DNA of 64,000 nt from Pyrinomonadaceae bacterium (GTDB lineage Bacteria; Acidobacteriota; Blastocatellia; Pyrinomonadales; Pyrinomonadaceae), in assembly GCA_019694355.1 (NCBI GenBank), contig JAIBCB010000003.1:434001-498000 (forward strand), in the 5' to 3' direction. The translations under genes were made by a program, and so were the position numbers. The notes beneath the pieces are model-generated. The model saw only the letters and a list, made by a program, of their open reading frames with translations. It searched no databases and had not been told where the DNA came from. Shown one piece after another: positions 1 through 64,000 of this stretch (positions are counted from its first letter, which is position 1; the number at the start of each line of letters is the position of its first letter).

Positions 1-54
1 AAGAATCGGAAGATTGGTAAAACTTCACGTAAAAGTTCTTATCCTGTAAGCATT

Positions 55-1197
55 ATGAAGATACTCGTTCTCGGTGCAGGCCGCATGGGGCATGGCGCCG
101 TTTTTGATCTCGTGCGAAATTCGCCGGACGTTTCGGCCGTTACGATAGCCGACGCCGATCTTGCAAAGGCAAAGGCGATCGCTGAGAGCTTTACGGAGAG
201 ACCCGTTGCCGCGGTCGCGTTCGAAGCAGGGGACGAAACCGCGGCGGTGGAATTGATGCGAGGGCACGACGCCGTTATTTCGTGCGTGAACTATTGGTAC
301 AACGTTCCGCTTTCACGGGCTGCGATCGCCGCGGGGTCGAATTTCTGCGATCTTGGCGGCAACAACACGATCGTCGACCAACAGCTTGCACTCGACGCCG
401 AAGCTCGCGGTGCGGGCGTGAACATCATCCCGGACTGCGGGCTTGCTCCGGGAATGGTATCGATCCTTGCGATGCACGGAGCGGCGCAGTTCGAAGAGAT
501 AGAGGAGATACACATACGTGTCGGCGGCCTGCCGCAGAAGCCGGAACCACCGCTCGACTATCAGCTCGTCTTTAGCGTCGAAGGCCTGATCAACGAATAC
601 ATCGAACCCGCACGCGTCATCCGTGGCGGCAAGATCGTCGAGGTCGAATCGATGACCGAGATCGAGGATCTCGCCTTCGACGGCTTTCCGCCGCTCGAAG
701 CCTTTCAAACTTCGGGCGGCACCTCGACTCTGCCGGAGACGTTTCGAGGGAAGATTCGCGAGCTTGATTACAAGACGATCCGATATGCCGGGCATTGTGC
801 GAAATTCAAAGCGATGATCGACCTCGGCCTCTGTTCAAGCGAGGAAGTTGCAACATCCGACGGGAGCTTTGTTCCGCGCAAGGTCTTCGGGAAACTGCTC
901 GAATTAAATCTTCCGGCCGATGGACCGGACTACGTGCTCGTCCGCGTCGATGTCGTCGGCGACGGCGGAAAGCGGTTTCGAATGGATATCGTTGACCGTC
1001 AGGACGAAGCGAACAATATCTCGGCGATGATGCGCACAACGGCCTTTCCGGCCTCGATCATCGCTCAAATGATGGCCAAGGGAGATGTCAGCACGCGTGG
1101 GGCAACACCTCAGGAAAAGGCCATTGAACCGCAAAAATTCCTCGCCGAACTTCGACGGCGAGGCATAGCCGTCGAGGAATCGGCACATTCTTCATAA
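55..1197 (+). CDS. Saccharopine dehydrogenase-family oxidoreductase
   Basis: A 380-residue NAD(P)-dependent oxidoreductase. The N-terminus carries a Rossmann motif, VLGAGRMGHG at residues 5-14, followed by a beta-alpha-beta fold with acidic residues (ADAD) near the end of beta-2. A GLAPGMVSILA stretch near residue 130 is typical of the saccharopine dehydrogenase / lysine 6-dehydrogenase / carboxynorspermidine synthase group. Length fits that family. The exact substrate cannot be read from the sequence; oxidation or reduction of an amino-acid-derived imine is the family reaction. It precedes the methionine operon but is separated from it by a promoter, riboswitch and terminator, so it is probably transcribed separately. 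The ATG at 55 puts the Rossmann strand right at the start, as expected for a cytoplasmic enzyme. Confidence 0.85.
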   Translation: MKILVLGAGRMGHGAVFDLVRNSPDVSAVTIADADLAKAKAIAESFTERPVAAVAFEAGDETAAVELMRGHDAVISCVNYWYNVPLSRAAIAAGSNFCDLGGNNTIVDQQLALDAEARGAGVNIIPDCGLAPGMVSILAMHGAAQFEEIEEIHIRVGGLPQKPEPPLDYQLVFSVEGLINEYIEPARVIRGGKIVEVESMTEIEDLAFDGFPPLEAFQTSGGTSTLPETFRGKIRELDYKTIRYAGHCAKFKAMIDLGLCSSEEVATSDGSFVPRKVFGKLLELNLPADGPDYVLVRVDVVGDGGKRFRMDIVDRQDEANNISAMMRTTAFPASIIAQMMAKGDVSTRGATPQEKAIEPQKFLAELRRRGIAVEESAHSS

Positions 1198-1204
1198 ATT
1201 GACC

Positions 1205-1232
1205 TTGACAAGAGTTGGAATTTTCCTGTAAT
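1205..1232 (+). promoter_or_regulatory. Sigma-70-type promoter for the methionine operon
   Basis: TTGACA at 1205-1210 and TGTAAT at 1227-1232 are separated by 16 bp. The expected start of transcription, about 1239, lies just before a hairpin (1241-1268) and the SAM-II-like aptamer. Position and perfect -35 box make this a good candidate; no experimental support. Confidence 0.55.
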
Positions 1233-1282
1233 GTCGAATGAACGCTTAGGAGCGGGGCTTCTAAACGTTGTTGAAAAATCAA

Positions 1283-1336
1283 GCGTGGCGATTTAAGGCA
1301 ACTTGCTCCACGATAAAAACTGCTAAAGAGCTGCCC
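1283..1336 (+). promoter_or_regulatory. SAM-II-type riboswitch aptamer
   Basis: The segment has the landmarks of the compact SAM-II pseudoknot in the right order. A P1 stem CGTGG (1284-1288) pairs with CCACG (1308-1312). The loop starts CGATTTAAGGCA, matching the conserved GATTTAA. Then come GATAAA (1312-1317) and GCTAAAGAG (1322-1330). The loop bases GGCA (1297-1300) can pair with TGCC (1332-1335) to close the pseudoknot. The P1 loop is 19 nt, the same as I recall for the founding metX element. It lies upstream of methionine and homoserine genes, which is the normal SAM-II context, and is followed by a terminator, so SAM binding probably reduces operon expression. Confidence 0.8.
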
Positions 1337-1346
1337 GCGATATCTT

Positions 1347-1390
1347 AAAAAGGATCCTGGCACTCTTCAAGGGTGTCGGATCCTTTTTTT
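1347..1390 (+). terminator. Intrinsic terminator (attenuator) after the SAM-II aptamer
   Basis: AAGGATCC (1350-1357) pairs with GGATCCTT (1378-1385), and the inner GGCACTC pairs with GGGTGTC, giving a stem of about 15 bp with one bulge. A run of seven T follows (1384-1390). It sits 11 nt after the aptamer and about 110 nt before the first gene, so it is likely the expression platform. Confidence 0.8.
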
Positions 1391-1501
1391 CATTTTGGAT
1401 CCGACAGCAGTCCCTTCTAATTACGCAATTTTTCCCAAGGCCGGAGCATTTCCTCCCGAAACGGGCGCCACGCAAGATCTTCGAAAATAAGGAGACTTGC
1501 A

Positions 1502-2692
1502 ATGCCATTGAATTCATACGTAGCACCCGACGCACAGATCGAGACCGCTGCACTTCACTCGGGAACAGAACCCGATCCCACGACCGGCGCCATCCTGACG
1601 CCGATATATCAAACGACGACATACCGCCAGAATGCCGTCGGCAGCGACAAAGGCTACACATATAGCCGTGCGGGCAACCCGACGGTCAAGGCGCTTGAAG
1701 ACCGCATTGCAACGCTCGAAAAGGCCGAGCACGCGACGTGTTTTTCTTCCGGCCTGGCCGCAACTAACGCACTTTTCCTGACACTTCTGAAAGCAGGCGA
1801 CCGCATCGTCGTCTCGGATGTGTGTTACGGCGGAACGGTTCGGCTGCTCGAACAGATACTCGTAAAATTCGGCGTTGAGGCGGAATTCGTCGATACCTCG
1901 GATGAGGCAAAACTCACCGAAAGCCTTCAAAAACCCGCTGCTCTCGTCTTTATCGAAACACCTGCGAATCCGACCCTAAAGCTCACCGACATCGCCCTCG
2001 CTGCTCGGCTTGCACACGAAGCAGGTGCATTGCTTGCTGTTGACAATACGCTGCTTTCTCCGGCGCTTCAGCGGCCCATCGAGCTTGGTGCAGACATAGT
2101 TCTTGAATCGACAACGAAATTCTTTGACGGGCACAACGCAACGATCGGAGGTGCTCTTGCGACCTCGAACGCGGAACTGGACGAGGCGTTCAAGTTCACG
2201 CGAAAGACGATAGGTTCGATACAGGCGCCGTTCGACGCATGGCTGACGCTGCAAGGTTCGAAGACGCTTCCGCTGCGTGTTTGGCAGCAATCGGAGAATG
2301 CTCTCGCGGTCGCGGCATTTCTAAAGGATCATCCGCGTGTAAAGAGCTTGAACTATCCGGGCTTTCCGGATTTCCCTCAATATGAACTTGCACGCAGGCA
2401 GCAGACCGCCGGAGGCGCTCTCCTTTCATTCGAGCTTCACGGCGGCATCGATTCCGGCATCGCTTTGATGAACAACGTAAAGCTTTGCTCGCTCGCCGAG
2501 AATCTTGGTTCCGCGGAAACCTTGATCACGCATCCGGCGTCGATGACCCACGGTTCCGTGGCACCCGAAGCTCGCGAGAAGGCGGGCATCACCGACGGGC
2601 TTGTACGGCTCTCGGTCGGGCTTGAAAATCCGGAAGATATCATCGCCGATCTCGATCGTGCTCTCTCACAAAAATTTGTTAAAGGAGTCTAG
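1502..2692 (+). CDS. Cys/Met metabolism PLP-dependent enzyme (cystathionine gamma-synthase-like)
   Basis: A 396-residue fold-type I PLP enzyme of the trans-sulfuration family. It has YTYSRAGNPT near residue 52, the cofactor-ring region FSSGLAA, the D-N pair in LLAVDNTLLS, and the PLP lysine in STTKFFDGHNATIGG. The GHN after the lysine resembles cystathionine gamma-synthases and O-acylhomoserine sulfhydrylases rather than beta-lyases. It probably joins an O-acylated homoserine to cysteine or sulfide on the way to methionine. The start at 1502 has an AAGGAG ribosome site 7 bases upstream. It is the first gene behind the SAM-II leader and is followed after 6 bp by the kinase-dehydrogenase fusion. 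The choice between synthase and sulfhydrylase is open. Confidence 0.85.
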   Translation: MPLNSYVAPDAQIETAALHSGTEPDPTTGAILTPIYQTTTYRQNAVGSDKGYTYSRAGNPTVKALEDRIATLEKAEHATCFSSGLAATNALFLTLLKAGDRIVVSDVCYGGTVRLLEQILVKFGVEAEFVDTSDEAKLTESLQKPAALVFIETPANPTLKLTDIALAARLAHEAGALLAVDNTLLSPALQRPIELGADIVLESTTKFFDGHNATIGGALATSNAELDEAFKFTRKTIGSIQAPFDAWLTLQGSKTLPLRVWQQSENALAVAAFLKDHPRVKSLNYPGFPDFPQYELARRQQTAGGALLSFELHGGIDSGIALMNNVKLCSLAENLGSAETLITHPASMTHGSVAPEAREKAGITDGLVRLSVGLENPEDIIADLDRALSQKFVKGV

Positions 2693-2698
2693 GCCGCA

Positions 2699-4462
2699 AT
2701 GTCCGACAAACGAACGATCGTATTGAAATTTGGAGGCTCCGTTCTTCGCGGCGAGGCCGATCTGCCGCTTGCCGTGCACGAGATCTATCGGCATTGGCGG
2801 CAAGGCTATCGTGTACTCGCGGTCGTTTCTGCGTTCGAGGGCACGACGGACGAGCTCCTTGCTCGCGCCGAAAAGTACGGGCCGGACGGGAATGACCACG
2901 CCGTGGCGACCTTGCTCGCGACGGGCGAGGCTGTCTCGGCCGCATTGCTTTCTTCTGCTTTGAAGCGTTCGGGGATCCATTCGAAGATTCTCGCACCTCA
3001 TCAGGTCGGGATCCTCACTGAAGGTGAGCCTCTCGACGGCGAGATCACCGACGCGAACATCCAGGCGGTCGATCAAGCTCTAGACGGATCGATCGTGATC
3101 GTCTCTGGCTTTGTCGGCGTGAATGCCGACGGCGACACGACGCTCCTTGGCCGCGGCGGAACGGACCTCACGGCGCTTTATCTTGCGAACGCTCTTACCG
3201 CTCGCTGTGTTCTTGTTAAAGATGTCGATGGCCTTTTTGAATCGAATCCTGCAGATTCAGCAACGCGGCCGCGACGATTCTCGACCGTTAGCTACAAGAC
3301 GACGCTCGAACGAGGCGGCGAACTCGTCCAGCCAAAGGCCGTTGAATTTGCAGAAAGAGTTGGGCTCGATTTTGAGATCGCTTCGCTCGGTTCGGGCGTT
3401 GCAACCTTTGTCGGCGGCTTTGAGGACGCGTTTGCGAGCGATGTTACCGAAGACCTCCGCCGTCCGCTGAAAGTTGCTCTGCTTGGCTGCGGAGTTGTCG
3501 GCTTTGGCGTGTATGAAAGGCTGCGTGCGATGCCGCAAAAGTTCGAGATCACCGGGGTGGTTAATTTGCGGCGGGAGCGTGCGATAGAACGCGGTGTCGA
3601 GCCGGATCTGATCCGCAGCGATGCTATCGAGTTAATAGAAGACGATTGCGACGTTGTGGTCGAACTGATCGGCGGAAAGGATGCGGCTGACAAATTCATC
3701 CGTCATGCCCTCACAAACGGCAAGGCTGTTGTTTCAGCGAACAAGGCCCTCATCTCCGAGAACGATGCTGCGCTGCATAAGCTCGCTGATTCGACGGATG
3801 TATCGCTGCGTTACAGTGCGGCGGTCGGCGGTGTCGTTCCGGCACTCGAAACTGCACGCCGTCTTGCAAAAACATCTCGCCCGACGGCCATTCGCGGCAT
3901 CATAAACGGCACGTCCAACTTTATTTGCGGTAGGCTCGAAGAGGGCGAGGGTTTTGATGATTCGATAAAAGCGGCTCAGGATGCCGGCTTTGCCGAGGCC
4001 GACCCGACGCTCGATATCGATGGTTCGGACGCCGCACAGAAGCTCGTGCTTCTCGCCCGCACGGCGTTCGGTTCTGACATTACTTTTGCGGACATCACTC
4101 GCCGAGGCCTCGTAGCAGCGAGCGAAGAAGAGGCACTCGCGGCAAGGACCGCAGGACGTTCATTCCGCGTTGTCGCCGAGTTTCGCACCGACGGAGGCGC
4201 GGTCAAAGCGAACGTTTCAACTGTCTCGCTCGACACGTCGGACCCGCTCGCAAACATTCACGGTGCGGAAAACCTGCTTGAATTTGAGACCGAGGATGGA
4301 ACGCGCCACGTCGTTCGCGGACGCGGTGCGGGCCGATATGCGACCGCCGAGGCCGTGCTCGGCGACATTTTCGACATCTATTACGAAACCATCGAACGGA
4401 ACCATCCCTTTTCGGCCATTCAACCGGACGCAAGCTGTCGGGTGCAAGGAGCAGCGATATGA
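2699..4462 (+). CDS. thrA: Bifunctional aspartate kinase / homoserine dehydrogenase without ACT domains
   Basis: A 587-residue fusion supplying homoserine. Residues 1 to about 250 are an amino acid kinase domain (LKFGGSV near residue 10, then GRGGTDLTA and FES-NPADSATRPRRFS). Residues from about 256 are homoserine dehydrogenase: NAD(P) motif VALLGCGVVGFG, VSANKALIS, GIINGTSNFI, and DPTLDIDGSDAAQK with its catalytic acids and lysine. ThrA/MetL fusions have about 810-820 residues because two ACT domains lie between the enzymes. Here the kinase runs straight into the dehydrogenase, so the usual amino-acid feedback site seems absent. The SAM-II leader may therefore be the main control. Its ribosome site AAAGGAG lies at the end of the preceding gene, and its stop overlaps the next start (ATGA). 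Confidence 0.92.
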   Translation: MSDKRTIVLKFGGSVLRGEADLPLAVHEIYRHWRQGYRVLAVVSAFEGTTDELLARAEKYGPDGNDHAVATLLATGEAVSAALLSSALKRSGIHSKILAPHQVGILTEGEPLDGEITDANIQAVDQALDGSIVIVSGFVGVNADGDTTLLGRGGTDLTALYLANALTARCVLVKDVDGLFESNPADSATRPRRFSTVSYKTTLERGGELVQPKAVEFAERVGLDFEIASLGSGVATFVGGFEDAFASDVTEDLRRPLKVALLGCGVVGFGVYERLRAMPQKFEITGVVNLRRERAIERGVEPDLIRSDAIELIEDDCDVVVELIGGKDAADKFIRHALTNGKAVVSANKALISENDAALHKLADSTDVSLRYSAAVGGVVPALETARRLAKTSRPTAIRGIINGTSNFICGRLEEGEGFDDSIKAAQDAGFAEADPTLDIDGSDAAQKLVLLARTAFGSDITFADITRRGLVAASEEEALAARTAGRSFRVVAEFRTDGGAVKANVSTVSLDTSDPLANIHGAENLLEFETEDGTRHVVRGRGAGRYATAEAVLGDIFDIYYETIERNHPFSAIQPDASCRVQGAAI

Positions 4463-5631
4463 AGAACGCGACACGATGCGTTAGCCTAACAGAAGAAGAA
4501 AGATTCGGCGCCGTCTCAACGCCCATCTACCAGACGGCAACCTTCCGCCAGCCGACCGCAGTTGAATTCGGCGAATACGACTATTCACGTTCAGGAAATC
4601 CGACGCGCTGCGAACTTGAAAAGAAGCTCGCCGAACTCGAACGCGCTGAACATGCATTCGCATTTTCGAGCGGTATGTCAGCTCTTTCTGCGATCATTAA
4701 ACTCCTGACCACCGGTGATGAGATACTTGCGGGCAGTAATCTTTACGGCGGCAGCATTCGCCTTCTCGAACGCCTTCCGCGGCTCGGAATAAACGTCCGA
4801 TACGTTGATACCACCGACGCGCAGAACGTTTCCAATGCACTCACAAGCCGCACTAAGATGCTGCTGATCGAGACGCCGACCAATCCGTTCCAACGCGTTT
4901 CCGACATTGCAGCTCTTGCCGAATTGACTCGGGCGAATGACGCTCTGCTGGTCGTCGATAACACGATGCTGTCGCCATGCCTCCAGAACCCGATCTCACA
5001 CGGTGCGGACATCGTTTATCACTCGGGAACCAAGTTCCTTTCCGGACACAGCGACGTGACGGCCGGCGCGGTCATTGTAAAGGACGAGGCTGTTGCAAAA
5101 GAGATCGCCTTTGTTCAAAACGCAGAAGGGACGGCCCTTGCGCCTTTTGATTCCTGGCTGCTTCTTCGCGGGATCAAGACGCTCGATCTGCGCGTCGAAA
5201 AGCAATGTTCGAACGCGTTGAAGGTCGCCGATTTTCTTTCGACACATCCGGCGGTCACCGATATTTTTCATCCGGCATTTTCCGGCGTCGAAGCTCGCCG
5301 CATTCATGAACGACAGGCATCGGGCGGCGGTTCGGTCATCGCATTTACGACAGGCGATGCCGAATTTTCCCGTCGCATCGTCGAATCTACCAAGCTGTGT
5401 TCTATCGCCGTAAGCTTCGGTTCGGTCAACAGCACGATCAGCCTGCCGTGCTATATGTCGCACGCGAGCATTCCTGCCGGCCTCCGCGATGAACTTGCTC
5501 CGCCGCGTGACCTTATCCGCATTTCGGTCGGCATCGAAAACGTCGAAGACGTGATCGAAGACCTTCGCGAAGCAATACGCATTGCCTCCGGCTCGAACGT
5601 CATAGCGATCAGCAAGGCCGTCGGCGAATAG
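4459..5631 (+). CDS. Cys/Met metabolism PLP-dependent enzyme (cystathionine beta-lyase-like)
   Basis: A 390-residue paralogue of the operon's first gene. It has YDYSRSGNPTRCELE, FSSGMSALSA, LLVVDNTMLSPCLQNP and the PLP-lysine region HSGTKFLSGHSDVTAG. GHSD at this position resembles plant and bacterial cystathionine beta-lyases, while the first enzyme has GHN. The two probably perform consecutive steps, making cystathionine and then cleaving it to homocysteine. It overlaps the stop of the preceding fusion gene by 4 bp (ATGA), which indicates translational coupling. No homoserine acyltransferase lies in the window, so that step must be encoded elsewhere. Family is certain; the exact reaction is inferred. 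Confidence 0.83.
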   Translation: MKNATRCVSLTEEERFGAVSTPIYQTATFRQPTAVEFGEYDYSRSGNPTRCELEKKLAELERAEHAFAFSSGMSALSAIIKLLTTGDEILAGSNLYGGSIRLLERLPRLGINVRYVDTTDAQNVSNALTSRTKMLLIETPTNPFQRVSDIAALAELTRANDALLVVDNTMLSPCLQNPISHGADIVYHSGTKFLSGHSDVTAGAVIVKDEAVAKEIAFVQNAEGTALAPFDSWLLLRGIKTLDLRVEKQCSNALKVADFLSTHPAVTDIFHPAFSGVEARRIHERQASGGGSVIAFTTGDAEFSRRIVESTKLCSIAVSFGSVNSTISLPCYMSHASIPAGLRDELAPPRDLIRISVGIENVEDVIEDLREAIRIASGSNVIAISKAVGE

Positions 5632-5762
5632 ACGCACCGCAAGCTGCGCGGTCGTGTTGTTACTCGCAATATTCGTGTTCTGGAAACTCGCACGTTCAAA
5701 GACGGCCTTAATGATCCCAAACGCGGCTCGCTTCGCTGCGACCGGTGTGAAATTTCATTCTT

Positions 5763-7634
5763 CTAGTTCTTCTTGCACACTTTTGCGTCTTTGTTTTGTG
5801 AACAGACCAATTCTTTCAGGGCATCGATCTCTGCCTGTTGTTTCCTGACCTGTTCCTGCAGTTTTTGATCGCTCGTCGTTTGTGCACTGATCTGAGTCCT
5901 CAGCTCTTCTATCTGAGCTTGCTGCTCTTTGACGGTGTTTATCAATACAACGCTGATGCGGTCGTATTTGACGCCCTCGACCTCGCCTTTCTCGTTATGA
6001 GTGACAAGCAGCGGTTCAACTTCGGCGACCTCTTCGGCGATGAGACCCATATCGGCTTTGCCGTCGGATTTCCAATCGTAAGTTACCGGGCGAAGCCGAT
6101 TGACAAGGTCAAGACCGGAAACGAACGAATGTATGTTTCGTTTGTACCGAATACTCGATGAACAAGATGCTATTTCAAGTGAGAGATTTCGACATAGAGG
6201 CCAATCGCCGCCAGCTCCAAGATTCGAAAGGCGGACAACCCCGTTCGCTGACACCGAAAAGTTGCCGATGTATAAGGATTGAGTATAGTCCCCAATCCGG
6301 ATTTCGTTACTTTGTACCGCGTCTGTACCGATGGAAATCGAATTGCTAATTCCCCCATCGTTGCATGGGCCGCGAACGGCGGTTCCGATATATATGTTAT
6401 TGCTGCCAGTGCCATTCGGAGTGACGCATCCGACGGCCGAGCGAGAGCCGATAGCGATGTTGCCGCTTCCGCTTATGAAGTTTCGGCCCGCCGTGTATCC
6501 GAGAAATACGTTCTCGTCTCCAGCCTGGATGTTCCCGCCCGCCATTGATCCCATGAATGTGTTGTAGCCGCCGTTCGAGACGACGAGGCCGGTATCCCTC
6601 CCAACGAAAGTGTTGTGTATCCCAGTCGGATTTGCGGCGCCCGCACCGTCCCCGACGTATGTACTGAAGTTGAGGACGTCTCCGCCTGCAAGAAAGCGGC
6701 GTCCGCCAATGTGGACACTGCCGGCCATGTTCACGTTCCCCGCTACATCCAGCTTTGCGCTTGGGCTGCCGGTACCAATACCTACATTTCCATCACCGCG
6801 GATCAAAAAGGCAGGAGTGCCGCCCGCTCCGATGTCACGAGTCCGAAAGTAATAACTGTTTTCGGCGTTAGCGGGAGTTGCAAAAGAGGCAACATCGACT
6901 GTCAATGCTTTGATCGGAGTCTGTGAAGCCGACACATCAATGTGAAGCCTGCCGGCCGGGTTGTTAGTGCCGATGCCGAGATTTCCGTTGACTACAGCAT
7001 TAGAGGCATTAAGGTTGGTTGCATTTATGGAGGTTGCGTTAAAGCCATTCTGAGCAGAAAGCGTGTTTCCCGTGAACGTCTTATTGCCGGCGATCACTTG
7101 GTCGCCCATAAGATCGACAAAATTCTGCGTCGGGCTGCCGGTTCCGCCGTTAGCGATGGCGACGACGCCGGTGAGTTTTGTGCCGTCGATCGACTGAATG
7201 TGCGCGTCTGTCACGCAAAGATCGCAGACCGGCGAAAGCGAATCCGCCGAATCCGCGGTCGTTGAGACCAAGCTGCGTACCGAGTAAGGCGCATTCGTGA
7301 TCGGCTGACGGGGAGTGAGCGTCGTGAAGGTCGCGTCAGCAGGTTTCTTGACCGCGATCTCGATCCATCTTGCCGCACCGGGGAAGTTCACTCCGAGATC
7401 AAGTTGGACGGTGAAGATCCCGTTCGTCACCTGGACTCCGGAAAGTGTCTGCGTGGCAAGCGGCGTCGCGCCGCCCGTATCAACATCCCAGAGCCTGAAC
7501 TCAAGGTCGTACGTCGCTGTCGGCGCCGTACCGCCGTCGAGCAGCTTGCCCTGATAGGTAAACGCCGCGGACTGCGCAAAAGTGGTTCCCCACGCCAACA
7601 ATGCTACTGAGCATGCTAATAGGATCGTTCTCAT
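5763..7634 (-). CDS. Exported tail-fibre-like protein with C-terminal S74 chaperone domain
   Basis: About 623 residues. The N-terminus is a signal peptide (MRTILLACSVALLAWGTTFAQ). Next comes a beta-rich domain (AFTYQGKLLDGG) seen in many secreted proteins of this kind. The middle is a low-complexity region of NLGIGTNNPAGRLHI-type and NTFVGRDTG-type repeats that probably forms a trimeric beta-helix. Near the C-terminus, SSIRYKRNI followed by GLIAEEV is the signature of the peptidase S74 intramolecular chaperone, and the last 60 or so residues are coiled coil. The ATG at 7634 is chosen because AGGAGG lies 6 bases upstream; an ATG two codons earlier directly abuts the ribosome site. Probably a self-trimerising surface fibre; no phage genes are nearby. 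Confidence 0.85.
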   Translation of the reverse strand: MRTILLACSVALLAWGTTFAQSAAFTYQGKLLDGGTAPTATYDLEFRLWDVDTGGATPLATQTLSGVQVTNGIFTVQLDLGVNFPGAARWIEIAVKKPADATFTTLTPRQPITNAPYSVRSLVSTTADSADSLSPVCDLCVTDAHIQSIDGTKLTGVVAIANGGTGSPTQNFVDLMGDQVIAGNKTFTGNTLSAQNGFNATSINATNLNASNAVVNGNLGIGTNNPAGRLHIDVSASQTPIKALTVDVASFATPANAENSYYFRTRDIGAGGTPAFLIRGDGNVGIGTGSPSAKLDVAGNVNMAGSVHIGGRRFLAGGDVLNFSTYVGDGAGAANPTGIHNTFVGRDTGLVVSNGGYNTFMGSMAGGNIQAGDENVFLGYTAGRNFISGSGNIAIGSRSAVGCVTPNGTGSNNIYIGTAVRGPCNDGGISNSISIGTDAVQSNEIRIGDYTQSLYIGNFSVSANGVVRLSNLGAGGDWPLCRNLSLEIASCSSSIRYKRNIHSFVSGLDLVNRLRPVTYDWKSDGKADMGLIAEEVAEVEPLLVTHNEKGEVEGVKYDRISVVLINTVKEQQAQIEELRTQISAQTTSDQKLQEQVRKQQAEIDALKELVCSQNKDAKVCKKN

Positions 7635-7679
7635 TTTCATCCTCCTGAATGCAGGGAGAATTTCCCTGCATTGGTTTCT

Positions 7680-7703
7680 TGGCGGACATATCATCGTCCG
7701 CCA
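7680..7703. repeat. Hairpin between the S74 and PD40 genes
   Basis: TGGCGGAC and GTCCGCCA form an 8-bp stem around a short AT-rich loop. It lies downstream of the PD40 gene on the minus strand but has no T-run there, so it may be an RNA processing or stability structure rather than a classical terminator. Confidence 0.4.
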
Positions 7704-7759
7704 GTACAGTGGTTAATTTGTCAACGGCTCGGTTCCTCGGAAGCTCTCGCTCTTTTCGG

Positions 7760-10700
7760 TTACCAATCCGGCGAAAATCCCTGCGGAAGCACAACGACAC
7801 CGGTGCCGTCGGCATTCATCACCAGAACGTGCCGATTGCCCGAACCGCTTGGTACTGAGCTGAACAATATTCTATTGTTAGCTCCCCAGGACGGTTCGTT
7901 GTCGTTTCCGGCACTATTCGTTAGGCGAAGCAGACCTGTACCGTCAGCGTTCATCGAGTAGATCTCGAAATTTCCGTCGCGATTCGTCTCAAAGGCAACC
8001 CTGATTCCGTCGGGCGACCAGGAAGGGTTGCGATCGACCGCGGAGTTTACCGTCAGACGTGAGGGTGTGCCGCTGCCGTCCGCGTTCATCACGAGGATCT
8101 CGAGATTCCCGTACTGGCCGCTCGTGAAAGCGATCTTTGCTCCGTCGGGCGACCACGCGGGCGTGATGTCCGTTGCCGGGCTATTCGTCAGCCTGACGAC
8201 GTTCGTGCCATCAGCATTCATCGACAGGATCTCGGCATTGTTCCAACTGGCGAATCCCGCGAAACGGTAGCTTGAGAAAACGATCCTGCTTCCATCCGGC
8301 GACCATGCGGGATTCGAGTCAAGTCCGAAACCGCTCGCGGTTACGCGTGTGAGTTCGTTGCCATCGATGTTCATCGTGTAAATGTCCACACCGGAGAAGC
8401 TGGCACGGGAGAAGGCCACCTTGTTTCCATCTGGCGACAATGCCGGTTCGTAATCGCCCAAAAGGCTCCCGCTCGTCAGCCGCGTCTCGTTCGTGCCGTC
8501 AGCATTCATCTTGAAGATCTTGAAGCTCGACCCGTCCAGCTTGGAAAAGACGATCGTCTGAGTCGGATTCGGCGTAGCATCGCAGGCGTCGCCGATGCCG
8601 TCATTATCAGAATCGGTTTGCCCTGGATTTGGCGTTACAGGACAATTGTCCCCGCCGTCGAGCACACCGTCGTTGTCATCGTCTGGGTCAACACAATCTG
8701 GCGAACTGTCCCCGTCGTTATCGGGGGCCAAGCTTGCAGCGTTCAAAGGGTCTGAGCCGCAGGCGATCTCGTCTGCATCCGTCTGGGAGTCATTGTCATC
8801 GTCGGGATCACAAACATCGCCCTCGCCGTCGTTGTCGTTGTCAGCCTGGTCGGGATTTGGCGTTAGCGGGCAATTGTCAACAGCGTCGGGTACGCCGTCG
8901 CCGTCTGCGTCCGGAGCAGGCGTCGGGGTTGGCGTCGGCGTCGGCGTCGGCGTCGGAACTGGCTGCATTACCGCAAACGGCGATATGGAAGAGACCTGTC
9001 CGCAGACGATGAAGTTAACCGAGTCGATCGACGTTGTTACATTGACCCAGGCCGGAGGCGCACCTTCGTAATGCCAGATCCCCGGTGATGGATTAGATGG
9101 GTTATACGCCAGACAGACCGTGACCGGCGGCACATAACTCGCGGTCGTCGTTATGTCGTAAACAGAACCATCGACCTGGAAACCACTTGGTGGCGCCGGG
9201 CCGGCAATCGGTGTCGCAAGAGTGTCCCCGGCTGCAGTCACTTGTGCGAAAGTGACCGTAACATTCGGAGCCGGCGATACCGACACATTCGTTCCGGCCG
9301 GCGTGTTGCCCGAAGGCGGTACGGGCGTCATCGTGTGCCCCCAATCGGGAGACTCGTCCAGGCCCGGACTATTCGTGAGGTTGGCGAGGCTGGTACCGTC
9401 GGCGTTTGCAATGTAGATCTCTTTATTGCCGTCGCGGTCGGTCGAGAATAGAATGCGGCCGTCGAACGCCCACGCCGGGAAATAGTCCAGGGAATTCGGA
9501 CTGTTCGTTATGTTGGCTTCGTTCTGGCCGTTCGCATCGATAACGAACACTTCCCAATCACTATTCGAGACTATGCTAAAGAATACTATTTGGTCACCCA
9601 TTGGCGACCACGCAGGGTCTCGATCGACAACCCTGCCGTTGTGGTTGGTTATGGAAGTTTGGTTTGTACCGTCAGCGTTCATTACCACGATGTTATCGTT
9701 CGAGAACGCGATCTGCGTTCCGTTGGGCGACCACGACGGCTCGACGTCGAAAGCTGATGTATTCGTCAGACGCGTCTGGTTCGTGCCGTCGGCGTTCATT
9801 ACGTAGATCTCATAGTTGCCGTCGCGCAGGCTGGTAAAGGCTATCTTCGCCCCATCGGGCGACCATGCGGGCGATAGGTCGGACGCCGCATTGTTTGACA
9901 GATTCTGCGGGTTGCTCCCGTCAGCGTTCATTACGTAGATCTCATCGTTCCCGTCGCGGTCGCTTACGAACGCAATGCGCGATCCGTCTCGAGACCATTT
10001 AGGATCGATCTCGAGCGCAGGATTATTCGTCAGGCGGATCTGATTAGATCCGGCCGCATCCATTCGGTATATCTCCCGGTTGCCGTCACGATCACTCGAA
10101 AAGACGACCTGCGGTGTGCCCGAAGGAATCGGATATGGAGTTGGCGTCGGAGTTGGCGTCGGCGTCGGCGTCGGCGTTGAAACGGGCATCATCGCTGCAA
10201 ATGGCGAAAACGAAGAAACCTCTCCGCAGACGATGAGGTTTATCGTGTCAACCCATCCAGTTACGTCAACCCACATTGGCTGTGTCTCCTCGTAATGCCA
10301 GATGCTCGGCGACGGGTTTGAGGCGCTGTAAGGCAAGCACACCGTAACCGGTGCATAATAGCTCGCCGTTGTTGTTATGTCGTAAACAGAACCATCGACC
10401 TGAAAGCCGCTCGGCGATGGCGGCCCAGCAATCGGTGTCGCCACCGTGTCTCCGGCCACGATCACTTCGTCAAAGGTCACCGTTACCCCCGGAGTCGGCT
10501 CGACGGATACGTCAAATCCTACTGGCGTGTTTGGAGTTGGAGTTGGTGTTGGTGTTGCTGGCGTCGGTGTTGGCGTTGGCGTTGGAGCCGAGCAAGAAGC
10601 GAGGAAAACTTCGAGGTTGTTGAACGGATTGCCGCCTGTTAGGTCGCCATCCGAGAAAAAAGCTATGCGTGAGCCGTCCGCGCTGATCGAAGGCCTTTCG

Positions 10701-11860
10701 CTACCCCAGATCGGAACCCCGGGAATTATCGTGTAGGTGTTTGCAGCAATGTCATAGCGAACGATCTCCCTGTCGCCTTCAAACGCGATGTGTGTGCCGT
10801 TAGCGCTTAGGTCGGGCCATGTCTTTCTTAGCCAATGCGCGTTTTCGGTAACCGCGGTAAATGAGCCATTCAAATCGTCATAAAGAAAGACGTTGTGAGT
10901 TCCATTCGGGTTTGCGCCCGAGATGGTGTTTACAGAACTAAAAGCGTAAAGCGATCCGCTACTGTTCATCGTCGGCGACGTGAAAACCTCATACCCGACG
11001 CCGCTAGTGTTGGTGATCTGCTGTAAAACGCCTTGCCGCCACTTGAAAAGCTCCAAGCTCCCGTCCGAATTGCCTCCCGTCTGATTGCTGAAATGCACGA
11101 GCGCGACCTCCGTGCCGTCGCTATTGATTCCTGCCGGTGTATAGCTGGAGAAGTCGGAGTTCGAGCCGCTTGAAGTGGTCAGTTGAATAAAGCTGTTCGT
11201 TGCGGTCTCGTAAATAAAATATTCCTCATTCTGATCGGCATTACCTCCGGTAAAATTGCTCGTGGAGAGAAATGCGATATGTGATCCATCACCGCTAATT
11301 CTCGGAACATATTGCAAACCGGACTCGACAGGAAAATTATGAACCGTATCGGTGACCTGCGTAATGGCGCTTGTTCCGGAGTCGTAGAAGAAAACCTCCA
11401 TGTTCAGGTCGGCGTTGCTTCCTATAAGGTCACGGTTGGAGATAAACGCGATGCGTGAGCCATCTGCGCTGATTGATACTTGATTGCTAAAACTGCTATA
11501 ACCTCCGGTGGTATTGGTCACCTGCGTGAAACTGCCCGTAGCTATGTTGTATATGAAGACCTCTTGATTAAGGTCAGGGTTGCCGCCGGTTGGATTCCGA
11601 GCGACACTTAGCGCAATTCGGCTTCCGTCGTCACTGATGTCAGCTCCGATATTTGCGGTTGACGACTGTCCAGAAGTGAGTTGACTAATAGTGCAGACGG
11701 CCGTCTGAGCGCTTGCTTTCCGGCCATCCAAGTACATTGTGACGACCGCCGCGAATGCCCATAATAGCACTGCTAAACCAATCAGGCGATGCTTGATCGA
11801 GACAAGCGACAAAGTCTTGTTACTCGACGTTGTTTTAGTTTTATATAGACTCCTTTTCAT
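7760..11860 (-). CDS. Giant exported PD40 beta-propeller / TSP3-repeat protein
   Basis: 1366 residues with an N-terminal membrane segment (IGLAVLLWAFAAVVTMYLDG) and AQTAV cleavage-like site. Three blocks of TolB/PD40 propeller blades (PxWSPDGxKIAF and NADGTNxxRLT) lie at about residues 60-420, 580-850 and 1100-1366. Between them are two copies of a beta domain (about 440-555 and 855-960) sharing GFQVDGSVYDITTTASY and ending ISPFAVM-like. A calcium-binding thrombospondin type 3 array (DxDxDGxGDxCD) covers about 978-1097. Pro-Thr repeats join the blocks and are encoded by hexanucleotide runs of GGCGTC type. Likely a large surface or periplasmic protein. Its start overlaps the stop of the small HTH gene by 4 bp. 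Confidence 0.88.
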   Translation of the reverse strand: MKRSLYKTKTTSSNKTLSLVSIKHRLIGLAVLLWAFAAVVTMYLDGRKASAQTAVCTISQLTSGQSSTANIGADISDDGSRIALSVARNPTGGNPDLNQEVFIYNIATGSFTQVTNTTGGYSSFSNQVSISADGSRIAFISNRDLIGSNADLNMEVFFYDSGTSAITQVTDTVHNFPVESGLQYVPRISGDGSHIAFLSTSNFTGGNADQNEEYFIYETATNSFIQLTTSSGSNSDFSSYTPAGINSDGTEVALVHFSNQTGGNSDGSLELFKWRQGVLQQITNTSGVGYEVFTSPTMNSSGSLYAFSSVNTISGANPNGTHNVFLYDDLNGSFTAVTENAHWLRKTWPDLSANGTHIAFEGDREIVRYDIAANTYTIIPGVPIWGSERPSISADGSRIAFFSDGDLTGGNPFNNLEVFLASCSAPTPTPTPTPATPTPTPTPNTPVGFDVSVEPTPGVTVTFDEVIVAGDTVATPIAGPPSPSGFQVDGSVYDITTTASYYAPVTVCLPYSASNPSPSIWHYEETQPMWVDVTGWVDTINLIVCGEVSSFSPFAAMMPVSTPTPTPTPTPTPTPYPIPSGTPQVVFSSDRDGNREIYRMDAAGSNQIRLTNNPALEIDPKWSRDGSRIAFVSDRDGNDEIYVMNADGSNPQNLSNNAASDLSPAWSPDGAKIAFTSLRDGNYEIYVMNADGTNQTRLTNTSAFDVEPSWSPNGTQIAFSNDNIVVMNADGTNQTSITNHNGRVVDRDPAWSPMGDQIVFFSIVSNSDWEVFVIDANGQNEANITNSPNSLDYFPAWAFDGRILFSTDRDGNKEIYIANADGTSLANLTNSPGLDESPDWGHTMTPVPPSGNTPAGTNVSVSPAPNVTVTFAQVTAAGDTLATPIAGPAPPSGFQVDGSVYDITTTASYVPPVTVCLAYNPSNPSPGIWHYEGAPPAWVNVTTSIDSVNFIVCGQVSSISPFAVMQPVPTPTPTPTPTPTPAPDADGDGVPDAVDNCPLTPNPDQADNDNDGEGDVCDPDDDNDSQTDADEIACGSDPLNAASLAPDNDGDSSPDCVDPDDDNDGVLDGGDNCPVTPNPGQTDSDNDGIGDACDATPNPTQTIVFSKLDGSSFKIFKMNADGTNETRLTSGSLLGDYEPALSPDGNKVAFSRASFSGVDIYTMNIDGNELTRVTASGFGLDSNPAWSPDGSRIVFSSYRFAGFASWNNAEILSMNADGTNVVRLTNSPATDITPAWSPDGAKIAFTSGQYGNLEILVMNADGSGTPSRLTVNSAVDRNPSWSPDGIRVAFETNRDGNFEIYSMNADGTGLLRLTNSAGNDNEPSWGANNRILFSSVPSGSGNRHVLVMNADGTGVVVLPQGFSPDW

Positions 11861-12147
11861 AACTTTATCTCCTCAAGAATTCTTCTCCTGTTACTTCTCC
11901 TTTTGAACTCTTTCAATGAGTTCACGCATACGTAAACCGTCGGGCCGTCGGTAAAATGAACTTCGCCTGCCTCGATCAGCCGGAAGATGCTTCGCTCGCT
12001 CACGCCTGAGACCATAGCCAACGCTTCTGGCGTCACTATTTCGGTGAGTGCCTCGCAGACCGGGCAATATTCCGTCATAGTCGCCGAACTCTGCCGCAAG
12101 ATAAGCGATTCTTCATGTTCGAAAACGATATGAGAACGTATCGTCAT
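11857..12147 (-). CDS. Small HTH (excisionase-like) protein with CxxC motif
   Basis: About 96 residues. The N-terminal half contains CPVCEAL, possibly part of a metal site. The second half reads as a MerR/excisionase-type winged helix (VTPEALAMVSGVSERSIFRLIEAG then VHF) with a basic C-terminal tail. Its stop overlaps the start of the giant PD40 gene (ATGA), so the two are translationally coupled, and it lies divergently from the CadC-like regulator at 12371. A GTG one codon before this ATG is an alternative start. A role in controlling the linked surface protein is inferred from position only. Confidence 0.7.
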   Translation of the reverse strand: MTIRSHIVFEHEESLILRQSSATMTEYCPVCEALTEIVTPEALAMVSGVSERSIFRLIEAGEVHFTDGPTVYVCVNSLKEFKRRSNRRRILEEIKL

Positions 12148-12233
12148 CACTTTTCAGGGTGCGGTACCGGCCGCGAACATTCCGGACATCAATTCAGCTG
12201 TTTCGGGTAACCCGCCCGCCGTCGCAAAAAAAG

Positions 12234-12263
12234 TTGCCGCAAGCAAACTTTTTACGTTATAAT
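12234..12263 (+). promoter_or_regulatory. Sigma-70-type promoter for the CadC-like regulator
   Basis: TTGCCG (12234-12239) and a perfect TATAAT (12258-12263) are spaced by 18 bp, about 108 bp before the ATG at 12371. The leader is T-rich with no clear ribosome site just before the start. Confidence 0.5.
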
Positions 12264-12370
12264 TCTTGGCATCCCTTCCGAGTTTTTGCGCCGTTGAATT
12301 GACCATCTGCTAAGAGGGCTCGGCAAGTCTTGCAGTTTTTCTCGTATTTTCTTGACTTTTTCTTGACCCG

Positions 12371-14278
12371 ATGGAAGTACTTGAAAACAGGGGAGTTACC
12401 TACCGGTTCGGCAAGTTCTTTCTTGATCCGGCGCAGAGACTGCTGCTTGCTGACGGGCGCCCTGTGCACCTTCCGGCAAAGGAGTTCGAGACTCTACTGC
12501 TCTTGGTAGAGCACAACGGCAAAGCCCTTTCGAAAGAAGAAATGATATCGGCCGTATGGCAGGATGTCTTCGTCGAGGAATGCAACCTGGCAAAGCAGAT
12601 ATCGCGCCTTCGGAAGATCCTCAATTCCGAAGGGAACGAGTTCATCGAAACGATTCCTAAGCATGGTTATCGCTTTGCTGCGGACATAAGTTGGACGGCG
12701 CCGGTTTCCGACGCGGCTGTGATCATCGAGAAAAGAACCGTTGATCGCGTCAAGCTCATTGTCGAGACCGAGAACGAACCTGTAGAACTACCTCCGCGCC
12801 GGAAGTCGGTCGTCACATTCTCGCGAATGGCGATCGCGTTCTTCGTAGTGGCGCTCGCATCGGGCGTGTTCTACTTTTGGTACGGGCGTGGAAAGAGAGC
12901 GCCTGTCAAGATCGATACGATTGCCGTGCTTCCGCTCCGGCCTTTCGAAGACGACCAGGACACACGCGTTTTGGGGCTCGGGTTGACCGATGCGTTGATA
13001 ACAAAGGTCGGAAGCCTGAGGCGCGTCATCGTACGGCCATTGAGTACGGTCGCTTCTTTGCCAGACCAGGCGGATCCGCTCGAATTGGGTCGACGCCTGA
13101 ACGTCGATGCCGTTCTCGACGGCACTATCCAACGGGCCGATGGGCGTTTGCGTGTAAATGCAAGACTTTTAAGAACCTCAACGGGTGAGCAGATCTGGGC
13201 GGAAAAATTCGATCAGCCGTCAGCGGGACTGTTCGCGTTGCAAGATTCACTATCGACAAGCATCGCGAAAACGCTTGCGTTCGAGCTCTCCAAAGCGGAC
13301 AGCGACCGCCTGCTCCATCGGAGTACGGAAAATCCCGAAGCTTACGAAAGATATCTTCAGGGGCGCTTCTACCAAACGCAGAATACGGCCAAGGGCTTTG
13401 ACCGAAGCCTCGAATATTACCGGCAAGCTGTTTCTCTTGATCCGAATTTTGCCGAAGCGTACGCCGGGATCGCCGACGCGACCGTGTTGAAATACAATTT
13501 CGGAATATTGTCGGCAGAAAATGCGATACCCGAGGCGAGGGCGGCCGCGAATAAGGCTCTTCAACTAGATCCCAATTTGCCCGATGTATATAGTTCTCTC
13601 GCGCTAATTCAATTTTTGTATGATAAGGATTGGGATTCGGCGCAACAGAGTCTCAAAAAAGCGATCGATCTTAATCCGAGTAATGCAGACGCATATCACA
13701 GATACGGCTATTTCTTGATGCGCTTGGGTCGATTCGACGAAGCATTGGCCAAATATGAAAAGGCTCTTGAATTAAAACCGCTGGGAGCTATTACCCAATC
13801 CGGCATTGGTCTTACATATCTTTGTGCGCGGCGATATCCGGATGCCATCGGACAGCTTGAAAAGGTCGCTATCGAAAACCCGCAGTTTTCTCATCCGGTA
13901 TGGCTTCTCGGCATGGCCTACGAGGCGGCTGGAGAACCTGAAAAGGCCTTTGAAACGAACTTACGGGCTTTAAAGATCGATGGATCGGATGAGCTTGCGG
14001 AAAGGCTCAGTAAGGTTCGGAACACAGCCGGAGTGGACGCAGCGAACCGATTTTGGCTCAATGAAAGCATAAGGATGAGATCAGCCCGGCATATAAGAGC
14101 GTTTGAGATAGCGTTGCGGGCCGCGACCGCAAAGGATGGCGAAAAGACTTTGTTTTGGCTTGATAGAGCGACCGAGGAAGACGACGCCACAGTCGGCGGA
14201 ATAAAGTATCTCGCCCAGTTCGATTTTGTCCGGGATGACCGGCGATTCAAGAACATTGAAAGCTCATTGGTGTTCTAG
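12371..14278 (+). CDS. CadC-like winged-helix regulator with TolB-like domain and TPRs
   Basis: 635 residues. Residues about 10-105 are an OmpR/PhoB-type winged helix (FFLDPAQRLLLADGRPVHL; KHGYRFAADI). A transmembrane helix follows near residue 155-172 (MAIAFFVVALASGVFYFWYG). The next part is a TolB/FlgO-like domain (IAVLPLRPF; LNVDAVLDGTIQ; LLRTSTGEQIWAEKFD), and the C-terminal half holds several TPRs (ALQLDPNLPDVYSSLALIQF). This is a membrane-anchored transcription factor whose C-terminus probably senses a signal outside the membrane. It is transcribed away from the HTH/PD40/S74 genes, which are plausible targets, but no operator was identified. Confidence 0.9.
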   Translation: MEVLENRGVTYRFGKFFLDPAQRLLLADGRPVHLPAKEFETLLLLVEHNGKALSKEEMISAVWQDVFVEECNLAKQISRLRKILNSEGNEFIETIPKHGYRFAADISWTAPVSDAAVIIEKRTVDRVKLIVETENEPVELPPRRKSVVTFSRMAIAFFVVALASGVFYFWYGRGKRAPVKIDTIAVLPLRPFEDDQDTRVLGLGLTDALITKVGSLRRVIVRPLSTVASLPDQADPLELGRRLNVDAVLDGTIQRADGRLRVNARLLRTSTGEQIWAEKFDQPSAGLFALQDSLSTSIAKTLAFELSKADSDRLLHRSTENPEAYERYLQGRFYQTQNTAKGFDRSLEYYRQAVSLDPNFAEAYAGIADATVLKYNFGILSAENAIPEARAAANKALQLDPNLPDVYSSLALIQFLYDKDWDSAQQSLKKAIDLNPSNADAYHRYGYFLMRLGRFDEALAKYEKALELKPLGAITQSGIGLTYLCARRYPDAIGQLEKVAIENPQFSHPVWLLGMAYEAAGEPEKAFETNLRALKIDGSDELAERLSKVRNTAGVDAANRFWLNESIRMRSARHIRAFEIALRAATAKDGEKTLFWLDRATEEDDATVGGIKYLAQFDFVRDDRRFKNIESSLVF

Positions 14279-14347
14279 GGAAAACACAACCGACCCGCCT
14301 ATTACCGATCTCGCAGAATCGCGTGTGGTCTTGTAGAATAGAGACAA

Positions 14348-16297
14348 ATGCTCTCTGTTCCTCGAGCTTCGTGTATCGATCTTGCTGAGTCCGAACGCCT
14401 CGAATGGCTGGAGACGAACGGCATCGGCGGCTATGCTTCTGGCACGGTCGCAGGAATGCGCTCACGCCGTTATCACGGTCTCTTGGTCGCTGCGACAAAA
14501 CCTCCGTTGGGACGCGCCGTGCTTCTATCGGGCTTTGATGAAAAGATCACGATCGCGGGCACGAGCTATTCGCTTTCGACCGCTCGCTATGAGAACGCCG
14601 TCTCGCCTGAAGGTTATAAACTGCTAAAAGAATTTCGTCTTGATCCGTATCCGATCTGGACATTTTCGCTCGGCGGTGTCGAGGTCGAACGGCGGCTTTT
14701 TATGCCGCACGGCGAGAATACTGTCGTGATGAGTTGGGCGGTCTTGAACGGGAATGCAGATACCCATCTCGAACTTATTCCGATGCTCGCCTTTCGCGAT
14801 CATCATCACCTGCGGCACGAGACCGCAAACTTTCCATACGACTATCAGGTCGATATCGGCACGGTCAGATTTGCAGGCTCTGACGGCTTTCCGGCGTTGA
14901 ATCTTGCGTGCAACGCCATCAGCATCGACGAACTCGGCGTATGGTATCGCGACTTTGCATATACGATCGAGAAAGAACGAGGCTTCGATTTTACGGAAGA
15001 TGTCTTTGCACCTTGCACGTTTCGTTTTGATCTCACAAAGCCCGCGGTCGTCATTGCTTCGACCGAGAAGCACAAGTTCGAGGATGCGGCTTTGCTCGAG
15101 GCGGCCGAAGTAAAGCGTCGCGAGCAGATCATCTCGCTCGCAAAGCCTAAGGACGACATCGACAAGCAGATTGCCGCCGCCGCCGATCAGGTCATTGTTG
15201 CTCGCGGCACCGGAAAGACGGTGATCGCGGGTTATCACTGGTTCGATGATTGGGGACGCGACACGATGATCGCCCTTCCTGGCCTTACGATCGACGCCGG
15301 GCGTCCTGAAGTCGCAAGAGAGATACTGCTCGAATATTTCAATTACATTTCGCAAGGGATGCTGCCCAACCGTTTTACGAGCGGCAGCGAAACGCCGGAT
15401 TACAACACAGTTGACGGAACGCTGTGGTTCTTCGAGGCGATACGAGCCTATGTCGAGGCGACGGGTGATCTCGACTTCATCAAAGGCGATCTTTTTCTAA
15501 AGCTCGTCAATGTCATCAGATGGCATCTCGAAGGAACACGATACGGCATTCGCGTCGATGACGACGGCCTGCTTGCCGCCGGCGTTCCGGGCGAAAATCT
15601 GACCTGGATGGACGCGAAGATCGGCGACCGCGTCATCACGCCGCGGCTCGGCAAAGCTGTCGAGATCCAAGCGCTTTGGTACAACGCTCTCTGCGTGATG
15701 GAATCGTTCGCGGAGCACTTTGACGAAGATCGAACGCGAACAAGATTTTCGGATCTCGCTTCTCGCGCAAAGGAGAGCTTTGAAGAAAAATTCTGGAACG
15801 CGGAGCTTGACTGTCTTTACGATGTCATCAATGGCGACACGAGAGATGCGTCCGTTCGCCCGAACCAGATCTTTGCGGTGAGCCTATTTTATCCGATCTT
15901 TAAGGGCGAACGCGCACGTGCGGTCGTTGATAAGGTTGAGAAAGATCTTCTCACTCCGAAAGGCTTGCGGACGCTTGCTTCATACGACGCTAAATACATC
16001 GGAAAGTATGTCGGCGGCCCCGTCGAACGCGATTCTGCATATCATCAGGGCACGGTTTGGGCGTGGCTGATCGGTCCGTTCATAGACGCGTATCTGCGTG
16101 TTCATGCGGATGAAGTTGACGCGGTCCGGAACGCACGGAAAATGCTGAGCGGTCTTGAAGAGCATCTGCAAGACACTATGCTTGGCTCGTTGTCCGAGAT
16201 CTTTGACGGCGATGCCCCGCACGCCGCAAAAGGCGCCGCCGCACAAGCGTGGAGCATCGGCGAATTCAACCGCGTCAGAAAGAAGCTCTACCCGTGA
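14348..16297 (+). CDS. Glycogen debranching enzyme (amylo-alpha-1,6-glucosidase family)
   Basis: 649 residues, the normal size of single-function bacterial and archaeal GH133-type debranching enzymes. The N-terminal domain begins with LEWLETNGIGGYASGTVAG and MRSRRYHGLLVAA. The catalytic (alpha/alpha)6 domain from about residue 275 has the hallmark GYHWFDDWGRDTMIALPGL, with TWMDAK near residue 420 and a conserved QIQALWYNAL-like stretch. It hydrolyses alpha-1,6 branches of glycogen in the cytoplasm. It begins 69 bp after the CadC-like regulator and is followed by a strongly palindromic spacer before the convergent ldcA. No other glycogen genes are in the window. Confidence 0.93.
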   Translation: MLSVPRASCIDLAESERLEWLETNGIGGYASGTVAGMRSRRYHGLLVAATKPPLGRAVLLSGFDEKITIAGTSYSLSTARYENAVSPEGYKLLKEFRLDPYPIWTFSLGGVEVERRLFMPHGENTVVMSWAVLNGNADTHLELIPMLAFRDHHHLRHETANFPYDYQVDIGTVRFAGSDGFPALNLACNAISIDELGVWYRDFAYTIEKERGFDFTEDVFAPCTFRFDLTKPAVVIASTEKHKFEDAALLEAAEVKRREQIISLAKPKDDIDKQIAAAADQVIVARGTGKTVIAGYHWFDDWGRDTMIALPGLTIDAGRPEVAREILLEYFNYISQGMLPNRFTSGSETPDYNTVDGTLWFFEAIRAYVEATGDLDFIKGDLFLKLVNVIRWHLEGTRYGIRVDDDGLLAAGVPGENLTWMDAKIGDRVITPRLGKAVEIQALWYNALCVMESFAEHFDEDRTRTRFSDLASRAKESFEEKFWNAELDCLYDVINGDTRDASVRPNQIFAVSLFYPIFKGERARAVVDKVEKDLLTPKGLRTLASYDAKYIGKYVGGPVERDSAYHQGTVWAWLIGPFIDAYLRVHADEVDAVRNARKMLSGLEEHLQDTMLGSLSEIFDGDAPHAAKGAAAQAWSIGEFNRVRKKLYP

Positions 16298-16348
16298 CCT
16301 TGCCGTGACCTTGCCGGCACAGGCAACGATTCTCGACCGATAACCCTA

Positions 16349-16435
16349 TTATCGTAATATTGCAATATTACGGTATCTGCGGGTAGCGATGCCGAATCTG
16401 CATCGCAATACCGCAATATCACAAAATTACGATAA
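16349..16435. repeat. Nested palindromic element between convergent genes
   Basis: The spacer between the debranching enzyme and ldcA holds several inverted repeats. A perfect 20-nt palindrome lies at 16353-16372 (arms CGTAATATTG/CAATATTACG). GCGATGC/GCATCGC (16386-16392, 16400-16406) and CGGTAT/ATACCG (16371-16376, 16408-16413) nest inside an outer TTATCGTAAT/ATTACGATAA pair (16349-16358, 16426-16435). It may be a REP-like element or a two-way terminator. Confidence 0.7.
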
Positions 16436-16490
16436 GAAGAGTGGTAAGGTTGGTTGCGGGCGGGGCAAGGCTCGTCTTGCGGATCGCGTA

Positions 16491-17534
16491 CTAGCTGACC
16501 GCTGATTCTAGAAATGTGATCGTCGCGGCGTCGGCGTCAAGCTCAGCCTTTATGCCGTAGGGAAGCGTCATATTGTCCGTGATGTGTCCGAACGAAAGGC
16601 CGTAAACGACAGGCACGCCGAGATCGCCCAAACGATCCCGAAACACATCGAGCAGCGGAGCCGCATCTTTTGTCGTATTTGCGCCGTCATCAAAAACACC
16701 CAAAGCAACACCCGCGAGCGAGTGCAGATCGAGGCTCTGCCTGAGCTGCGTCAACATTCGATCGACGCGATACGGCGGTTCGTTTATGTCTTCGATAAAA
16801 AGTATCTTGCCCGCGATGTCTTTCAGCGTGTAAGGCGTGCCGCATAGCGCCGCAAGGAGCGAAAGGTTGCCGCCGGTCAGCTCGCCTTTCGCACGTCCGC
16901 CTTTTATGGTCGCGGGATGAAAGAGTGCGGCTTCCTTTTTCAGACTTTCGGGCGAAGGCTCAACGACGATCGGAGGCTTCGCCGAACCGGTCAGGAGTTC
17001 CATAACACGGCCGCGCGTGTAGTCGGTATATTGCGAGGTGCCGACCGGCCCGTGAAATGTTACGAGGCCCGTGCGTTGGCTGATCGCAATGTGAAGTGCC
17101 GTGATGTCCGAAAAGCCGATGAAGACCTTCGGATTCTTTCGTATCAATTCAAAGTCGAGCAACGGAAGCAATCTTGGACTTCCTCCGCCGCCGCGAACGC
17201 ACCAGACGGCTTTGACGTTTTTGTCCGAAAAAGCTGTGTGAAGATCGGCGAGGCGTTCGGCATCTGTTCCCGAAAGAAAGCCATTGCGGCCTCGTGCGTG
17301 AGCTCCGACCTTCGGGCGAAATCCAAGCGCGGTCAGGTTCGCCAACGCGCGGTCGAACGCTTGCGGTTCGACAGTGCTTGCCGGTGCAACAACGGCGATC
17401 TGATCGCCTTCTTTCAACGCTTTTGGTTTGATCATCCGTGGCTTGGAGCGGCGCGCGCTTGAGTCCTCGCCCTTTATTGTACTAGCCGTCAACGCGATGG
17501 CACCCACAGCTTTTATCAATTCTCTTCGATCCAT
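16491..17534 (-). CDS. ldcA: LD-carboxypeptidase (S66 family), probable Tat substrate
   Basis: About 347 residues. This is the muramoyltetrapeptide carboxypeptidase family that removes the terminal D-Ala from recycled peptidoglycan tetrapeptides. Visible motifs are IAVVAPAS near the start, WCVRGGGGSPRLLPLLDFE, VFIGFSDITALH with the nucleophilic serine, and the C-terminal EDINEPPYRVDRMLTQL. The N-terminus MDRRELIKAVGAIALTAS looks like a twin-arginine signal, so the enzyme may be exported, unlike cytoplasmic E. coli LdcA. The ATG at 17534 is preferred because it puts the RR motif at residues 3-4; a GTG 12 codons upstream is possible. Convergent with the debranching-enzyme gene. Confidence 0.88.
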   Translation of the reverse strand: MDRRELIKAVGAIALTASTIKGEDSSARRSKPRMIKPKALKEGDQIAVVAPASTVEPQAFDRALANLTALGFRPKVGAHARGRNGFLSGTDAERLADLHTAFSDKNVKAVWCVRGGGGSPRLLPLLDFELIRKNPKVFIGFSDITALHIAISQRTGLVTFHGPVGTSQYTDYTRGRVMELLTGSAKPPIVVEPSPESLKKEAALFHPATIKGGRAKGELTGGNLSLLAALCGTPYTLKDIAGKILFIEDINEPPYRVDRMLTQLRQSLDLHSLAGVALGVFDDGANTTKDAAPLLDVFRDRLGDLGVPVVYGLSFGHITDNMTLPYGIKAELDADAATITFLESAVS

Positions 17535-17565
17535 AAGTTTTAAGAGTACGCCGCGAGAAAGATCA

Positions 17566-17702
17566 GCCACGAATGTACGAATATGAGAAGGATTGAAAGG
17601 TGAAAATCGAGCGGCGAATCGGTGGACGTGTTGTTGTCACAGCATAGAGGGTCATGCCGCGGTCTTTACGAACATCTCCACATTTATTCGTACATTTGTG
17701 GC
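17566..17702. repeat. Inverted repeat pair flanking about 100 bp
   Basis: An 18-nt segment at 17566-17583 (GCCACGAATGTACGAATA) recurs inverted at 17685-17702 with one mismatch. The bases between show no gene. A similar phrase, ATTCGTGAATTCGTGGC, occurs near 31793-31809, so this may be a dispersed short repeat family. Confidence 0.45.
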
Positions 17703-17718
17703 TAAAATTCTCCACCTT

Positions 17719-17946
17719 CTATCTTTCAAGTACAGAGACGAGGCGTTTCTCAACAATAGAAAAGCCTTGGCTGCCAAAGAATTCTTCCGCCTGAGAGAAA
17801 AGATGTTCGAGCATCGGGAAAGGCCTGGCGTCGGCCATCGCCTCTGCCCACTGCGGCGAACCGCTGCACTCCGTGAAGACATAGACCGCCTCTTCACGCG
17901 GAAGTTCGTTCAGCCACGCAAGCTTGTTGTAGATCCTCTTGCCCAC
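17719..17946 (-). pseudogene. Short OHCU-decarboxylase-like ORF, probably a truncated gene
   Basis: 75 residues from a GTG start. The sequence LNELPREEAVYVFTECSG and SPQWAEAMADARPF resembles the N-terminal part of 2-oxo-4-hydroxy-4-carboxy-5-ureidoimidazoline decarboxylase (uric acid pathway), which is normally about 160-170 residues. The ORF ends shortly after the first third of the family, and I saw no continuation in the other frames before the inverted repeat at 17685-17702. It is probably a truncated remnant, unless it is a short stand-alone protein. No other purine-degradation genes are nearby. Confidence 0.5.
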
Positions 17947-18046
17947 CTTTCACTTTTTGCTGACGTGCGGATTATACACTTGGATCCGGCCAAAATGGAA
18001 TAGCCCAAGAGACGACATTTCGAGCGAAGTCCGCTAGGATAACCTT

Positions 18047-18706
18047 ATGGATCAGAAGACCAATTCTCCCGCCGATGACATTCTCGAAAGCGAAGGTCGA
18101 CGTGCCGTCTCGTTCGCAACGCTGCTCGCGGTTGCGGCCTTTTTCATCTATTCGATCTGGGCGCTTCTTCAGGCTGATCATTACTATTTTCTCGGCGGCG
18201 GAGCAAACTATCTCTCGCCGCTCTTTGCACCGGAACTCGTGGGTGATTCGCCGCAAGCTTTCTTTGGCGGCCGCGAGGCGTGGATGCCCTGGTGGCTGCC
18301 CGGCTCGCCCGCACTTCTTTTTCTTTGGCTGATCGCTCTCGCTTCTGCAAGGCGTGCGATAAAAGAATGTGATTGCTTCATTCTGCTGATCGTCGAGCGG
18401 CTGCTCGCCTTCGTTGGCATCGTCTATTTCGCGACTCTCTTGTATGACGCATACAGCTCGATGTGGTTCCTATCGAATTTGGGCGTGAACTCGTTCGGCA
18501 TTCGCGGCGGGACGATCCTGCTCTTGGCAAGCTGCCTTGCCGTTCTCATCTGCCTGACCGCACTTTTTTCGGGCCCGACCGGCCGCTTCGGACGCCTCTC
18601 CCGAAACCGAAGCCGCGTTATCGCGATAACGCTCATCATTCTCGCCGCCGCCGACCTCTACATTCGGCTCTGCTCGATGGGCCGCCTTCTCGACGCACGA
18701 GTCTGA
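18047..18706 (+). CDS. Conserved integral membrane protein of unknown function
   Basis: 219 residues with about five hydrophobic segments (residues 24-42, 80-100, 112-132, 150-172, 190-205). The loop NYLSPLFAPELVGDSP followed by WMPWWLPGSPALLFLW recalls hypothetical membrane proteins found beside succinate dehydrogenase genes in some bacteria. That is a recollection, and no sdh genes are present here. AGGAT lies before the ATG. It stands alone between the ureidoimidazoline-decarboxylase remnant and a repeat-rich spacer. No catalytic motif was recognised. Confidence 0.72.
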   Translation: MDQKTNSPADDILESEGRRAVSFATLLAVAAFFIYSIWALLQADHYYFLGGGANYLSPLFAPELVGDSPQAFFGGREAWMPWWLPGSPALLFLWLIALASARRAIKECDCFILLIVERLLAFVGIVYFATLLYDAYSSMWFLSNLGVNSFGIRGGTILLLASCLAVLICLTALFSGPTGRFGRLSRNRSRVIAITLIILAAADLYIRLCSMGRLLDARV

Positions 18707-18757
18707 ACCTGGCGCCGTTCTCAGCTCTCCGTTCGAGTTGTGCAGATCGTGCAGAAC

Positions 18758-18890
18758 GTCGAATCTCAGGTCTCTTAATCTCAGATCTCAGATCTCAGAT
18801 CTCGAACCTCAGGTCTCAAATCTCAGATCTCAAGTTTCAGATCTCGAATGTCAGATCTCGTATCTCGTATCTCGATTCCTTGTTCAAGAA
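18758..18890. repeat. Low-complexity tandem repeats of CAGATCT type
   Basis: The 349-bp gap before the next gene holds many near-copies of TCTCAGATC, drifting to TCTCGAA, TCTCAAG and TCTCGTA, over about 130 bp. On both sides are further CAGATCGTGCA-like copies (18738-18760, 18917-18950). No gene was seen in this gap. Confidence 0.75.
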
Positions 18891-19055
18891 CCCAGTCGCT
18901 TACCGCTCCCGGTTCTGACAGATCGTGCAAATCATGCAGATCGTACGTTTTGATGCATTTCGTGCGGAATGTGTCAATTTGTGCGATCTGTGCTATCGCG
19001 GTCGCGAGATTCTGAGTAAAATTCCTTTTGTGGCTCGGAGGGAGGAAACGAAAGT

Positions 19056-19694
19056 ATGAAAAGATCGCGCGAAGCGTTGGTTTTATTGCAGATACTTACA
19101 TTTTGTGTGAGCTCTTTCGCGCAGGGGGCGAGGCCGATTGCTAGGACCACAGATTCTTTGCAGACCGTTTCTCTCGCAAAGATCGCCAAGGTAAAAGCAC
19201 AGATCGGCAACGACGACCTGCGGATGGGCGATCTGGTAAAACTGGACGTCGGATTACTTCTGGAATCGAAAGAGCCTGTATATTTTCCGGAGAAGCTTCA
19301 GTATGGTCTTTTCATTGCGGACGAGAAAGGTTCAAGGATTCCCTTAGATGTCTTTTCCTTTGTCGAATCATTAGGCGAATTCGGGGTATATACCGATGGC
19401 TATTTGATCGGTAAGACGTATTTGCTTATCGGTTGCAACGGTCCGGCGATCACCTCAATGAACTCCGCTTGGTCTGCGGCCGACAAGGATGATCCGCGAT
19501 CGCAATTTCGAAACAATGTATTCTATCCCCCAGCAGACAGCTGTTTGGATATCAGAGCTGAAGGGACCTACTCCCTTCGGGTTGAGGTATATAATGAGTC
19601 GCTGCGTAGGCAAGACAAGGAATCTCGAGATATTCCGACCGCAATCGGGAGCGTTTCGAGCAATGTCTTACAGTTTAAGGTCAGGGCGAGATAA
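19056..19694 (+). CDS. Hypothetical exported protein
   Basis: 212 residues with a signal peptide (ALVLLQILTFCVSSFAQG). The mature part looks beta-rich, with segments LGEFGVYTDGYLIGKTYLL and GTYSLRVEVYNESL that suggest an Ig-like or beta-sandwich fold. No family was recognised. The start has a good GGAGGGAGGAA ribosome site about 8 bases upstream. The next gene, also exported, begins 82 bp later on the same strand, so the two may be cotranscribed. Confidence 0.7.
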   Translation: MKRSREALVLLQILTFCVSSFAQGARPIARTTDSLQTVSLAKIAKVKAQIGNDDLRMGDLVKLDVGLLLESKEPVYFPEKLQYGLFIADEKGSRIPLDVFSFVESLGEFGVYTDGYLIGKTYLLIGCNGPAITSMNSAWSAADKDDPRSQFRNNVFYPPADSCLDIRAEGTYSLRVEVYNESLRRQDKESRDIPTAIGSVSSNVLQFKVRAR

Positions 19695-19776
19695 CTAAAA
19701 AATGGATGGTCTAGATCACGGATCGATCTTTGCATGCTCCCGGCCGGCTTATGAGAACGGCTACGAGGGCGCTCTT

Positions 19777-20529
19777 ATGAAAAAAGTAACGCTTCTTATA
19801 TCTATAATTCTTGCGGTCGGCATTACGACGGCATTCTCTCAAAACGACATACGCGATAAGCGAGTAACGATCCATATAACGGAGGCACCGTTTAGCGTCG
19901 TCGCGGGGACGCTGATACAAGATTTCGACGTTCCAATTGGACTAGAGATGTCACCTTTGACTCCAGTTGACGACCTTGTATTCGAACCGAATCTAAGCTA
20001 TACGCTACCTGACGGCTCGTATATGAAGTGGCCAATACCTAAAGAATATTGGCACAAGCCGAAGAAGTATTCATTTTCACTTGATCTTGATAATGCTCCG
20101 CTGAGCGACGTGATGAATGCGATCATCAAGCAGATGCCTGAGTACCGTTGGGAGAGCGACGGAAAGGTGATCAATATCCTTCCAATTAGCGACAGGGACG
20201 ACCGTATCATCAAGTTGCTTGCGACGAAGATCGAGAAATTCGAGAGTGAGGTCGATCCGCGGATCGTAAACGTGAGACTAAAGTTCACTGAAATTCCTGA
20301 GATCCAGAGTCTATCAACAGAAGATGGCATTCGAATCTCAGATCGCGTTGAAGGTGGAAGTACCAATGGCCTCCGACAACTTAGTGGGAAGCTCACTTTC
20401 GGAACGAGGGCGGTCAAGGAATTATTAAACTCCATTCTTTTTGTAAAACGCGGCGGTTGGATCGTTCGAATGGATCGCTGGCCGGAAAACGAAGCAATAG
20501 GCAGTCGAGAGATTTACTTGGACTTCTAG
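19777..20529 (+). CDS. Exported protein with STN-like (secretin/TonB N-terminal) domain
   Basis: About 250 residues, with signal peptide MKKVTLLISIILAVGITTAFS. The segment VTIHITEAPFSVVAGTLIQDFDVPIGLE resembles the short STN domain found in secretins and TonB receptors; a similar helix-strand unit may repeat around SLDLDNAPLSDVMNAIIKQM. The rest is mixed alpha/beta and unassigned. The ATG at 19777 is chosen for its GAGGGCG ribosome site and immediate signal peptide; an earlier in-frame ATG at 19702 would add 25 unlikely residues. It may belong to a secretion or uptake system, but no partner gene is adjacent. Confidence 0.7.
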   Translation: MKKVTLLISIILAVGITTAFSQNDIRDKRVTIHITEAPFSVVAGTLIQDFDVPIGLEMSPLTPVDDLVFEPNLSYTLPDGSYMKWPIPKEYWHKPKKYSFSLDLDNAPLSDVMNAIIKQMPEYRWESDGKVINILPISDRDDRIIKLLATKIEKFESEVDPRIVNVRLKFTEIPEIQSLSTEDGIRISDRVEGGSTNGLRQLSGKLTFGTRAVKELLNSILFVKRGGWIVRMDRWPENEAIGSREIYLDF

Positions 20530-20552
20530 TCTGGGAGGTCGGTTTTCTATAG

Positions 20553-20690
20553 ATAGCACTCACCATTTTCGTATATGATGCATCTGGAGTATTGATCGCG
20601 GAATATTCGGGCGAGGTCGTGCAGGAGCCGCGAGTCAGCTATTTGACAACCGATCATTTGGGTAGCCCGCGTGTGACGACGAACGAGCGT
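20553..20690 (+). pseudogene. Rhs-repeat core remnant
   Basis: After an in-frame stop, the reading frame gives FVYDASGVLIAEYSGEV and then SYLTTDHLGSPRVTTN, which is the conserved end of the Rhs/YD core. Nothing upstream or downstream in any frame continues the protein; a repeat field follows immediately. It is the stump of an Rhs-type gene, not a functional one. Confidence 0.75.
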
Positions 20691-20719
20691 GGGGATGGTG
20701 GCGAAGCTGCGCCGACCTT

Positions 20720-21240
20720 AAGTCCCCGTAGGGGACGCGAGATAATAGCCAGGGTAAGGCCGCTGAATTGCCACGAGCTTTAGCTCGTGGTTAGCGTTCC
20801 TCAATATTCTGCCGGAGCGTGCGGAGCACGCGACAGTCGGCGGGCAAGCCGCCTCCGGGATTCTGAGTTGGCTTGGGACGGTCGGGCGAGCCCGACCGCA
20901 CTGCGATGCGGCAAGCCGCAAGAGAATGAGTAAGATGCAGAATGTCGCCGGGGCGACGCGGAAGGACTACACTGGCTGCGAGAGAAACGCCGCGAGCGTT
21001 TTAGCTCCGTTAGGAGCGGAATGTTTGTAGGACACGTCGCCCGATATTTCCTGGAGCGTGCGGAGCACGCGACAAGCTACGTCGGCGGCAAGCCGCCTCC
21101 GAGGATGGTTTTGGGCAGGGTTCCACGGCATAAATGCCGTGGCAATTCGGGGGGGAAGCTGCGTTGAGTGTTACGCCCTTGCTAACGTGCGGGATTCTGC
21201 AATGCTGACCGCCCGCTCACGCAGGCGGTTCTGACTAGAA
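20720..21240. repeat. Field of palindromic REP-like repeats
   Basis: No gene is seen here. Successive short hairpins include TCCCCGTAGGGGA (20721), CACGAGCTTTAGCTCGTGG (20772-20790), GTCGGGCGAGCCCGAC (20881) and AGCTCCGTTAGGAGCG (21003). A unit of about 48 bp starting GGAGCGTGCGGAGCACGC and ending in an AAGCCGCCTCCG hairpin occurs twice (20814-20860 and 21053-21102). At 21176-21237 a unit starts CCCTTGCTAACGTGCGGG and ends in a CCGCCCGC/GCAGGCGG hairpin. Several families recur elsewhere in the window. Confidence 0.8.
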
Positions 21241-21303
21241 AGTTATTTACAGCTTTCAGCCGTCAGCTATCAGCTTTCAGTTGGCAGCAGGCAGCTTCGA
21301 CAG

Positions 21304-21363
21304 TGCCCTTACTAACGTCCCGGCATCTGCAAGGCTGGCCGCCCACTCATGTATGTGGTTTTT
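21304..21363. repeat. Degenerate second copy of the CCCTTGCTAACG repeat
   Basis: The order of blocks matches 21176-21237: CCCTTACTAACGTCCCGG, then CTGCAAGGCTGGCCGCCC, then a hairpin, with scattered mismatches. A partial copy of the terminal hairpin is also found at 34182-34210. Confidence 0.6.
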
Positions 21364-21483
21364 AGCTTCCCTTTTTTGAAATATGAGATAGAATAATTGA
21401 CACATTGTTGAGCCTTAATAGAAGCGGTTGCTCTTCCCCACAATGTATTGCGTTTGAAGAACTTATAAGAATAAGGAGAACTT

Positions 21484-21816
21484 ATGGCAGGCAAATTTGA
21501 ACTTGCGAAATCGAGTAACGATAAATACTTTTTTCGTCTGAAGGCCGGCAACGGCGAGAAGATCTTGGGAAGCGAGATGTACGAGACGAAGGCCGCTGCT
21601 GAGAACGGCATCGCCTCTGTAAAGAAGAATGCTGCGGACGATGCTCGTTATGAGAAGAAGACCTCGGCAAAAGGCGATTTTTTCTTCAACCTGAAGGCAG
21701 GCAATGGCCAGATCATCGGCAGCAGCGAAATGTATAAGAGCGAGTCGGGCCGCGACAACGGCATCGAATCCGTCAAGAAGAACGCTCCTGACGCAGAGAC
21801 CAGCGACCTCACCTAG
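21484..21816 (+). CDS. YegP-like (UPF0339/DUF1508) two-repeat protein
   Basis: 110 residues made of two copies of the YegP/DUF1508 unit. Copy 1 is FELAKSSNDKYFFRLKAGNG with GSEMYETKAAAENGIASVKKN. Copy 2 is KGDFFFNLKAGNGQIIGSSE with MYKSESGRDNGIESVKKNA. The family forms a compact beta-beta-beta-alpha dimer-like fold; its function is poorly known. AAGGAG lies 5-6 bases before the ATG, and a strong intrinsic terminator follows at 21874, so it is probably a single-gene transcript. Length and duplication are normal for the family. Confidence 0.92.
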   Translation: MAGKFELAKSSNDKYFFRLKAGNGEKILGSEMYETKAAAENGIASVKKNAADDARYEKKTSAKGDFFFNLKAGNGQIIGSSEMYKSESGRDNGIESVKKNAPDAETSDLT

Positions 21817-21873
21817 ACCGGTTCGAGGAAACGATTGATCACACGCAACGTAAAATCAATTTATTTACCGGCT

Positions 21874-21918
21874 GATGCCCGACGCTCTGTCTCAGAGTAT
21901 CGGGCATCTTCTATTTTT
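21874..21918 (+). terminator. Intrinsic terminator after the YegP-like gene
   Basis: GATGCCCGA (21874-21882) pairs with TCGGGCATC (21900-21908), with an inner CTCT/AGAG helix, followed by TTCTATTTTT. Confidence 0.85.
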
Positions 21919-21950
21919 CGAGATCTATCCTATTTAGTTTTTCCTATTTT

Positions 21951-23126
21951 ATGCAGCGAACAATTCTTGGTATCGAAACTCTCACGGGAAGCCTGCTTGA
22001 GATGATCGAGGCGCGACGTGTCGCCCTGGTTTGCAATCAGGCATCCGTCTTTCCTGACACTTTTCGCCACGCAGCAGATGTTTTCTACGAACATCCGGAC
22101 ATCGAACTGACCGCACTTTTCGGCCCGCAGCACGGCATCCGCGGCGATGTTCAATACAATATGATCGAAACGCCGCACGTCCGCGACAAGCACACGGGCC
22201 TGATGGTCTATTCGCTCTATAGCGACGTTCGCGAACCGAAGGAAGAGATGCTCGTCGATGTTGACGACATCGTCATCGACCTGCAGGACGTCGGCTGCCG
22301 CATCTACACGTTCGTTTATACGATGGCGAATTGTATGCGTGCAGCAAAGAAATACGGCAAACGCGTCATCGTCTGCGACCGTCCGAATCCGATCAACGGC
22401 ATCTCGGTCGAAGGCAACGTTACCGAACCCGAATTCTTCTCTTTCGTCGGCCAATTCGAACTTCCAACGCGGCACGGAATGACGATCGGCGAACTTGCCT
22501 TGATGTTCAACGAGCATTTCGGTATCGGCTGCGAGCTCGAGGTCGTGAAGATGGAGAATTGGAGCCGCGAGTTGTGGGGCGATGAGACGGGCCTGCCTTG
22601 GATACTGCCCTCGCCGAATGTTCCGGATGTCGATACCTGCGTCGTTTTTCCTGCGACCGTCCATCTCGAAGGCACCGAACTTAGCGAAGGCCGCGGCACA
22701 ACGCTGCCGTTCTTCCTGAACGGCGCACCTTACATCAAACCGTACGAATGGGCTGCCCGTCTTCGCGAGTTCGACTTTCCGGGAGTTGCGTTCCGCGAGA
22801 GCTATTTCCGCCCGACGTTCTGCGAATTCGCCGGCCAGACGTGCGGCGGCGTGCAGATCCACATAACCGACCGCGACGCTTTCACGCCGGTCGCCCTCGG
22901 CATAGCTATGACACAGACCGCCTACGAGATGTATCCGGAGAAATTCCAGTGGCGGCAGAACGCTTACGAATACGAATTCGACAAGAACCCGTTCGACGTC
23001 ATCTGCGGCACCGACAACATCCGAAAGGCGATCGAAAGCGGCACCTCGTTGAGCGAGATCGAAGCCGCCTGGCAGCCCGCCCTCGACGACTTCCGCGAGG
23101 CACGAAAGAAATACCTTCTGTATTAG
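21951..23126 (+). CDS. DUF1343 / NamZ-like exo-beta-N-acetylmuramidase
   Basis: 391 residues covering the whole DUF1343 family, whose studied member NamZ releases N-acetylmuramic acid from non-reducing ends of peptidoglycan. Typical segments are LVCNQASVFPDTFRHAADV, LFGPQHGIRGD, DDIVIDLQDVGCRIYTFVYT, VCDRPNPINGISVEGN, LPWILPSPNVPD and LEGTELSEGRGTTLPF. There is no signal peptide at this start, so the protein appears cytoplasmic, whereas several homologues are exported. No ribosome site precedes the ATG. Function is inferred from the family. Confidence 0.87.
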   Translation: MQRTILGIETLTGSLLEMIEARRVALVCNQASVFPDTFRHAADVFYEHPDIELTALFGPQHGIRGDVQYNMIETPHVRDKHTGLMVYSLYSDVREPKEEMLVDVDDIVIDLQDVGCRIYTFVYTMANCMRAAKKYGKRVIVCDRPNPINGISVEGNVTEPEFFSFVGQFELPTRHGMTIGELALMFNEHFGIGCELEVVKMENWSRELWGDETGLPWILPSPNVPDVDTCVVFPATVHLEGTELSEGRGTTLPFFLNGAPYIKPYEWAARLREFDFPGVAFRESYFRPTFCEFAGQTCGGVQIHITDRDAFTPVALGIAMTQTAYEMYPEKFQWRQNAYEYEFDKNPFDVICGTDNIRKAIESGTSLSEIEAAWQPALDDFREARKKYLLY

Positions 23127-23202
23127 CAGCTTTCCGTCTCGCCCCGGCGATCTTTTGCGGTTTCGCCATTCGCTCAAAAAAAGTACATTGCAGACGTCCC
23201 CG

Positions 23203-23238
23203 AAAAGTAATACTCTTACCGGTAGGAGTATTACTTTT
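23203..23238. promoter_or_regulatory. Long palindromic operator candidate for the AbrB-PIN module
   Basis: An 18-bp arm (23203-23220) is followed without a loop by its reverse complement (23221-23238), with one mismatch. The arms read AAAAGTAATACTCTTACC and GGTAGGAGTATTACTTTT. It ends one base before the antitoxin ATG and includes that gene's GGAG ribosome site. AbrB-type antitoxins usually bind such operators to repress their own operon. Confidence 0.7.
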
Positions 23239-23239
23239 T

Positions 23240-23494
23240 ATGCGTGTAACAAGCAAAGGGCAAGTGACGATACCGATCGCGATACGCAATAAGGTCGGCA
23301 TATTTCCGGACACCGAGGTCGAATTCGGATTGCGTGGTGATACCGTCACGATCAAAAAGGCCAAGAAAGGCAATCGGCCGACAAGAGGCGAAGAGATCGT
23401 CGCACATCTAAAGGGCCGCGGCGCCGGGAAGATGACGACGGACGAAATAATGAGCTTAATGAGAGGTTGGGACGAAGATGATATTGATCGATAG
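23240..23494 (+). CDS. AbrB/SpoVT-family antitoxin
   Basis: 84 residues. The N-terminus MRVTSKGQVTIPIAIRNKVG is the swapped-hairpin AbrB DNA-binding domain; the C-terminal part (MTTDEIMSLMRGWDEDDID) probably wraps the toxin. It starts immediately after a near-perfect 36-bp palindrome and overlaps the PIN toxin gene by 17 bp, so the two form a translationally coupled VapBC-type module. A longer in-frame reading from inside the NamZ gene exists but the internal ATG at 23240 begins exactly at the domain. Confidence 0.9.
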   Translation: MRVTSKGQVTIPIAIRNKVGIFPDTEVEFGLRGDTVTIKKAKKGNRPTRGEEIVAHLKGRGAGKMTTDEIMSLMRGWDEDDIDR

Positions 23495-23876
23495 TTCGGT
23501 TCTGCTGGATCTCTTCACTGTCGATCCCTTTTGGTTCGAGTGGTCATCGAAAGCGGTCGCCACTCTTGCCAACTCTACCGAGATCGCGATCAACCCCCTG
23601 ATCTATGCGGAAGTATCCGTGCATTTTGATTCGGTCGAAGAACTTGACGAGGCGTTCCCGGAGCAAATGTTTCGCCGTGAACCTCTGCCATTCGAAGCAG
23701 GGTTTTTAGCAGGCAAAGCCTTTGCCGCCTATCGGAGACGCGGAGGAGCTAAAACCTCGCCGCTTTCCGATTTTTATATTGGTGCTCACGCTGCTATTTC
23801 GGGGCTTAGCATCCTGACTCGCGATCCGCGTCGTTTTCGCCGCTACTTCCCGACCGTCGAGGTCATCGCCCCTTAA
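23478..23876 (+). CDS. PIN-domain ribonuclease toxin (VapC-like)
   Basis: 132 residues. The PIN-domain acidic residues are in place: D5 in MILIDSSVLLDLF, E in NPLIYAEVSVHF, D in SPLSDFYIGAHA and D in ILTRDPRRFRRYFP. The family cleaves RNA with Mg2+, commonly tRNA or rRNA, when free of antitoxin. It overlaps the upstream AbrB-type antitoxin. It converges with the HigBA module on the opposite strand, leaving a 57-bp gap. All catalytic residues are present, so it is likely active. Confidence 0.9.
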   Translation: MILIDSSVLLDLFTVDPFWFEWSSKAVATLANSTEIAINPLIYAEVSVHFDSVEELDEAFPEQMFRREPLPFEAGFLAGKAFAAYRRRGGAKTSPLSDFYIGAHAAISGLSILTRDPRRFRRYFPTVEVIAP

Positions 23877-23933
23877 CCAAATACAAACAGTCCTCAGTCG
23901 ACCGATGCGTAAAAGGTCAGTTGTATCGACTGC

Positions 23934-24239
23934 TTAAGCATGCTTTTCCTTGAACTTGAACGGTTTGATACCGGCGAGAGTTCGAGCAAGAGAATCTTTT
24001 GCCTTTGCAGCCTCGTAGTCTAGTTGCAAGCCCGTCCAGAAGGTTTCGGACATCCCGAAGAAACGCGATAACCGAAGGCCGGTGTCCGGCGTAACCGCGC
24101 GATTCCCTGCGACGATCTCGCCAATACGACGCTGCGGGACACCGATCTCCTTTGCAAGCCTATATTGGCTGATGCCCATCGGTTTCAAGAACTCTTCGAG
24201 GAGGATCTCTCCCGGATGTGGATAAGGAACTTTACGCAT
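23934..24239 (-). CDS. higA: HigA/VapI-family antitoxin (XRE HTH)
   Basis: About 101 residues. MRKVPYPHPGEILLEEFLKP opens the HigA/VapI family; ISQYRLAKEIGVPQRRIGEIVAG is the XRE helix-turn-helix; RLSRFFGMSETFWTGLQLDYE is also characteristic. The ATG at 24239 is preferred because the homologous region starts there and GAGGAAA is upstream; a longer frame overlaps the toxin gene. It lies 13 bp downstream of the toxin, the usual toxin-first order of higBA. The HTH probably binds the operator at 24540-24575. Confidence 0.9.
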   Translation of the reverse strand: MRKVPYPHPGEILLEEFLKPMGISQYRLAKEIGVPQRRIGEIVAGNRAVTPDTGLRLSRFFGMSETFWTGLQLDYEAAKAKDSLARTLAGIKPFKFKEKHA

Positions 24240-24252
24240 ACGGCTATTTTCC

Positions 24253-24534
24253 TCAATGGTAGTCCATAATCTCAACTTCTTCAGGACCGGAAGCTGTCCA
24301 TATAAAACAAATACGGAACTGATCATTGATCCGGATACTGAATAGACCAGCCTTATCGCCCTTTAAAGCCTCAAGACGATTGCCCGGCGGTACTCTAAGG
24401 TCATTGAGGTTTTCTGCTCGATTAAGCATAGCGAGCTTCCGCATTGCAGCACCTTCGATATTCACCATTCGCTTTACGCGCCTACCTTTGAAAAGAGCCT
24501 CAGTATCAGCGCACCTGAACGAGCGGATCGACAT
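24253..24534 (-). CDS. higB: HigB-type (RelE-like) mRNA interferase toxin
   Basis: 93 residues of the RelE/HigB superfamily. IRSFRCADTEALFKG at the N-terminus and NDLRVPPGNRLEALKGDKAG then FSIRINDQFRICFIW are the family's conserved blocks. It cleaves mRNA on the ribosome. The start at 24534 is supported by the family N-terminus, and the predicted promoter places the 5' end close to this ATG, so the transcript may have almost no leader. Cotranscribed with higA. Confidence 0.9.
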   Translation of the reverse strand: MSIRSFRCADTEALFKGRRVKRMVNIEGAAMRKLAMLNRAENLNDLRVPPGNRLEALKGDKAGLFSIRINDQFRICFIWTASGPEEVEIMDYH

Positions 24535-24539
24535 AAAGG

Positions 24540-24575
24540 ATGGTATCGTATGACGTTACTATCGTCAAGCGATAG
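24540..24575 (-). promoter_or_regulatory. higBA promoter with palindromic operator
   Basis: On the minus strand TTGACG (24563-24568) and TACCAT (24540-24545) are 17 bp apart. An inverted repeat ACTATCG (24558-24564) / CGATAGT (24570-24576) overlaps the -35 box, a suitable place for HigA repression. The predicted transcript start is at or next to the higB ATG. Confidence 0.5.
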
Positions 24576-24592
24576 TATGCGTTATTTTGTCT

Positions 24593-26104
24593 CTAGAACC
24601 AGCTGCCTTTCTTTTTTCCGCCGCCGAGGATGCTGCCGAGAACACCGCGGACGATGGAGTTTCCGATCTGTCGACCGATGGATGAACTCACGGAGCGTGC
24701 AGCGGATTTGCCGATCGATTCCCACATCGTGTCCGGCGCGCGGGCTGCGGCACGTTGTGCCTTTTCGGCTTCCTTCTGTGCCTTTGCGGCGTCAAGTTCG
24801 GCTTGTGCGGCGGCCTGAGCCTGAGCTTTTGCTTCGGCCTTTGCGGTGAGCATCTCGAAAGCCGACTCACGGTCAACAGGCGTGTCATAAACTCCGGCAA
24901 CGAGCGAATTCGCCATCAGCTGCTGACGCTGTTCTGCGGTGATCGGCCCGATGTGGCCTTCGGGCGGCACAACGAACGCGCGGTCGACCACCGTCGGTAT
25001 TCCTTTTTCATCAAGCATCGAGATCAGCACTTCGCCGACCCCGAGTTCCGTGATCGTCTTTTCGGTGTCGATATTTGGATTCTCGCGGAACGAAGTTGCC
25101 GCGGCCTTCACGCCTTTTTGCTCCTGAGGCGTGTATGCGCGAAGCGCGTGCTGGACGCGATTGCCGAGCTGTGCCAACACCTTTTCAGGGATGTCCGCCG
25201 GATTTTGCGTTACAAAATAGACGCCGACGCCTTTCGAGCGGATGAGACGCACGACCTGCTCGACCTTTTCGATAAGCGCGGTCGGTGCATCGGTGAACAA
25301 AAGATGTGCTTCGTCGAAAAAGAAGACGAGCTTCGGTTTGTCGAGGTCGCCGGCCTCGGGCAGCGATTCAAAAAGCTCGCTCAAGAGCCACAAGAGAAAC
25401 GTCGAATACAGCTTCGGAGCGTTAATGAGCTGATCGGCGGCGAGCAGATTCAGCACGCCTTTTCCGGAAACGGTTTGAATAAAGTCGTCCAACTTGACGG
25501 CCGGTTCGCCAAAGAAGATCGAGCCGCCTTGTTCCTCGAGCTGAAGCAGTCCGCGTTGTATCGCTCCGACCGAGGCCGCAGAAACATTTCCGTACTGCGT
25601 CGTAAGTTCGGCCGAATTCTCGCCGACCCAGCGCATCAGAGCCTGCAGATCTTTGAGGTCAAGCAGCAGCATTCCGTTGTCGTCGGCGTATTTGAATGCG
25701 ATCGCAAGTACGCCTTCCTGCGTGTCGTTCAGGTCGAGCAGGCGTCCGAGCAGGATCGGCCCCATTTCCGAAACGGTCGCTCGCAAAGGGCTTCCTTGCT
25801 TGCCGAAAACATCCCAAAGCGTCGCGGTAAAGCCTTGAAATTCCGGCGTTACGCCGAGCAGCGCATTGCGTTCATCGATCTTCGCGTTGCCGCCGCCGGG
25901 CTGAGTTACGCCCGTAAGATCGCCCTTGATGTCGGCCATAAAAACAGGCACGCCGAGCTTGCTAAAGCCTTCGGCAAGCCGCTGCAATGTTACGGTCTTG
26001 CCGGTGCCGGTCGCACCTGTGATAACGCCGTGGCGGTTCGCCATCTGCGGAAGAAGGAAATATTCGTTCTCTTTTACTTTCGCTGCCAGGATCGGTTCGG
26101 TCAT
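24593..26104 (-). CDS. HerA-like ATPase (DUF853 family)
   Basis: 503 residues. The Walker A motif is [14 protein letters not shown] near residue 29-42, preceded by [10 protein letters not shown]; Walker B is [11 protein letters not shown] near residue 265; [17 protein letters not shown] is the sensor region. This is the helicase HerA-like / DUF853 family of hexameric ATPases, often called YjgR-like. Residues from about 425 form an Ala/Gln-rich helical, probably coiled-coil segment, and the C-terminus is Gly/Ser-rich. The cellular role is not well known; a DNA-translocating function is inferred. Its stop is 58 bp from the higBA start. A long antisense reading frame over this gene is a codon-usage shadow. 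Confidence 0.9.
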
Positions 26105-26286
26105 AGGTTTTGATTGATCTCTAAACTAACTCGTTTCTTCAAACTCTCACAGTACCGGCCCGCATTGTTCGTCCGCGTACTGACATTATGTTCGGCCTCA
26201 TGTGGTATTTTGTTGAGTATAACAAAAAGAGAAATCGGACGAGAATCTTCTCGTTCGGCTTTGGAAAAAAGGAGTATTTTTGCCTG

Positions 26287-28110
26287 ATGTCAATCTCGTT
26301 CAAATTCGCGTCAACCTTCACTCTGCTCTTCATCCTATGCGTCGGCCTTGCCGCTGCGCAGAACAAATTCGAAGGTTATTCCTTCACGCTCGAGGCCGAT
26401 ATTCGCGGCACCTGCCCGATCACGTACCTGCCGAGCACCGGGGCGAAGAATGCGATCGAGGTCTATATCGCCGGCACCGATCTGCGGCAGAAGGCACCGA
26501 ATATCTCACCCTGCGACGGAAGCGACGTCCGCGACGGCAAGACATACACGAACGGCATCGGACGCTGGTGTTTCCAAGGGCCCGAACCGATGTATGAAGT
26601 AAAGCTCACGAACGGTGCGAGCTATCTTTGGTATCCGACGACGGAGAATACGGGTTTCTACAACCTGAAAGACTTCCGCCCCGTAACGCGAACGCAGCTC
26701 GGTAAATACGAATTTCAGGAGCCGAAGGATTACACCTCGACCTTCCGCAACGCGATCCAATACATCTCATCACGGCAAGGCGGAACCTTGCGCGTACCCG
26801 ACGGCGACTATATCGTCGGCACGCTCGATGGTGTTCGACGCGATCCGAACTATCAGGCGATCACGCTCACTTCCGGGCTTAATATCATCGGTGCGGGCTC
26901 AAACGCGTCGGTCGCGAACTCGAACCTTCCGTGGCGCTTCAGCCCGACGCGCATCCGCCTGCGTTATCCGAATCAGTCGATCTTCCGCATCGGCGGCTGT
27001 ACGAATCAGGTAACGGTCAAGGATCTTGAACTGATGGGGAACTCGGCTCTGATGGGCGAGGCAAAACGCGATACCACCGGCACGTATGGTGTCGAAGCTC
27101 TCGGCAAGTGGGAAAAAGATTCGCGCACCGGCCGCGAGAATCCAAATTCGAGCCAGATCTTCAAATTCGAGAACATCACGTTCCAGGATTTCGACAAAGG
27201 CATCTATGTTCACAACGCCAACGACGAGAACTGCAAGGCGAACGAACAGGTCTGCAAGTCATGGCATTTTGATTACATAAAGGTCGATCACGGCCTCTTT
27301 ATGAACAACAAGACCGGCATCTGGATCGACACATACAACACGGATTGGACGATCGCCAACACGGTCTTTTCCTACATCGCGACGAACGGGCCGGGCGACG
27401 GCATACGCGTCAAAGCCGCAGGCTCGATGCTCATCCAGCAGACCTTCGGCGGCGGCTATGATTACGCGTCTGCGATCGGCGGCACGTTCCTGAACATCGA
27501 CACGATCGGTGCCCTGACCGTCATAAATTCCGGTTCCGAACGCGGCAAACGCACGCTCTATACAAATCCCGCCGGGATGATCACGAACGTAAATCTCATT
27601 ATGATCGGCAGCGTTTTCGGCGACCCGATCGAACTTCACGGCACGCCGAATTTCATCTCGACCGGCAACTGGTTCGGCGCCGATACGATCAAGGCCGACC
27701 CGGGCGTTTCGATCACCTCGACCGGCGACCGCTTCTGCTATGATTCGCGCATCTTCGCCTGCAAGGACACGTCCGGCCAATTCGTCCGACGCCCGAATTT
27801 CCAGGGCGGCAGAATGATGTTCCAGACCGGCCGTCTGCCGGAAGGCTCGGGCGACACGCGTATCGACGGCAAACCGAACCGCTTCGGCTACAACGTCGAG
27901 CTCACCGACGGACTCTTTCAGTACGACCCGAACGTTACCTTTAACGATATCCAAAAATGGGCCCGCGGGGCCGACGGCCGCCCGCCCGTCTCGGACGGCG
28001 CGTTCGTCTATTGCAAGGACTGCCGACGCGGCGGCGAATGTTCACAAGGCCGTGCCGGCTCCGACGGCGCCTTCGCCAAACGCATAAACAACCGCTGGAT
28101 GTGTGATTGA
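26287..28110 (+). CDS. Exported right-handed beta-helix (pectate-lyase-like) protein
   Basis: About 607 residues. A signal peptide (FASTFTLLFILCVGLAAAQ) is followed by a mature protein whose residues from about 160 read as a right-handed parallel beta-helix: GGTLRVPDGDYIVG, LNIIGAGSNASV, VTVKDLELMGNSAL, FKFENITFQDFDKGIYVHN, TGIWIDTYNTDWTIANTVFS. This fold is used by polysaccharide lyases and hydrolases; the first rungs with PDGDYIVG are typical of pectate-lyase-like proteins. Cysteines near the end (DCRRGGECSQG) may form disulphides. The ATG at 26287 is preferred, with GGAG 12 bases upstream. The substrate is unknown. Confidence 0.83.
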   Translation: MSISFKFASTFTLLFILCVGLAAAQNKFEGYSFTLEADIRGTCPITYLPSTGAKNAIEVYIAGTDLRQKAPNISPCDGSDVRDGKTYTNGIGRWCFQGPEPMYEVKLTNGASYLWYPTTENTGFYNLKDFRPVTRTQLGKYEFQEPKDYTSTFRNAIQYISSRQGGTLRVPDGDYIVGTLDGVRRDPNYQAITLTSGLNIIGAGSNASVANSNLPWRFSPTRIRLRYPNQSIFRIGGCTNQVTVKDLELMGNSALMGEAKRDTTGTYGVEALGKWEKDSRTGRENPNSSQIFKFENITFQDFDKGIYVHNANDENCKANEQVCKSWHFDYIKVDHGLFMNNKTGIWIDTYNTDWTIANTVFSYIATNGPGDGIRVKAAGSMLIQQTFGGGYDYASAIGGTFLNIDTIGALTVINSGSERGKRTLYTNPAGMITNVNLIMIGSVFGDPIELHGTPNFISTGNWFGADTIKADPGVSITSTGDRFCYDSRIFACKDTSGQFVRRPNFQGGRMMFQTGRLPEGSGDTRIDGKPNRFGYNVELTDGLFQYDPNVTFNDIQKWARGADGRPPVSDGAFVYCKDCRRGGECSQGRAGSDGAFAKRINNRWMCD

Positions 28111-28112
28111 CG

Positions 28113-28165
28113 ACGTTGATGGTTGATGGTTGATCGTTGATGGTTGTTCGTTGGTGATTGATGGG
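28113..28165. repeat. TTGATGG tandem repeat
   Basis: Seven-base units TTGATGG, with variants TTGATCG and TTGTTCG, occur about seven times directly after the beta-helix gene and before the REP array. Confidence 0.65.
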
Positions 28166-28189
28166 GCTTGACCGGTGAAACTCTTTCTT

Positions 28190-28400
28190 TTCCCCGGGGC
28201 TCTCCCGTCTATTTGCGGTGAAGCTCTTCTGGCGGCTCTGCCGCTCTATTTGCGGTGAAGCTCTGCTTCACCGTCGAAGAGTCACTCTCCTTCTTTCGGG
28301 CTTTGCCCATCTATTTGCGGTGAAGCTCCTTCTTTCGGGCTTTGCCCGTCTATTTGCGGTGAAGCTCTGCTTCACCGACAGCAGTTCTTACTCAACTCTC
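28190..28400. repeat. REP-like array, 3' side of the RAYT gene
   Basis: Four copies of the core TCTATTTGCGG (starting 28208, 28245, 28310, 28349). Each is preceded by a small hairpin (CGGGCtttGCCCG or GGCGGCtctGCCGCT type) and followed by GGTGAAGC, which in two copies closes a hairpin with GCTTCACC. Linkers such as GTCGAAGAGTCACTC recur. The array abuts the transposase stop codon. Confidence 0.9.
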
Positions 28401-28405
28401 GGCGG

Positions 28406-28951
28406 CTACGCCGCACGCCAATCGATCTTCTTGTGATCTGTAAGCAGCGGTTCATTCTCCAGCGGCTTCAAGTGCCATTGCCGTGCGCTCGAAAACAGAT
28501 AGTCATCAGGGTGTTCTACCGATCCGGAACGCACCGGGTTAAGGTGAATGTAATTCACCTTCTGCATAAATGCGTCCTCGCCGGTAATCCGAATTGCGTT
28601 CGGATGGTGTTCGTAAACAGAGTGCTTATGGCTTTTCCCTCTCTCCTGAATGCGGAGTTTTGCAAGCGAATCTTCGTAACCCTTCTCTTTGAGATGGTCG
28701 ATCAGGCGCTTTGCTGAGATCCCGTTCAGGTAACGCAGGACATCCTTTATTTCGCGGGCGTTGTCGGTGAGCACGTGCGTGTGGTCAGCCATTATGACAA
28801 ATGCAAAGACCATGATCCCGCCGGAAATACGGGCCTCATTGAAAGCGTCACAGACCACTTGCTTGATCGCATCCTTCTGAAAGATCGGCAGTCTGTTATG
28901 CGCAACAGAAGTTAGGAAGTATGCGGGGCTGTCTCTTGAGATCCTGAACAT
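28406..28951 (-). CDS. REP-associated tyrosine transposase (RAYT, Y1/HUH family)
   Basis: About 181 residues. MFRISRDSPAYFLTSVAHNR begins the domain. FVIMADHTHVLT carries the HxH (HUH) metal site, and MQKVNYIHLNPVRSG carries the probable catalytic tyrosine and the typical RAYT motif. YLNGISAKRLIDHLKEKGY lies between them. RAYTs cut and join single-stranded DNA at REP hairpins. The reading frame extends about 55 codons upstream, but that part is repeat DNA read through, so the ATG at 28951 is preferred. The gene is embedded between two arrays sharing one repeat core, which supports an active RAYT-REP pair. Confidence 0.88.
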   Translation of the reverse strand: MFRISRDSPAYFLTSVAHNRLPIFQKDAIKQVVCDAFNEARISGGIMVFAFVIMADHTHVLTDNAREIKDVLRYLNGISAKRLIDHLKEKGYEDSLAKLRIQERGKSHKHSVYEHHPNAIRITGEDAFMQKVNYIHLNPVRSGSVEHPDDYLFSSARQWHLKPLENEPLLTDHKKIDWRAA

Positions 28952-28961
28952 TGAGTGGGAG

Positions 28962-29510
28962 CGGCGGCATAGCCGCATAGGTTGAGTAACATTATCCGGA
29001 AAAGCAGAGCTTTTCCGCAAATAGAGCGGCAGAGCCGCACGAAGAAAAGATCTCTTTAGATTCTCTCTCTTCCCCGGGGGCTTTGCCCGTCTATTTGCGG
29101 TGAAGCTTTGCTTCAACGTCGAAGATTCACTCTCTTTCTTTCTTTCGGGCTTTGCCCATCTATTTGCGGTGAAGCTTGCTTCACCGTCGAAAAGTCACTC
29201 TTTTTCTCCGGGCTTCGCCCGTCTATTTGCGGTGAAGCTTTGCTTCAACGTCGAAGATTCACTCTCTTTCTTTCTTTCGGGCTTCGCCCGTCTATTTGCG
29301 GTGAAGCTCTGCTTCACCGGCAGCGGCTCATTTTTAATCCTCGGAGGCTTAGCCTCCGACGGCGGCAAAGCCGCATAGGTTGAGTAGCGGCGGGACGGAA
29401 AAGCAGAGCTTTTCCGCAAATAGAGCGGCAGAGCCGCACGAAGAAAAGATCTCTTTACAGTCACTCTCTTTCTTTCGGGCTTCACCCGAGCCGCACGAAT
29501 AAACCTAGAC
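28962..29510. repeat. REP-like array, 5' side of the RAYT gene
   Basis: Four direct copies of TCTATTTGCGG (29090, 29159, 29222, 29291) and two inverted copies (29015-29025, 29414-29424). The inverted copies belong to a unit of about 61 bp, repeated at 28998-29058 and 29398-29458, that starts GGAAAAGCAGAGCTTTTCC and contains GCGGCAGAGCCGC. Further hairpins are GGCGGCATAGCCGC and CGGAGGCTTAGCCTCCG. No gene was seen in the array. Confidence 0.9.
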
Positions 29511-29542
29511 TCTCTCTTCTTCGGGCTCCGCGATCCGCATTA

Positions 29543-29959
29543 CTACTTCTTCTTTCGCGGTCTTGGAGTGCCGGTGACGACGACGGTTTCGGTGAGCTTT
29601 AGGAACATTCGGCCTGCGGAATCGATATCCGGGGTAACGAACCTGAGCGTTTCCTGCGGCTTGATCCGGAAGTGCTTGCAGAACGGGTTCGCGTAGATCC
29701 TGCGTCCGCCGGTCGAACCGCCGTCCTCCTTCAGCCGAAACGCGACATTCGACATAGTGGCTTGTGTCGGTTCGATCAGGATCATATCCTTTTGCCGGCT
29801 GTAGTACAGATGCGCGGATACGGGCTTGCCCATCATTAAGTGAGCCTTCCGGTTCAAAAAGATCGAACCGTTCGGGCTGAGCGTTACATGAACGCGGTCG
29901 GCATACGCCTTCGTCGGCCCGCCTATGAATTTCTCAAAATCTCTATCGACTATGCCCAT
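29543..29959 (-). CDS. Conserved hypothetical protein
   Basis: About 138 residues. The middle reads RVHVTLSPNGSIFLNRKAHL, then LYYSRQKDMILIEPTQA, then IYANPFCKHFRIKP, then DIDSAGRMFLKLTETV. I recall similar short proteins as common in Acidobacteriota, with no known function. The regular strands suggest a small beta-barrel or swapped-hairpin fold. The ATG at 29959 is preferred over an earlier start at 30019 because the conserved part begins there. It stands alone between the REP array and the 8-bp tandem repeat. Confidence 0.7.
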   Translation of the reverse strand: MGIVDRDFEKFIGGPTKAYADRVHVTLSPNGSIFLNRKAHLMMGKPVSAHLYYSRQKDMILIEPTQATMSNVAFRLKEDGGSTGGRRIYANPFCKHFRIKPQETLRFVTPDIDSAGRMFLKLTETVVVTGTPRPRKKK

Positions 29960-30036
29960 AACATCTGTTCGCGTCAACAAAACATTTAACGCTGTCTCAT
30001 AGATAGCACAGCGTTGCACACGATGTCAAGGGACGG

Positions 30037-30117
30037 AAGTTGCGGAGTTGCGAAGTTGCGAAGTTGCGAAGTTGCGAAGTTGCGAAGTTTCGAAGTTGCG
30101 AAGTTGCGAAGTTGCGA
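30037..30117. repeat. 8-bp tandem repeat GAAGTTGC
   Basis: About ten contiguous units of GAAGTTGC, with two single-base variants. The 640-bp stretch between 30020 and 30657 otherwise shows no convincing gene: it holds this repeat, a REP-like copy at 30208-30243, ATTCTCAATTTTCC doublets near 30270 and repeated AAATGCG words. Confidence 0.9.
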
Positions 30118-30207
30118 CCCGGGGGCACGGCTCTCAAGATCGATCTCGGAGGCGGCTGTGCCGCCGACAAGGGTTCTGTCGCGCGCTCCGATGTTGTGCG
30201 TGGCCAT

Positions 30208-30243
30208 CGTGTTCTACAAACATAACCGCCCCTAACGGAGCTA
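30208..30243. repeat. Inverted copy of the AGCTCCGTTAGGAGCG repeat
   Basis: The plus strand reads GTTCTACAAACATAACCG then CCCCTAACGGAGCTA, the reverse complement of the unit at 20999-21031 (TTAGCTCCGTTAGGAGCG followed by ATGTTTGTAGGAC) with few mismatches. It is a second copy of that family. Confidence 0.7.
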
Positions 30244-30657
30244 GGAAGCGCGGCATTTCGTTCTCAATTTTCCATTCTCAATTTTCCGTTCTCAGGTGGC
30301 GGCCGCCCTTCAGCGAATTTATAGCGATCGTGTTTTTCTTGCGGCGTTTGCGGCGATCGCGGCAGATCGCAAATTCAGCAGTTTTGCGGCCTTGGGCGAC
30401 AGAGCGGCGATATCCTGAAAAATGCGAAAAAATGCGAAAAAACCGTGCGGAAATTACACGTTTTGCGCAGATCCGGGTGCAAAAATACGCCTATTTTTGA
30501 AGGTACCGGCAAGAAATGCCGTGAAGATCACCGTAACCATGTAAAATGCGATGAAATGCGATAAGTGCTATACGTTGCAGTAATTTAGCGTTACAAGCGG
30601 CAGCTCGACGATCAGATCCTCCGACGGAACGCGGACGCCCTTCGTTTGATCTCGAAT

Positions 30658-30861
30658 TCACGGTTCGCGATCGACGATCGCTGAATCGTCCAAAGGCTTT
30701 GCTTTGACGGTGCGAAGCTCGATCCCTTGCGGCGTTTCCGTAAGAGCGACCCAGCCGTTCTCGTGTACAGCGAGACGCTCGGCCAATTCTTTCGGCAAGA
30801 TCACTCCAAGCGAATCACCTATTGTCGTAATTTCGAGTTTGAAGAACATACTGGTTTTCAC
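30658..30861 (-). CDS. AbrB/MazE-like antitoxin-type DNA-binding protein
   Basis: 67 residues. LEITTIGDSLGVILPKELAE is the swapped-hairpin AbrB/MazE domain; the tail (IELRTVKAKPLDDSAIVDRE) is short and acidic. It starts 7 bp after the end of the HigA-type gene on the same strand, so it is probably the third gene of that operon. No MazF or PIN toxin follows. It may regulate the operon or be an orphan antitoxin. Confidence 0.75.
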   Translation of the reverse strand: MKTSMFFKLEITTIGDSLGVILPKELAERLAVHENGWVALTETPQGIELRTVKAKPLDDSAIVDREP

Positions 30862-30868
30862 GAAGAGC

Positions 30869-31273
30869 TTAAATAAAAATATCGATCGGAAGCCTGAACC
30901 GTTCGGAAAGCTTTCGGGCCTGGGATTTACTTATCTCCCGCTTGCCGTTGAGGACCTGTGAGACGGTGCCTTGCGAGCTAAAGATATCGAGTAGATCGGC
31001 CTGCCGCAGATCGTGCTCGCGCATAAGTTCCCGAAGGGCGACCGCGGGACTCGTGCGAGGGATCGGATAGGCCTTTTCCTCGAAAGCGTCGATGAGCGTG
31101 GCCAGCAGTTCGAGCAGCCGGCTCTCTTCGGGCGACCGTCCGCGCGCTCCCTTTTTCATTAGTTGAAGAGCTATCGCGAGAGCCTTCTCGTTCTCTTCCT
31201 CAGTGCGGATCACGCCCGGTAAATATTTGGCCAGGAGGGTTGCATATGCTTTGGGATCGTATCTTTTTGTCAT
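30869..31273 (-). CDS. higA: HigA-type antitoxin with C-terminal HTH (E. coli type)
   Basis: 134 residues, the length of E. coli-type HigA. The N-terminal helical part (YATLLAKYLPGVIRTEEENE; SPEESRLLELLATLIDAFEE) binds toxin. The C-terminal XRE domain (LRQADLLDIFSSQGTVSQVL, NGKREISKSQARKLSERF) binds DNA. It is 25 bp downstream of the HigB-type toxin and 7 bp upstream of the AbrB-like gene. This antitoxin is of a different class from the HigA/VapI protein at 23934. Confidence 0.88.
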   Translation of the reverse strand: MTKRYDPKAYATLLAKYLPGVIRTEEENEKALAIALQLMKKGARGRSPEESRLLELLATLIDAFEEKAYPIPRTSPAVALRELMREHDLRQADLLDIFSSQGTVSQVLNGKREISKSQARKLSERFRLPIDIFI

Positions 31274-31298
31274 ATCAATGCTTTGCTGCTTTTAGCAA

Positions 31299-31592
31299 TC
31301 AGCTTTCCACTTGCCGCTTGCCACGATCATATTCGGCATGACTCATCACGGCTCGGATCCAGACCGTTTGAATGCTGTGATCCAGGTGGACGACAAGCCG
31401 GTATTTATTGCCTCCGACATTAAAAACTATGCAGTCACCTACAAGATCGGCGCTTGGAAAAGTCCGTCGTACCTCGGCAAAATTCTTCGCCGTAAACCCT
31501 TTTACTTTTGCGTACCAATCTCGAAGCACCTCTTCCGATTCTGGATGAGTCTCCCAGAATGTACGCAACGCCTTGCGGCTTATTATTCTCAT
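31299..31592 (-). CDS. higB: HigB-type toxin (E. coli type)
   Basis: 97 residues. MRIISRKALRTFWETHPESE, then DWYAKVKGF, then FPSADLVGDCIVFNVGGNKYR, then VVHLDHSIQTVWIRAVMSHAEY match the HigB_toxin family, a RelE-like ribosome-dependent mRNA interferase. The start at 31592 fits the family N-terminus. It lies about 125 nt downstream of a promoter with a palindromic operator. A 12-codon mini-ORF starting at 31661 behind a strong GGAG site is in frame but closed by TGA, so it could be a leader peptide. Confidence 0.9.
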   Translation of the reverse strand: MRIISRKALRTFWETHPESEEVLRDWYAKVKGFTAKNFAEVRRTFPSADLVGDCIVFNVGGNKYRLVVHLDHSIQTVWIRAVMSHAEYDRGKRQVES

Positions 31593-31722
31593 ATGGAATA
31601 TCCCGTATCTCCGGCGCGACGATCATTCGCGTCGGAGTTTCTTTGTCTTCAGCGAGTTCATAAATTTCTCCTTTTCCCATTCTGATCTACTTCAGATCGG
31701 TCATCTTTCGAAGTATCGCCAC

Positions 31723-31752
31723 ATCTTATTGCATTATGCAATATCTTGTCAA
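31723..31752 (-). promoter_or_regulatory. Promoter and operator of the HigBA-AbrB operon
   Basis: On the minus strand TTGACA (31747-31752) and TAAGAT (31723-31728) are 18 bp apart. The 17-nt palindrome TATTGCAT-T-ATGCAATA (31727-31743) fills the spacer, where a bound HigA would block polymerase. Confidence 0.6.
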
Positions 31753-31874
31753 GAGCAAGGCAGTGGGCTGGTCGGTGGTCAGCGGTCGTCATATTCGTGA
31801 ATTCGTGGCTTCTAAATTTGCCCCGCACTCACGGACCCTTTGATGTCTGCTATCACATTTCCCGCCTCGCGAAA

Positions 31875-31903
31875 TTGCGATTTTGGCTTGATTATTCGAT
31901 AAT
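31875..31903 (+). promoter_or_regulatory. Candidate promoter for the membrane pyrophosphatase
   Basis: TTGCGA (31875-31880) and GATAAT (31898-31903) are 17 bp apart in an AT-rich patch 157 bp before the hppA start. The rest of 31753-32059 shows no gene or recognised element apart from the ATTCGTGAATTCGTGGC word near 31793. Confidence 0.4.
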
Positions 31904-32059
31904 TATTGGTTTTGAGAATCGCGCTGTTCGAGCGGCGTAATAGATCGATATTAAAGACGAAAGAAGATCGAGGTGTGTTCGGTGCAGGTCAAAGGCACGA
32001 ATGCTGCGTGCGAAGTTCGGGTTGAGTGGACATTCGTCAAGGTCTTTTAAGAGCATAAT

Positions 32060-34180
<2,121 letters not shown>

Positions 34181-34181
34181 A

Positions 34182-34210
34182 GTCAGAACCGCCTGCATTA
34201 GCGGGCGGTC
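34182..34210. repeat. Palindromic repeat GTCAGAACCGCC...GGCGGTC
   Basis: ACCGCC (34188-34193) and GGCGGT (34204-34209) form a stem around TGCATTAGCG. The same 29-nt unit appears inverted at 21209-21237 with two mismatches, so it belongs to the repeat family of that field. Confidence 0.65.
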
Positions 34211-34259
34211 AAGAAGCCAAGCAGCCGCAAAGAGGCTCAAAAAAATCAGCTAGAAAGGA

Positions 34260-34292
34260 ATGAGGGCGGGCGAAAAACCCGTCCTCATTTTT
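34260..34292 (+). terminator. Intrinsic terminator after hppA
   Basis: ATGAGGGCGGG (34260-34270) pairs with CCCGTCCTCAT (34278-34288) with one G-T wobble, and TTTTTG follows. Confidence 0.85.
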
Positions 34293-34315
34293 GCGCCTAT
34301 TCGTAAATACTTCTG

Positions 34316-34867
34316 CTAGCCGAATGCGGGTGGTGGAGGCGGTACCGCAACGGGAACGCTTGCCTGATAGAACTTCTTTAACTCTCTTACGGCCAGAAAC
34401 CCTCGAATGAGCTGGTATAAAGCAAATGCATGGAATAGGGCCATAACGATGTCCCCAAATGCCAGAACAAGGAGTCCATCCAGAAAATATAGGACGATCC
34501 CGATCAAAAAGACCGGAGCGACAAGTTTGTTTGCCCAGTACCCGGCCAGGGCAAACCCGATCACCACAAGAAGATCCCCGAACACGGCAATGAATCGAAC
34601 AGAGTTAGGCAAGCCGTTTTCGATAAAGGCTTCAGACAGACCGTCGAAGACCTCGGTAATACCAAGACCGGCAAGGAAGTGAAAGCCCGCTCCCATTAAG
34701 AAGGCACCTGAATTGACGGCCGACAATCCGGCGATCCAATAGAACCAATTCGCACCGCGTTTTGCGTGGGCTTCTAGTGCAGGGTCCGGGCCGGTGGGAA
34801 CCGCATTTTCAGCTCCGCTCGAACCAGTTGTTGGACGCGGTTCGTCCAAGCCGAGGATATCGCTCAT
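34316..34867 (-). CDS. Hypothetical membrane protein
   Basis: 183 residues. The N-terminal 35 residues are polar. About four membrane helices follow (WFYWIAGLSAVNSGAFLMGA; FIAVFGDLLVVIGFALAGYW; LVAPVFLIGIVLYFLDGLLV; IVMALFHAFALYQLIRGFL). The C-terminus ends in a proline run (VAVPPPPPAFG). No catalytic motif or known family was recognised. It lies downstream of carA on the same strand with a 127-bp gap, so it may have its own promoter. The reading is supported by good length and membrane topology. Confidence 0.72.
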   Translation of the reverse strand: MSDILGLDEPRPTTGSSGAENAVPTGPDPALEAHAKRGANWFYWIAGLSAVNSGAFLMGAGFHFLAGLGITEVFDGLSEAFIENGLPNSVRFIAVFGDLLVVIGFALAGYWANKLVAPVFLIGIVLYFLDGLLVLAFGDIVMALFHAFALYQLIRGFLAVRELKKFYQASVPVAVPPPPPAFG

Positions 34868-34994
34868 AGGTTTTTCGATAAAAGGTGTAAAGGATTTTTC
34901 TACGGGAATATAACATCAACGTCGCCAGATGCAAAGTGAGATCTAGTCCTCGCCCTTTGAGTTGATCTCAGCTTCAGATCTGATCTATGAAGGC

Positions 34995-36104
34995 CTAGTT
35001 CCCAGTTTTCGCGTTCAGCAATGCCACGAATCTCTCGAACAGATACTCAGAATCGTGCGGACCTGGGGCGGATTCGGGGTGGTATTGGACCGAGAATATC
35101 GGCAGCGTTTTATGTCGCATGCCTGCGACGGTGTTGTCGTTGAGGTTTACGTGCGTGACTTCGACGTCGGCAGGCAGGCTGTCGGCATCGACAGCGAAAC
35201 CGTGATTGTGCGAAGCGATCTCGATCTTGCCGGTCGTAAGGTCTTTTATCGGCTGGTTGCCGCCGCGATGGCCGAATTTGAGTTTGTAGGTCTTGCCGCC
35301 GAAGGCTTCGCCGAGAAGTTGGTGGCCAAGGCAGATGCCAAAGATCGGCGTCTTGCTTTCTGCGAGTGTGCGTATCTCGGCGATCGTTGTTTGCATTGAG
35401 GCCGGGTCGCCCGGCCCGTTCGAAAGGAAAATACCGTCGGGTTTTAGAGTAAGGACTTCGGCAGCGGTCGTTTCGGCGGGAACGACCGTTATGCGGCAGC
35501 CGAATTTTGCGAACTCACGCAGACTATTCGTTTTTACACCGAAGTCGTATGCCACGATGTGAAACTTTTCTGATATTGGGGCTTGTTCATATGTGAATGG
35601 GCTCTCGACCGTAACAGAGCTTGCGAGTTCACGGTTCTGCATTTCGGGCTGTTCAAGGATCTTCCTGAGCAGAACTTCCGCATCCGTTTCGACCGATGAT
35701 ATCCCCGCCCGCATTGCACCTTTATCTCGAATGTGGCGAACGAGTGCTCGCGTGTCGATGTGCTCAATGCCGACGATATTGTTGACCTTGAGATATTCGT
35801 CGAGCGACATCGTCGAGCGAAAATTTGAGACGATCCTGCTTGATTCGCGAACGACAAAGCCCTCGGCCCACGTCTTTCGGCTCTCGACATCTTCCGGATT
35901 AACACCGTAGTTGCCGATCAAGGGGTAGGTCATCGTGACGATCTGCCCGGCGTACGAAGGATCGGTAAGGATCTCCTGATAGCCGGACATCGACGTATTG
36001 AACACGATCTCGCCAAATGTCTCGCCGACCGCCCCGAATGAAATTCCCTCAAAAACACGCCCGTCCTCAAGAACAAGGATCGCTTTTACACTCTGCTCCT
36101 GCAT
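34995..36104 (-). CDS. carA: Carbamoyl-phosphate synthase small subunit
   Basis: 369 residues. The subunit hydrolyses glutamine and passes ammonia to CarB for carbamoyl phosphate, used in arginine and pyrimidine synthesis. The N-terminal CPSase domain ([31 protein letters not shown]) is followed by a class I glutamine amidotransferase domain. The catalytic Cys is in [16 protein letters not shown] and the His-Glu pair is in [20 protein letters not shown] is also present. carB is not adjacent, so the two subunits are encoded apart. lepB lies 63 bp upstream on the same strand. Confidence 0.97.
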
Positions 36105-36167
36105 TTGAGTTTAATCTTAACTGACTTTGGCGGCTCTTGGCGAAGCTTTGGGTGAGAATTGTGAAAG

Positions 36168-36878
36168 CTAGCGACTCAGCTCGTCGTCATCGACCGGTGA
36201 TGCCGGAGTTGGGGAAGGAATCGGGTTCGGGTATTCGCCGTGTTCGAGAAAGCCCATATTTGCGGGCTTCCAATAGCGGAAAAACGCTTTTCCGTAAATA
36301 TATTTCTCGGGGACAAGCCCCCACGAACGTGAATCGAGCGAATTGTCGCGGTTGTCGCCGAGGACAAAATAATGATGCTTTTCGACGATCCGCGGCGAAA
36401 GGTTCGGGAACGAGCTGTTGTGTGCCGAATCCAAATAGTCTTCATTTAGGACATTGCCGTTGATTATCACCTTGCCGGAGCGGATCTCGACGGTCTCGCC
36501 CGGCATTCCGATCACGCGTTTTACAAAACTCTTGTCCGGATCGTTCGGATACCAAAAGACCACGATGTCGCCGCGTTCGATGTGTCCCCAACTGTAGCCC
36601 TGGATCTTGTAGTAAACGAGCTTATTTACGAGCAGTCGCTCGCCATCGTGAAGTTCGGGCAGCATCGACGTGCCCTCAACGACCACAGGCTGGACAAAAA
36701 AGACTCCAAATAAAATGAAAACGACAATGATAAGGAAGATGTCGCGCGCGAGCTTAAAGCCTTCTGAAAGCAGACCGTGCCGTGATTCGCGTTTTAGCGA
36801 CGTAACGGCGATATCGGCGTCATCTTGCGGATGAACCTCGCCGAACGCGATCTGTTTATTCTTTCCTGATTCGAACAT
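36168..36878 (-). CDS. lepB: Signal peptidase I
   Basis: About 236 residues. A membrane helix (ARDIFLIIVVFILFGVFFVQ) precedes the S26 catalytic region: the Ser is in VEGTSMLPELHDGERLLVNK and the Lys in KSFVKRVIGMPGETVEI. HHYFVLGDNRDNSLDSRSWG is box E. It cleaves signal peptides on the outer face of the cytoplasmic membrane. The ATG at 36878 is preferred; a longer frame from 36968 would add 30 residues without family similarity. The C-terminus ends in a short Pro-rich tail. Confidence 0.95.
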   Translation of the reverse strand: MFESGKNKQIAFGEVHPQDDADIAVTSLKRESRHGLLSEGFKLARDIFLIIVVFILFGVFFVQPVVVEGTSMLPELHDGERLLVNKLVYYKIQGYSWGHIERGDIVVFWYPNDPDKSFVKRVIGMPGETVEIRSGKVIINGNVLNEDYLDSAHNSSFPNLSPRIVEKHHYFVLGDNRDNSLDSRSWGLVPEKYIYGKAFFRYWKPANMGFLEHGEYPNPIPSPTPASPVDDDELSR

Positions 36879-37045
36879 GCCAATCTTTGGACGGTAGAAA
36901 CGCGCTAAAAAGTTGCATTCATGCAGGCTCCCCGTTATCGAGAAAGCCTCATAAGTATTTATAATCAAGGGAGAGGCTACGGATTGTCAAAGGAATTCTT
37001 TGCTAATTCCGCCGTCTGAAGACCGCCGCTTGAGGAGCCAAAGCA

Positions 37046-38170
37046 ATGAATCCCACTATCCGATCGCAATTTGCCACCACCGAGACCTACGCATACCTGA
37101 ATAGCGCAGCGGTCGCTCCGCCGCCAAAGGCCGCGATCGACGCGGTCTTATTTCAGTTGGAGGATGCCGCCGTTTACGCGGGGCTGCGTTTTGGGGCCTG
37201 GGTGGACACGAAGAAACGCTGCCGCAGCCTGATGGCACAGATCCTCGGCTGCCGGGACGAACAGCTTGCTTTTATTCGCAACACATCAGACGGATTCGCC
37301 TCGATCGCGAACGGCCTCGAATGGAAAGCGGGCCAGAACATCGTCAGTTTTGCAGATGAATTTCCTGCGAACTTTTATGCCTGGCGCAATGTCCGAGACC
37401 GTCAAGGCGTTGAACTTCGCCTTGCACCGGAACGAGACGGCCGGATCGACCTCGACGAACTCATTTCACTGATCGACGCGGACACGCGTCTTGTTGCGAT
37501 CAGCTCGGTGCAGTTCGCCTCGGGCTTTCGAAGCGATCTTGCGCGGATCGCTGAAGCCGCGCACAAGGCCGATGCACTTTTCTGCGTCGATCTGATTCAG
37601 GGGCTTGGAGCACACGCCTATGACCTGCCGGGCCTTGGTGTTGATGCGGCCTGCGGAGCGTCGCACAAATGGCTGTGTGCACCCGAAGGCATCGGATACA
37701 TATATCTTTCTGATCGTGCTCGCGAACTAATTACGCCCACTCTTGTTGGCTGGGTCAGCGTCGAGGACGCCTGGGATTTTGCCGACCGTGAGCAGAATTA
37801 CAAGCCGAACGCCCTTGCATGGGAGACCGGAACCGGCCCATCAGCCCTATTCTACGGGCTCGAGGCGAGTCTGAAGCTCCTGATCGAAGCAGATCTAAAG
37901 AAGGTCGAGGCCTATCTTGACGAGCTTTCGGAGTATCTATGTGAACGGATCGCGTCTAAGGATTACGAGATCTTGAGTTCGCGAAAAGAAGGTGAGCGTT
38001 CGGCGATCGTTTGCGTTCGCCACAAAGGCGGGCTAACACCGAATGAGATCGCGGATCGCCTCGAACAAGAGAAGGTGCTCGTAAGCCCTCGGCTTGATCG
38101 CATTCGCATTGCACCGCATTTCTTCAATAACAAGGAAGACATCGATCGCCTGATCGACGCTTTGATCTAG
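37046..38170 (+). CDS. Class V aminotransferase-fold PLP enzyme
   Basis: 374 residues, fold-type I of the cysteine desulfurase / kynureninase / isopenicillin N epimerase group. YAYLNSAAVAPPP near the N-terminus, FIRNTSDGFASIANGL, then AISSVQFASGFRSDL, FCVDLIQGLGA and the PLP lysine in CGASHKWLCAPEGIGYIYL are all present, with ALAWETGTGPSALFYG near the end. Without a conserved reactive cysteine region in the usual place, I cannot call it a desulfurase. Its stop is one base from the stop of the convergent gene at 38172. Substrate unknown. Confidence 0.87.
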   Translation: MNPTIRSQFATTETYAYLNSAAVAPPPKAAIDAVLFQLEDAAVYAGLRFGAWVDTKKRCRSLMAQILGCRDEQLAFIRNTSDGFASIANGLEWKAGQNIVSFADEFPANFYAWRNVRDRQGVELRLAPERDGRIDLDELISLIDADTRLVAISSVQFASGFRSDLARIAEAAHKADALFCVDLIQGLGAHAYDLPGLGVDAACGASHKWLCAPEGIGYIYLSDRARELITPTLVGWVSVEDAWDFADREQNYKPNALAWETGTGPSALFYGLEASLKLLIEADLKKVEAYLDELSEYLCERIASKDYEILSSRKEGERSAIVCVRHKGGLTPNEIADRLEQEKVLVSPRLDRIRIAPHFFNNKEDIDRLIDALI

Positions 38171-38171
38171 A

Positions 38172-38966
38172 TTATTCTTCGCCGGCCATCTCTGGAGTGA
38201 GGCCGTCTAGATTAAGCCGGATCATTCCGCCTGCATCGGAGAATGTGGGCATTCGTGCGCGTTCACGCTCTCGATAGCGAAAATAGAGCAGCCCGCAAAA
38301 CAGCCCGAACACACAAGCGAGGCCGATCCCGATCATGATCGCAAAGAACGTCGAGAGAAAGACGCCGGCGGTCGTGATCGTAAAATCTCTCTCTGCCTTT
38401 GTCGGAAGATCAGGAGCTTCACCGAGCCACTGAACATATTTTTGATACTTGACCTGATCAAGCAGGGCGTTCGCCGCCGCCGCGTCACTCGGGTCGAGGA
38501 CAAAGACGCTGTAATTTCCGATTCGGCGATAGGCGGTCGTGCTGCCGGAGGCGAGTGCTTCGGCGATCTTTTGATCCTCATAGACCGAAACTTGCGGCGT
38601 CGGGAACTCGACGATCACGAGCCTTCCGGCCGGATATGTTGCCGTCGCAGCCTCCACACCGTTCGTAAAATCGATCACGGCAAGCTCGGGCCTTTCGCCT
38701 GTTACCTTCGTGAGTTCAGAAGCATTTCGGGCATAGACCGCCGAATTTCGAACCGTTTCCCATTCAGGAAGGTGCAGCAGCACCGCCGGAGTCTTGTCCT
38801 CGACGGGTTCAGCAGGCTTCTTTGCATCCTGTGCATGCGCGTGTATGCCCGCAAACAGTAGGAGCAGGAAGGAAAATATAAGATCTGGTCGGTAAAACTT
38901 CTTCACGGCTTTTCGAACGAACCGTTTTGCTTCGGCGGTGTCCAATTTATATGCAGATTTTAGCAT
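38172..38966 (-). CDS. Hypothetical exported/membrane protein
   Basis: About 264 residues from the ATG at 38966. A hydrophobic segment ending LLLLFAGIHAHAQDA looks like a signal peptide after a longish basic N-terminus. The middle domain (VLLHLPEWETVRNSAVYAR; RRIGNYSVFVLDPSDAAAA) has no recognised family. A C-terminal membrane helix (IMIGIGLACVFGLFCGLLYF) is followed by an Arg-rich cytoplasmic stub. An earlier start at 39050 would add 28 residues. It is divergent from the ECF sigma gene, so a role as its anti-sigma partner is possible but unsupported by any motif. Confidence 0.7.
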   Translation of the reverse strand: MLKSAYKLDTAEAKRFVRKAVKKFYRPDLIFSFLLLLFAGIHAHAQDAKKPAEPVEDKTPAVLLHLPEWETVRNSAVYARNASELTKVTGERPELAVIDFTNGVEAATATYPAGRLVIVEFPTPQVSVYEDQKIAEALASGSTTAYRRIGNYSVFVLDPSDAAAANALLDQVKYQKYVQWLGEAPDLPTKAERDFTITTAGVFLSTFFAIMIGIGLACVFGLFCGLLYFRYRERERARMPTFSDAGGMIRLNLDGLTPEMAGEE

Positions 38967-39164
38967 TTGCACGCGAATTAGCGAGCCTCGCCACGGAATT
39001 TGACGCGAATGCACCATTTCGTGCAAGTTTCGTCGAATTCGCTCGTTCATTAGACAGCCGAAACTGATATTTGATGCGCGGCGAATACAAAAAATATGCC
39101 TAAAAAGTTGAACAAATCAGCCAAAACGGCGTGTTTAAGTGAATTGACGGCAAAAATGCTCGGT

Positions 39165-39181
39165 TTGGCACGGCAATTGTT
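39165..39181 (+). promoter_or_regulatory. Sigma-54-type promoter candidate
   Basis: TTGGCACGGCAATTGTT matches the -24/-12 consensus YTGGCACGrNNNTTGCW at every fixed position but one. Transcription would begin near 39193, leaving room for the AGGAGGGG ribosome site before the ATG at 39209. Confidence 0.45.
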
Positions 39182-39208
39182 TAAGGAATAGGTCAGGAGG
39201 GGAGAGCA

Positions 39209-39874
39209 ATGACAACAGAAGCATTAAACTTTCCGGTTTTTCATAGTCACAATGGCGTAAGCGCGGACAACGTGGTCTTTGACACGGCACCGGTCGCGAA
39301 TCTAAAGAAAGCGAAGGATTTTGACCTCGCACAGGAAGCGGCCGAGGGCAGCATGCCGGCCTTCGAAGAGCTCTATAACCGCCATCATCGCAGAGTGTAT
39401 GCGATCTGTTTGCGGATGCTCCAGAACGCTTCCGAGGCCGAAGACCTTACGCAGGATGTCTTTATTCAGCTTTACCGTAAGATCGGCAGCTTCCGCGGTG
39501 ATTCCGCCTTTACGACATGGCTGCATCGTATGACCGTTAACCAGGTCCTGATGCACTTCAGGAAGCGAACGGTGAAGTTCGAAAAGGTCACCGAAGAAGG
39601 CGAAACGCCCGATCAGATCGTCACCGGCACATCGAATCCGATGAAGATGCAGGTCGTGGACAAGATCGCCCTCGAGGCCGCGATCGAACAACTGCCGGAC
39701 GGTTATAAGAGCGTGTTCGTGCTGCATGATGTCGAAGGCTTCGAGCACGAAGAGGTCGCACAGATCCTCGGATGCTCGGTCGGCACATCAAAATCACAGC
39801 TGCACAAGGCGAGGCTCAAACTGCAGCGTCTTTTGAAGAAAAAGGCAAATCCACGCCTCGTCGCCTTTAGCTAA
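39209..39874 (+). CDS. ECF-type RNA polymerase sigma factor
   Basis: 221 residues. Region 2 runs from [20 protein letters not shown] through [19 protein letters not shown] to [20 protein letters not shown]. Region 4 runs from [20 protein letters not shown] to [20 protein letters not shown]. The N-terminal 45 residues are extra and not part of region 2. A strong AGGAGGGG site precedes the ATG. Group 4 sigma factors direct transcription of stress or envelope genes. The gene may itself depend on sigma-54. It ends in a clear terminator, so no downstream anti-sigma gene is cotranscribed. Confidence 0.94.
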
Positions 39875-39909
39875 ACGTCAAACATCTCCTGTTGAAACGT
39901 CTCTGCATG

Positions 39910-39946
39910 GCTGCCGGTGAAACACTCGCCGGCAGCTTTTCTCTTT
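39910..39946 (+). terminator. Intrinsic terminator after the sigma factor gene
   Basis: GCTGCCGG (39910-39917) pairs with CCGGCAGC (39929-39936), followed by TTTTCTCTTT. Confidence 0.85.
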
Positions 39947-40025
39947 CCGCAACTCTGTGTGCCGAGCGCACGCACGCGATGAAATTATTTGCAAAATTGC
40001 CCACAAGAGGCTAAATTTAGCCATT

Positions 40026-40250
40026 ATGCTGACCGAGAACATCTACATCGTACATCCGAACGCGGAGCAGGCCGATGCTCTGAAGGCGTTCATTAAGGCT
40101 CTAAAAATTGATTTTGAGGTTGCTACGGCCGATAACATTTACAATCCGGCGTTTGTAGAAAAGGTCAGAAAAAGCAGACGGCAGATCAAACAAGGTAAGG
40201 CGACTCGCATCGGCAAGGCCGACCTTCAAGACTTCCTCGGCTTAAAATGA
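40026..40250 (+). CDS. DUF2683-like antitoxin of a YoeB-type module
   Basis: 74 residues. MLTENIYIVHPNAEQADALK, then FIKALKIDFEVA, then YNPAFVEKVRKSRRQIKQGK, then LQDFLGLK resembles the small DUF2683-type antitoxins that precede Txe/YoeB toxins. It overlaps the toxin start by 4 bp (ATGA), so the pair is translationally coupled. The N-terminus probably gives a short ribbon or helix for dimerisation and the C-terminal helix covers the toxin. The antitoxin identity rests on gene order as much as on sequence. Confidence 0.78.
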   Translation: MLTENIYIVHPNAEQADALKAFIKALKIDFEVATADNIYNPAFVEKVRKSRRQIKQGKATRIGKADLQDFLGLK

Positions 40251-40510
40251 GCTACGACCTTGTTTTTTCCAAACAAGCCTTGAGTGATATCGAGTTTCAC
40301 AAAAAAACCGGCAGGAAAGTGATCCTCAATAAACTGCTGATTCTGTTGAGCGAGATCGCTGAACACCCTTTTGAGGGCTCCGGAAAACACGAACCCCAGA
40401 AGTATGCGCTAAATGGATGCTGGTCACGGCGTATCTCCCGCGAACATCGCCTCATATACGAAGTTAGATCGGACAGCGTGCATATTCATTCCGCCCTTGG
40501 GCATTACTAA
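40247..40510 (+). CDS. yoeB: YoeB/Txe-type mRNA interferase toxin
   Basis: 87 residues of the RelE superfamily. LLSEIAEHPFEGSGKHEPQK, then GCWSRRISREHRLIYEV, and the terminal ALGHY are the YoeB blocks. The catalytic set of Glu, Arg and the C-terminal His-Tyr is present, so the ribosome-dependent mRNase should be active. It ends 53 bp before tRNA-Thr on the other strand. Confidence 0.92.
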   Translation: MSYDLVFSKQALSDIEFHKKTGRKVILNKLLILLSEIAEHPFEGSGKHEPQKYALNGCWSRRISREHRLIYEVRSDSVHIHSALGHY

Positions 40511-40562
40511 TAAACCGTCTTTCAACACGATCGGTAAGCAGTTGAATCTTGTAGGGATTTAA

Positions 40563-40638
40563 TGGAGCCACCCGTCGGATTTGAACCGACGACCTTTCGA
40601 TTACGAATCGAATGCTCTACCAACTGAGCTAGGGTGGC
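40563..40638 (-). tRNA. tRNA-Thr (anticodon CGT)
   Basis: On the minus strand the acceptor stem is GCCACCC/GGGTGGC, the D-arm GCTCAGTTGGTAGAGC, the anticodon stem TTCGA/TCGAA with loop TTCGTAA, and the T-arm GTCGG/CCGAC with TTCAAAT. The discriminator is T and CCA is encoded. The 76-nt cloverleaf is complete. TA and CI/ImmA genes lie on both sides, a common situation for tRNA genes used as integration sites. Confidence 0.97.
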
Positions 40639-40845
40639 TTGAAAAGGCGGTCATGTGGATGATCGTCTCGAACAGAAGCCGAACTTCAAAATATACGTAA
40701 GAGCGGGCGGAACGTCAAGGTTTCAGGTGAGCTTTGAGGTGAGTTGGCGGTGCGGCGACCCGATCGCGAGGTGCGGGGCGATGATCTGCTTGCCAAAGTG
40801 CTGCGTTCAGTGGTAACATTCGAAAGAGAGGGTAAAACAGGCGTT

Positions 40846-41385
40846 ATGAACAAAATCGAAAGAGATCTGTCATTCAGCTCGCGGTTCAGAAAGCTATTCG
40901 AATTTGCGACGATGTCCGAGGTCAGCAAGCGGCTGAACGTGCCGCATGCGACCGTCCGCAACTATTATCACGGCCGCCTTCCGGCTCCGGATATCCTGAT
41001 CAAGATCGCGAACGAGACCGGCGTTTCGCTGACCTGGCTGCTTACCGGCAGCGGCGAAATGTATCTCACCGCCGCAGGCGGACGCGACCTTGGGCGTGCA
41101 CTCGAAGGCTTGATCGTGAACATTGTGGATCGAAGGCTTGCCGAGATCGAGCGCGACAAAAAGAAGCCCGCGAAGAGCACCTTGGGTTTCGACCTCGATG
41201 TTGCTGTCCGCAGGCACAATGACCCGAAGGTCATTCTCAACGAGTGGTACGAATTCGAAGGCGAGAAGCCGCCGAAGGATTTCGGGGTCGTATTCTTTCG
41301 CGGTTGGGAGACATTTACCACGGACGAAAAGGTCGAGGCCGTACGCGATGCGCGGCGCGTTCTGGACCGTTCAAAGAAGAAGTAA
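40846..41385 (+). CDS. CI-like HTH transcriptional repressor
   Basis: About 179 residues from the ATG at 40846. SEVSKRLNVPHATVRNYYHG and LPAPDILIKIANETGVSLTW, then LLTGSGEMY, are the phage CI-type HTH family. The C-terminal part (NEWYEFEGEKPPKDFGVVFF) has no LexA-type Ser-Lys protease motif that I can see, so it is probably inactivated by other means. The gene is 207 bp from tRNA-Thr and 266 bp before an ImmA/IrrE protease gene, the usual partner for cleaving such repressors. An upstream start at 40744 is less likely. Confidence 0.85.
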   Translation: MNKIERDLSFSSRFRKLFEFATMSEVSKRLNVPHATVRNYYHGRLPAPDILIKIANETGVSLTWLLTGSGEMYLTAAGGRDLGRALEGLIVNIVDRRLAEIERDKKKPAKSTLGFDLDVAVRRHNDPKVILNEWYEFEGEKPPKDFGVVFFRGWETFTTDEKVEAVRDARRVLDRSKKK

Positions 41386-41417
41386 GCCGCGTTTGGAATG
41401 ATCCGGACAAGGAAGTA

Positions 41418-41440
41418 ATGCCCGCTGAACGCGGGCATTT
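41418..41440 (+). terminator. Hairpin after the CI-like gene
   Basis: AATGCCCGC pairs with GCGGGCATT around TGAAC (9 bp). The following T-run is short (TTTCG), so termination may be weak. Confidence 0.5.
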
Positions 41441-41459
41441 CGCTGTTCGGGTCAACTAA

Positions 41460-41555
41460 CCCCGCTCTAAAGAGCGGGGCAATTCATTCTTTCGCGGAGC
41501 AAGAGCGGGGCAATTCACCTCTCTCAACGGAGCCAAAGTGGGGGCAATTCATTGC
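41460..41555. repeat. AGAGCGGGGCAATTCA repeat cluster
   Basis: CCCCGCTCT/AGAGCGGGG forms a hairpin at 41460-41479. AGAGCGGGGCAATTCA occurs at 41471-41486 and 41502-41517, and a variant (AGTGGGGGCAATTCA) at 41537-41551. It fills the gap between repressor and protease genes. Confidence 0.7.
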
Positions 41556-41650
41556 CACCTAAAAAATCTTAAGAAAAGTCTTCCAAAAGATGTTGCATCT
41601 GTGATACGCTATTGCATAGGCAGGAATTTCACCTGCATTTCTCTCACAAT

Positions 41651-42100
41651 ATGCGTTTTATCGACGAAAAAGGCAGGGCGTTGCGGATCGGTTGGGGCAA
41701 AAGGCCGCTGGGCGAGGGCGATTTTGAACGCCTTTGCCGCCGGTTTCGCGTGAACGTGACGGAGATGCCGCTCAATTCGGGCGGCTTTTATTACCGCGTA
41801 AAAGGCCGTGACCATATTGCGATCGACAGCCGCCTGACGGGCACCGCGAAGCTAAAGGTGCAGTTTCACGAGCTTGCGCATTTCCTCTTTCACGCCCCGG
41901 AAAGCGGTGCGACGGCAAATTTCCTCAGCGTCGGGCAAAAGACGCGTGTTGAACACGAAGCGGACGCGTTCGCTCTGTGTGCCGTCATCCCGCGAAAGTG
42001 GCTTGAAGAGCGCTCGGCCGATGAAATTCTGCAAACGGAAGACATTTCATCAGAAATGCTGACAGAGCGTCTCGGGATATTTTTGACCTATGGGATCTAG
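41651..42100 (+). CDS. ImmA/IrrE-family metallopeptidase
   Basis: About 149 residues. The zinc motif HELAHFLFH (HExxH) lies near residue 76, and EHEADAFALCAVIPRKW with its third ligand follows, as in ImmA/IrrE. These proteases cleave CI-like repressors or act in the damage response. The ATG at 41651 is used; a TTG at 41612 in frame would add 13 residues. Its upstream neighbour is the CI-like repressor, which is its likely target. No integrase or phage gene is seen. Confidence 0.88.
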   Translation: MRFIDEKGRALRIGWGKRPLGEGDFERLCRRFRVNVTEMPLNSGGFYYRVKGRDHIAIDSRLTGTAKLKVQFHELAHFLFHAPESGATANFLSVGQKTRVEHEADAFALCAVIPRKWLEERSADEILQTEDISSEMLTERLGIFLTYGI

Positions 42101-42318
42101 GCCTTTGACTGTGCCCGATAAGCGGCCATCGCTTCGGCGGCACCGGCGTGCATTATCTCGGGTTTGTGGTATTTCCAGTACGTTTCAAACTCCTCGGCGG
42201 TCATTGCGGAGTTTTCGGTTCGGGCCTTTTGCTTCAAAAATTCTTCGGCCCAGGCTCTTTTGTCCGAATCCTGATTCAACGCGGCTCGCGCGCCGTGCAT
42301 CAAATTGTCGCGTTCCAT
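42097..42318 (-). CDS. Small hypothetical protein
   Basis: 73 residues, mostly helical and charged (MERDNLMHGARAALNQDSDK, RAWAEEFLKQKA, MTAEEFETYWKYHKPEIMHA). The end overlaps the stop of the convergent ImmA gene by 4 bp. No family was recognised. The amino-acid composition is sensible for a real protein. Confidence 0.55.
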   Translation of the reverse strand: MERDNLMHGARAALNQDSDKRAWAEEFLKQKARTENSAMTAEEFETYWKYHKPEIMHAGAAEAMAAYRAQSKA

Positions 42319-42399
42319 TATTTCAAGTTCCTCTATGGTAGATTAGTAGAACGTTCTGCCGCCCGCAAGGGCTGAAAAGTTCCAAGTGGAGATCCTGTT

Positions 42400-43899
42400 T
42401 TGAAGCTGCGAAAAACTCTGTCCTTTCTTCTTTTCCTCGTATTGCTGACGACCACGCTGTCGGCCCAGCCGGCGGCCGCTGTAAAGACGGCACAGCAGAA
42501 GGCGCCGGAATATGCGATCCCTTTCGTAACAAAGACGCTCGCGAACGGCCTCGAGGTCATCGTTTACCCGGACAGCAGCGTTCCGCTCGTAACGGTCGAG
42601 CTTGCGGTACGCAACGGCTCGTTCACCGAACCGCCCGAATTCAACGGCCTTTCGCATCTTTACGAGCATATGTTCTTTAAGCCGAACAAGGCGATCGCTA
42701 TCTACCGCTGCGACCTCTCACAAAGATACGGCAACGAGGCCTATTTCAAGGAGCAGAAATGTGACGAGACGCTGAAACTAAGATCACAGGTCGGTGATGT
42801 CGCATATTTGAGCGATCTTGATAAGACGGGCATCGTCCGCAACGGAACGACGCAGGAAGAATACGTAAATTATTATTACACGGCGACTTCGAAACATCTG
42901 GAGACGCTGATGCATGCCCTGCGCGACTCGATGCTCTATCCCGTTTTTGACGAGAACGAATTTCAGCAGGAGATACAGGTCGTGCTCGGCGAACTCGACC
43001 GCCAGGAATCGCAGCCCGGCTATCATCTTCAAACGACGATGATGGACAAGCTCTTCTACAAATATCCATCGCGAAAGCGTCCGGGCGGCACGCGCGAGAC
43101 CGTTGCGACCGCAACGACCGACAAGATGCGCACGATACAGGCTCGTTATTATTTGCCGAATAATTCAGCGCTTGTGGTGACGGGCGATGTAAAGCCGGAT
43201 GATGTTTTCAAGCTCGCTGACAAGCTCTTTGGCGTTTGGAAAAAAGGCGACGATCCTTTCGTAAAGTATCCGCTCGTCGAACATCCGCCGCTGCCAAAAA
43301 GCGAGGCCGCCTTCGTCACTCAGGATGTTGACAACGTCTTTATACAGATCGGCTGGCTGGGGCCTTCGATCGGCAAGGACAACGCATCGACATACGCGGC
43401 CGATGTTTTTTCGGGCATCGTCGGACAGCCGGATTCGAAGTTTCAGCGAGCGTTGGTGGACACGGGCCTGGCCGTTTCGGTCGATGTTCACTACTACACT
43501 CAGCGGAATGTCGGCCCGATACGCATCACGCTCGTTACGACGCCCGCAAAGGCAAAAAGGGCTGTCGCCGCACTCTATCAAGAGATCGCGAAGTTCACGT
43601 CGCCGGCATATTATTCGGACGCCGAACTCGCAAATGCGAAGACGGCTCTCGAGAGCCGCGATCTTTTCAGCCGCGAGAAGGTGAGCGATTACACGCACAC
43701 GCTTTCGTTCTGGTGGTCATCGACGGGAATGGATTATTACCGCGATTATTACAAACATCTGCGTGCGACGAGCCGCGCTGATGTTGACCGCTATATCAAG
43801 ACGTATATCGCGGGCAAGCCGCACGTCGGCGTCGCAATGCTGTCGGACGCGGGCCGTCTCGAATCAAAACTCACGGATCAGGATCTGATCGGCAAATAA
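42400..43899 (+). CDS. M16-family zinc peptidase, catalytically complete
   Basis: 499 residues with a signal peptide (FLLFLVLLTTTLSAQPAAA). The inverted zinc motif HLYEH (HxxEH) is in NGLSHLYEHMFFKPNK near residue 87-91, and the distal Glu is in the following helix (EYVNYYYTATSKHLETLMHA). The C-terminal half repeats the M16 fold without the motif. Its TTG start is preceded by GTGGAG 8 bases upstream. The next gene is an M16 member without the motif, so the two likely form an active/inactive pair in the periplasm. Confidence 0.92.
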   Translation: MKLRKTLSFLLFLVLLTTTLSAQPAAAVKTAQQKAPEYAIPFVTKTLANGLEVIVYPDSSVPLVTVELAVRNGSFTEPPEFNGLSHLYEHMFFKPNKAIAIYRCDLSQRYGNEAYFKEQKCDETLKLRSQVGDVAYLSDLDKTGIVRNGTTQEEYVNYYYTATSKHLETLMHALRDSMLYPVFDENEFQQEIQVVLGELDRQESQPGYHLQTTMMDKLFYKYPSRKRPGGTRETVATATTDKMRTIQARYYLPNNSALVVTGDVKPDDVFKLADKLFGVWKKGDDPFVKYPLVEHPPLPKSEAAFVTQDVDNVFIQIGWLGPSIGKDNASTYAADVFSGIVGQPDSKFQRALVDTGLAVSVDVHYYTQRNVGPIRITLVTTPAKAKRAVAALYQEIAKFTSPAYYSDAELANAKTALESRDLFSREKVSDYTHTLSFWWSSTGMDYYRDYYKHLRATSRADVDRYIKTYIAGKPHVGVAMLSDAGRLESKLTDQDLIGK

Positions 43900-43921
43900 T
43901 GGCCTGTAACAGCTAATTTGA

Positions 43922-44035
43922 TAGCGGCTTTGCCGCTCTATTTGCGGAAAAGTTTACTTTTCCGGAAGCGGGTGAGAAAAGAGCGGAGGCTGGGCCTCCG
44001 AAGCTTAATACACAGGCCCTGTCGGTGAAGCGGAG
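43922..44035. repeat. REP-like copy between the M16 genes (RAYT family)
   Basis: AGCGGCTTTGCCGCT is followed by TCTATTTGCGG (43937-43947) and a GGAAAAG/CTTTTCC hairpin, the same order of elements as the arrays around the RAYT at 28.4-29.5 kb. CGGAGGC/GCCTCCG (43984-44001) and another partial motif follow. Confidence 0.8.
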
Positions 44036-44070
44036 GTTTGGCACGAAGGACGTGCTCCAATATAGGTTTT

Positions 44071-45414
44071 ATGAAGATAGTTTTTACCGCATTTTTGCTG
44101 CTCTTTGCCTTTCTGACCGCCGGGTTTGCACAGGGTACGGGCTTTTCACCGTCCGCAATGAAGTCGGTCGCCGCTGACCGTGCGATCACGGAGTTTGACG
44201 TGAACGGCCTGAAGGTCATCTTCAAGAAGCGAACGTCCTCGCCGACGATCTCGGTCGGGCTTTACGTTCGCGGCGGCGTCCGAAACGCGACGCCGGAGAC
44301 CGCAGGGCTTGAGAATTTCGCCCTTCAGGCGGCAATGGAAGGCAGCCGTAAATATCCGAAAGACGTCTTGCGCCGCGAACTCGCGCGCACGGGCAGTTCG
44401 ATCGGCGGTGCCTCGGGTACTGATCTTGGTGCGATGTCGGTCGTTTCGACAAAGCAGGATTTTCCTGAGATGTGGCGAATGTTCACCGACCTCGTGCTTG
44501 ATCCCTCGTTCGAAAAAGCAGATGTCGAACGCATCAGGATCGCGCTTCTTTCGGGCATTGCCGATGCGAGTTCACAGCCCGACAACGCTCTCTCGATGCT
44601 CGGCTCGAAGGTGCTGACCGTCGGCCATCCATATGCCGTTCCGAGCGAAGGAACGGCCGAGACGATCGCGAAATTTACGCCCGCCGATCTTAAGGCGTAT
44701 CACAAAGGGCTGCTCGCGTCGTCGCGTTTGCTGCTCGTTGCGGTCGGCGATTACGAGCCGGACGTTTTCAAACAGATGGTCACGGAATCTTTTGCGAAGC
44801 TGCCGAAAGGGAACTATCAGGAAAAGGCCGTGCCGCAGATCGAGTTTGCCAAAGCGACGCTTGATATTACCGAGCGAACGGTTCCGACGAATTACATAAA
44901 GGGATATTTCAAGGCGCCGAACTTGGCCGATCCTGATTATTACGCGATGCGGGTCGCGACGGCGATCCTGCAATCGCGCGTCTATCAGATCGTTCGCGTG
45001 CAGCGGAATCTCTCATACGCGCCGAATGCCGAGATGGATGAAGATGCGGCGAACACCGGCGACATATATGTTACGGCGGTTGACGCGAACGAGGCCGTCC
45101 GGTTGATGCTCGCGATCATCGAGGATATGAAGCAGAACCTCGTCGATAAGGACGAGTTCGAAGGCCTGCCCGGCTATTTTCTGACGACGTATTATCTCGA
45201 TCAGGAGACCGACATCGCACAGGTGCGCTCGCTTGCGAACTATGAGCTTATCGGCGGCGGTTGGCGAAATTCAGAGAAGTTCATCCCGAGCATCAACGCT
45301 GTTACACCGGAAGCCGTTCGCGACGTCTGCCGCAAATATATGAAGAACATCCGCTTCGTCGTCATCGGCGACCCCAAAGCCATCGACCGCCGGATCTTCC
45401 TGCCGGCGCAGTGA
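44071..45414 (+). CDS. M16-family peptidase-like protein lacking the zinc motif
   Basis: About 447 residues with a signal peptide (MKIVFTAFLLLFAFLTAGFA). The M16 fold is evident from VNGLKVIFKKRTSSPTISVG, GLYVRGG, and FEKADVERIRIALLSGIADA. Where active members have HxxEH this protein has LENFALQAAMEG, so the zinc site is missing. In M16B heterodimers one subunit is inactive. It directly follows the active gene, separated by a REP-like repeat. The ATG at 44071 is chosen because it opens the signal peptide. Confidence 0.88.
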   Translation: MKIVFTAFLLLFAFLTAGFAQGTGFSPSAMKSVAADRAITEFDVNGLKVIFKKRTSSPTISVGLYVRGGVRNATPETAGLENFALQAAMEGSRKYPKDVLRRELARTGSSIGGASGTDLGAMSVVSTKQDFPEMWRMFTDLVLDPSFEKADVERIRIALLSGIADASSQPDNALSMLGSKVLTVGHPYAVPSEGTAETIAKFTPADLKAYHKGLLASSRLLLVAVGDYEPDVFKQMVTESFAKLPKGNYQEKAVPQIEFAKATLDITERTVPTNYIKGYFKAPNLADPDYYAMRVATAILQSRVYQIVRVQRNLSYAPNAEMDEDAANTGDIYVTAVDANEAVRLMLAIIEDMKQNLVDKDEFEGLPGYFLTTYYLDQETDIAQVRSLANYELIGGGWRNSEKFIPSINAVTPEAVRDVCRKYMKNIRFVVIGDPKAIDRRIFLPAQ

Positions 45415-45492
45415 GTGGTGAGTGGTGAGTGGTGAGTGGTGAGTGGTGAGTGGTGGGTGGTGAATGGTGAGTGGTGAGTGGTGAATGGTGAA
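45415..45492. repeat. 7-bp tandem repeat GAGTGGT
   Basis: About eleven units of GAGTGGT, with variants GGGTGGT and GAATGGT, start at the stop codon of the second M16 gene. No gene is present. Confidence 0.9.
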
Positions 45493-45499
45493 TCGTGCA

Positions 45500-45600
45500 T
45501 TACGGTTCCCGAAGGGGACGAAGAATATAGCGTAGGGTAAGGCCGTCAGGCCGAAACCCTACGAAAGATGCCGAACCCATTCCCGTCCGCAAAGCGGACA
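45500..45600. repeat. REP-like repeat next to an IS200-type remnant
   Basis: TTCCCGAAGGGGAC is followed by CGTAGGGT, GGCC, GGCC and ACCCTACG forming a nested hairpin (45531-45563), and by GTCCGCAAAGCGGAC. The first part matches 20722-20765 in the Rhs repeat field (CCCCGTAGGGGAC ... AGGGTAAGGCCG). Confidence 0.75.
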
Positions 45601-45604
45601 AATA

Positions 45605-45745
45605 TCAGTCCCACACATAGCGCTCTTCGTACGCAGCCTGATAATTGTTCAAAAGGGTGAGGAACTCGGCCTTAAAGTCGCTTTTAGCATGATGGGTCTT
45701 TTGATCGTGGATATATTTCATCACGGTAAAAAGAGGCACGACCAT
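45605..45745 (-). pseudogene. C-terminal fragment of an IS200/Y1-type transposase
   Basis: The 46-codon frame reads FTVMKYIHDQKTHHAKSDF, then KAEFLTLLNNYQAAYEERY, then VWD before TGA. This is the conserved end of IS200-like TnpA proteins (YI..Q..HH....F..EF...L......DERYVWD). The HUH site and tyrosine are missing; upstream lies the end of the beta-barrel gene. It is a truncated remnant next to a palindromic repeat of possibly related origin. Confidence 0.8.
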
Positions 45746-46564
45746 CTAAAACCGGAAGCCGAAGCCAAGGTTCATCTGCAGATTGTGCCGCGTGAAGGTC
45801 GGGTTTACGTCCCGCGGTTTTTGTGCGTTGTAATGAATGATGGTGTCACCGATATCGAACCGGATCATAGTCCGCTTTGAGGTGTAATATTCAAACACAC
45901 CGCCGACATCCATATTGAAAAAAGTTGCAGGCTTTTCGGAGATTGCAAAGAGAACGTCGATTGGCGGGCCGCCGGTCGGCGACGGGACGATGAATCGAGC
46001 GTCAATGGATTCAAACGCGTTGAACCGAATTAGGCCCGGACGAGCTTTGCCGAAAACGCCGATTCTTTTTCCTCGGAATCCGTACTTCACACCTGCGAGA
46101 AATTGTGTTTTCTCACCGCCCGAGGAGCGGCGTATTGGGGTAATTCCTGCCTGCAAGAGTTCGTTGATCGTAGGGGTGCTCGGAGTAAAGTTCAATTCAC
46201 TTTCGACCGCAAGGTTCTTGGTAATATTGAAGGTAAAGCGTCCTCCGATCCCGCTCTCGTAGCGCTCATCAATAAATGGCGTATAGTCGACTCCAGTCTC
46301 ACGAAACGCAGGAACTGCAACATTGAAATCACCTTGAAACATTATTGTTCCGTGGACACCAACCTCGAAACGTTTGAGATCATCTTTCTTGTCCTTTCTC
46401 GGCGAATCGACATCAGCAGTTTCTCCGTTGGCTTTCGCAACCGGCGAGCTATCTTTCGTCGGACTTATCGTTGTTGGCACAACGCTTTGACCTAGCGAAT
46501 ACGAGGCGAGAAGGGCCGCGAAAAGAACGGAACAAATGAGATAGCTGATCAAAGTCTTTGGCAT
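45746..46564 (-). CDS. Outer-membrane beta-barrel protein (paralogue 2)
   Basis: 272 residues with a signal peptide (LISYLICSVLFAALLASYSL). The mature part has alternating strands (RFEVGVHGTIMFQGDF; SGIGGRFTFNITKNLAVESE; FLAGVKYGFRGKRIGVFGKA) and ends NLGFGFRF with the terminal Phe typical of Bam substrates. Eight to ten strands fit an OmpA/OmpX-like barrel. It is a tandem paralogue of the gene at 46583, and the last 50 or so codons are nearly identical in DNA. It is 18 bp downstream of its paralogue and probably cotranscribed. Confidence 0.87.
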   Translation of the reverse strand: MPKTLISYLICSVLFAALLASYSLGQSVVPTTISPTKDSSPVAKANGETADVDSPRKDKKDDLKRFEVGVHGTIMFQGDFNVAVPAFRETGVDYTPFIDERYESGIGGRFTFNITKNLAVESELNFTPSTPTINELLQAGITPIRRSSGGEKTQFLAGVKYGFRGKRIGVFGKARPGLIRFNAFESIDARFIVPSPTGGPPIDVLFAISEKPATFFNMDVGGVFEYYTSKRTMIRFDIGDTIIHYNAQKPRDVNPTFTRHNLQMNLGFGFRF

Positions 46565-46582
46565 AGAGCTCCCCGAAACTTC

Positions 46583-47386
46583 TCAAAATCTAAACCCGAA
46601 GCCGAAGTTCATCTGCAGATTGTGCCGCGTGAAGGTCGGGTTTACGTCCCGCGGTTTTTGTGCGTTGTAATGAATGATCGTGTCGCCGATATCGAACCGG
46701 ATCATCGTCCGCTTTGAGGTGTAATATTCAAACACACCGCCGACATCCGCATTAAAGAACGTCGCCGGCTTTTCAGAAGAGAGGACAAGCATATCGTATG
46801 GCTGACCATTGTGATAGACAACAAACTTACCCACGACATAAGGAAACGCTCTAAAATGGATAAAGCCTGGACGAACCTTTGCGAAGACGCCAAAACGCTT
46901 TCCGCGATAACCGTATTTCGCTCCAAAAAGAACCTGCGTCTTTTCCCCACCCGAGAAGGGGACATTCGTAGACTGGCCAGCCTGGGCAAGTTCCGTTAGT
47001 GTCTTTGTACCTGGCGTATAGTTTACCTCTGTCTCAACCGCAAGCTGTCGATTGATATTGTAGGTAAGCCGACCGCCGATTCCGCTTTCGTAGCGGCGAT
47101 CGTTGATCACCGCGTAATCAAATCCCGCTCTGTGGTAAACAACGTCCGCAGCCTCAAAATCACTCTGAAACATTATCGTACCGTGAATACCAACTTCGAA
47201 ACGCCTTAATTTACTCTTCTTCTCCGCTTGGTCCGTGGGTTGACCTTCATCGACTTTGGCCGCGGGTGCTTCCGGCGGCGAGATGACATCCTGTGCGGTT
47301 CCAAGAGAGACAAAGGCGAATATAAACAAAAACAGGACCGTTAGGGATGCGCAGATAGTCGGGTAGTGGAGGCGTGAGGAACTCAT
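46583..47386 (-). CDS. Outer-membrane beta-barrel protein (paralogue 1)
   Basis: 267 residues with a signal peptide (LTVLFLFIFAFVSLGTAQ). Same strand pattern as its downstream paralogue (RFEVGIHGTIMFQSDF; FGAKYGYRGKRFGVFAKVRP) and the same C-terminal FGFGFRF. The promoter at 47418-47446 lies behind an A13 tract on this strand, so expression could vary with tract length. The two proteins differ widely in the first 200 residues but share an almost identical end. Ligand or role unknown. Confidence 0.87.
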   Translation of the reverse strand: MSSSRLHYPTICASLTVLFLFIFAFVSLGTAQDVISPPEAPAAKVDEGQPTDQAEKKSKLRRFEVGIHGTIMFQSDFEAADVVYHRAGFDYAVINDRRYESGIGGRLTYNINRQLAVETEVNYTPGTKTLTELAQAGQSTNVPFSGGEKTQVLFGAKYGYRGKRFGVFAKVRPGFIHFRAFPYVVGKFVVYHNGQPYDMLVLSSEKPATFFNADVGGVFEYYTSKRTMIRFDIGDTIIHYNAQKPRDVNPTFTRHNLQMNFGFGFRF

Positions 47387-47417
47387 ATAGTGTTCTACAT
47401 AGGATTTGAGTGCGCCA

Positions 47418-47446
47418 ATTCTGCTCTCATATTATTTGGTTGTCAA
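47418..47446 (-). promoter_or_regulatory. Promoter of the beta-barrel pair
   Basis: TTGACA (47441-47446) and CAGAAT (47418-47423) are 17 bp apart on the minus strand. A13 (47450-47462 as T13 on plus) lies 3 bp upstream of the -35 box, in the UP-element position. Confidence 0.55.
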
Positions 47447-47570
47447 GCGTTTTTTTTTTTTTGCGGCAGGTTAACTGTTGTGAATACAGTGGTTAGTAGT
47501 TCTTGACGGAGGGTGAGAAAAGATTCACCGTAGAGAGACTGCTCCATTGAGGGCGGAGTCGAGGATCGAC

Positions 47571-47603
47571 AAAAAAGGAAGTGGGCGTTTTCACACCCAC
47601 TTC
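47571..47603 (-). terminator. Intrinsic terminator of the FecR-domain gene
   Basis: On the minus strand GAAGTGGG pairs with CCCACTTC around a 10-nt loop, followed by CTTTTTT. Confidence 0.85.
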
Positions 47604-47631
47604 TCTCTTGATTCGTCTATTGCCGAGACCG

Positions 47632-49704
47632 CTATTGTCGTTTGGCATCTTTTTCTCTTGAGAGAGGTGCGGACGGTGCCTCTTTGCGGGCAGGCGGTGG
47701 AGACGGTCGCGATTCGTTATGCGGACGAGATGCGGGCGGCTCGGGCCTTGGTTCGTTACGCGGCTGAGGCTGCGGACGAGGCTCATAGCGAGGCTGTTCA
47801 GGCCTTGATTCGTTACGCGGCTGAGGCTGCGGACGAGGCTCGTAGCGAGGTTGTGGCTGCGGCTTTGGCTCGTAGCGTGGTGTATCCTGCCGCGGAGTTT
47901 CGAGCGGTGCACGCGGAGTGCGCGGCCTCGGCTCATATTGCGGCTGGGATTCCGTACGCGGCGTTTCGAGCGGCGCGGTCGGTGTTCGCGGACGCACCGG
48001 CGTCGATTCGTTCGATCGGGGCTGTGTCGGCCTCGGGTTCATGATCGTGAGCGGCGGCCTTTCCACCGCACCGGTCGGACGAGAGTTCGGTTCGGGCCGG
48101 CCTCGCGTCGGGTCGGGCGTAAGGATCTCTCTGCCGCCCAGAATACGGTCTTTTCGGAGCACGTTATCGAGCGGCGCACGCGGTGTGCGAGTAGCCGCAC
48201 CGGTGCGGATCGTGTCGAAACGCTCTGCCGTCGCCGGTGTCTTTACGGACATCGGGCTTGGACGCGAACCGTTGGTCTCGGTTCCGGGCGGCAGGATCGG
48301 CGGTGTGGATGAACCATCGCGTACAGCTTTCACGACCGACTTCGCGACGTTGAGCGGCGGCTGAATATTCTGCTGTTTGCTGCCGAACTGATCGCGGCTG
48401 ACGCCGACAACTCCGGTCGTCGGAACGGTCTGGAGCGGCGGCACATTGTCGCGTATAAAGCCGGGACCGAGTATGCCGGGCGTCGGCGTCGGGTTCGGAT
48501 TTCCTCCGTTGCCTCCACCGTTTCCATTGCCATTTCCATTACCATTACCGTTGCCGTTGCCGGGATAATGATTGCCGCCTCCATTGTGATTGCCGCCGTA
48601 GTGGCCGTTCCAATGCGAGTTGTAGTTGTAATATCCGTAGTGATACGGCAGCGGATACCAGCAGATGTCGTCGCCATAGACCGTCATATAGACGAGCGCC
48701 GGACGCCACCAGCTTCGGCCGCTGCGATAGTAACCGTAAGGCGTCCAGGCCCAATATCCGTTGACCCAGATCCAGCGTCCGTGGTGATACGTCGCCCAGC
48801 CCCAAGGTTCGTCATTGACCCATGTCCAGCCATACGGCGGCAGCCAACGCCATTGTCCGTAGCGATACGGCGACCAGTTCGCATACGAGCTGATCGACGA
48901 AGCGTAGGGCCGCCAGATATAGCCGTAGGACGATGTATAGCTCCATTGGCCGTAATCGTCGAGGTCCTCGGCGCCGTACATATCATCGTCGTAATACTTT
49001 CCGTAATATGCGGTCGCAAGATCGCGGTCGATCTTTTTCTGGCGGTCGCCGATCCAATCGGCAAACTTATCGTCGAAAGCTGAGATATTTCCCGTATCGG
49101 TCTCGCCGGCGTAGTCGCCGCTTACGTAGATGCGAGCCTGCCTGCCTGAGCTAAGCGTCATTCCGGCGGTCTGCGAATAGATACGTGCCTGGCCGCCTTC
49201 CAATGCGGAGACGAGGACGGGATCGCTCGTGTCGTATCCCGCGTCGATGCGGTAAAGCCCGTCGCGTTCGAGAGCGATCGTTGTCGAAGGTGCATCGATC
49301 TCAAAATAGCCGCGCGCCTTATCAAAATTTACGACGCGCATCGCCGCGGAACCTCGCGGCACTGAGACGGCGATCCCTTGATCTGTAAGCGTCTCGATCT
49401 TAAGGCCCGCGTCGCCGTCGAGCCAAAGATAGGTGTTCCGGTCGAACTGTATCTCAAGCCGTGCGGACTTAGAAGTAACGAGTTGGTCGCCCTCGACGAT
49501 CGGCAGATTGTCGTCTGCTTCTTCCCATTCGAGAGCGTCGCGACGGCGTATCTGAGCGTCGCCTTTGAGCTTGCTGATACGTGCGACGCGCGTCGTGATC
49601 TCAGGTTGGTTGTCGCCGCTTTCCGAATAATCCTGGGCGTAAATGCCGGAAGCGAGCAGCATCAATGCCGCCGCCATTAACAGTAATTTTGCTGAGGAAC
49701 GCAT
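47632..49704 (-). CDS. FecR-domain protein with Tyr/Trp-rich core and Pro/Arg-rich tail
   Basis: About 690 residues. A signal peptide (AKLLLMAAALMLLASGIYAQ) is followed by a FecR-like beta domain (ISKLKGDAQIRRRDALEWEE; SARLEIQFDRNTYLWLDGDA). Residues about 240-350 are rich in Tyr and Trp (YGYIWRPYASSISSYANWSP; YGQWRWLPPYGWTWVNDEPW), as in the DUF6600 family. Then come an Asn/Gly run (GNGNGNGNGNG) and a long Pro/Arg-rich disordered tail with PRTPRAPLETPR repeats. Probably a periplasmic or surface structural protein. The ATG at 49704 is preferred for its GGAG site and signal peptide over a TTG eight codons earlier. An intrinsic terminator follows. Confidence 0.85.
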   Translation of the reverse strand: MRSSAKLLLMAAALMLLASGIYAQDYSESGDNQPEITTRVARISKLKGDAQIRRRDALEWEEADDNLPIVEGDQLVTSKSARLEIQFDRNTYLWLDGDAGLKIETLTDQGIAVSVPRGSAAMRVVNFDKARGYFEIDAPSTTIALERDGLYRIDAGYDTSDPVLVSALEGGQARIYSQTAGMTLSSGRQARIYVSGDYAGETDTGNISAFDDKFADWIGDRQKKIDRDLATAYYGKYYDDDMYGAEDLDDYGQWSYTSSYGYIWRPYASSISSYANWSPYRYGQWRWLPPYGWTWVNDEPWGWATYHHGRWIWVNGYWAWTPYGYYRSGRSWWRPALVYMTVYGDDICWYPLPYHYGYYNYNSHWNGHYGGNHNGGGNHYPGNGNGNGNGNGNGNGGGNGGNPNPTPTPGILGPGFIRDNVPPLQTVPTTGVVGVSRDQFGSKQQNIQPPLNVAKSVVKAVRDGSSTPPILPPGTETNGSRPSPMSVKTPATAERFDTIRTGAATRTPRAPLDNVLRKDRILGGREILTPDPTRGRPEPNSRPTGAVERPPLTIMNPRPTQPRSNESTPVRPRTPTAPLETPRTESQPQYEPRPRTPRAPLETPRQDTPRYEPKPQPQPRYEPRPQPQPRNESRPEQPRYEPRPQPQPRNEPRPEPPASRPHNESRPSPPPARKEAPSAPLSREKDAKRQ

Positions 49705-49959
49705 ATTTTCAAACTCCGATCGGTTCAACGAAGAGGTTTCTGCGACGCTATTTTAGTCCAATATCGCCGCTGTCGCAGCCAAAAACTGCAATTTTTATGC
49801 CGAAAGCCGCAGCAGCGGGAAATTACGGGAAACTGCCCGTAATGGGATCGAATTTTGCAGGAAAGCGTGTAGTAAGATAATAGGAAGTTGACGATTTGGT
49901 GCAAACCGGGCGACATTCCGCGTCGCCAGGGCCCGATCGCCCCTCGGTGAGATCGAATT

Positions 49960-50475
49960 ATGAGAAAGATATTTATCAGCGCGTCTTTTGTGTTGTTGGC
50001 GGCAGCCTTGGCCTTTGGGCAGAAGAGTTCAGGAGCCAAAAAGGCCGACCCCACGGCTCCGGTGAAGGCCGCGTTCGAGAGCCTTATGGACGGCATCCGT
50101 GAGGTGAATGCCGCAAAGGTACTCGATGCTTATGAGAAGAGCGACCGCATTCTGATCTTCAATAACAATGGCTCGGCAACGATCGGTTGGGAGAACATCA
50201 AGTCGAACACCGAATCTTCATATCCGAAGATCAAGAACGTAACGCTCGATATCACGGGCCTCCGCGTCGAGATGCTTAGCAAAACGGCCGCCTATGTTAC
50301 CTGCAAATGGAAACAGACGCAGGAATACGACGGAAACCCGGAGAGCGCGTCGGGGAGAATGACGCTTGTTTATCGCTTGATCGGCAAGGATTGGAAGGTC
50401 GTGCATCGGCACACCTCGCCGGACAATCCGCCTGAGACGCGGCCCGTTTTCCCGTCGGAACGCGAACCAAAATAG
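49960..50475 (+). CDS. Exported NTF2/SnoaL-like (DUF4440-type) protein
   Basis: 171 residues with a signal peptide (MRKIFISASFVLLAAALAFG). The mature domain PVKAAFESLMDGIREVNAAK, then VLDAYEKSDRILIFNNNGSA, then TAAYVTCKWKQT, then RMTLVYRLIGKDWKVVHRHT has the alpha-beta pattern of the NTF2/SnoaL superfamily, with WKVVHRHTS as the typical last strand. These domains are found in small enzymes and binding proteins; function is unknown here. Divergent from the FecR-domain gene, with 255 bp between starts. Confidence 0.85.
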   Translation: MRKIFISASFVLLAAALAFGQKSSGAKKADPTAPVKAAFESLMDGIREVNAAKVLDAYEKSDRILIFNNNGSATIGWENIKSNTESSYPKIKNVTLDITGLRVEMLSKTAAYVTCKWKQTQEYDGNPESASGRMTLVYRLIGKDWKVVHRHTSPDNPPETRPVFPSEREPK

Positions 50476-50480
50476 CAAGA

Positions 50481-50512
50481 AGGCCGGAGCGGCGTAAAAA
50501 CCGCACCGGCCT
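50481..50512. terminator. Symmetrical terminator-like hairpin between convergent genes
   Basis: AGGCCGG pairs with CCGGCCT, with an inner GCGG/CCGC helix around TAAAAA. It serves the converging NTF2-like (+) and GAF (-) genes; T-runs are short on both sides. Confidence 0.55.
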
Positions 50513-50534
50513 AAAAGCCTATCGTTCAAACGGC

Positions 50535-52298
50535 CTAGGCGTGGACGCCTGCATACGCGGCGCCAAGCTTTTCTTCGTGGCCTTCAGCCAGCGAATTGAC
50601 CAATTCGTAGTGGAAATAGTCGAACTTTGCAGCGACGATCGGCAGAACGCGGTTGTCGTACATTTCGCGTGAGCGGTCGATCGCTTCCTTCAGGCGGTCG
50701 TAAAGATCACCCGATTCGCGGCCCGCGGCGACGGTCTCCTGATTATAGAGTTTGATCTCGGAAACAAGCAGCTTTGCAAAGCGGCGTGCGTCCGTGTGGA
50801 AACGCCGTTCGTCGTCATCGACCTCAACAGGCAGATCGATATGGCGGTCGCTCAGACGGCTTCGTGCGGACGAAGCGGCAGACTTTTCTTCGACCGGAGC
50901 CTCGGCGACTGGTGCGGCCGGTTCGCTCGGCGCTGAGTCAAAAGGAGCAACCTCAAAGGCAGGTGCTGTCGGTTCGCTCGGTGCTGCGTCAAAGGGAGCA
51001 GGTTCGAAGACCGGTGTGACCGATTCGGCCGGGACCTCTTCGACGGTCGTGCTCGATACAAGTTCGAAAGACTGTGCATCATAGCTTTCCGTAACGATCT
51101 CGGGCGTCGGTTCGTAGTGCGGCACCTCGAATGCTTGGTGCTCGACCTCAGGCTCAACGGCCTCGACGGTCTCGGTTACGGCATTCGGGTCGAACGAGCT
51201 ATAACTCGGAACCGTGTCGAACGAATGGTCGTGAGCGGGTTCGTGCGAAACTTCTTCGACGACTTCCGGCACGCTTTCCTCGACCGGCTGGACCTCTTCA
51301 ACGACGGGAGCCGCTTCGTCCTCGTAAGCATATTCGCTTACAGGAGCTTCTGCCTGCGGAGCTTCGTCCTCCTCAACCCTTTGGTAAGAGCCGTCATACG
51401 GCTGGCTTTCGGTGAAGGTAAAGCTCGTCGAATCGGCCGGTGCAGTGTATCCGCCTTCGGGCTGGTGAACGGCCGTCGATGGAGCTTCGATGGGTGCCGG
51501 CTGCCTGACGGAAGCAAGCAGTTCGACGGTGAGGCCAGCGATCTTGACGAGGGTTTCGAGAGCATCGAGATTTACATTGACGCCTTCGATGCCGTAATCG
51601 GCGTAAAGAACGGCGACGCCGCGGCCGCGTGCGACAAGCGGAATGGCGTACATCCTGTCAGGACGGCCGAAATCAAGAGCTTCGAGATAATGGGCATCGT
51701 CGTGATAGGTTCCGTAATTGCCTTCGGCGGTCGCAAGCGAGGTGACGGCCTTCCCGAGAACGGTATCGTTAGCGGTCGGGAAGATGATGTCGCGAATGGG
51801 CGAATTCTCTTCGTTCGCCTCTTTACCAAAGACCTTCCAGCCGGTGAAATTATCGCTCTTGATGATAAAGAAAGCGCCACGCGGCGTGTATTGAGCAGCG
51901 TGTTCGATCAGGGCCTTGAGGATGGTCGCCTGGCTGTCTTTTGAGCTGATGTCGTTGATCGCGTCCTTCAATTCGGCGAAATTCGCGGTCGGCATCGAAG
52001 CTTTCTCAAGCTCTTCGGCCTCGGCGATCGCGGCGGCCGTGATCTTGGCACCTTCATCACGCGAGAGGCGCAAATGTTCGACAACGGATTCGGTAAAGCC
52101 GGCGTCGAGCTTGCGTTCGGAACCAAAGCGCGCGGCAAAGCCTTCAAAAGCCTCATCGATACGTTCTTTCTGAGCGTCAAGCTCGGATTCGATCTTCTTT
52201 TGAAAGTCAGCGACTTCGCCTTTCATTTCGGCGATAACGTCTTTTAGATAATTCTCGAATTCGCTGCGTAGGCTTAGTTCGAGTTCTTCACTATTCAC
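50535..52298 (-). CDS. GAF-domain protein with coiled coil and conserved C-terminal helical domain
   Basis: 587 residues, cytoplasmic. Residues 1-110 are a coiled coil (LRSEFENYLKDVIAEMKGEV). A GAF-like domain follows at about 110-265 (AAQYTPRGAFFIIKSDNFTG; YAIPLVARGRGVAVLYADYG). A long acidic, Pro/Glu-rich linker at about 270-495 has repeats such as FEVAPFDSAPSEP. The last 80 residues (DARRFAKLLVSEIKLYNQET and LYDRLKEAIDRSREMYDNRV) look like a separate helical domain that I recall in several Acidobacteriota proteins. The architecture suggests a sensor or scaffold; the ligand is unknown. It is followed by the small gene at 52492 in the upstream direction. Confidence 0.82.
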   Translation of the reverse strand: MNSEELELSLRSEFENYLKDVIAEMKGEVADFQKKIESELDAQKERIDEAFEGFAARFGSERKLDAGFTESVVEHLRLSRDEGAKITAAAIAEAEELEKASMPTANFAELKDAINDISSKDSQATILKALIEHAAQYTPRGAFFIIKSDNFTGWKVFGKEANEENSPIRDIIFPTANDTVLGKAVTSLATAEGNYGTYHDDAHYLEALDFGRPDRMYAIPLVARGRGVAVLYADYGIEGVNVNLDALETLVKIAGLTVELLASVRQPAPIEAPSTAVHQPEGGYTAPADSTSFTFTESQPYDGSYQRVEEDEAPQAEAPVSEYAYEDEAAPVVEEVQPVEESVPEVVEEVSHEPAHDHSFDTVPSYSSFDPNAVTETVEAVEPEVEHQAFEVPHYEPTPEIVTESYDAQSFELVSSTTVEEVPAESVTPVFEPAPFDAAPSEPTAPAFEVAPFDSAPSEPAAPVAEAPVEEKSAASSARSRLSDRHIDLPVEVDDDERRFHTDARRFAKLLVSEIKLYNQETVAAGRESGDLYDRLKEAIDRSREMYDNRVLPIVAAKFDYFHYELVNSLAEGHEEKLGAAYAGVHA

Positions 52299-52491
52299 AA
52301 TACTTCTCCTCCGTAAGGCAAAACAGAAAAAAGGTCGGGGTTTATTATACTCGCAAGATACGATCGATGTGCGGCGTCAAATTGGTGGCCCAACTCTGAG
52401 GTAACGCCGGCAGGCGCCGGCCTTCACTCGAAATTATGCCGAATCCGAGACACCAAAGTCAAGAAAATCTTTTTTAACAGGGATTTACCGA

Positions 52492-53001
52492 TCACAAGGC
52501 CTCGGCGAGGATGGCGATGTGGCGGGCGATGAACGTGAGGTCGATGAGGTTCTGGTCCTCGTCCTGCCAAAAAGGTGTCGTTTCGCTGCGAACGAGTGAA
52601 AGCAGGCTGTTGTGCCGCGAAAGGCCGAAATGCACGACATCCGCCGCGGCGAGAGCGTTTCCGCGAATGATGCCGCTTGAAGGCTTCCGCGGCCAACCGG
52701 CACGCACTTCGAGACATCGTACTCCGAGTGAAATGATCAGCCGTGAGCCTTCCATACGCCCGCTTCCGCGTGCGAATTCGTAGGGTTCGTCGCGTTCGAT
52801 CTTGAGTGCGGGCCGGGTTCTGGCGGCTTCGAAAGCGGCTTCGAGAAACGAATCCAGCAGCCATCGGGTCGCCGTCGTTCTGAGCAGATCATTTGAAGCC
52901 TTGAGCTGAAGATATTCGACGATGTCCGTGCGGCCCGAGACCTCCGCATTCTGGATGGCGGATTCGAGCAGATGCTGCCAGGTTGAATCGAGCTCGTTCA
53001 T
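52492..53001 (-). CDS. Hypothetical protein
   Basis: 169 residues with no signal peptide or membrane helix. The first half is helical (STWQHLLESAIQNAEVSGRT; DLLRTTATRWLLDSFLEAAF); the second half has mixed strands (RLIISLGVRCLEVRAGWPR) and ends in a helix. No family was recognised. It lies 194 bp upstream of the GAF gene on the same strand and is divergent from the TPR gene at 53093. Confidence 0.65.
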   Translation of the reverse strand: MNELDSTWQHLLESAIQNAEVSGRTDIVEYLQLKASNDLLRTTATRWLLDSFLEAAFEAARTRPALKIERDEPYEFARGSGRMEGSRLIISLGVRCLEVRAGWPRKPSSGIIRGNALAAADVVHFGLSRHNSLLSLVRSETTPFWQDEDQNLIDLTFIARHIAILAEAL

Positions 53002-53092
53002 CTTTTCACGGCCGAAAGGAAGAGGATAAGCCCTGACGGGCGAAAATGCGAAGCTTCGTGCTATTCTGAACCATCCGGAAGCCGCCTATCTT

Positions 53093-56000
53093 ATGAGGAT
53101 CTTTGCGTTATTTCTCCTATTTGTCATCGCCTTGGCGCCTGCGTTCACACAGCAGACGCAGACCAAAAAGAAGCCGGAAAAGGCAGCTAAGAAGACGGCC
53201 ACGACACCAAAACCTAAGCAAACCGCAAAAAAAACCGCTTCAAGACCAAAGGCGACCCCGAAATCCTCGCCAAAGAAGCCGAAGCTCGATGAAGCCGCAG
53301 AATGGGAGAAGTGCATCGCCATTACGGACGCTGCTGAGGCGATAGCGGCATTTAAGCAGTTCATCGCGAACTTCCCGTCGAGCAATAATCTTGCCGAGGC
53401 CCAGAGGCGTTTATCTGGCTCAGAAGCGGCGCTCGCGGATGCTCATTTTGATCTCAATGAGATAGAACCTGCCCTGACGCTTTACCTTTCGGCGGCCAAC
53501 GACGCTCCAAAGCCGATGCCCGACACGCTTTTTAACGAAAGGCTCTCAAAGATCCCGGCAAAGCTCTATTGGAAAGGTTATCGCGGCCAGGCGCTCGATA
53601 TCGCAAAAGAACTCGAAGAGAAGGCCGACGCATCGCAGCTAAAAGAACTCGCCGGTTTTTACCTAACGATCGAGAGCGGCGACAATGCGCGACGTGCCGC
53701 CAATGCGGCGATCGCGTTGGCTCCGGACGCGGGCGGCTATTTGATGCTCGGCCTGGCGGACCGCGTGGATTTTGACCTCGACGGATCGGCCGCAGCATAC
53801 GCGAAGGCTCTCGAACTCGATCCAACGAGCGTTCCGGCAAAACGCGGCCTTGCCGAAGCATACCGTTCGCTCGGCCGCTCGGATGAGGCCGCGACGCTCT
53901 ACCGCGAAATTCTTACAGCCGACCCGACGAATCTTCCGGCGAAAACCGGCGTCATCCTCTCGCTCTTTGAGGGCGGCAAAATTGCGGACGCCGAGAAAGA
54001 ACTGGATGCCGAACTCGCACAAAACCCGAACAACGTGATGCTGCTCGCCGGTGTCGCCTATTGGTATTCGTCTCACGGACAGGGCGTAAAGGCCGTCGAT
54101 TACGGCAGACGTGCCGTCACGGTGGAACCTCGATTCATCTGGGGGCACATCGCCCTCGCTCGCGGCCTGATGCTGCAGAAAATGCCGCTCGAAGCCGAAA
54201 AGACGCTCCTTTCGGCCCGGCGTTACGGGAATTTTCCGACGATGGATTACGAGCTTGCCCGTGCTCGTGCCGCTGCCGGATATTATCGCGAAGCCGCGGA
54301 AGACATTGCCCGCAACTTTACGCTGAAAGACGGTGCAGTGACCACAAAGTTGGGCGGCCGAGTCGAACGCTCTTCGGCGGACATCGGGGAACTCATCTCG
54401 TTCGAAAGACGCGCCAGCCTTTTTGAACCCTTGAGCGACGCGGACAAAGAAGCCGGCAAACCGCTCGCCGCATTGCTCGAATTTTGGCAAGCGGCAAACA
54501 GCGGTAATGCTGAGGCCGCCAAATCGGCCGCTACTGCATTTGAATCCGCGGGGCCGGATGCGATGAAACTCCATCGCGAGATATTTGCGGCATCGGTGCT
54601 TGTTGACAAAAAACTCGCGTCTGACGCGGCACTCGAACTCTTAAAGAATGCGGCCGCGAACTCCGGCTCCGCGATGGCCGCACCCGATCCGACCGCCGCG
54701 ATCCTTGCCGACGAACTTTATTCGACGCGTACGGCTGCTCTCGCACGCGGAGAAACGCTGGCACCAAACGCGGTCGCGGCACCGATACTTTCCGCGATCG
54801 TGCGCGGACGTATCGAAGAGCTTGCAGGTGCTGCTCTCGCAGAAAAGGGCGAGACGGACGAAGCAATGGTGCGGTACAAACGCGGGTTGTCGGTCGCACC
54901 TGAGGGAAGCGTCTGGCAGCGTTCGATCAACTGGCGAATCGGCACGCTTCTCGCTGCACAAAACGATCTTGCCGGTGCGTTGCCGTATTATCTGAAGGGT
55001 TATAAAGGCGGCCTGCCGGATGTCGCAAAGTACGCGATCGTGAAGTCGGCTTACGCTCAGGTCAAAGGAAATCTCGATGGCTTTGAAGCGGAAGCCGGCC
55101 GCGATCCGCTTGCTAAACCCGAAACGGAGGTCGCAAAGGTCGAGAAGCCTGCCGCGGAACCAACGCCGACACCGGCGAGTGCCGTGCTGGGCGACCTTCC
55201 GCCGCTTCCGAGCGAAACACCGACCGCAACGCCCGAATCTTCACCCGAAGTGACTCCGACAGCGACGGCATCACCTGCGGCGACGATCGCAGAACAACCT
55301 TCGCCGACGCCAAGCGTTTCACCCACGCCGGCAGCAACGGCAACCGAACTATTTCCGTCGGTGGTGATCTCGATACCAAAACCAACCGCGGCAAAAAGCC
55401 CGGAGCCTACACCGACGCCTGAGGCCGCCGTCGAAGCTGCGCCTACTCCGACTCCCGATGCAACGCCGACCGTAGAGGCGACTCCGTCCCCTTCACCAAC
55501 GGCTGAGGCGATGCCGACAGTTTCACCAACTCCGGAAGCAATGGTCGTTGAATCGCCAACTCCAACACCGACTCCGGAACCGATCGCGGAAGCGACCCCA
55601 GCATCGACACCGACGGCCGAAGCGGTTGTTGAAGCGGTACCGACGGCTTCGCCCACGCCGGCAGCGTCGCCGTCTCCGGAACCGACGGTAGAAGCTGCGC
55701 CGACAGCTTCGCCAACGCCGGAAACCGTGCCAACTCCATCAGCCACGCCGGACGCAACTCCGACGCCCGAACCAACTCGAACACCGGCCGCTCTTGCAGC
55801 AGATTCGAGGCCGCGCATCGCACGTGCAGCGGCCGAAGGCGCAGAAATAAAGCCGTGTGTAATGACGACGAGCGAGGTCCGAATTTCTATGCCGGTGGGC
55901 GATGAGCGTGGAATCATTGTCGGCACGGAGGACGATCGGGATCTGGCGGGGCTAACGGCGGTTTCCGAGAGCGAAAAAGATCTTGAGGTGCGGCCGATCT

Positions 56001-56137
56001 CAGTTGCAGGGATCAAGAGCCGTTCGCTCTACGTGATCAAGTCGCTGACCGATAAGACGGGAATTTATCACGTCAAATTCAGCCTGCCGTGCGGTTCGGC
56101 CGATGTGGAAGTTACTGTCGAATCGCCGCCAAAATGA
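53093..56137 (+). CDS. Large exported TPR protein with long Pro/Thr/Ala-rich linker
   Basis: 1014 residues. A signal peptide (MRIFALFLLFVIALAPAFTQ) is followed by a Lys/Thr-rich segment. TPRs occupy about residues 70-660 (LDIAKELEEKADASQLKELA; AYAKALELDPTSVPAKRGLA; AEAYRSLGRSDEAATLYREI). Residues about 680-905 are a low-complexity PT/PE stretch (PTPTPEAAVEAAPTPTPDAT). The final 95 or so residues form a beta domain (GEIKPCVMTTSEVR-like start; IYHVKFSLPCGSADVEVTVE). A run of eight A (53227-53234) near the N-terminus lies in coding sequence. Probably a periplasmic protein-interaction hub. Its 3' end overlaps the convergent O-antigen ligase gene by 70 bp. Confidence 0.87.
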   Translation: MRIFALFLLFVIALAPAFTQQTQTKKKPEKAAKKTATTPKPKQTAKKTASRPKATPKSSPKKPKLDEAAEWEKCIAITDAAEAIAAFKQFIANFPSSNNLAEAQRRLSGSEAALADAHFDLNEIEPALTLYLSAANDAPKPMPDTLFNERLSKIPAKLYWKGYRGQALDIAKELEEKADASQLKELAGFYLTIESGDNARRAANAAIALAPDAGGYLMLGLADRVDFDLDGSAAAYAKALELDPTSVPAKRGLAEAYRSLGRSDEAATLYREILTADPTNLPAKTGVILSLFEGGKIADAEKELDAELAQNPNNVMLLAGVAYWYSSHGQGVKAVDYGRRAVTVEPRFIWGHIALARGLMLQKMPLEAEKTLLSARRYGNFPTMDYELARARAAAGYYREAAEDIARNFTLKDGAVTTKLGGRVERSSADIGELISFERRASLFEPLSDADKEAGKPLAALLEFWQAANSGNAEAAKSAATAFESAGPDAMKLHREIFAASVLVDKKLASDAALELLKNAAANSGSAMAAPDPTAAILADELYSTRTAALARGETLAPNAVAAPILSAIVRGRIEELAGAALAEKGETDEAMVRYKRGLSVAPEGSVWQRSINWRIGTLLAAQNDLAGALPYYLKGYKGGLPDVAKYAIVKSAYAQVKGNLDGFEAEAGRDPLAKPETEVAKVEKPAAEPTPTPASAVLGDLPPLPSETPTATPESSPEVTPTATASPAATIAEQPSPTPSVSPTPAATATELFPSVVISIPKPTAAKSPEPTPTPEAAVEAAPTPTPDATPTVEATPSPSPTAEAMPTVSPTPEAMVVESPTPTPTPEPIAEATPASTPTAEAVVEAVPTASPTPAASPSPEPTVEAAPTASPTPETVPTPSATPDATPTPEPTRTPAALAADSRPRIARAAAEGAEIKPCVMTTSEVRISMPVGDERGIIVGTEDDRDLAGLTAVSESEKDLEVRPISVAGIKSRSLYVIKSLTDKTGIYHVKFSLPCGSADVEVTVESPPK

Positions 56138-57429
56138 GCTCCGTCGCGGAACTGAACGGTCGCTAGTATCGCAAGCAGCAAAAAGAAGAACGCATTTGAC
56201 GGCGTCCGCAAAGGAAAGTCAACAAAGCTGTGTACAAGGATGCCGACGCAGCCTGCAAATGCTCCGATCACGAGCCCACGCATTTCATCGCTCGAACTTC
56301 GAATGACAGAAACGGATCGTCGAATGAATAATGCGACGAACGAGATCAAGCACAAAATGCCTGCAACGCCGCCGTCGGCCAAGACCTGCAGATAATCGTT
56401 GTGGGCGCGTTCGATGCGAAAGGTGCCGTCCCACGTGTCGAATCTTGTGAAGGCAACGGCGAACGAGTCCAATCCGGCTCCGAGGACAGGATGAGCGAGA
56501 AAGACCTGCCATGCGACCCACCAGAAATGCGTACGGCCGCTCGAAAATCCTTCTGCGTCCGAGCCGTGGCCGGCGAGCGAGAGATTTGTGCCGTCCGGCC
56601 CCAGAAAAAGAGCGAGTGCGAGGACGGCAAAGATCAGGATGGCGGCCGAGAGAATGGGCACGAGCATCTTCTTCTTTCCATGCCGTGTCGAATGTCGCCG
56701 CTTGAATGGAAGCATTGCGACAAGAACGACGAGCAACGCAACGAGCACCGCAAGCCAGGCACCGCGAGACAATGTCATCACCAAGGCCGCACCCGCGACA
56801 ACGGTTACGCCGAGATTCAATACCTTAGAATTTCGTGATGCCAAACGGTCGAATAGAGTTCCGAATGTGAGGCCGCAGATCATCACCATGAAGGCTGCAA
56901 AATGATGTTGATTAACGAACGGTCCGAACGGGATCGCCTGCGGTGTTTCGCGAATCCCGAAGATCGGTTCGATCGCCGCAAGCCTTTGCAGAATGCTAAA
57001 GAACGCGAGTGCTCCGCCGAAGATCACGATCGCGTTCCTCGTGAGAGCGACGCGCTTGGCGGTCGAGATCGTCGATAGCGCAGCAAGGAAGAAGATAAGG
57101 TAAACACCGAGGCGAAAGGTGAAAAGCCTTGTCGCGTAAGGATCAAGCGTTGTGCCGAGCGTGATCTGGATCAGCCCGAGAAGGAAGAAGGCTGCAAGCG
57201 GCAAGATCAGCGGTGAGCGGGCGATCTTGATCTCGCCGCTTCGCCATGCGGCCGTCGCCCAAAAAAGAACACCAATGCCGGTTACGATGGCGATCAGCGC
57301 CCACGTTCCGCTATCGACGGCGCCAAAAAGTACGCAGGCGATCATCGGCCCGATGAGCACAAGCCAAAACAAGGCCGTATCGCTCAAAAGTGCTCTTCTT
57401 CTGATCTTTATCGCGTCGGAAATTCTCAC
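56068..57429 (-). CDS. O-antigen ligase-family membrane protein
   Basis: 453 residues with about 11-12 membrane helices. The periplasmic loop and motifs fit the Wzy_C / O-antigen ligase family: FVNQHHFAAFMVMICGLTFG, LSRGAWLAVLVALLVVLV, GRTHFWWVAWQVFLAHPVLG and GFGLDSF-like ...RFDTWDGTFRIERAHNDYLQ then VLADGGVAGILCLISFVALF. It could ligate or polymerise surface polysaccharide. It overlaps the upstream TPR gene by 4 bp, the usual gene order in such operons. It is the last gene of the minus-strand polysaccharide operon. Confidence 0.88.
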   Translation of the reverse strand: MRISDAIKIRRRALLSDTALFWLVLIGPMIACVLFGAVDSGTWALIAIVTGIGVLFWATAAWRSGEIKIARSPLILPLAAFFLLGLIQITLGTTLDPYATRLFTFRLGVYLIFFLAALSTISTAKRVALTRNAIVIFGGALAFFSILQRLAAIEPIFGIRETPQAIPFGPFVNQHHFAAFMVMICGLTFGTLFDRLASRNSKVLNLGVTVVAGAALVMTLSRGAWLAVLVALLVVLVAMLPFKRRHSTRHGKKKMLVPILSAAILIFAVLALALFLGPDGTNLSLAGHGSDAEGFSSGRTHFWWVAWQVFLAHPVLGAGLDSFAVAFTRFDTWDGTFRIERAHNDYLQVLADGGVAGILCLISFVALFIRRSVSVIRSSSDEMRGLVIGAFAGCVGILVHSFVDFPLRTPSNAFFFLLLAILATVQFRDGAHFGGDSTVTSTSAEPHGRLNLT

Positions 57430-58700
57430 TCTTTCGTCAAAGTTACGTCGTCGAGCCAGAGCTTGCCGCTGAGCGGACAGATCGGCGAACGACAGTCATC
57501 GCGTACAAGCTTTATCACTATGCCGTCGGTGTCCGCGGGCACTTCGAAGTCGGCCAATGCCTCAGCCCATTCCGCATTCATGGCGAACGACTTGCTTGCC
57601 GCTATCGCCGCAGAAGTCGCCGCGGACGTAACGACAAGATGCATCGTTACATCATCCGCCGCACGAAGCTCGGTCTTATAGAACGCAGAAAGGCGATACC
57701 GCGAGCCGGGCTCGACCGCGACTACCTGCTTAACCTCGCGAAAGGCGTCGGCGCGTTTCGAATCGAACACAAAAAAGAGACTGACCTTGCCCGAATGGGC
57801 CTGGTCGGCAAGCGCGATCTGCGGCATACTGCCTGCGGCGATCTTCCAATCAAAAATGCTCGCCGAAGCGGCGCCGACGCCATTCTCAAAACCGCTATTT
57901 GTTACCGTGTTCGGGACTAAATGCGGCCCTGCCCCGAGATCGTTGAGGACGGAAACGGCGAGGCGGAACTGGTGCTTTTCGACAAGCTTTGCGGCGAGCT
58001 TTTCGCCATCGGACCTCAGCTGACCGGCCTTCAATTCGCTCGGCAAACTCGCCCAGAGATCGGCGGCATCTTCGATGCGATCCTTAGTAAGCAAGTGGAT
58101 CGCAAGGGCCGCACGTGCACTCGGTGCATCGCCGAGCAGACGGCGTGCTTCGCCGACGTTCTGCCCGGTGGTTTCGAGGGCAAGGATCGCCGCGGACGCC
58201 GCATATTCCGCACGGCTGCGTGAGGCATCCGCGAGCAGCTCGAAGGCTTCCTTTTCGTTGTTCTCGCCGCGGAGCAGGAAGTTTGCGTATGCGAATTTCA
58301 CATCCGCATAATTCGGTGCAAGTTCGCGTGCACGCCGAAACATTGCGTCCGCGTTATCGCGGTCGCCGGCCCGATCATATGCCTTTGCGAGAGCGAGCAC
58401 GACAAGATAATTGTTGGGCGAAAGCTCGGCGGCCCGCTTGAACTCTTCGAGCGAGCGGACGGCGTCGTCCGGCTCGAACGTCTTGTCAAGCAGAACGGCC
58501 GCGGTGAAATGTGTCTGCGGATCGTCCGGGCCGAGCGAGGTGAGCACCGGGATCATATCCACGCGGTCGGCCCGCAGCGATGCGGAGTTCGCAAAATTCC
58601 AACGCGCACCGAACCACACCGCTCCGATGAAGAGAAGCACGAATATTATCAGGCAGGCCTTTGCCGCCGTTGTTTCGATCGGTATCCGAAATGCAGCCAC
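57426..58700 (-). CDS. TPR protein with C-terminal carbohydrate-binding-like domain
   Basis: 424 residues. A membrane anchor (ACLIIFVLLFIGAVWFGARW) is followed by TPRs (LEEFKRAAELSPNNYLVVLA; DNADAMFRRARELAPNYADV) to about residue 250. The last 160 residues (VTNSGFENGVGAASASIFDW; GSRYRLSAFYKTELRAADDV; CPLSGKLWLDDVTL) form a galactose-binding-like beta-sandwich. It is coupled to the O-antigen ligase gene by a 4-bp overlap, suggesting a periplasmic partner of that enzyme. It starts 7 bp after the WecA-like fusion gene. Confidence 0.85.
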   Translation of the reverse strand: MAAFRIPIETTAAKACLIIFVLLFIGAVWFGARWNFANSASLRADRVDMIPVLTSLGPDDPQTHFTAAVLLDKTFEPDDAVRSLEEFKRAAELSPNNYLVVLALAKAYDRAGDRDNADAMFRRARELAPNYADVKFAYANFLLRGENNEKEAFELLADASRSRAEYAASAAILALETTGQNVGEARRLLGDAPSARAALAIHLLTKDRIEDAADLWASLPSELKAGQLRSDGEKLAAKLVEKHQFRLAVSVLNDLGAGPHLVPNTVTNSGFENGVGAASASIFDWKIAAGSMPQIALADQAHSGKVSLFFVFDSKRADAFREVKQVVAVEPGSRYRLSAFYKTELRAADDVTMHLVVTSAATSAAIAASKSFAMNAEWAEALADFEVPADTDGIVIKLVRDDCRSPICPLSGKLWLDDVTLTKE

Positions 58701-58707
58701 GGTTGCT

Positions 58708-60513
58708 CTATTCTAGCGTCTCGATCTTGAGAAGGGCACGCCGAATGGCGATATTATTTTCCACGCAGATCTCTCGCACCTTTCGGAGTTTTTCGCCGTC
58801 GAAATTCCGCGCAGAGATCACGATCTCCTGAATATCCTTTTCCTGGCAAACTGAACCGAGCGAGCCGTTGCCGGTGAAGACCGTCAGCCCGTGGATGACG
58901 CGTCCGGCCTTGTGCGGATCGTCATCGACGAAGCCGATCGGCGTGAGGTTCCATTCGGGATTGTTGCGCAGTTCGCGCAAGACCATTTCGCCGCCATCGC
59001 CCGCACCATAGATCAGTATGCGGCGTGATTCTGCCGTCTTTGGCAGCGGGATCGCGCTTCGGATCAGGCGGAACATCATTCGGCTGCCGATAACGGCAAA
59101 GAGCAGAAGCAGAGCGTCAACGACAAAGACCGTTCGCGAATAATACTGAAATCGATAGAGAAGCAGTATCGCGATCACGCTCAGGCCCGAACCCAACGCA
59201 ACACCTTTTGCATAGGTTACGAAGTCGCGAATGCTCGTGTATTTCCAAAGTCCGCGATAGACGCCCGCGACGAGAAAGGCCGCGAGCTTTATCGGGATGA
59301 CGAGCGGCAGGCATTTTACGAAAAGATCCCAAGCCTCTGAATTTTCGAGCGAGCCGAGCACGAGAAGAAACGCCGTGTAAAGTGAAAGCGTTATCAACGC
59401 GGCGTCGAGAAAGATCTCGAAGATGCGCCGCTTGTGCGAGAAATTGATGATGAAGCCGAAGACCGCTTTTTCCGGGGCCGATGTGTCGCTGCCGGTAGAT
59501 TCGTAAACTTTTACCTTTGAGAGAAAAACGCCGATGATGACCAGCAGGATCGAAAAGACCGCGATCAGGGCGAGGCTTTCGCTAAGGGCGAGATGGGCGA
59601 CCGCGATCGAAATGCTGCCCGCGACGGCCGCAAATGCGTACAGCATCAGGACGGCGGAACGTTCAGTAAGCCCGAGGGCGACGAGCCGGTGCGATGTGTG
59701 GTCGCGTCCGCCTTGCGAGACCTTGCGGCCCCAGATCTTTCGCACGAGCGTAACGAGCGTCGTGTCAAAGATCGGGACGATCAGGATCAGGGCCGGAACG
59801 GCCAGGATCGGCAGAATGCCTCGGCTTCGTCCGCCGCCTCCGGACTGATTGATGAGCACCGCACCCGACAGGATAAAGCCGACGAACATCGACCCGCAGT
59901 CGCCCATAAAGATCGACGCGGGGTTGAAGTTGAAGATCAGGAACCCGATAAGGCCGCCGACGAAAACGGCGGCAAGCAGAAGTTCGTTGCCTTGCCCCGA
60001 GGTAAGAAAGCCCGCCGCAAGTCCGATGCCGCCGATCGCCGCGATCCCGGCGGCAAGCCCGTCCATATTGTCGAGCAGGTTTACCGCATTCGTGATGCCG
60101 ATGATCCAAAGCCCGGTTATCCAGATGTCGATGATCTCGTTGCCGGTTATCGGCATCGTCAGCCCAGATCCGATCAAAACCGCGGCACCAAAAAGCTGCC
60201 CAAGCAGTTTTTGATACGGCCGAATGTTGAAGATGTCGTCAACAAGCCCGACGAAAAAGAGGATCGTGCCGCCTGCGAGCAATATCAAGGTCTCGCGGGA
60301 ATATGGGACGAATAGAAAGTAGCCGATGACGGTCGTTGCGTAGATCGCGACGCCCCCGAGCATCGCGGTCGGACGGTCATGCCAGCGGTCGCTCTTTGGT
60401 GCGGCGACAAAACCGCGTCGTGTCGCATAGGCACGAACGGCATAGGTCAGCACCGCGCTCAATAGCACGGAGACGGACAAGATCAGAAATGCGTGGAGCG
60501 TGAGGTTCTGCAT
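58708..60513 (-). CDS. WecA/MraY-like glycosyl-1-phosphate transferase fused to a CapD-type N-terminal half
   Basis: 601 residues. Residues 1 to about 325 are an undecaprenyl-phosphate glycosyl-1-phosphate transferase: RWHDRPTAMLGGVAIYATTV, FVGLVDDIFNIRPYQKLLGQ, NAVNLLDNMDGLAAGIAAI and FNFNPASIFMGDCGSMFVGF. Residues about 355-601 match the membrane part and CoA-binding-like Rossmann domain of CapD/WbpM proteins (VYRGLWKYTSIRDFVTYAKG; RILIYGAGDGGEMVLRELRN). The short-chain dehydrogenase/epimerase catalytic domain of CapD is absent. The enzyme probably starts surface-glycan synthesis on the lipid carrier, and the second half may sense or bind a nucleotide. Confidence 0.88.
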   Translation of the reverse strand: MQNLTLHAFLILSVSVLLSAVLTYAVRAYATRRGFVAAPKSDRWHDRPTAMLGGVAIYATTVIGYFLFVPYSRETLILLAGGTILFFVGLVDDIFNIRPYQKLLGQLFGAAVLIGSGLTMPITGNEIIDIWITGLWIIGITNAVNLLDNMDGLAAGIAAIGGIGLAAGFLTSGQGNELLLAAVFVGGLIGFLIFNFNPASIFMGDCGSMFVGFILSGAVLINQSGGGGRSRGILPILAVPALILIVPIFDTTLVTLVRKIWGRKVSQGGRDHTSHRLVALGLTERSAVLMLYAFAAVAGSISIAVAHLALSESLALIAVFSILLVIIGVFLSKVKVYESTGSDTSAPEKAVFGFIINFSHKRRIFEIFLDAALITLSLYTAFLLVLGSLENSEAWDLFVKCLPLVIPIKLAAFLVAGVYRGLWKYTSIRDFVTYAKGVALGSGLSVIAILLLYRFQYYSRTVFVVDALLLLFAVIGSRMMFRLIRSAIPLPKTAESRRILIYGAGDGGEMVLRELRNNPEWNLTPIGFVDDDPHKAGRVIHGLTVFTGNGSLGSVCQEKDIQEIVISARNFDGEKLRKVREICVENNIAIRRALLKIETLE

Positions 60514-60561
60514 TATCTATATCCAGGCGGCGATGTGGAGTTAGCGGCCGAAAAGGCCCGC

Positions 60562-61776
60562 CTATTCAACATCTCTGTAAAGCTGAGCAACATCACTTAC
60601 GAGCCTCGTAACTGAATACCTCTCATCTACAAATTGTGCGGTGCGAAGACCAAGCGTCTCCCGTACTTTTTCATTTTTGAGCAAATAAAGCAAGCCCTTT
60701 TGAAGGTCTGCAGGATCGAACGTCGAGACGAGCACTGCGCGTTCGGCGATCTCGAATCCATCTTCGTGCCTTTCTATTCTACCCGCGAGATCGACGACGC
60801 CGCCAACCGCGGTCGAAATGACGGGAACACCCGCGGCCATCGCCTCGATCATTGAGAGCGGCGTGCCTTCATTCTTTGAGGTCAACACAAAGATATCAAG
60901 TTCAGAAAGTATCGGCGCGATATCCTTCCGATTTCCCGCAAATGAGAGATTTGAAAGGTTTAGCTCGACGGCATTTTGTTCAAGACTATTGCGTAGGTGT
61001 CCGTCGCCGACGATGACAAAATGTACGGGCGAGCCGTCTTTATCGCACAACGCGGCAGTTTCAAGAAGAAGGTCGAGATTCTTTATCTCGGTTAGCCGTC
61101 CTACAAAGCCCGCGACGAGCTTTCCGTCGGGGATCGAAAGTTCTTCACGAAGGCTTGCAGTCTGTCCAGCATCATTAGCGATCGGCTCGATCCCGAGCGG
61201 AATCACGACGAATTGCTCTCGCCGCCCGATCTTGAATTTGCCATTTATCTCATCCAACTGCTGATCGGAGATGACGATGATGCGGTCGGTCGTAAGTGCC
61301 AAGAGCCTTTCGATCAAGATAAAAATACGCGTCTTGAACTTTCCGTAATAGCTATGGAAAACGTGGCCGTGAAATGTGTGTATCTTTCGCACCTTTCGCG
61401 GCCGGCCGACGAGTGTTCCGAAGGTGAGATACTTATAGAGAAACGCGGCCGTTCGCCCGACCGCCCCGGCTTTCGCGGTGTGCGTGTGCACGATGTCGGG
61501 CCGCAGCCGCCGCAGTTCGCGAAAGATCTTTATGACGGAGATGAGATCTTTCGGCGAGAGCTCGCGGCTCAGTTCGGCGAGATAGATCGGCTCGACTCCG
61601 TTCTCAACGGCGAAGTACGACATATCTTCTTCGCCGGGCGGAACCGTTCCTGCGATCAGTGTACTTTCAAATTCCGGCTCGTGAAGTTTGCTCGTCAGCC
61701 ACACAACATGACGTGCCGGGCCGCCGACATTCAGGCGGGCGATGATACGGACAATTCTTTTCGGGCTGTCGGGCAA
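60562..61776 (-). CDS. Family 4 glycosyltransferase
   Basis: 404 residues of the GT4/GT-B fold. The N-terminal half contains IARLNVGGPARHVVWLTSKL and DIVHTHTAKAGAVGRTAAFL. The C-terminal donor site has LVAGFVGRLTEIKNLDLLLE and FVLTSKNEGTPLSMIEAMAA, followed by GVPVISTAVGGVVD. It transfers a sugar from a nucleotide or lipid donor during surface polysaccharide synthesis. It lies 15 bp after the rfbC-like gene and 48 bp before the WecA-like fusion. Confidence 0.93.
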   Translation of the reverse strand: MPDSPKRIVRIIARLNVGGPARHVVWLTSKLHEPEFESTLIAGTVPPGEEDMSYFAVENGVEPIYLAELSRELSPKDLISVIKIFRELRRLRPDIVHTHTAKAGAVGRTAAFLYKYLTFGTLVGRPRKVRKIHTFHGHVFHSYYGKFKTRIFILIERLLALTTDRIIVISDQQLDEINGKFKIGRREQFVVIPLGIEPIANDAGQTASLREELSIPDGKLVAGFVGRLTEIKNLDLLLETAALCDKDGSPVHFVIVGDGHLRNSLEQNAVELNLSNLSFAGNRKDIAPILSELDIFVLTSKNEGTPLSMIEAMAAGVPVISTAVGGVVDLAGRIERHEDGFEIAERAVLVSTFDPADLQKGLLYLLKNEKVRETLGLRTAQFVDERYSVTRLVSDVAQLYRDVE

Positions 61777-61791
61777 ATGAAGATATTCTAC

Positions 61792-62262
61792 CTAATCTTC
61801 CATTCGGAAGATCGTTTCGGGGTCGTCTTCGTGGCGGATCTCGTCGATGGGTTCGCGTTTGCCCTCGCCCATATAGAGGCGGTTCGGGCAATTGATCACC
61901 ATTCCATCGACCTCGCCGATATTCTTGTAGCCGTGGACAACGCCTTTCGGTACGACGATCGCCTTGGCGTCCGACGCACCGACGATGAGCGTCATGCGGT
62001 TGCCGTATGTAGGAGAATCTTCGCGGTTGTCCCACATTCGCATCTTGAAATCCGATGGGCCGATGAAGCAAAAAAGATCGGCCTGATCGACGTGTTCGTG
62101 CGGCCCGCGTGCAACGCCGGGCTTCGTGAACGAGACGTACGACATCGCCGGATAGAACTCCGCGTCAAGCTCATCGTGCCGAAAAAGCTCCGCAAGCCAC
62201 CCGCGGTCATCCGCATATTTCTTCAATTCGTAAACAACAACATCTTGAATACTTTTGTCCAT
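61792..62262 (-). CDS. rfbC: dTDP-4-dehydrorhamnose 3,5-epimerase-family protein
   Basis: 156 residues of the RmlC/cupin group. YADDRGWLAELFRHDELD at the N-terminus, VARGPHEHVDQADLFCFIG with the active-site His region, and KAIVVPKGVVHGYKNIGEVD are present. It is somewhat shorter than typical RmlC (about 180). It probably epimerises dTDP-4-keto-6-deoxyhexose made from the RfbA product; an RfbB dehydratase is not in the window. The family is clear; the exact sugar is not. Confidence 0.8.
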   Translation of the reverse strand: MDKSIQDVVVYELKKYADDRGWLAELFRHDELDAEFYPAMSYVSFTKPGVARGPHEHVDQADLFCFIGPSDFKMRMWDNREDSPTYGNRMTLIVGASDAKAIVVPKGVVHGYKNIGEVDGMVINCPNRLYMGEGKREPIDEIRHEDDPETIFRMED

Positions 62263-62295
62263 AAGTCTGTCGAGTCTGTCGAGTCTATCGAGTCT
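62263..62295. repeat. Left arm of a 33-nt inverted repeat around the four-helix-bundle gene
   Basis: Three and two-thirds 9-nt units of GAGTCTRTC type. The inverted partner at 62689-62721 matches 30 of 33 positions. This arm begins at the base next to the rfbC ATG and contains the four-helix-bundle stop codon. Confidence 0.8.
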
Positions 62296-62665
62296 ATTGA
62301 GCTCTTGCTATTAGGTGCCGGGCAAGGGCGAATATCATCTTAGATGCTTCTTCAACCGCAAGATAGAGTTCATCAAAGTCAGCTTGACTCATATATTTCT
62401 GGTCAAGCGCCACGTATAAATGCGATTGAACTTCCGCCGTAGAGCTTCGGGAGATATTCAAAAAGTTGGCAAAATCTCTGTCTGATCTTCGGGCAAAGCC
62501 TTCCGCGATATTCGCCATTATGGAAACACTCGCACGTCGCAACTGGTCCCTCAAGCCGTAGTCCTTTGCGAAGCTTCCATTGGCAGTGATCCGATAAACA
62601 TTTTGCGTTATCACTCGTGCTTTTTGCCACGCCTGAATATCCTCAAACCTCCTAAAAGTCGCCAT
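62294..62665 (-). CDS. Four-helix-bundle protein (23S rRNA intervening-sequence family)
   Basis: 123 residues. FRRFEDIQAWQKARVITQNV, YGLRDQLRRASVSIMANIAE, GFARRSDRDFANFLNISRSS and AEVQSHLYVALDQKYMSQAD are the conserved blocks of the IVP/S23 family. Such proteins were first found in IVS elements inside 23S rRNA genes, flanked by complementary repeats; others occur elsewhere. Here the gene sits between rfbA and rfbC inside a 33-nt imperfect inverted repeat. The protein's molecular function is unknown. The ATG at 62665 precedes the family start; a TTG at 62683 is possible. Confidence 0.9.
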   Translation of the reverse strand: MATFRRFEDIQAWQKARVITQNVYRITANGSFAKDYGLRDQLRRASVSIMANIAEGFARRSDRDFANFLNISRSSTAEVQSHLYVALDQKYMSQADFDELYLAVEEASKMIFALARHLIARAQ

Positions 62666-62688
62666 AATTCTCAACTCTCGCAACCACC

Positions 62689-62721
62689 AGACTCTCTAGA
62701 CTCGCCAGACTCGACAGACTT
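62689..62721. repeat. Right arm of the 33-nt inverted repeat
   Basis: Reverse complement reads AAGTCTGTCGAGTCTGGCG and continues with the same 9-nt pattern; it differs from the left arm at three positions. It overlaps the rfbA stop codon (62720-62722). Confidence 0.8.
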
Positions 62722-63451
62722 ACTCTGCTCGATTCGCACCGGAGCGGGCGACGAGGTTCGAGGCGAGGAGGAGGCTTTCGAATGTTCCGGCGTCGGTCCA
62801 CCAGCCGTCGAGTTCGCCCCAGGTCATTTCGCCTTTGTTGATGTAGTGATTATTGACGTCGGTGATCTCGAGTTCGCCGCGGGCAGAAGGTTCGAGCGTC
62901 TTTATGACATCAAAGACGGTGTGGTCGTAGAAATAGATGCCGATCACGGCGAAGTCCGACTTAGGCTCGGCAGGTTTTTCCTCGATCCGCAAGACCTTGT
63001 CGCCGTCGAGCTCGGGCACGCCAAAACGCTGCGGGTCGGGAACTTTCTTGAGCAGTATCTTCGCCCCTTTGCCTTGTGCGCGATAACCGTCCGCCGCTGC
63101 CCGAATATTCTTCTCAATGAGGTTATCGCCGAGCACGACGCAGATCGGTTCGTCGTCCGCGAAATGCTCAACAAGCGAGAGAGCATCCGCAATGCCGCCT
63201 TCGCCTTCCTGATATGTATAGTTCAGATGTTTCAGCCCGAAATGTTTTCCGTTGCCGAGCAGTTTAAGAAAGTCGCCCGCGGAATTGCCGCCCGTGACGA
63301 TCATAATATCGTCGATGCCTGCGTCAATGAGCGTCTGTATCGGATAATAGATCATCGGCCGGTCATAGACCGGCAGCAGATGCTTGTTCGTTATCTTTGT
63401 GAGCGGCGAAAGCCTCGAACCAAGCCCGCCCGCCAATATCACACCTTTCAT
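62720..63451 (-). CDS. rfbA: Glucose-1-phosphate thymidylyltransferase
   Basis: 243 residues. MKGVILAGGLGSRLSPLTKI is the nucleotidyltransferase signature, followed by NKHLLPVYDRPMIYYPIQTL, EPICVVLGDNLIEKNI and EEKPAEPKSDFAVIGIYFYD. It makes dTDP-glucose from dTTP and glucose-1-phosphate. At 243 residues it is the short form, lacking the C-terminal allosteric extension of the 290-residue E. coli type. It lies 12 bp after asnB on the minus strand. Confidence 0.95.
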   Translation of the reverse strand: MKGVILAGGLGSRLSPLTKITNKHLLPVYDRPMIYYPIQTLIDAGIDDIMIVTGGNSAGDFLKLLGNGKHFGLKHLNYTYQEGEGGIADALSLVEHFADDEPICVVLGDNLIEKNIRAAADGYRAQGKGAKILLKKVPDPQRFGVPELDGDKVLRIEEKPAEPKSDFAVIGIYFYDHTVFDVIKTLEPSARGELEITDVNNHYINKGEMTWGELDGWWTDAGTFESLLLASNLVARSGANRAE

Positions 63452-63463
63452 ATCTTTATAGAT

Positions 63464-64000
63464 CTAATCAACAAACCTTCGATACCAAAGCTCCAGCATC
63501 AGGAGCGTCCAGATCGGGAATGCGTGATCGACGATGCCGTTGATGTGCTGATCGACGATCGTCTGAACGGATTCGGGGCGAATGATGCCGCGAGTTTTGA
63601 AGCTCTCGCTCAAGAGCACGTCGCGGACAAAATCCTTCATCTCCTTGCGGAACCAATGCCCGACGGGGACGCCAAAGCCCATCTTCCGCCGATAGATCAC
63701 TTCGCGTGGGACGAGGCGAGCCGCAACCTTTTTGAGAAGGTATTTATTCCGATATCGCGGCATCTTGATGTTTTCCGGCAAGCTCGCAGCGAATTCGATG
63801 ACCTTGTGATCGAGGAACGGAGCGCGCGCCTCGAGCGAATTTGCCATCGACGCGATATCGACCTTTACGAGCAGATCGTTCGGCAAATAGGTCATCTGAT
63901 CGGTCAGGAGCGTCGCGTCGAGCACGCCCGTTCCGTTCGCCTGCTTGAACCAATTCCCGAGCAGGTCGATGGCCGCATTGTGCGCGACCTCGGCGGCAAA
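63464..64000 (-). CDS. asnB: Asparagine synthase (glutamine-hydrolysing), C-terminal part
   Basis: Cut by the window edge, so only the last 178 or so codons are visible. DQMTYLPNDLLVKVDIASMA, NSLEARAPFLDHKVIEFAAS and NKYLLKKVAARLVPREVIYR, then RKMGFGVPVGHWFRKEM, are the AsnB synthetase-domain end. In polysaccharide clusters such AsnB homologues often amidate a uronic acid or amino sugar rather than make free asparagine, but which applies here cannot be told. It is the most upstream visible gene of the operon. Confidence 0.93.
   Translation of the reverse strand, partial: FAAEVAHNAAIDLLGNWFKQANGTGVLDATLLTDQMTYLPNDLLVKVDIASMANSLEARAPFLDHKVIEFAASLPENIKMPRYRNKYLLKKVAARLVPREVIYRRKMGFGVPVGHWFRKEMKDFVRDVLLSESFKTRGIIRPESVQTIVDQHINGIVDHAFPIWTLLMLELWYRRFVD

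Follow-up and report, generated by a model that had tools for sequence, protein, structure and literature searches.

A RAYT gene of a soil Acidobacterium lies between inverted double-hairpin ends in an element that appears to have changed location between related species

RAYTs have been described as domesticated, single-copy genes that do not change their place in the chromosome (PMC2817692) and show no sign of mobility (PMC8266576). REPINs have been suggested to derive from repeats that once flanked an autonomous ancestor, and the origin of REPs and REPINs from such a mobile ancestor is open (PMC3116915). A RAYT gene surrounded by a dense array of hairpin repeats in a soil Acidobacterium raises the question of whether the gene simply resides in its array or belongs to an element that has itself moved. 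We analysed a stretch of 64,000 nucleotides of this genome (the window), and we searched the whole assembly, which is labelled G000 in all comparisons (3.4 Mb in 8 contigs, 98.7% complete). Its closest relatives with a name belong to the Acidobacteria, and several are Pyrinomonadaceae.

The original prediction had counted ten copies of the core TCTATTTGCGG around the gene, eight direct and two inverted, and exact matching gives the same result. The left block contains four copies, all on the plus strand (28208, 28245, 28310 and 28349), and the right block contains six (29015 and 29414 on the minus strand; 29090, 29159, 29222 and 29291 on the plus strand). A further copy reported at 43937 is likewise exact and lies on the plus strand. 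When one mismatch was allowed, the window contained 14 copies against a shuffle mean of 1.34, and none of 100 shuffles reached 14. Counting the core genome-wide had been named beforehand as a test, and the core does recur, with 34 exact copies in the G000 genome compared with 7 for a reversed-pattern control. A 13-nt hairpin, H1, adjoins 31 of these 34 cores, including every core of the two blocks, in line with the link to small hairpins noted originally. The 31 units are distributed over 13 loci, with 10 of them at the RAYT. The three cores without an adjacent H1 are probably chance occurrences, so that the true unit count is likely to be 31.

Structural examination of the repeats revealed a unit in which H1 (e.g. 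GCGGCTNTGCCGC or CGGGCTTYGCCCG) is followed by a 9-nt linker, TCTATTTGC, and then by a second hairpin, H2, with GGTGAAGC or GGAAAAGC stems. The 11-mer is the linker of this two-hairpin end plus two bases of H2. The original reading of a RAYT-REP pair holds in that the RAYT has its own genome-wide repeat family, while the 11-mer itself is not the REP. Two inverted H1-TCTATTTGC-H2 ends bound a 703-bp element with the RAYT inside (Table 1). The array in which the gene had been said to be embedded is real, and the gene actually sits inside this element. Hairpins similar to H3, the inner hairpin found at both sides of the gene, adjoin the RAYT gene in relatives too, and RAYTs lie in equivalent boxes of inverted ends in about 40 related species.

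Table 1. Positions of the RAYT element and its associated repeats in the window.
Feature	Position	Strand	Details
Three T-type units, direct repeat	28195..28335	+	cores 28208, 28245, 28310; 2 of 3 with half H2 only
RAYT element, 703 bp	28336..29038	-	outer H1 edge to outer H1' edge; cross-species alignment limits
T-type end	28336..28377	+	H1 28336-28348, linker TCTATTTGC 28349-28357, H2 28357-28377
Inner hairpin H3	28402..28414	.	overlaps RAYT stop codon
RAYT gene (REP-associated tyrosine transposase)	28406..28951	-	181 aa from ATG; HUH DHTH, YIHLNP
Inner hairpin H3	28964..28976	.	12 nt ahead of RAYT start codon
A-type end	28997..29038	-	H2 28997-29017, linker 29017-29025, H1 29026-29038
62-bp exact repeat, first copy	28997..29058	+	A end plus 20 bp outside
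Three T-type units, direct repeat	29077..29277	+	cores 29090, 29159, 29222; spacing 69, 63, 69 to next
160-bp REPIN-like unit	29278..29437	.	inverted T + A ends, gene-less
62-bp exact repeat, second copy	29396..29457	+	
Dispersed unit between two M16-peptidase-like genes	43924..44060 (end approximate)	+	A-type end intact, other end decayed

We then examined base pairing in 57 distinct units from G000 and related genomes, and 98.4% of the pair cells were paired; the units had been selected by hairpin-like length, which somewhat favours pairing and does not account for compensatory changes. Two-sided changes were observed in 10 of the 13 pairs (87 cells compared with 23.9 in shuffled sets, none of 500 being as high), and this covariation was lost when the partner was slid by one base. 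Both hairpins are kept through compensatory changes, and the linker is invariant within the family. Constancy of the linker within a family is by construction, because the units were found via the linker; the hairpins were not used to find them. The foot next to H2 is TTGC in G000, and the canonical GT[AG]G foot of REPs was not found there; in relatives the feet are GTGC, GAGC, CTGC and AAGC. TnpAREP classes without GTAG are already known (PMC6006769).

The HUH/Y1 transposase expected between the two core blocks is present, with its DHTH motif and a match to Pfam Y1_Tnp (26.1 bits, cut-off 23). The protein also matches NCBIfam NF047646, "REP-associated tyrosine transposase", barely above the threshold (80.9 bits, cut-off 80). 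In an alignment of 22 sequences, His59, Tyr134, Asn138 and Pro139 are invariant and His57 is almost invariant; the residue between the two histidines is Thr, which is not strictly hydrophobic. The tyrosine motif is Y...NP, in contrast to the Y...Q of IS200/IS605, which groups the protein with TnpAREP class 2 and not with IS200 (PMC6006769). No Pfam domain beyond Y1_Tnp was detected in the protein, and the C-terminal helix-turn-helix extension of TIRYT subclass 2.1 was not found. Searches with the protein sequence gave no match in PHROGs and nothing below E 0.05 in the PDB. The predicted structure (pLDDT 89.4, pTM 0.87) had as its best PDB matches in a fold search ISDra2 TnpA and E. coli TnpAREP bound to REP (4er8, TM 0.61 by query length).

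Comparison of the foot before H2 in 47 RAYTs gave TATTTGC, ATGTGC, ATGAGC, GCCGAGC, CCAAGC, CAGTGC and a few others. When these labels, some of which were read by eye, were placed on the protein tree of the 47 RAYTs, 13 changes were required, with a minimum of 10 and a mean of 31.5 for shuffles, which ignore relatedness. The linker follows the RAYT lineage. The GTAG of E. coli and the guides of IS608 (PMC8266576) suggest, by analogy, that specificity may reside in the foot. The copy number of the core showed no clear relation to the presence of a TATTTGC RAYT across the genus.

A second linker family, CAGTGCGGTCGGGC, is present in G000 with 58 exact copies and 97 copies with up to one mismatch, many of them as similar inverted pairs. 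It occurs genome-wide, including at 20878-20920 of the window, and it outnumbers the resident RAYT's own family. No RAYT of the CAGTGC type was found in G000, where the sole RAYT is of the TATTTGC type. A candidate second RAYT, suggested by a 47%-identical match to a CAGTGC RAYT, was rejected, since the match is the same TATTTGC gene. The related genome G003 contains a CAGTGC RAYT and 42 exact CAGTGCGGTCGGGC copies, and G017 contains 19 exact copies with no CAGTGC-type RAYT found. At the site of the G003 CAGTGC RAYT, the flanks in G000 match those of G003 and enclose 87 bp, including H1-linker-GG joined straight to the far flank, and G022 has 93 bp that are free of repeats. This pattern fits loss of the CAGTGC RAYT in G000, and gain in G003 beside an older repeat would be the alternative. 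Repeats that outlive their RAYT are known in Pseudomonas (PMC3686654).

In order to locate the limits of the element, we compared it across species. In alignments with the RAYT elements of other species, the matched part of the G000 element begins at 28338 and ends at 29038-29040, and so spans H1 to H1'. When the G061 element served as the query, alignments to G027, G017, G000, G014, G009 and G016 began at query positions 1612-1615 and finished at 2315-2320, which are once more the H1 edges. Between species, homology of the element breaks off no more than about 4 nt from the outer edges of H1. Outside H1, the adjoining 14 nt vary widely (78 unique sequences), with a weak pyrimidine preference only and no fixed target motif, and no target duplication is evident beside the element ends.

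The genes on both sides of the G000 RAYT locus are kept in G003 and G017, with about 490 bp between them and no RAYT. In G017, a RAYT with 87% amino acid identity to that of G000 lies 312 kb away from the equivalent locus on the same contig. G003 and G000 are collinear with G017 in this region, and both lack a RAYT there; the flanks are syntenic, and the sequence in the gap is unrelated. Since each member of this closest pair has no RAYT at the other's site, the element has either moved or been differentially lost. The eight RAYTs of the TATTTGC type have no flanking genes in common between species (1.5-5 kb compared). Exact empty sites were found neither for the TATTTGC-type element at the compared sites nor for the dispersed units, for which base-level comparison at several loci gave no exact join, because the intergenic sequence is too divergent, contains other repeats or shows internal deletions. 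Based on these observations, we suggest that there is good evidence, from comparison of genomes, that the RAYT element changed location between species, although a clean insertion with exact joins was not among the compared sites. The changed positions could also stem from horizontal gain, or from several old copies that were lost differentially.

Here, we need to consider that the gene may be an ordinary domesticated RAYT, which is immobile and moves repeats only, its positions reflecting old paralogues and differential loss. This explanation agrees with the published view (PMC2817692, PMC8266576) and with the finding that a genome contains a single full copy of a given linker type; just one full TATTTGC-type RAYT in each genome is not the pattern of an active insertion sequence. 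Synteny of RAYTs with other linker types in L089/L260 and in L092/L257/L259 indicates that those stayed put, and the CAGTGC RAYT site in G000 resembles loss. However, eight RAYTs of one clade occupy eight unrelated places and their homology ends at both H1 edges, so that immobility would demand many ancestral copies of which all but one were lost each time, and we consider it unlikely. It is more doubtful still that RAYT elements owe their movement to horizontal transfer plus homologous recombination at the repeats, with no part played by the transposase that they encode. Intergenic regions do contain many H1-like hairpins and other repeats, and the content of the G017 RAYT region varies between species. 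Yet the G000 and G017 RAYTs (83% identity in DNA) have diverged about as much as neighbouring genes (83-91%), which indicates no recent import, and recombination between short repeats would bring flanking sequence along, of which none is seen. Strong hairpins in intergenic DNA, and the roles of REPs elsewhere (PMC8266576), would agree with arrays that act as transcription terminators or in RNA stability and were spread by host selection. This reading is very improbable, as it does not account for a linker that is invariant yet changes with the RAYT lineage, or for the gene-containing version.

The composition of the array and of the dispersed copies bears on how an element with these ends could give rise to repeats. 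A repeat of 61 bp had been noted at 28998 and 29398; the repeat is real, and it is 62 nt long and begins at 28997 and 29396, so that the earlier positions were off by 1-2 nt. It takes in 20 bp past the element end, and local tandem duplication thus fits better than a second insertion, of which we had considered the repeat a possible sign and which we rejected for this reason. The 160-bp gene-less copy, which shares these 20 bp as well, points to tandem duplication in place, probably followed by loss of the gene; its strand folds into one long hairpin with both H1 hairpins at the foot (z = -7.05 compared with shuffles).

Dispersed copies in G000 are mostly inverted unit pairs, about 9 in number, with cores 117-167 bp apart and extra hairpins between them. 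Five of the nine match the non-hairpin spacer of the right end of the RAYT element (e.g. AGGTTGAGTA; best 26/27 nt). These five also match its left end (best 27/33), with scores that few of 500 shuffles reached. The remaining four match the interior of the element in the inner hairpin only. Because at least five paired units carry subterminal sequence of the RAYT element, they look like internally deleted, REPIN-like RAYT elements. G017 retains a RAYT fragment with one end. The gap between the M16-like genes at 43937 is 171 nt with the unit in G000 and 11-15 nt in five relatives, where the unit is absent.

Several further features of the repeats were observed. Some units (L102:1564-1990, L103:1357-1534 and L269) contain an insert of about 40-60 bp (ACACTGGC..GCCAGAACCTC) in the apex of H2, and at the guaA locus such an insert is present in G000 and absent from the orthologous G003 copy. 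Tandem half-units broken in the H2 apex occur in both the TATTTGC and the CAGTGC families (28208-28335; L280:12100-12280), which hints at a common route of array making. Mini-hairpins GGCNNNGCC are found in the window at about twice the expectation (52 compared with 22.9, 0 of 100 shuffles), partly owing to the RAYT array. In G017, a unit at L229:5830-6150 lies within a longer inverted repeat (GAGGCTGTGTCA..TGACACAGCCTC), perhaps through insertion into another element.

Returning to the mobile element, we think it likely that until recently, if not to the present day, the RAYT element still looked and behaved like a small insertion sequence. The RAYT would bind the ends as single-stranded hairpins, with the linker foot TTGC acting as a guide in the manner of GTAG, and its tyrosine would nick the DNA. 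What then moved on single-stranded DNA, with no target duplication, would have been either the entire element or a REPIN-like derivative with an internal deletion. The dense array by the gene would have arisen by local tandem duplication, in which one copy (29278-29437) lost the gene, and loss of a RAYT would leave its repeats as orphans. The G000 locus and its relatives look like the autonomous ancestor of REPINs still in being. For the broader proposal that this ancestor survives, with a RAYT that is still mobile, inverted double-hairpin ends, REPINs produced by internal deletion and linker "addresses" that diversified along with the RAYTs in the genus, we judge the case to be evenly poised.

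Comparison with known systems revealed both likenesses and differences. The REPtrons of E. coli, Stenotrophomonas and Pseudomonas (PMC8266576, PMC2817692) share the HUH-Y1 protein with Y..NP, usually one copy per genome, and the gene flanked by its own hairpin repeats, whose sequence is matched to the protein. In contrast, the G000 element is without a GTAG foot, each of its ends consists of two hairpins around a 9-nt linker, and its gene is inside sharp inverted ends at locations that differ between species. REPINs of Pseudomonas fluorescens SBW25 (PMC3116915) also consist of two inverted repeats with a short spacer and are thought to be moved by the RAYT, whereas here at least five copies have a spacer that matches the ends of the RAYT element itself, as internal deletion predicts, and there are about 9 pairs (31 units in all) compared with hundreds in Pseudomonas. 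TIRtrons (PMC3733652), which include Koribacter of the same phylum, Acidobacteria, have a tyrosine transposase (TIRYT) between inverted repeats, some of them double-palindromic; the corresponding subclass has a median length of 238 aa (PMC6006769) and the RAYT here has 181 aa, and the ends begin with GCGGCTNTGCCGC or CGGGCTTYGCCCG, not with GGGGWSAS. Finally, IS200/IS605 elements such as IS608 and ISDra2 share the Y1 HUH fold and hairpins near both ends, with no target duplication evident here, but the motif is Y..NP and not Y..Q, the ends are inverted copies of each other, and the element contains no tnpB.

Taken against the open-licence literature, the RAYT/REP/REPIN type of system is known, and the non-GTAG double-hairpin ends together with the changed locations are unusual, although earlier reports may exist. 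The genus offers about 40 natural pairs of RAYTs and ends with different linkers, RAYTs at differing positions, apparent deletion derivatives, and genomes that keep the repeats without the RAYT. With this natural variety, the recognition code and the origin of REPINs both become open to test.

Two other features lie to the right of the array in the window. At 30040-30115, the 8-mer GAAGTTGC occurs in a tandem array immediately right of a 158-aa gene, and on the minus strand at 30869-31592 a candidate HigB-type toxin gene (31299-31592) is adjacent to a putative helix-turn-helix antitoxin gene (30869-31273).
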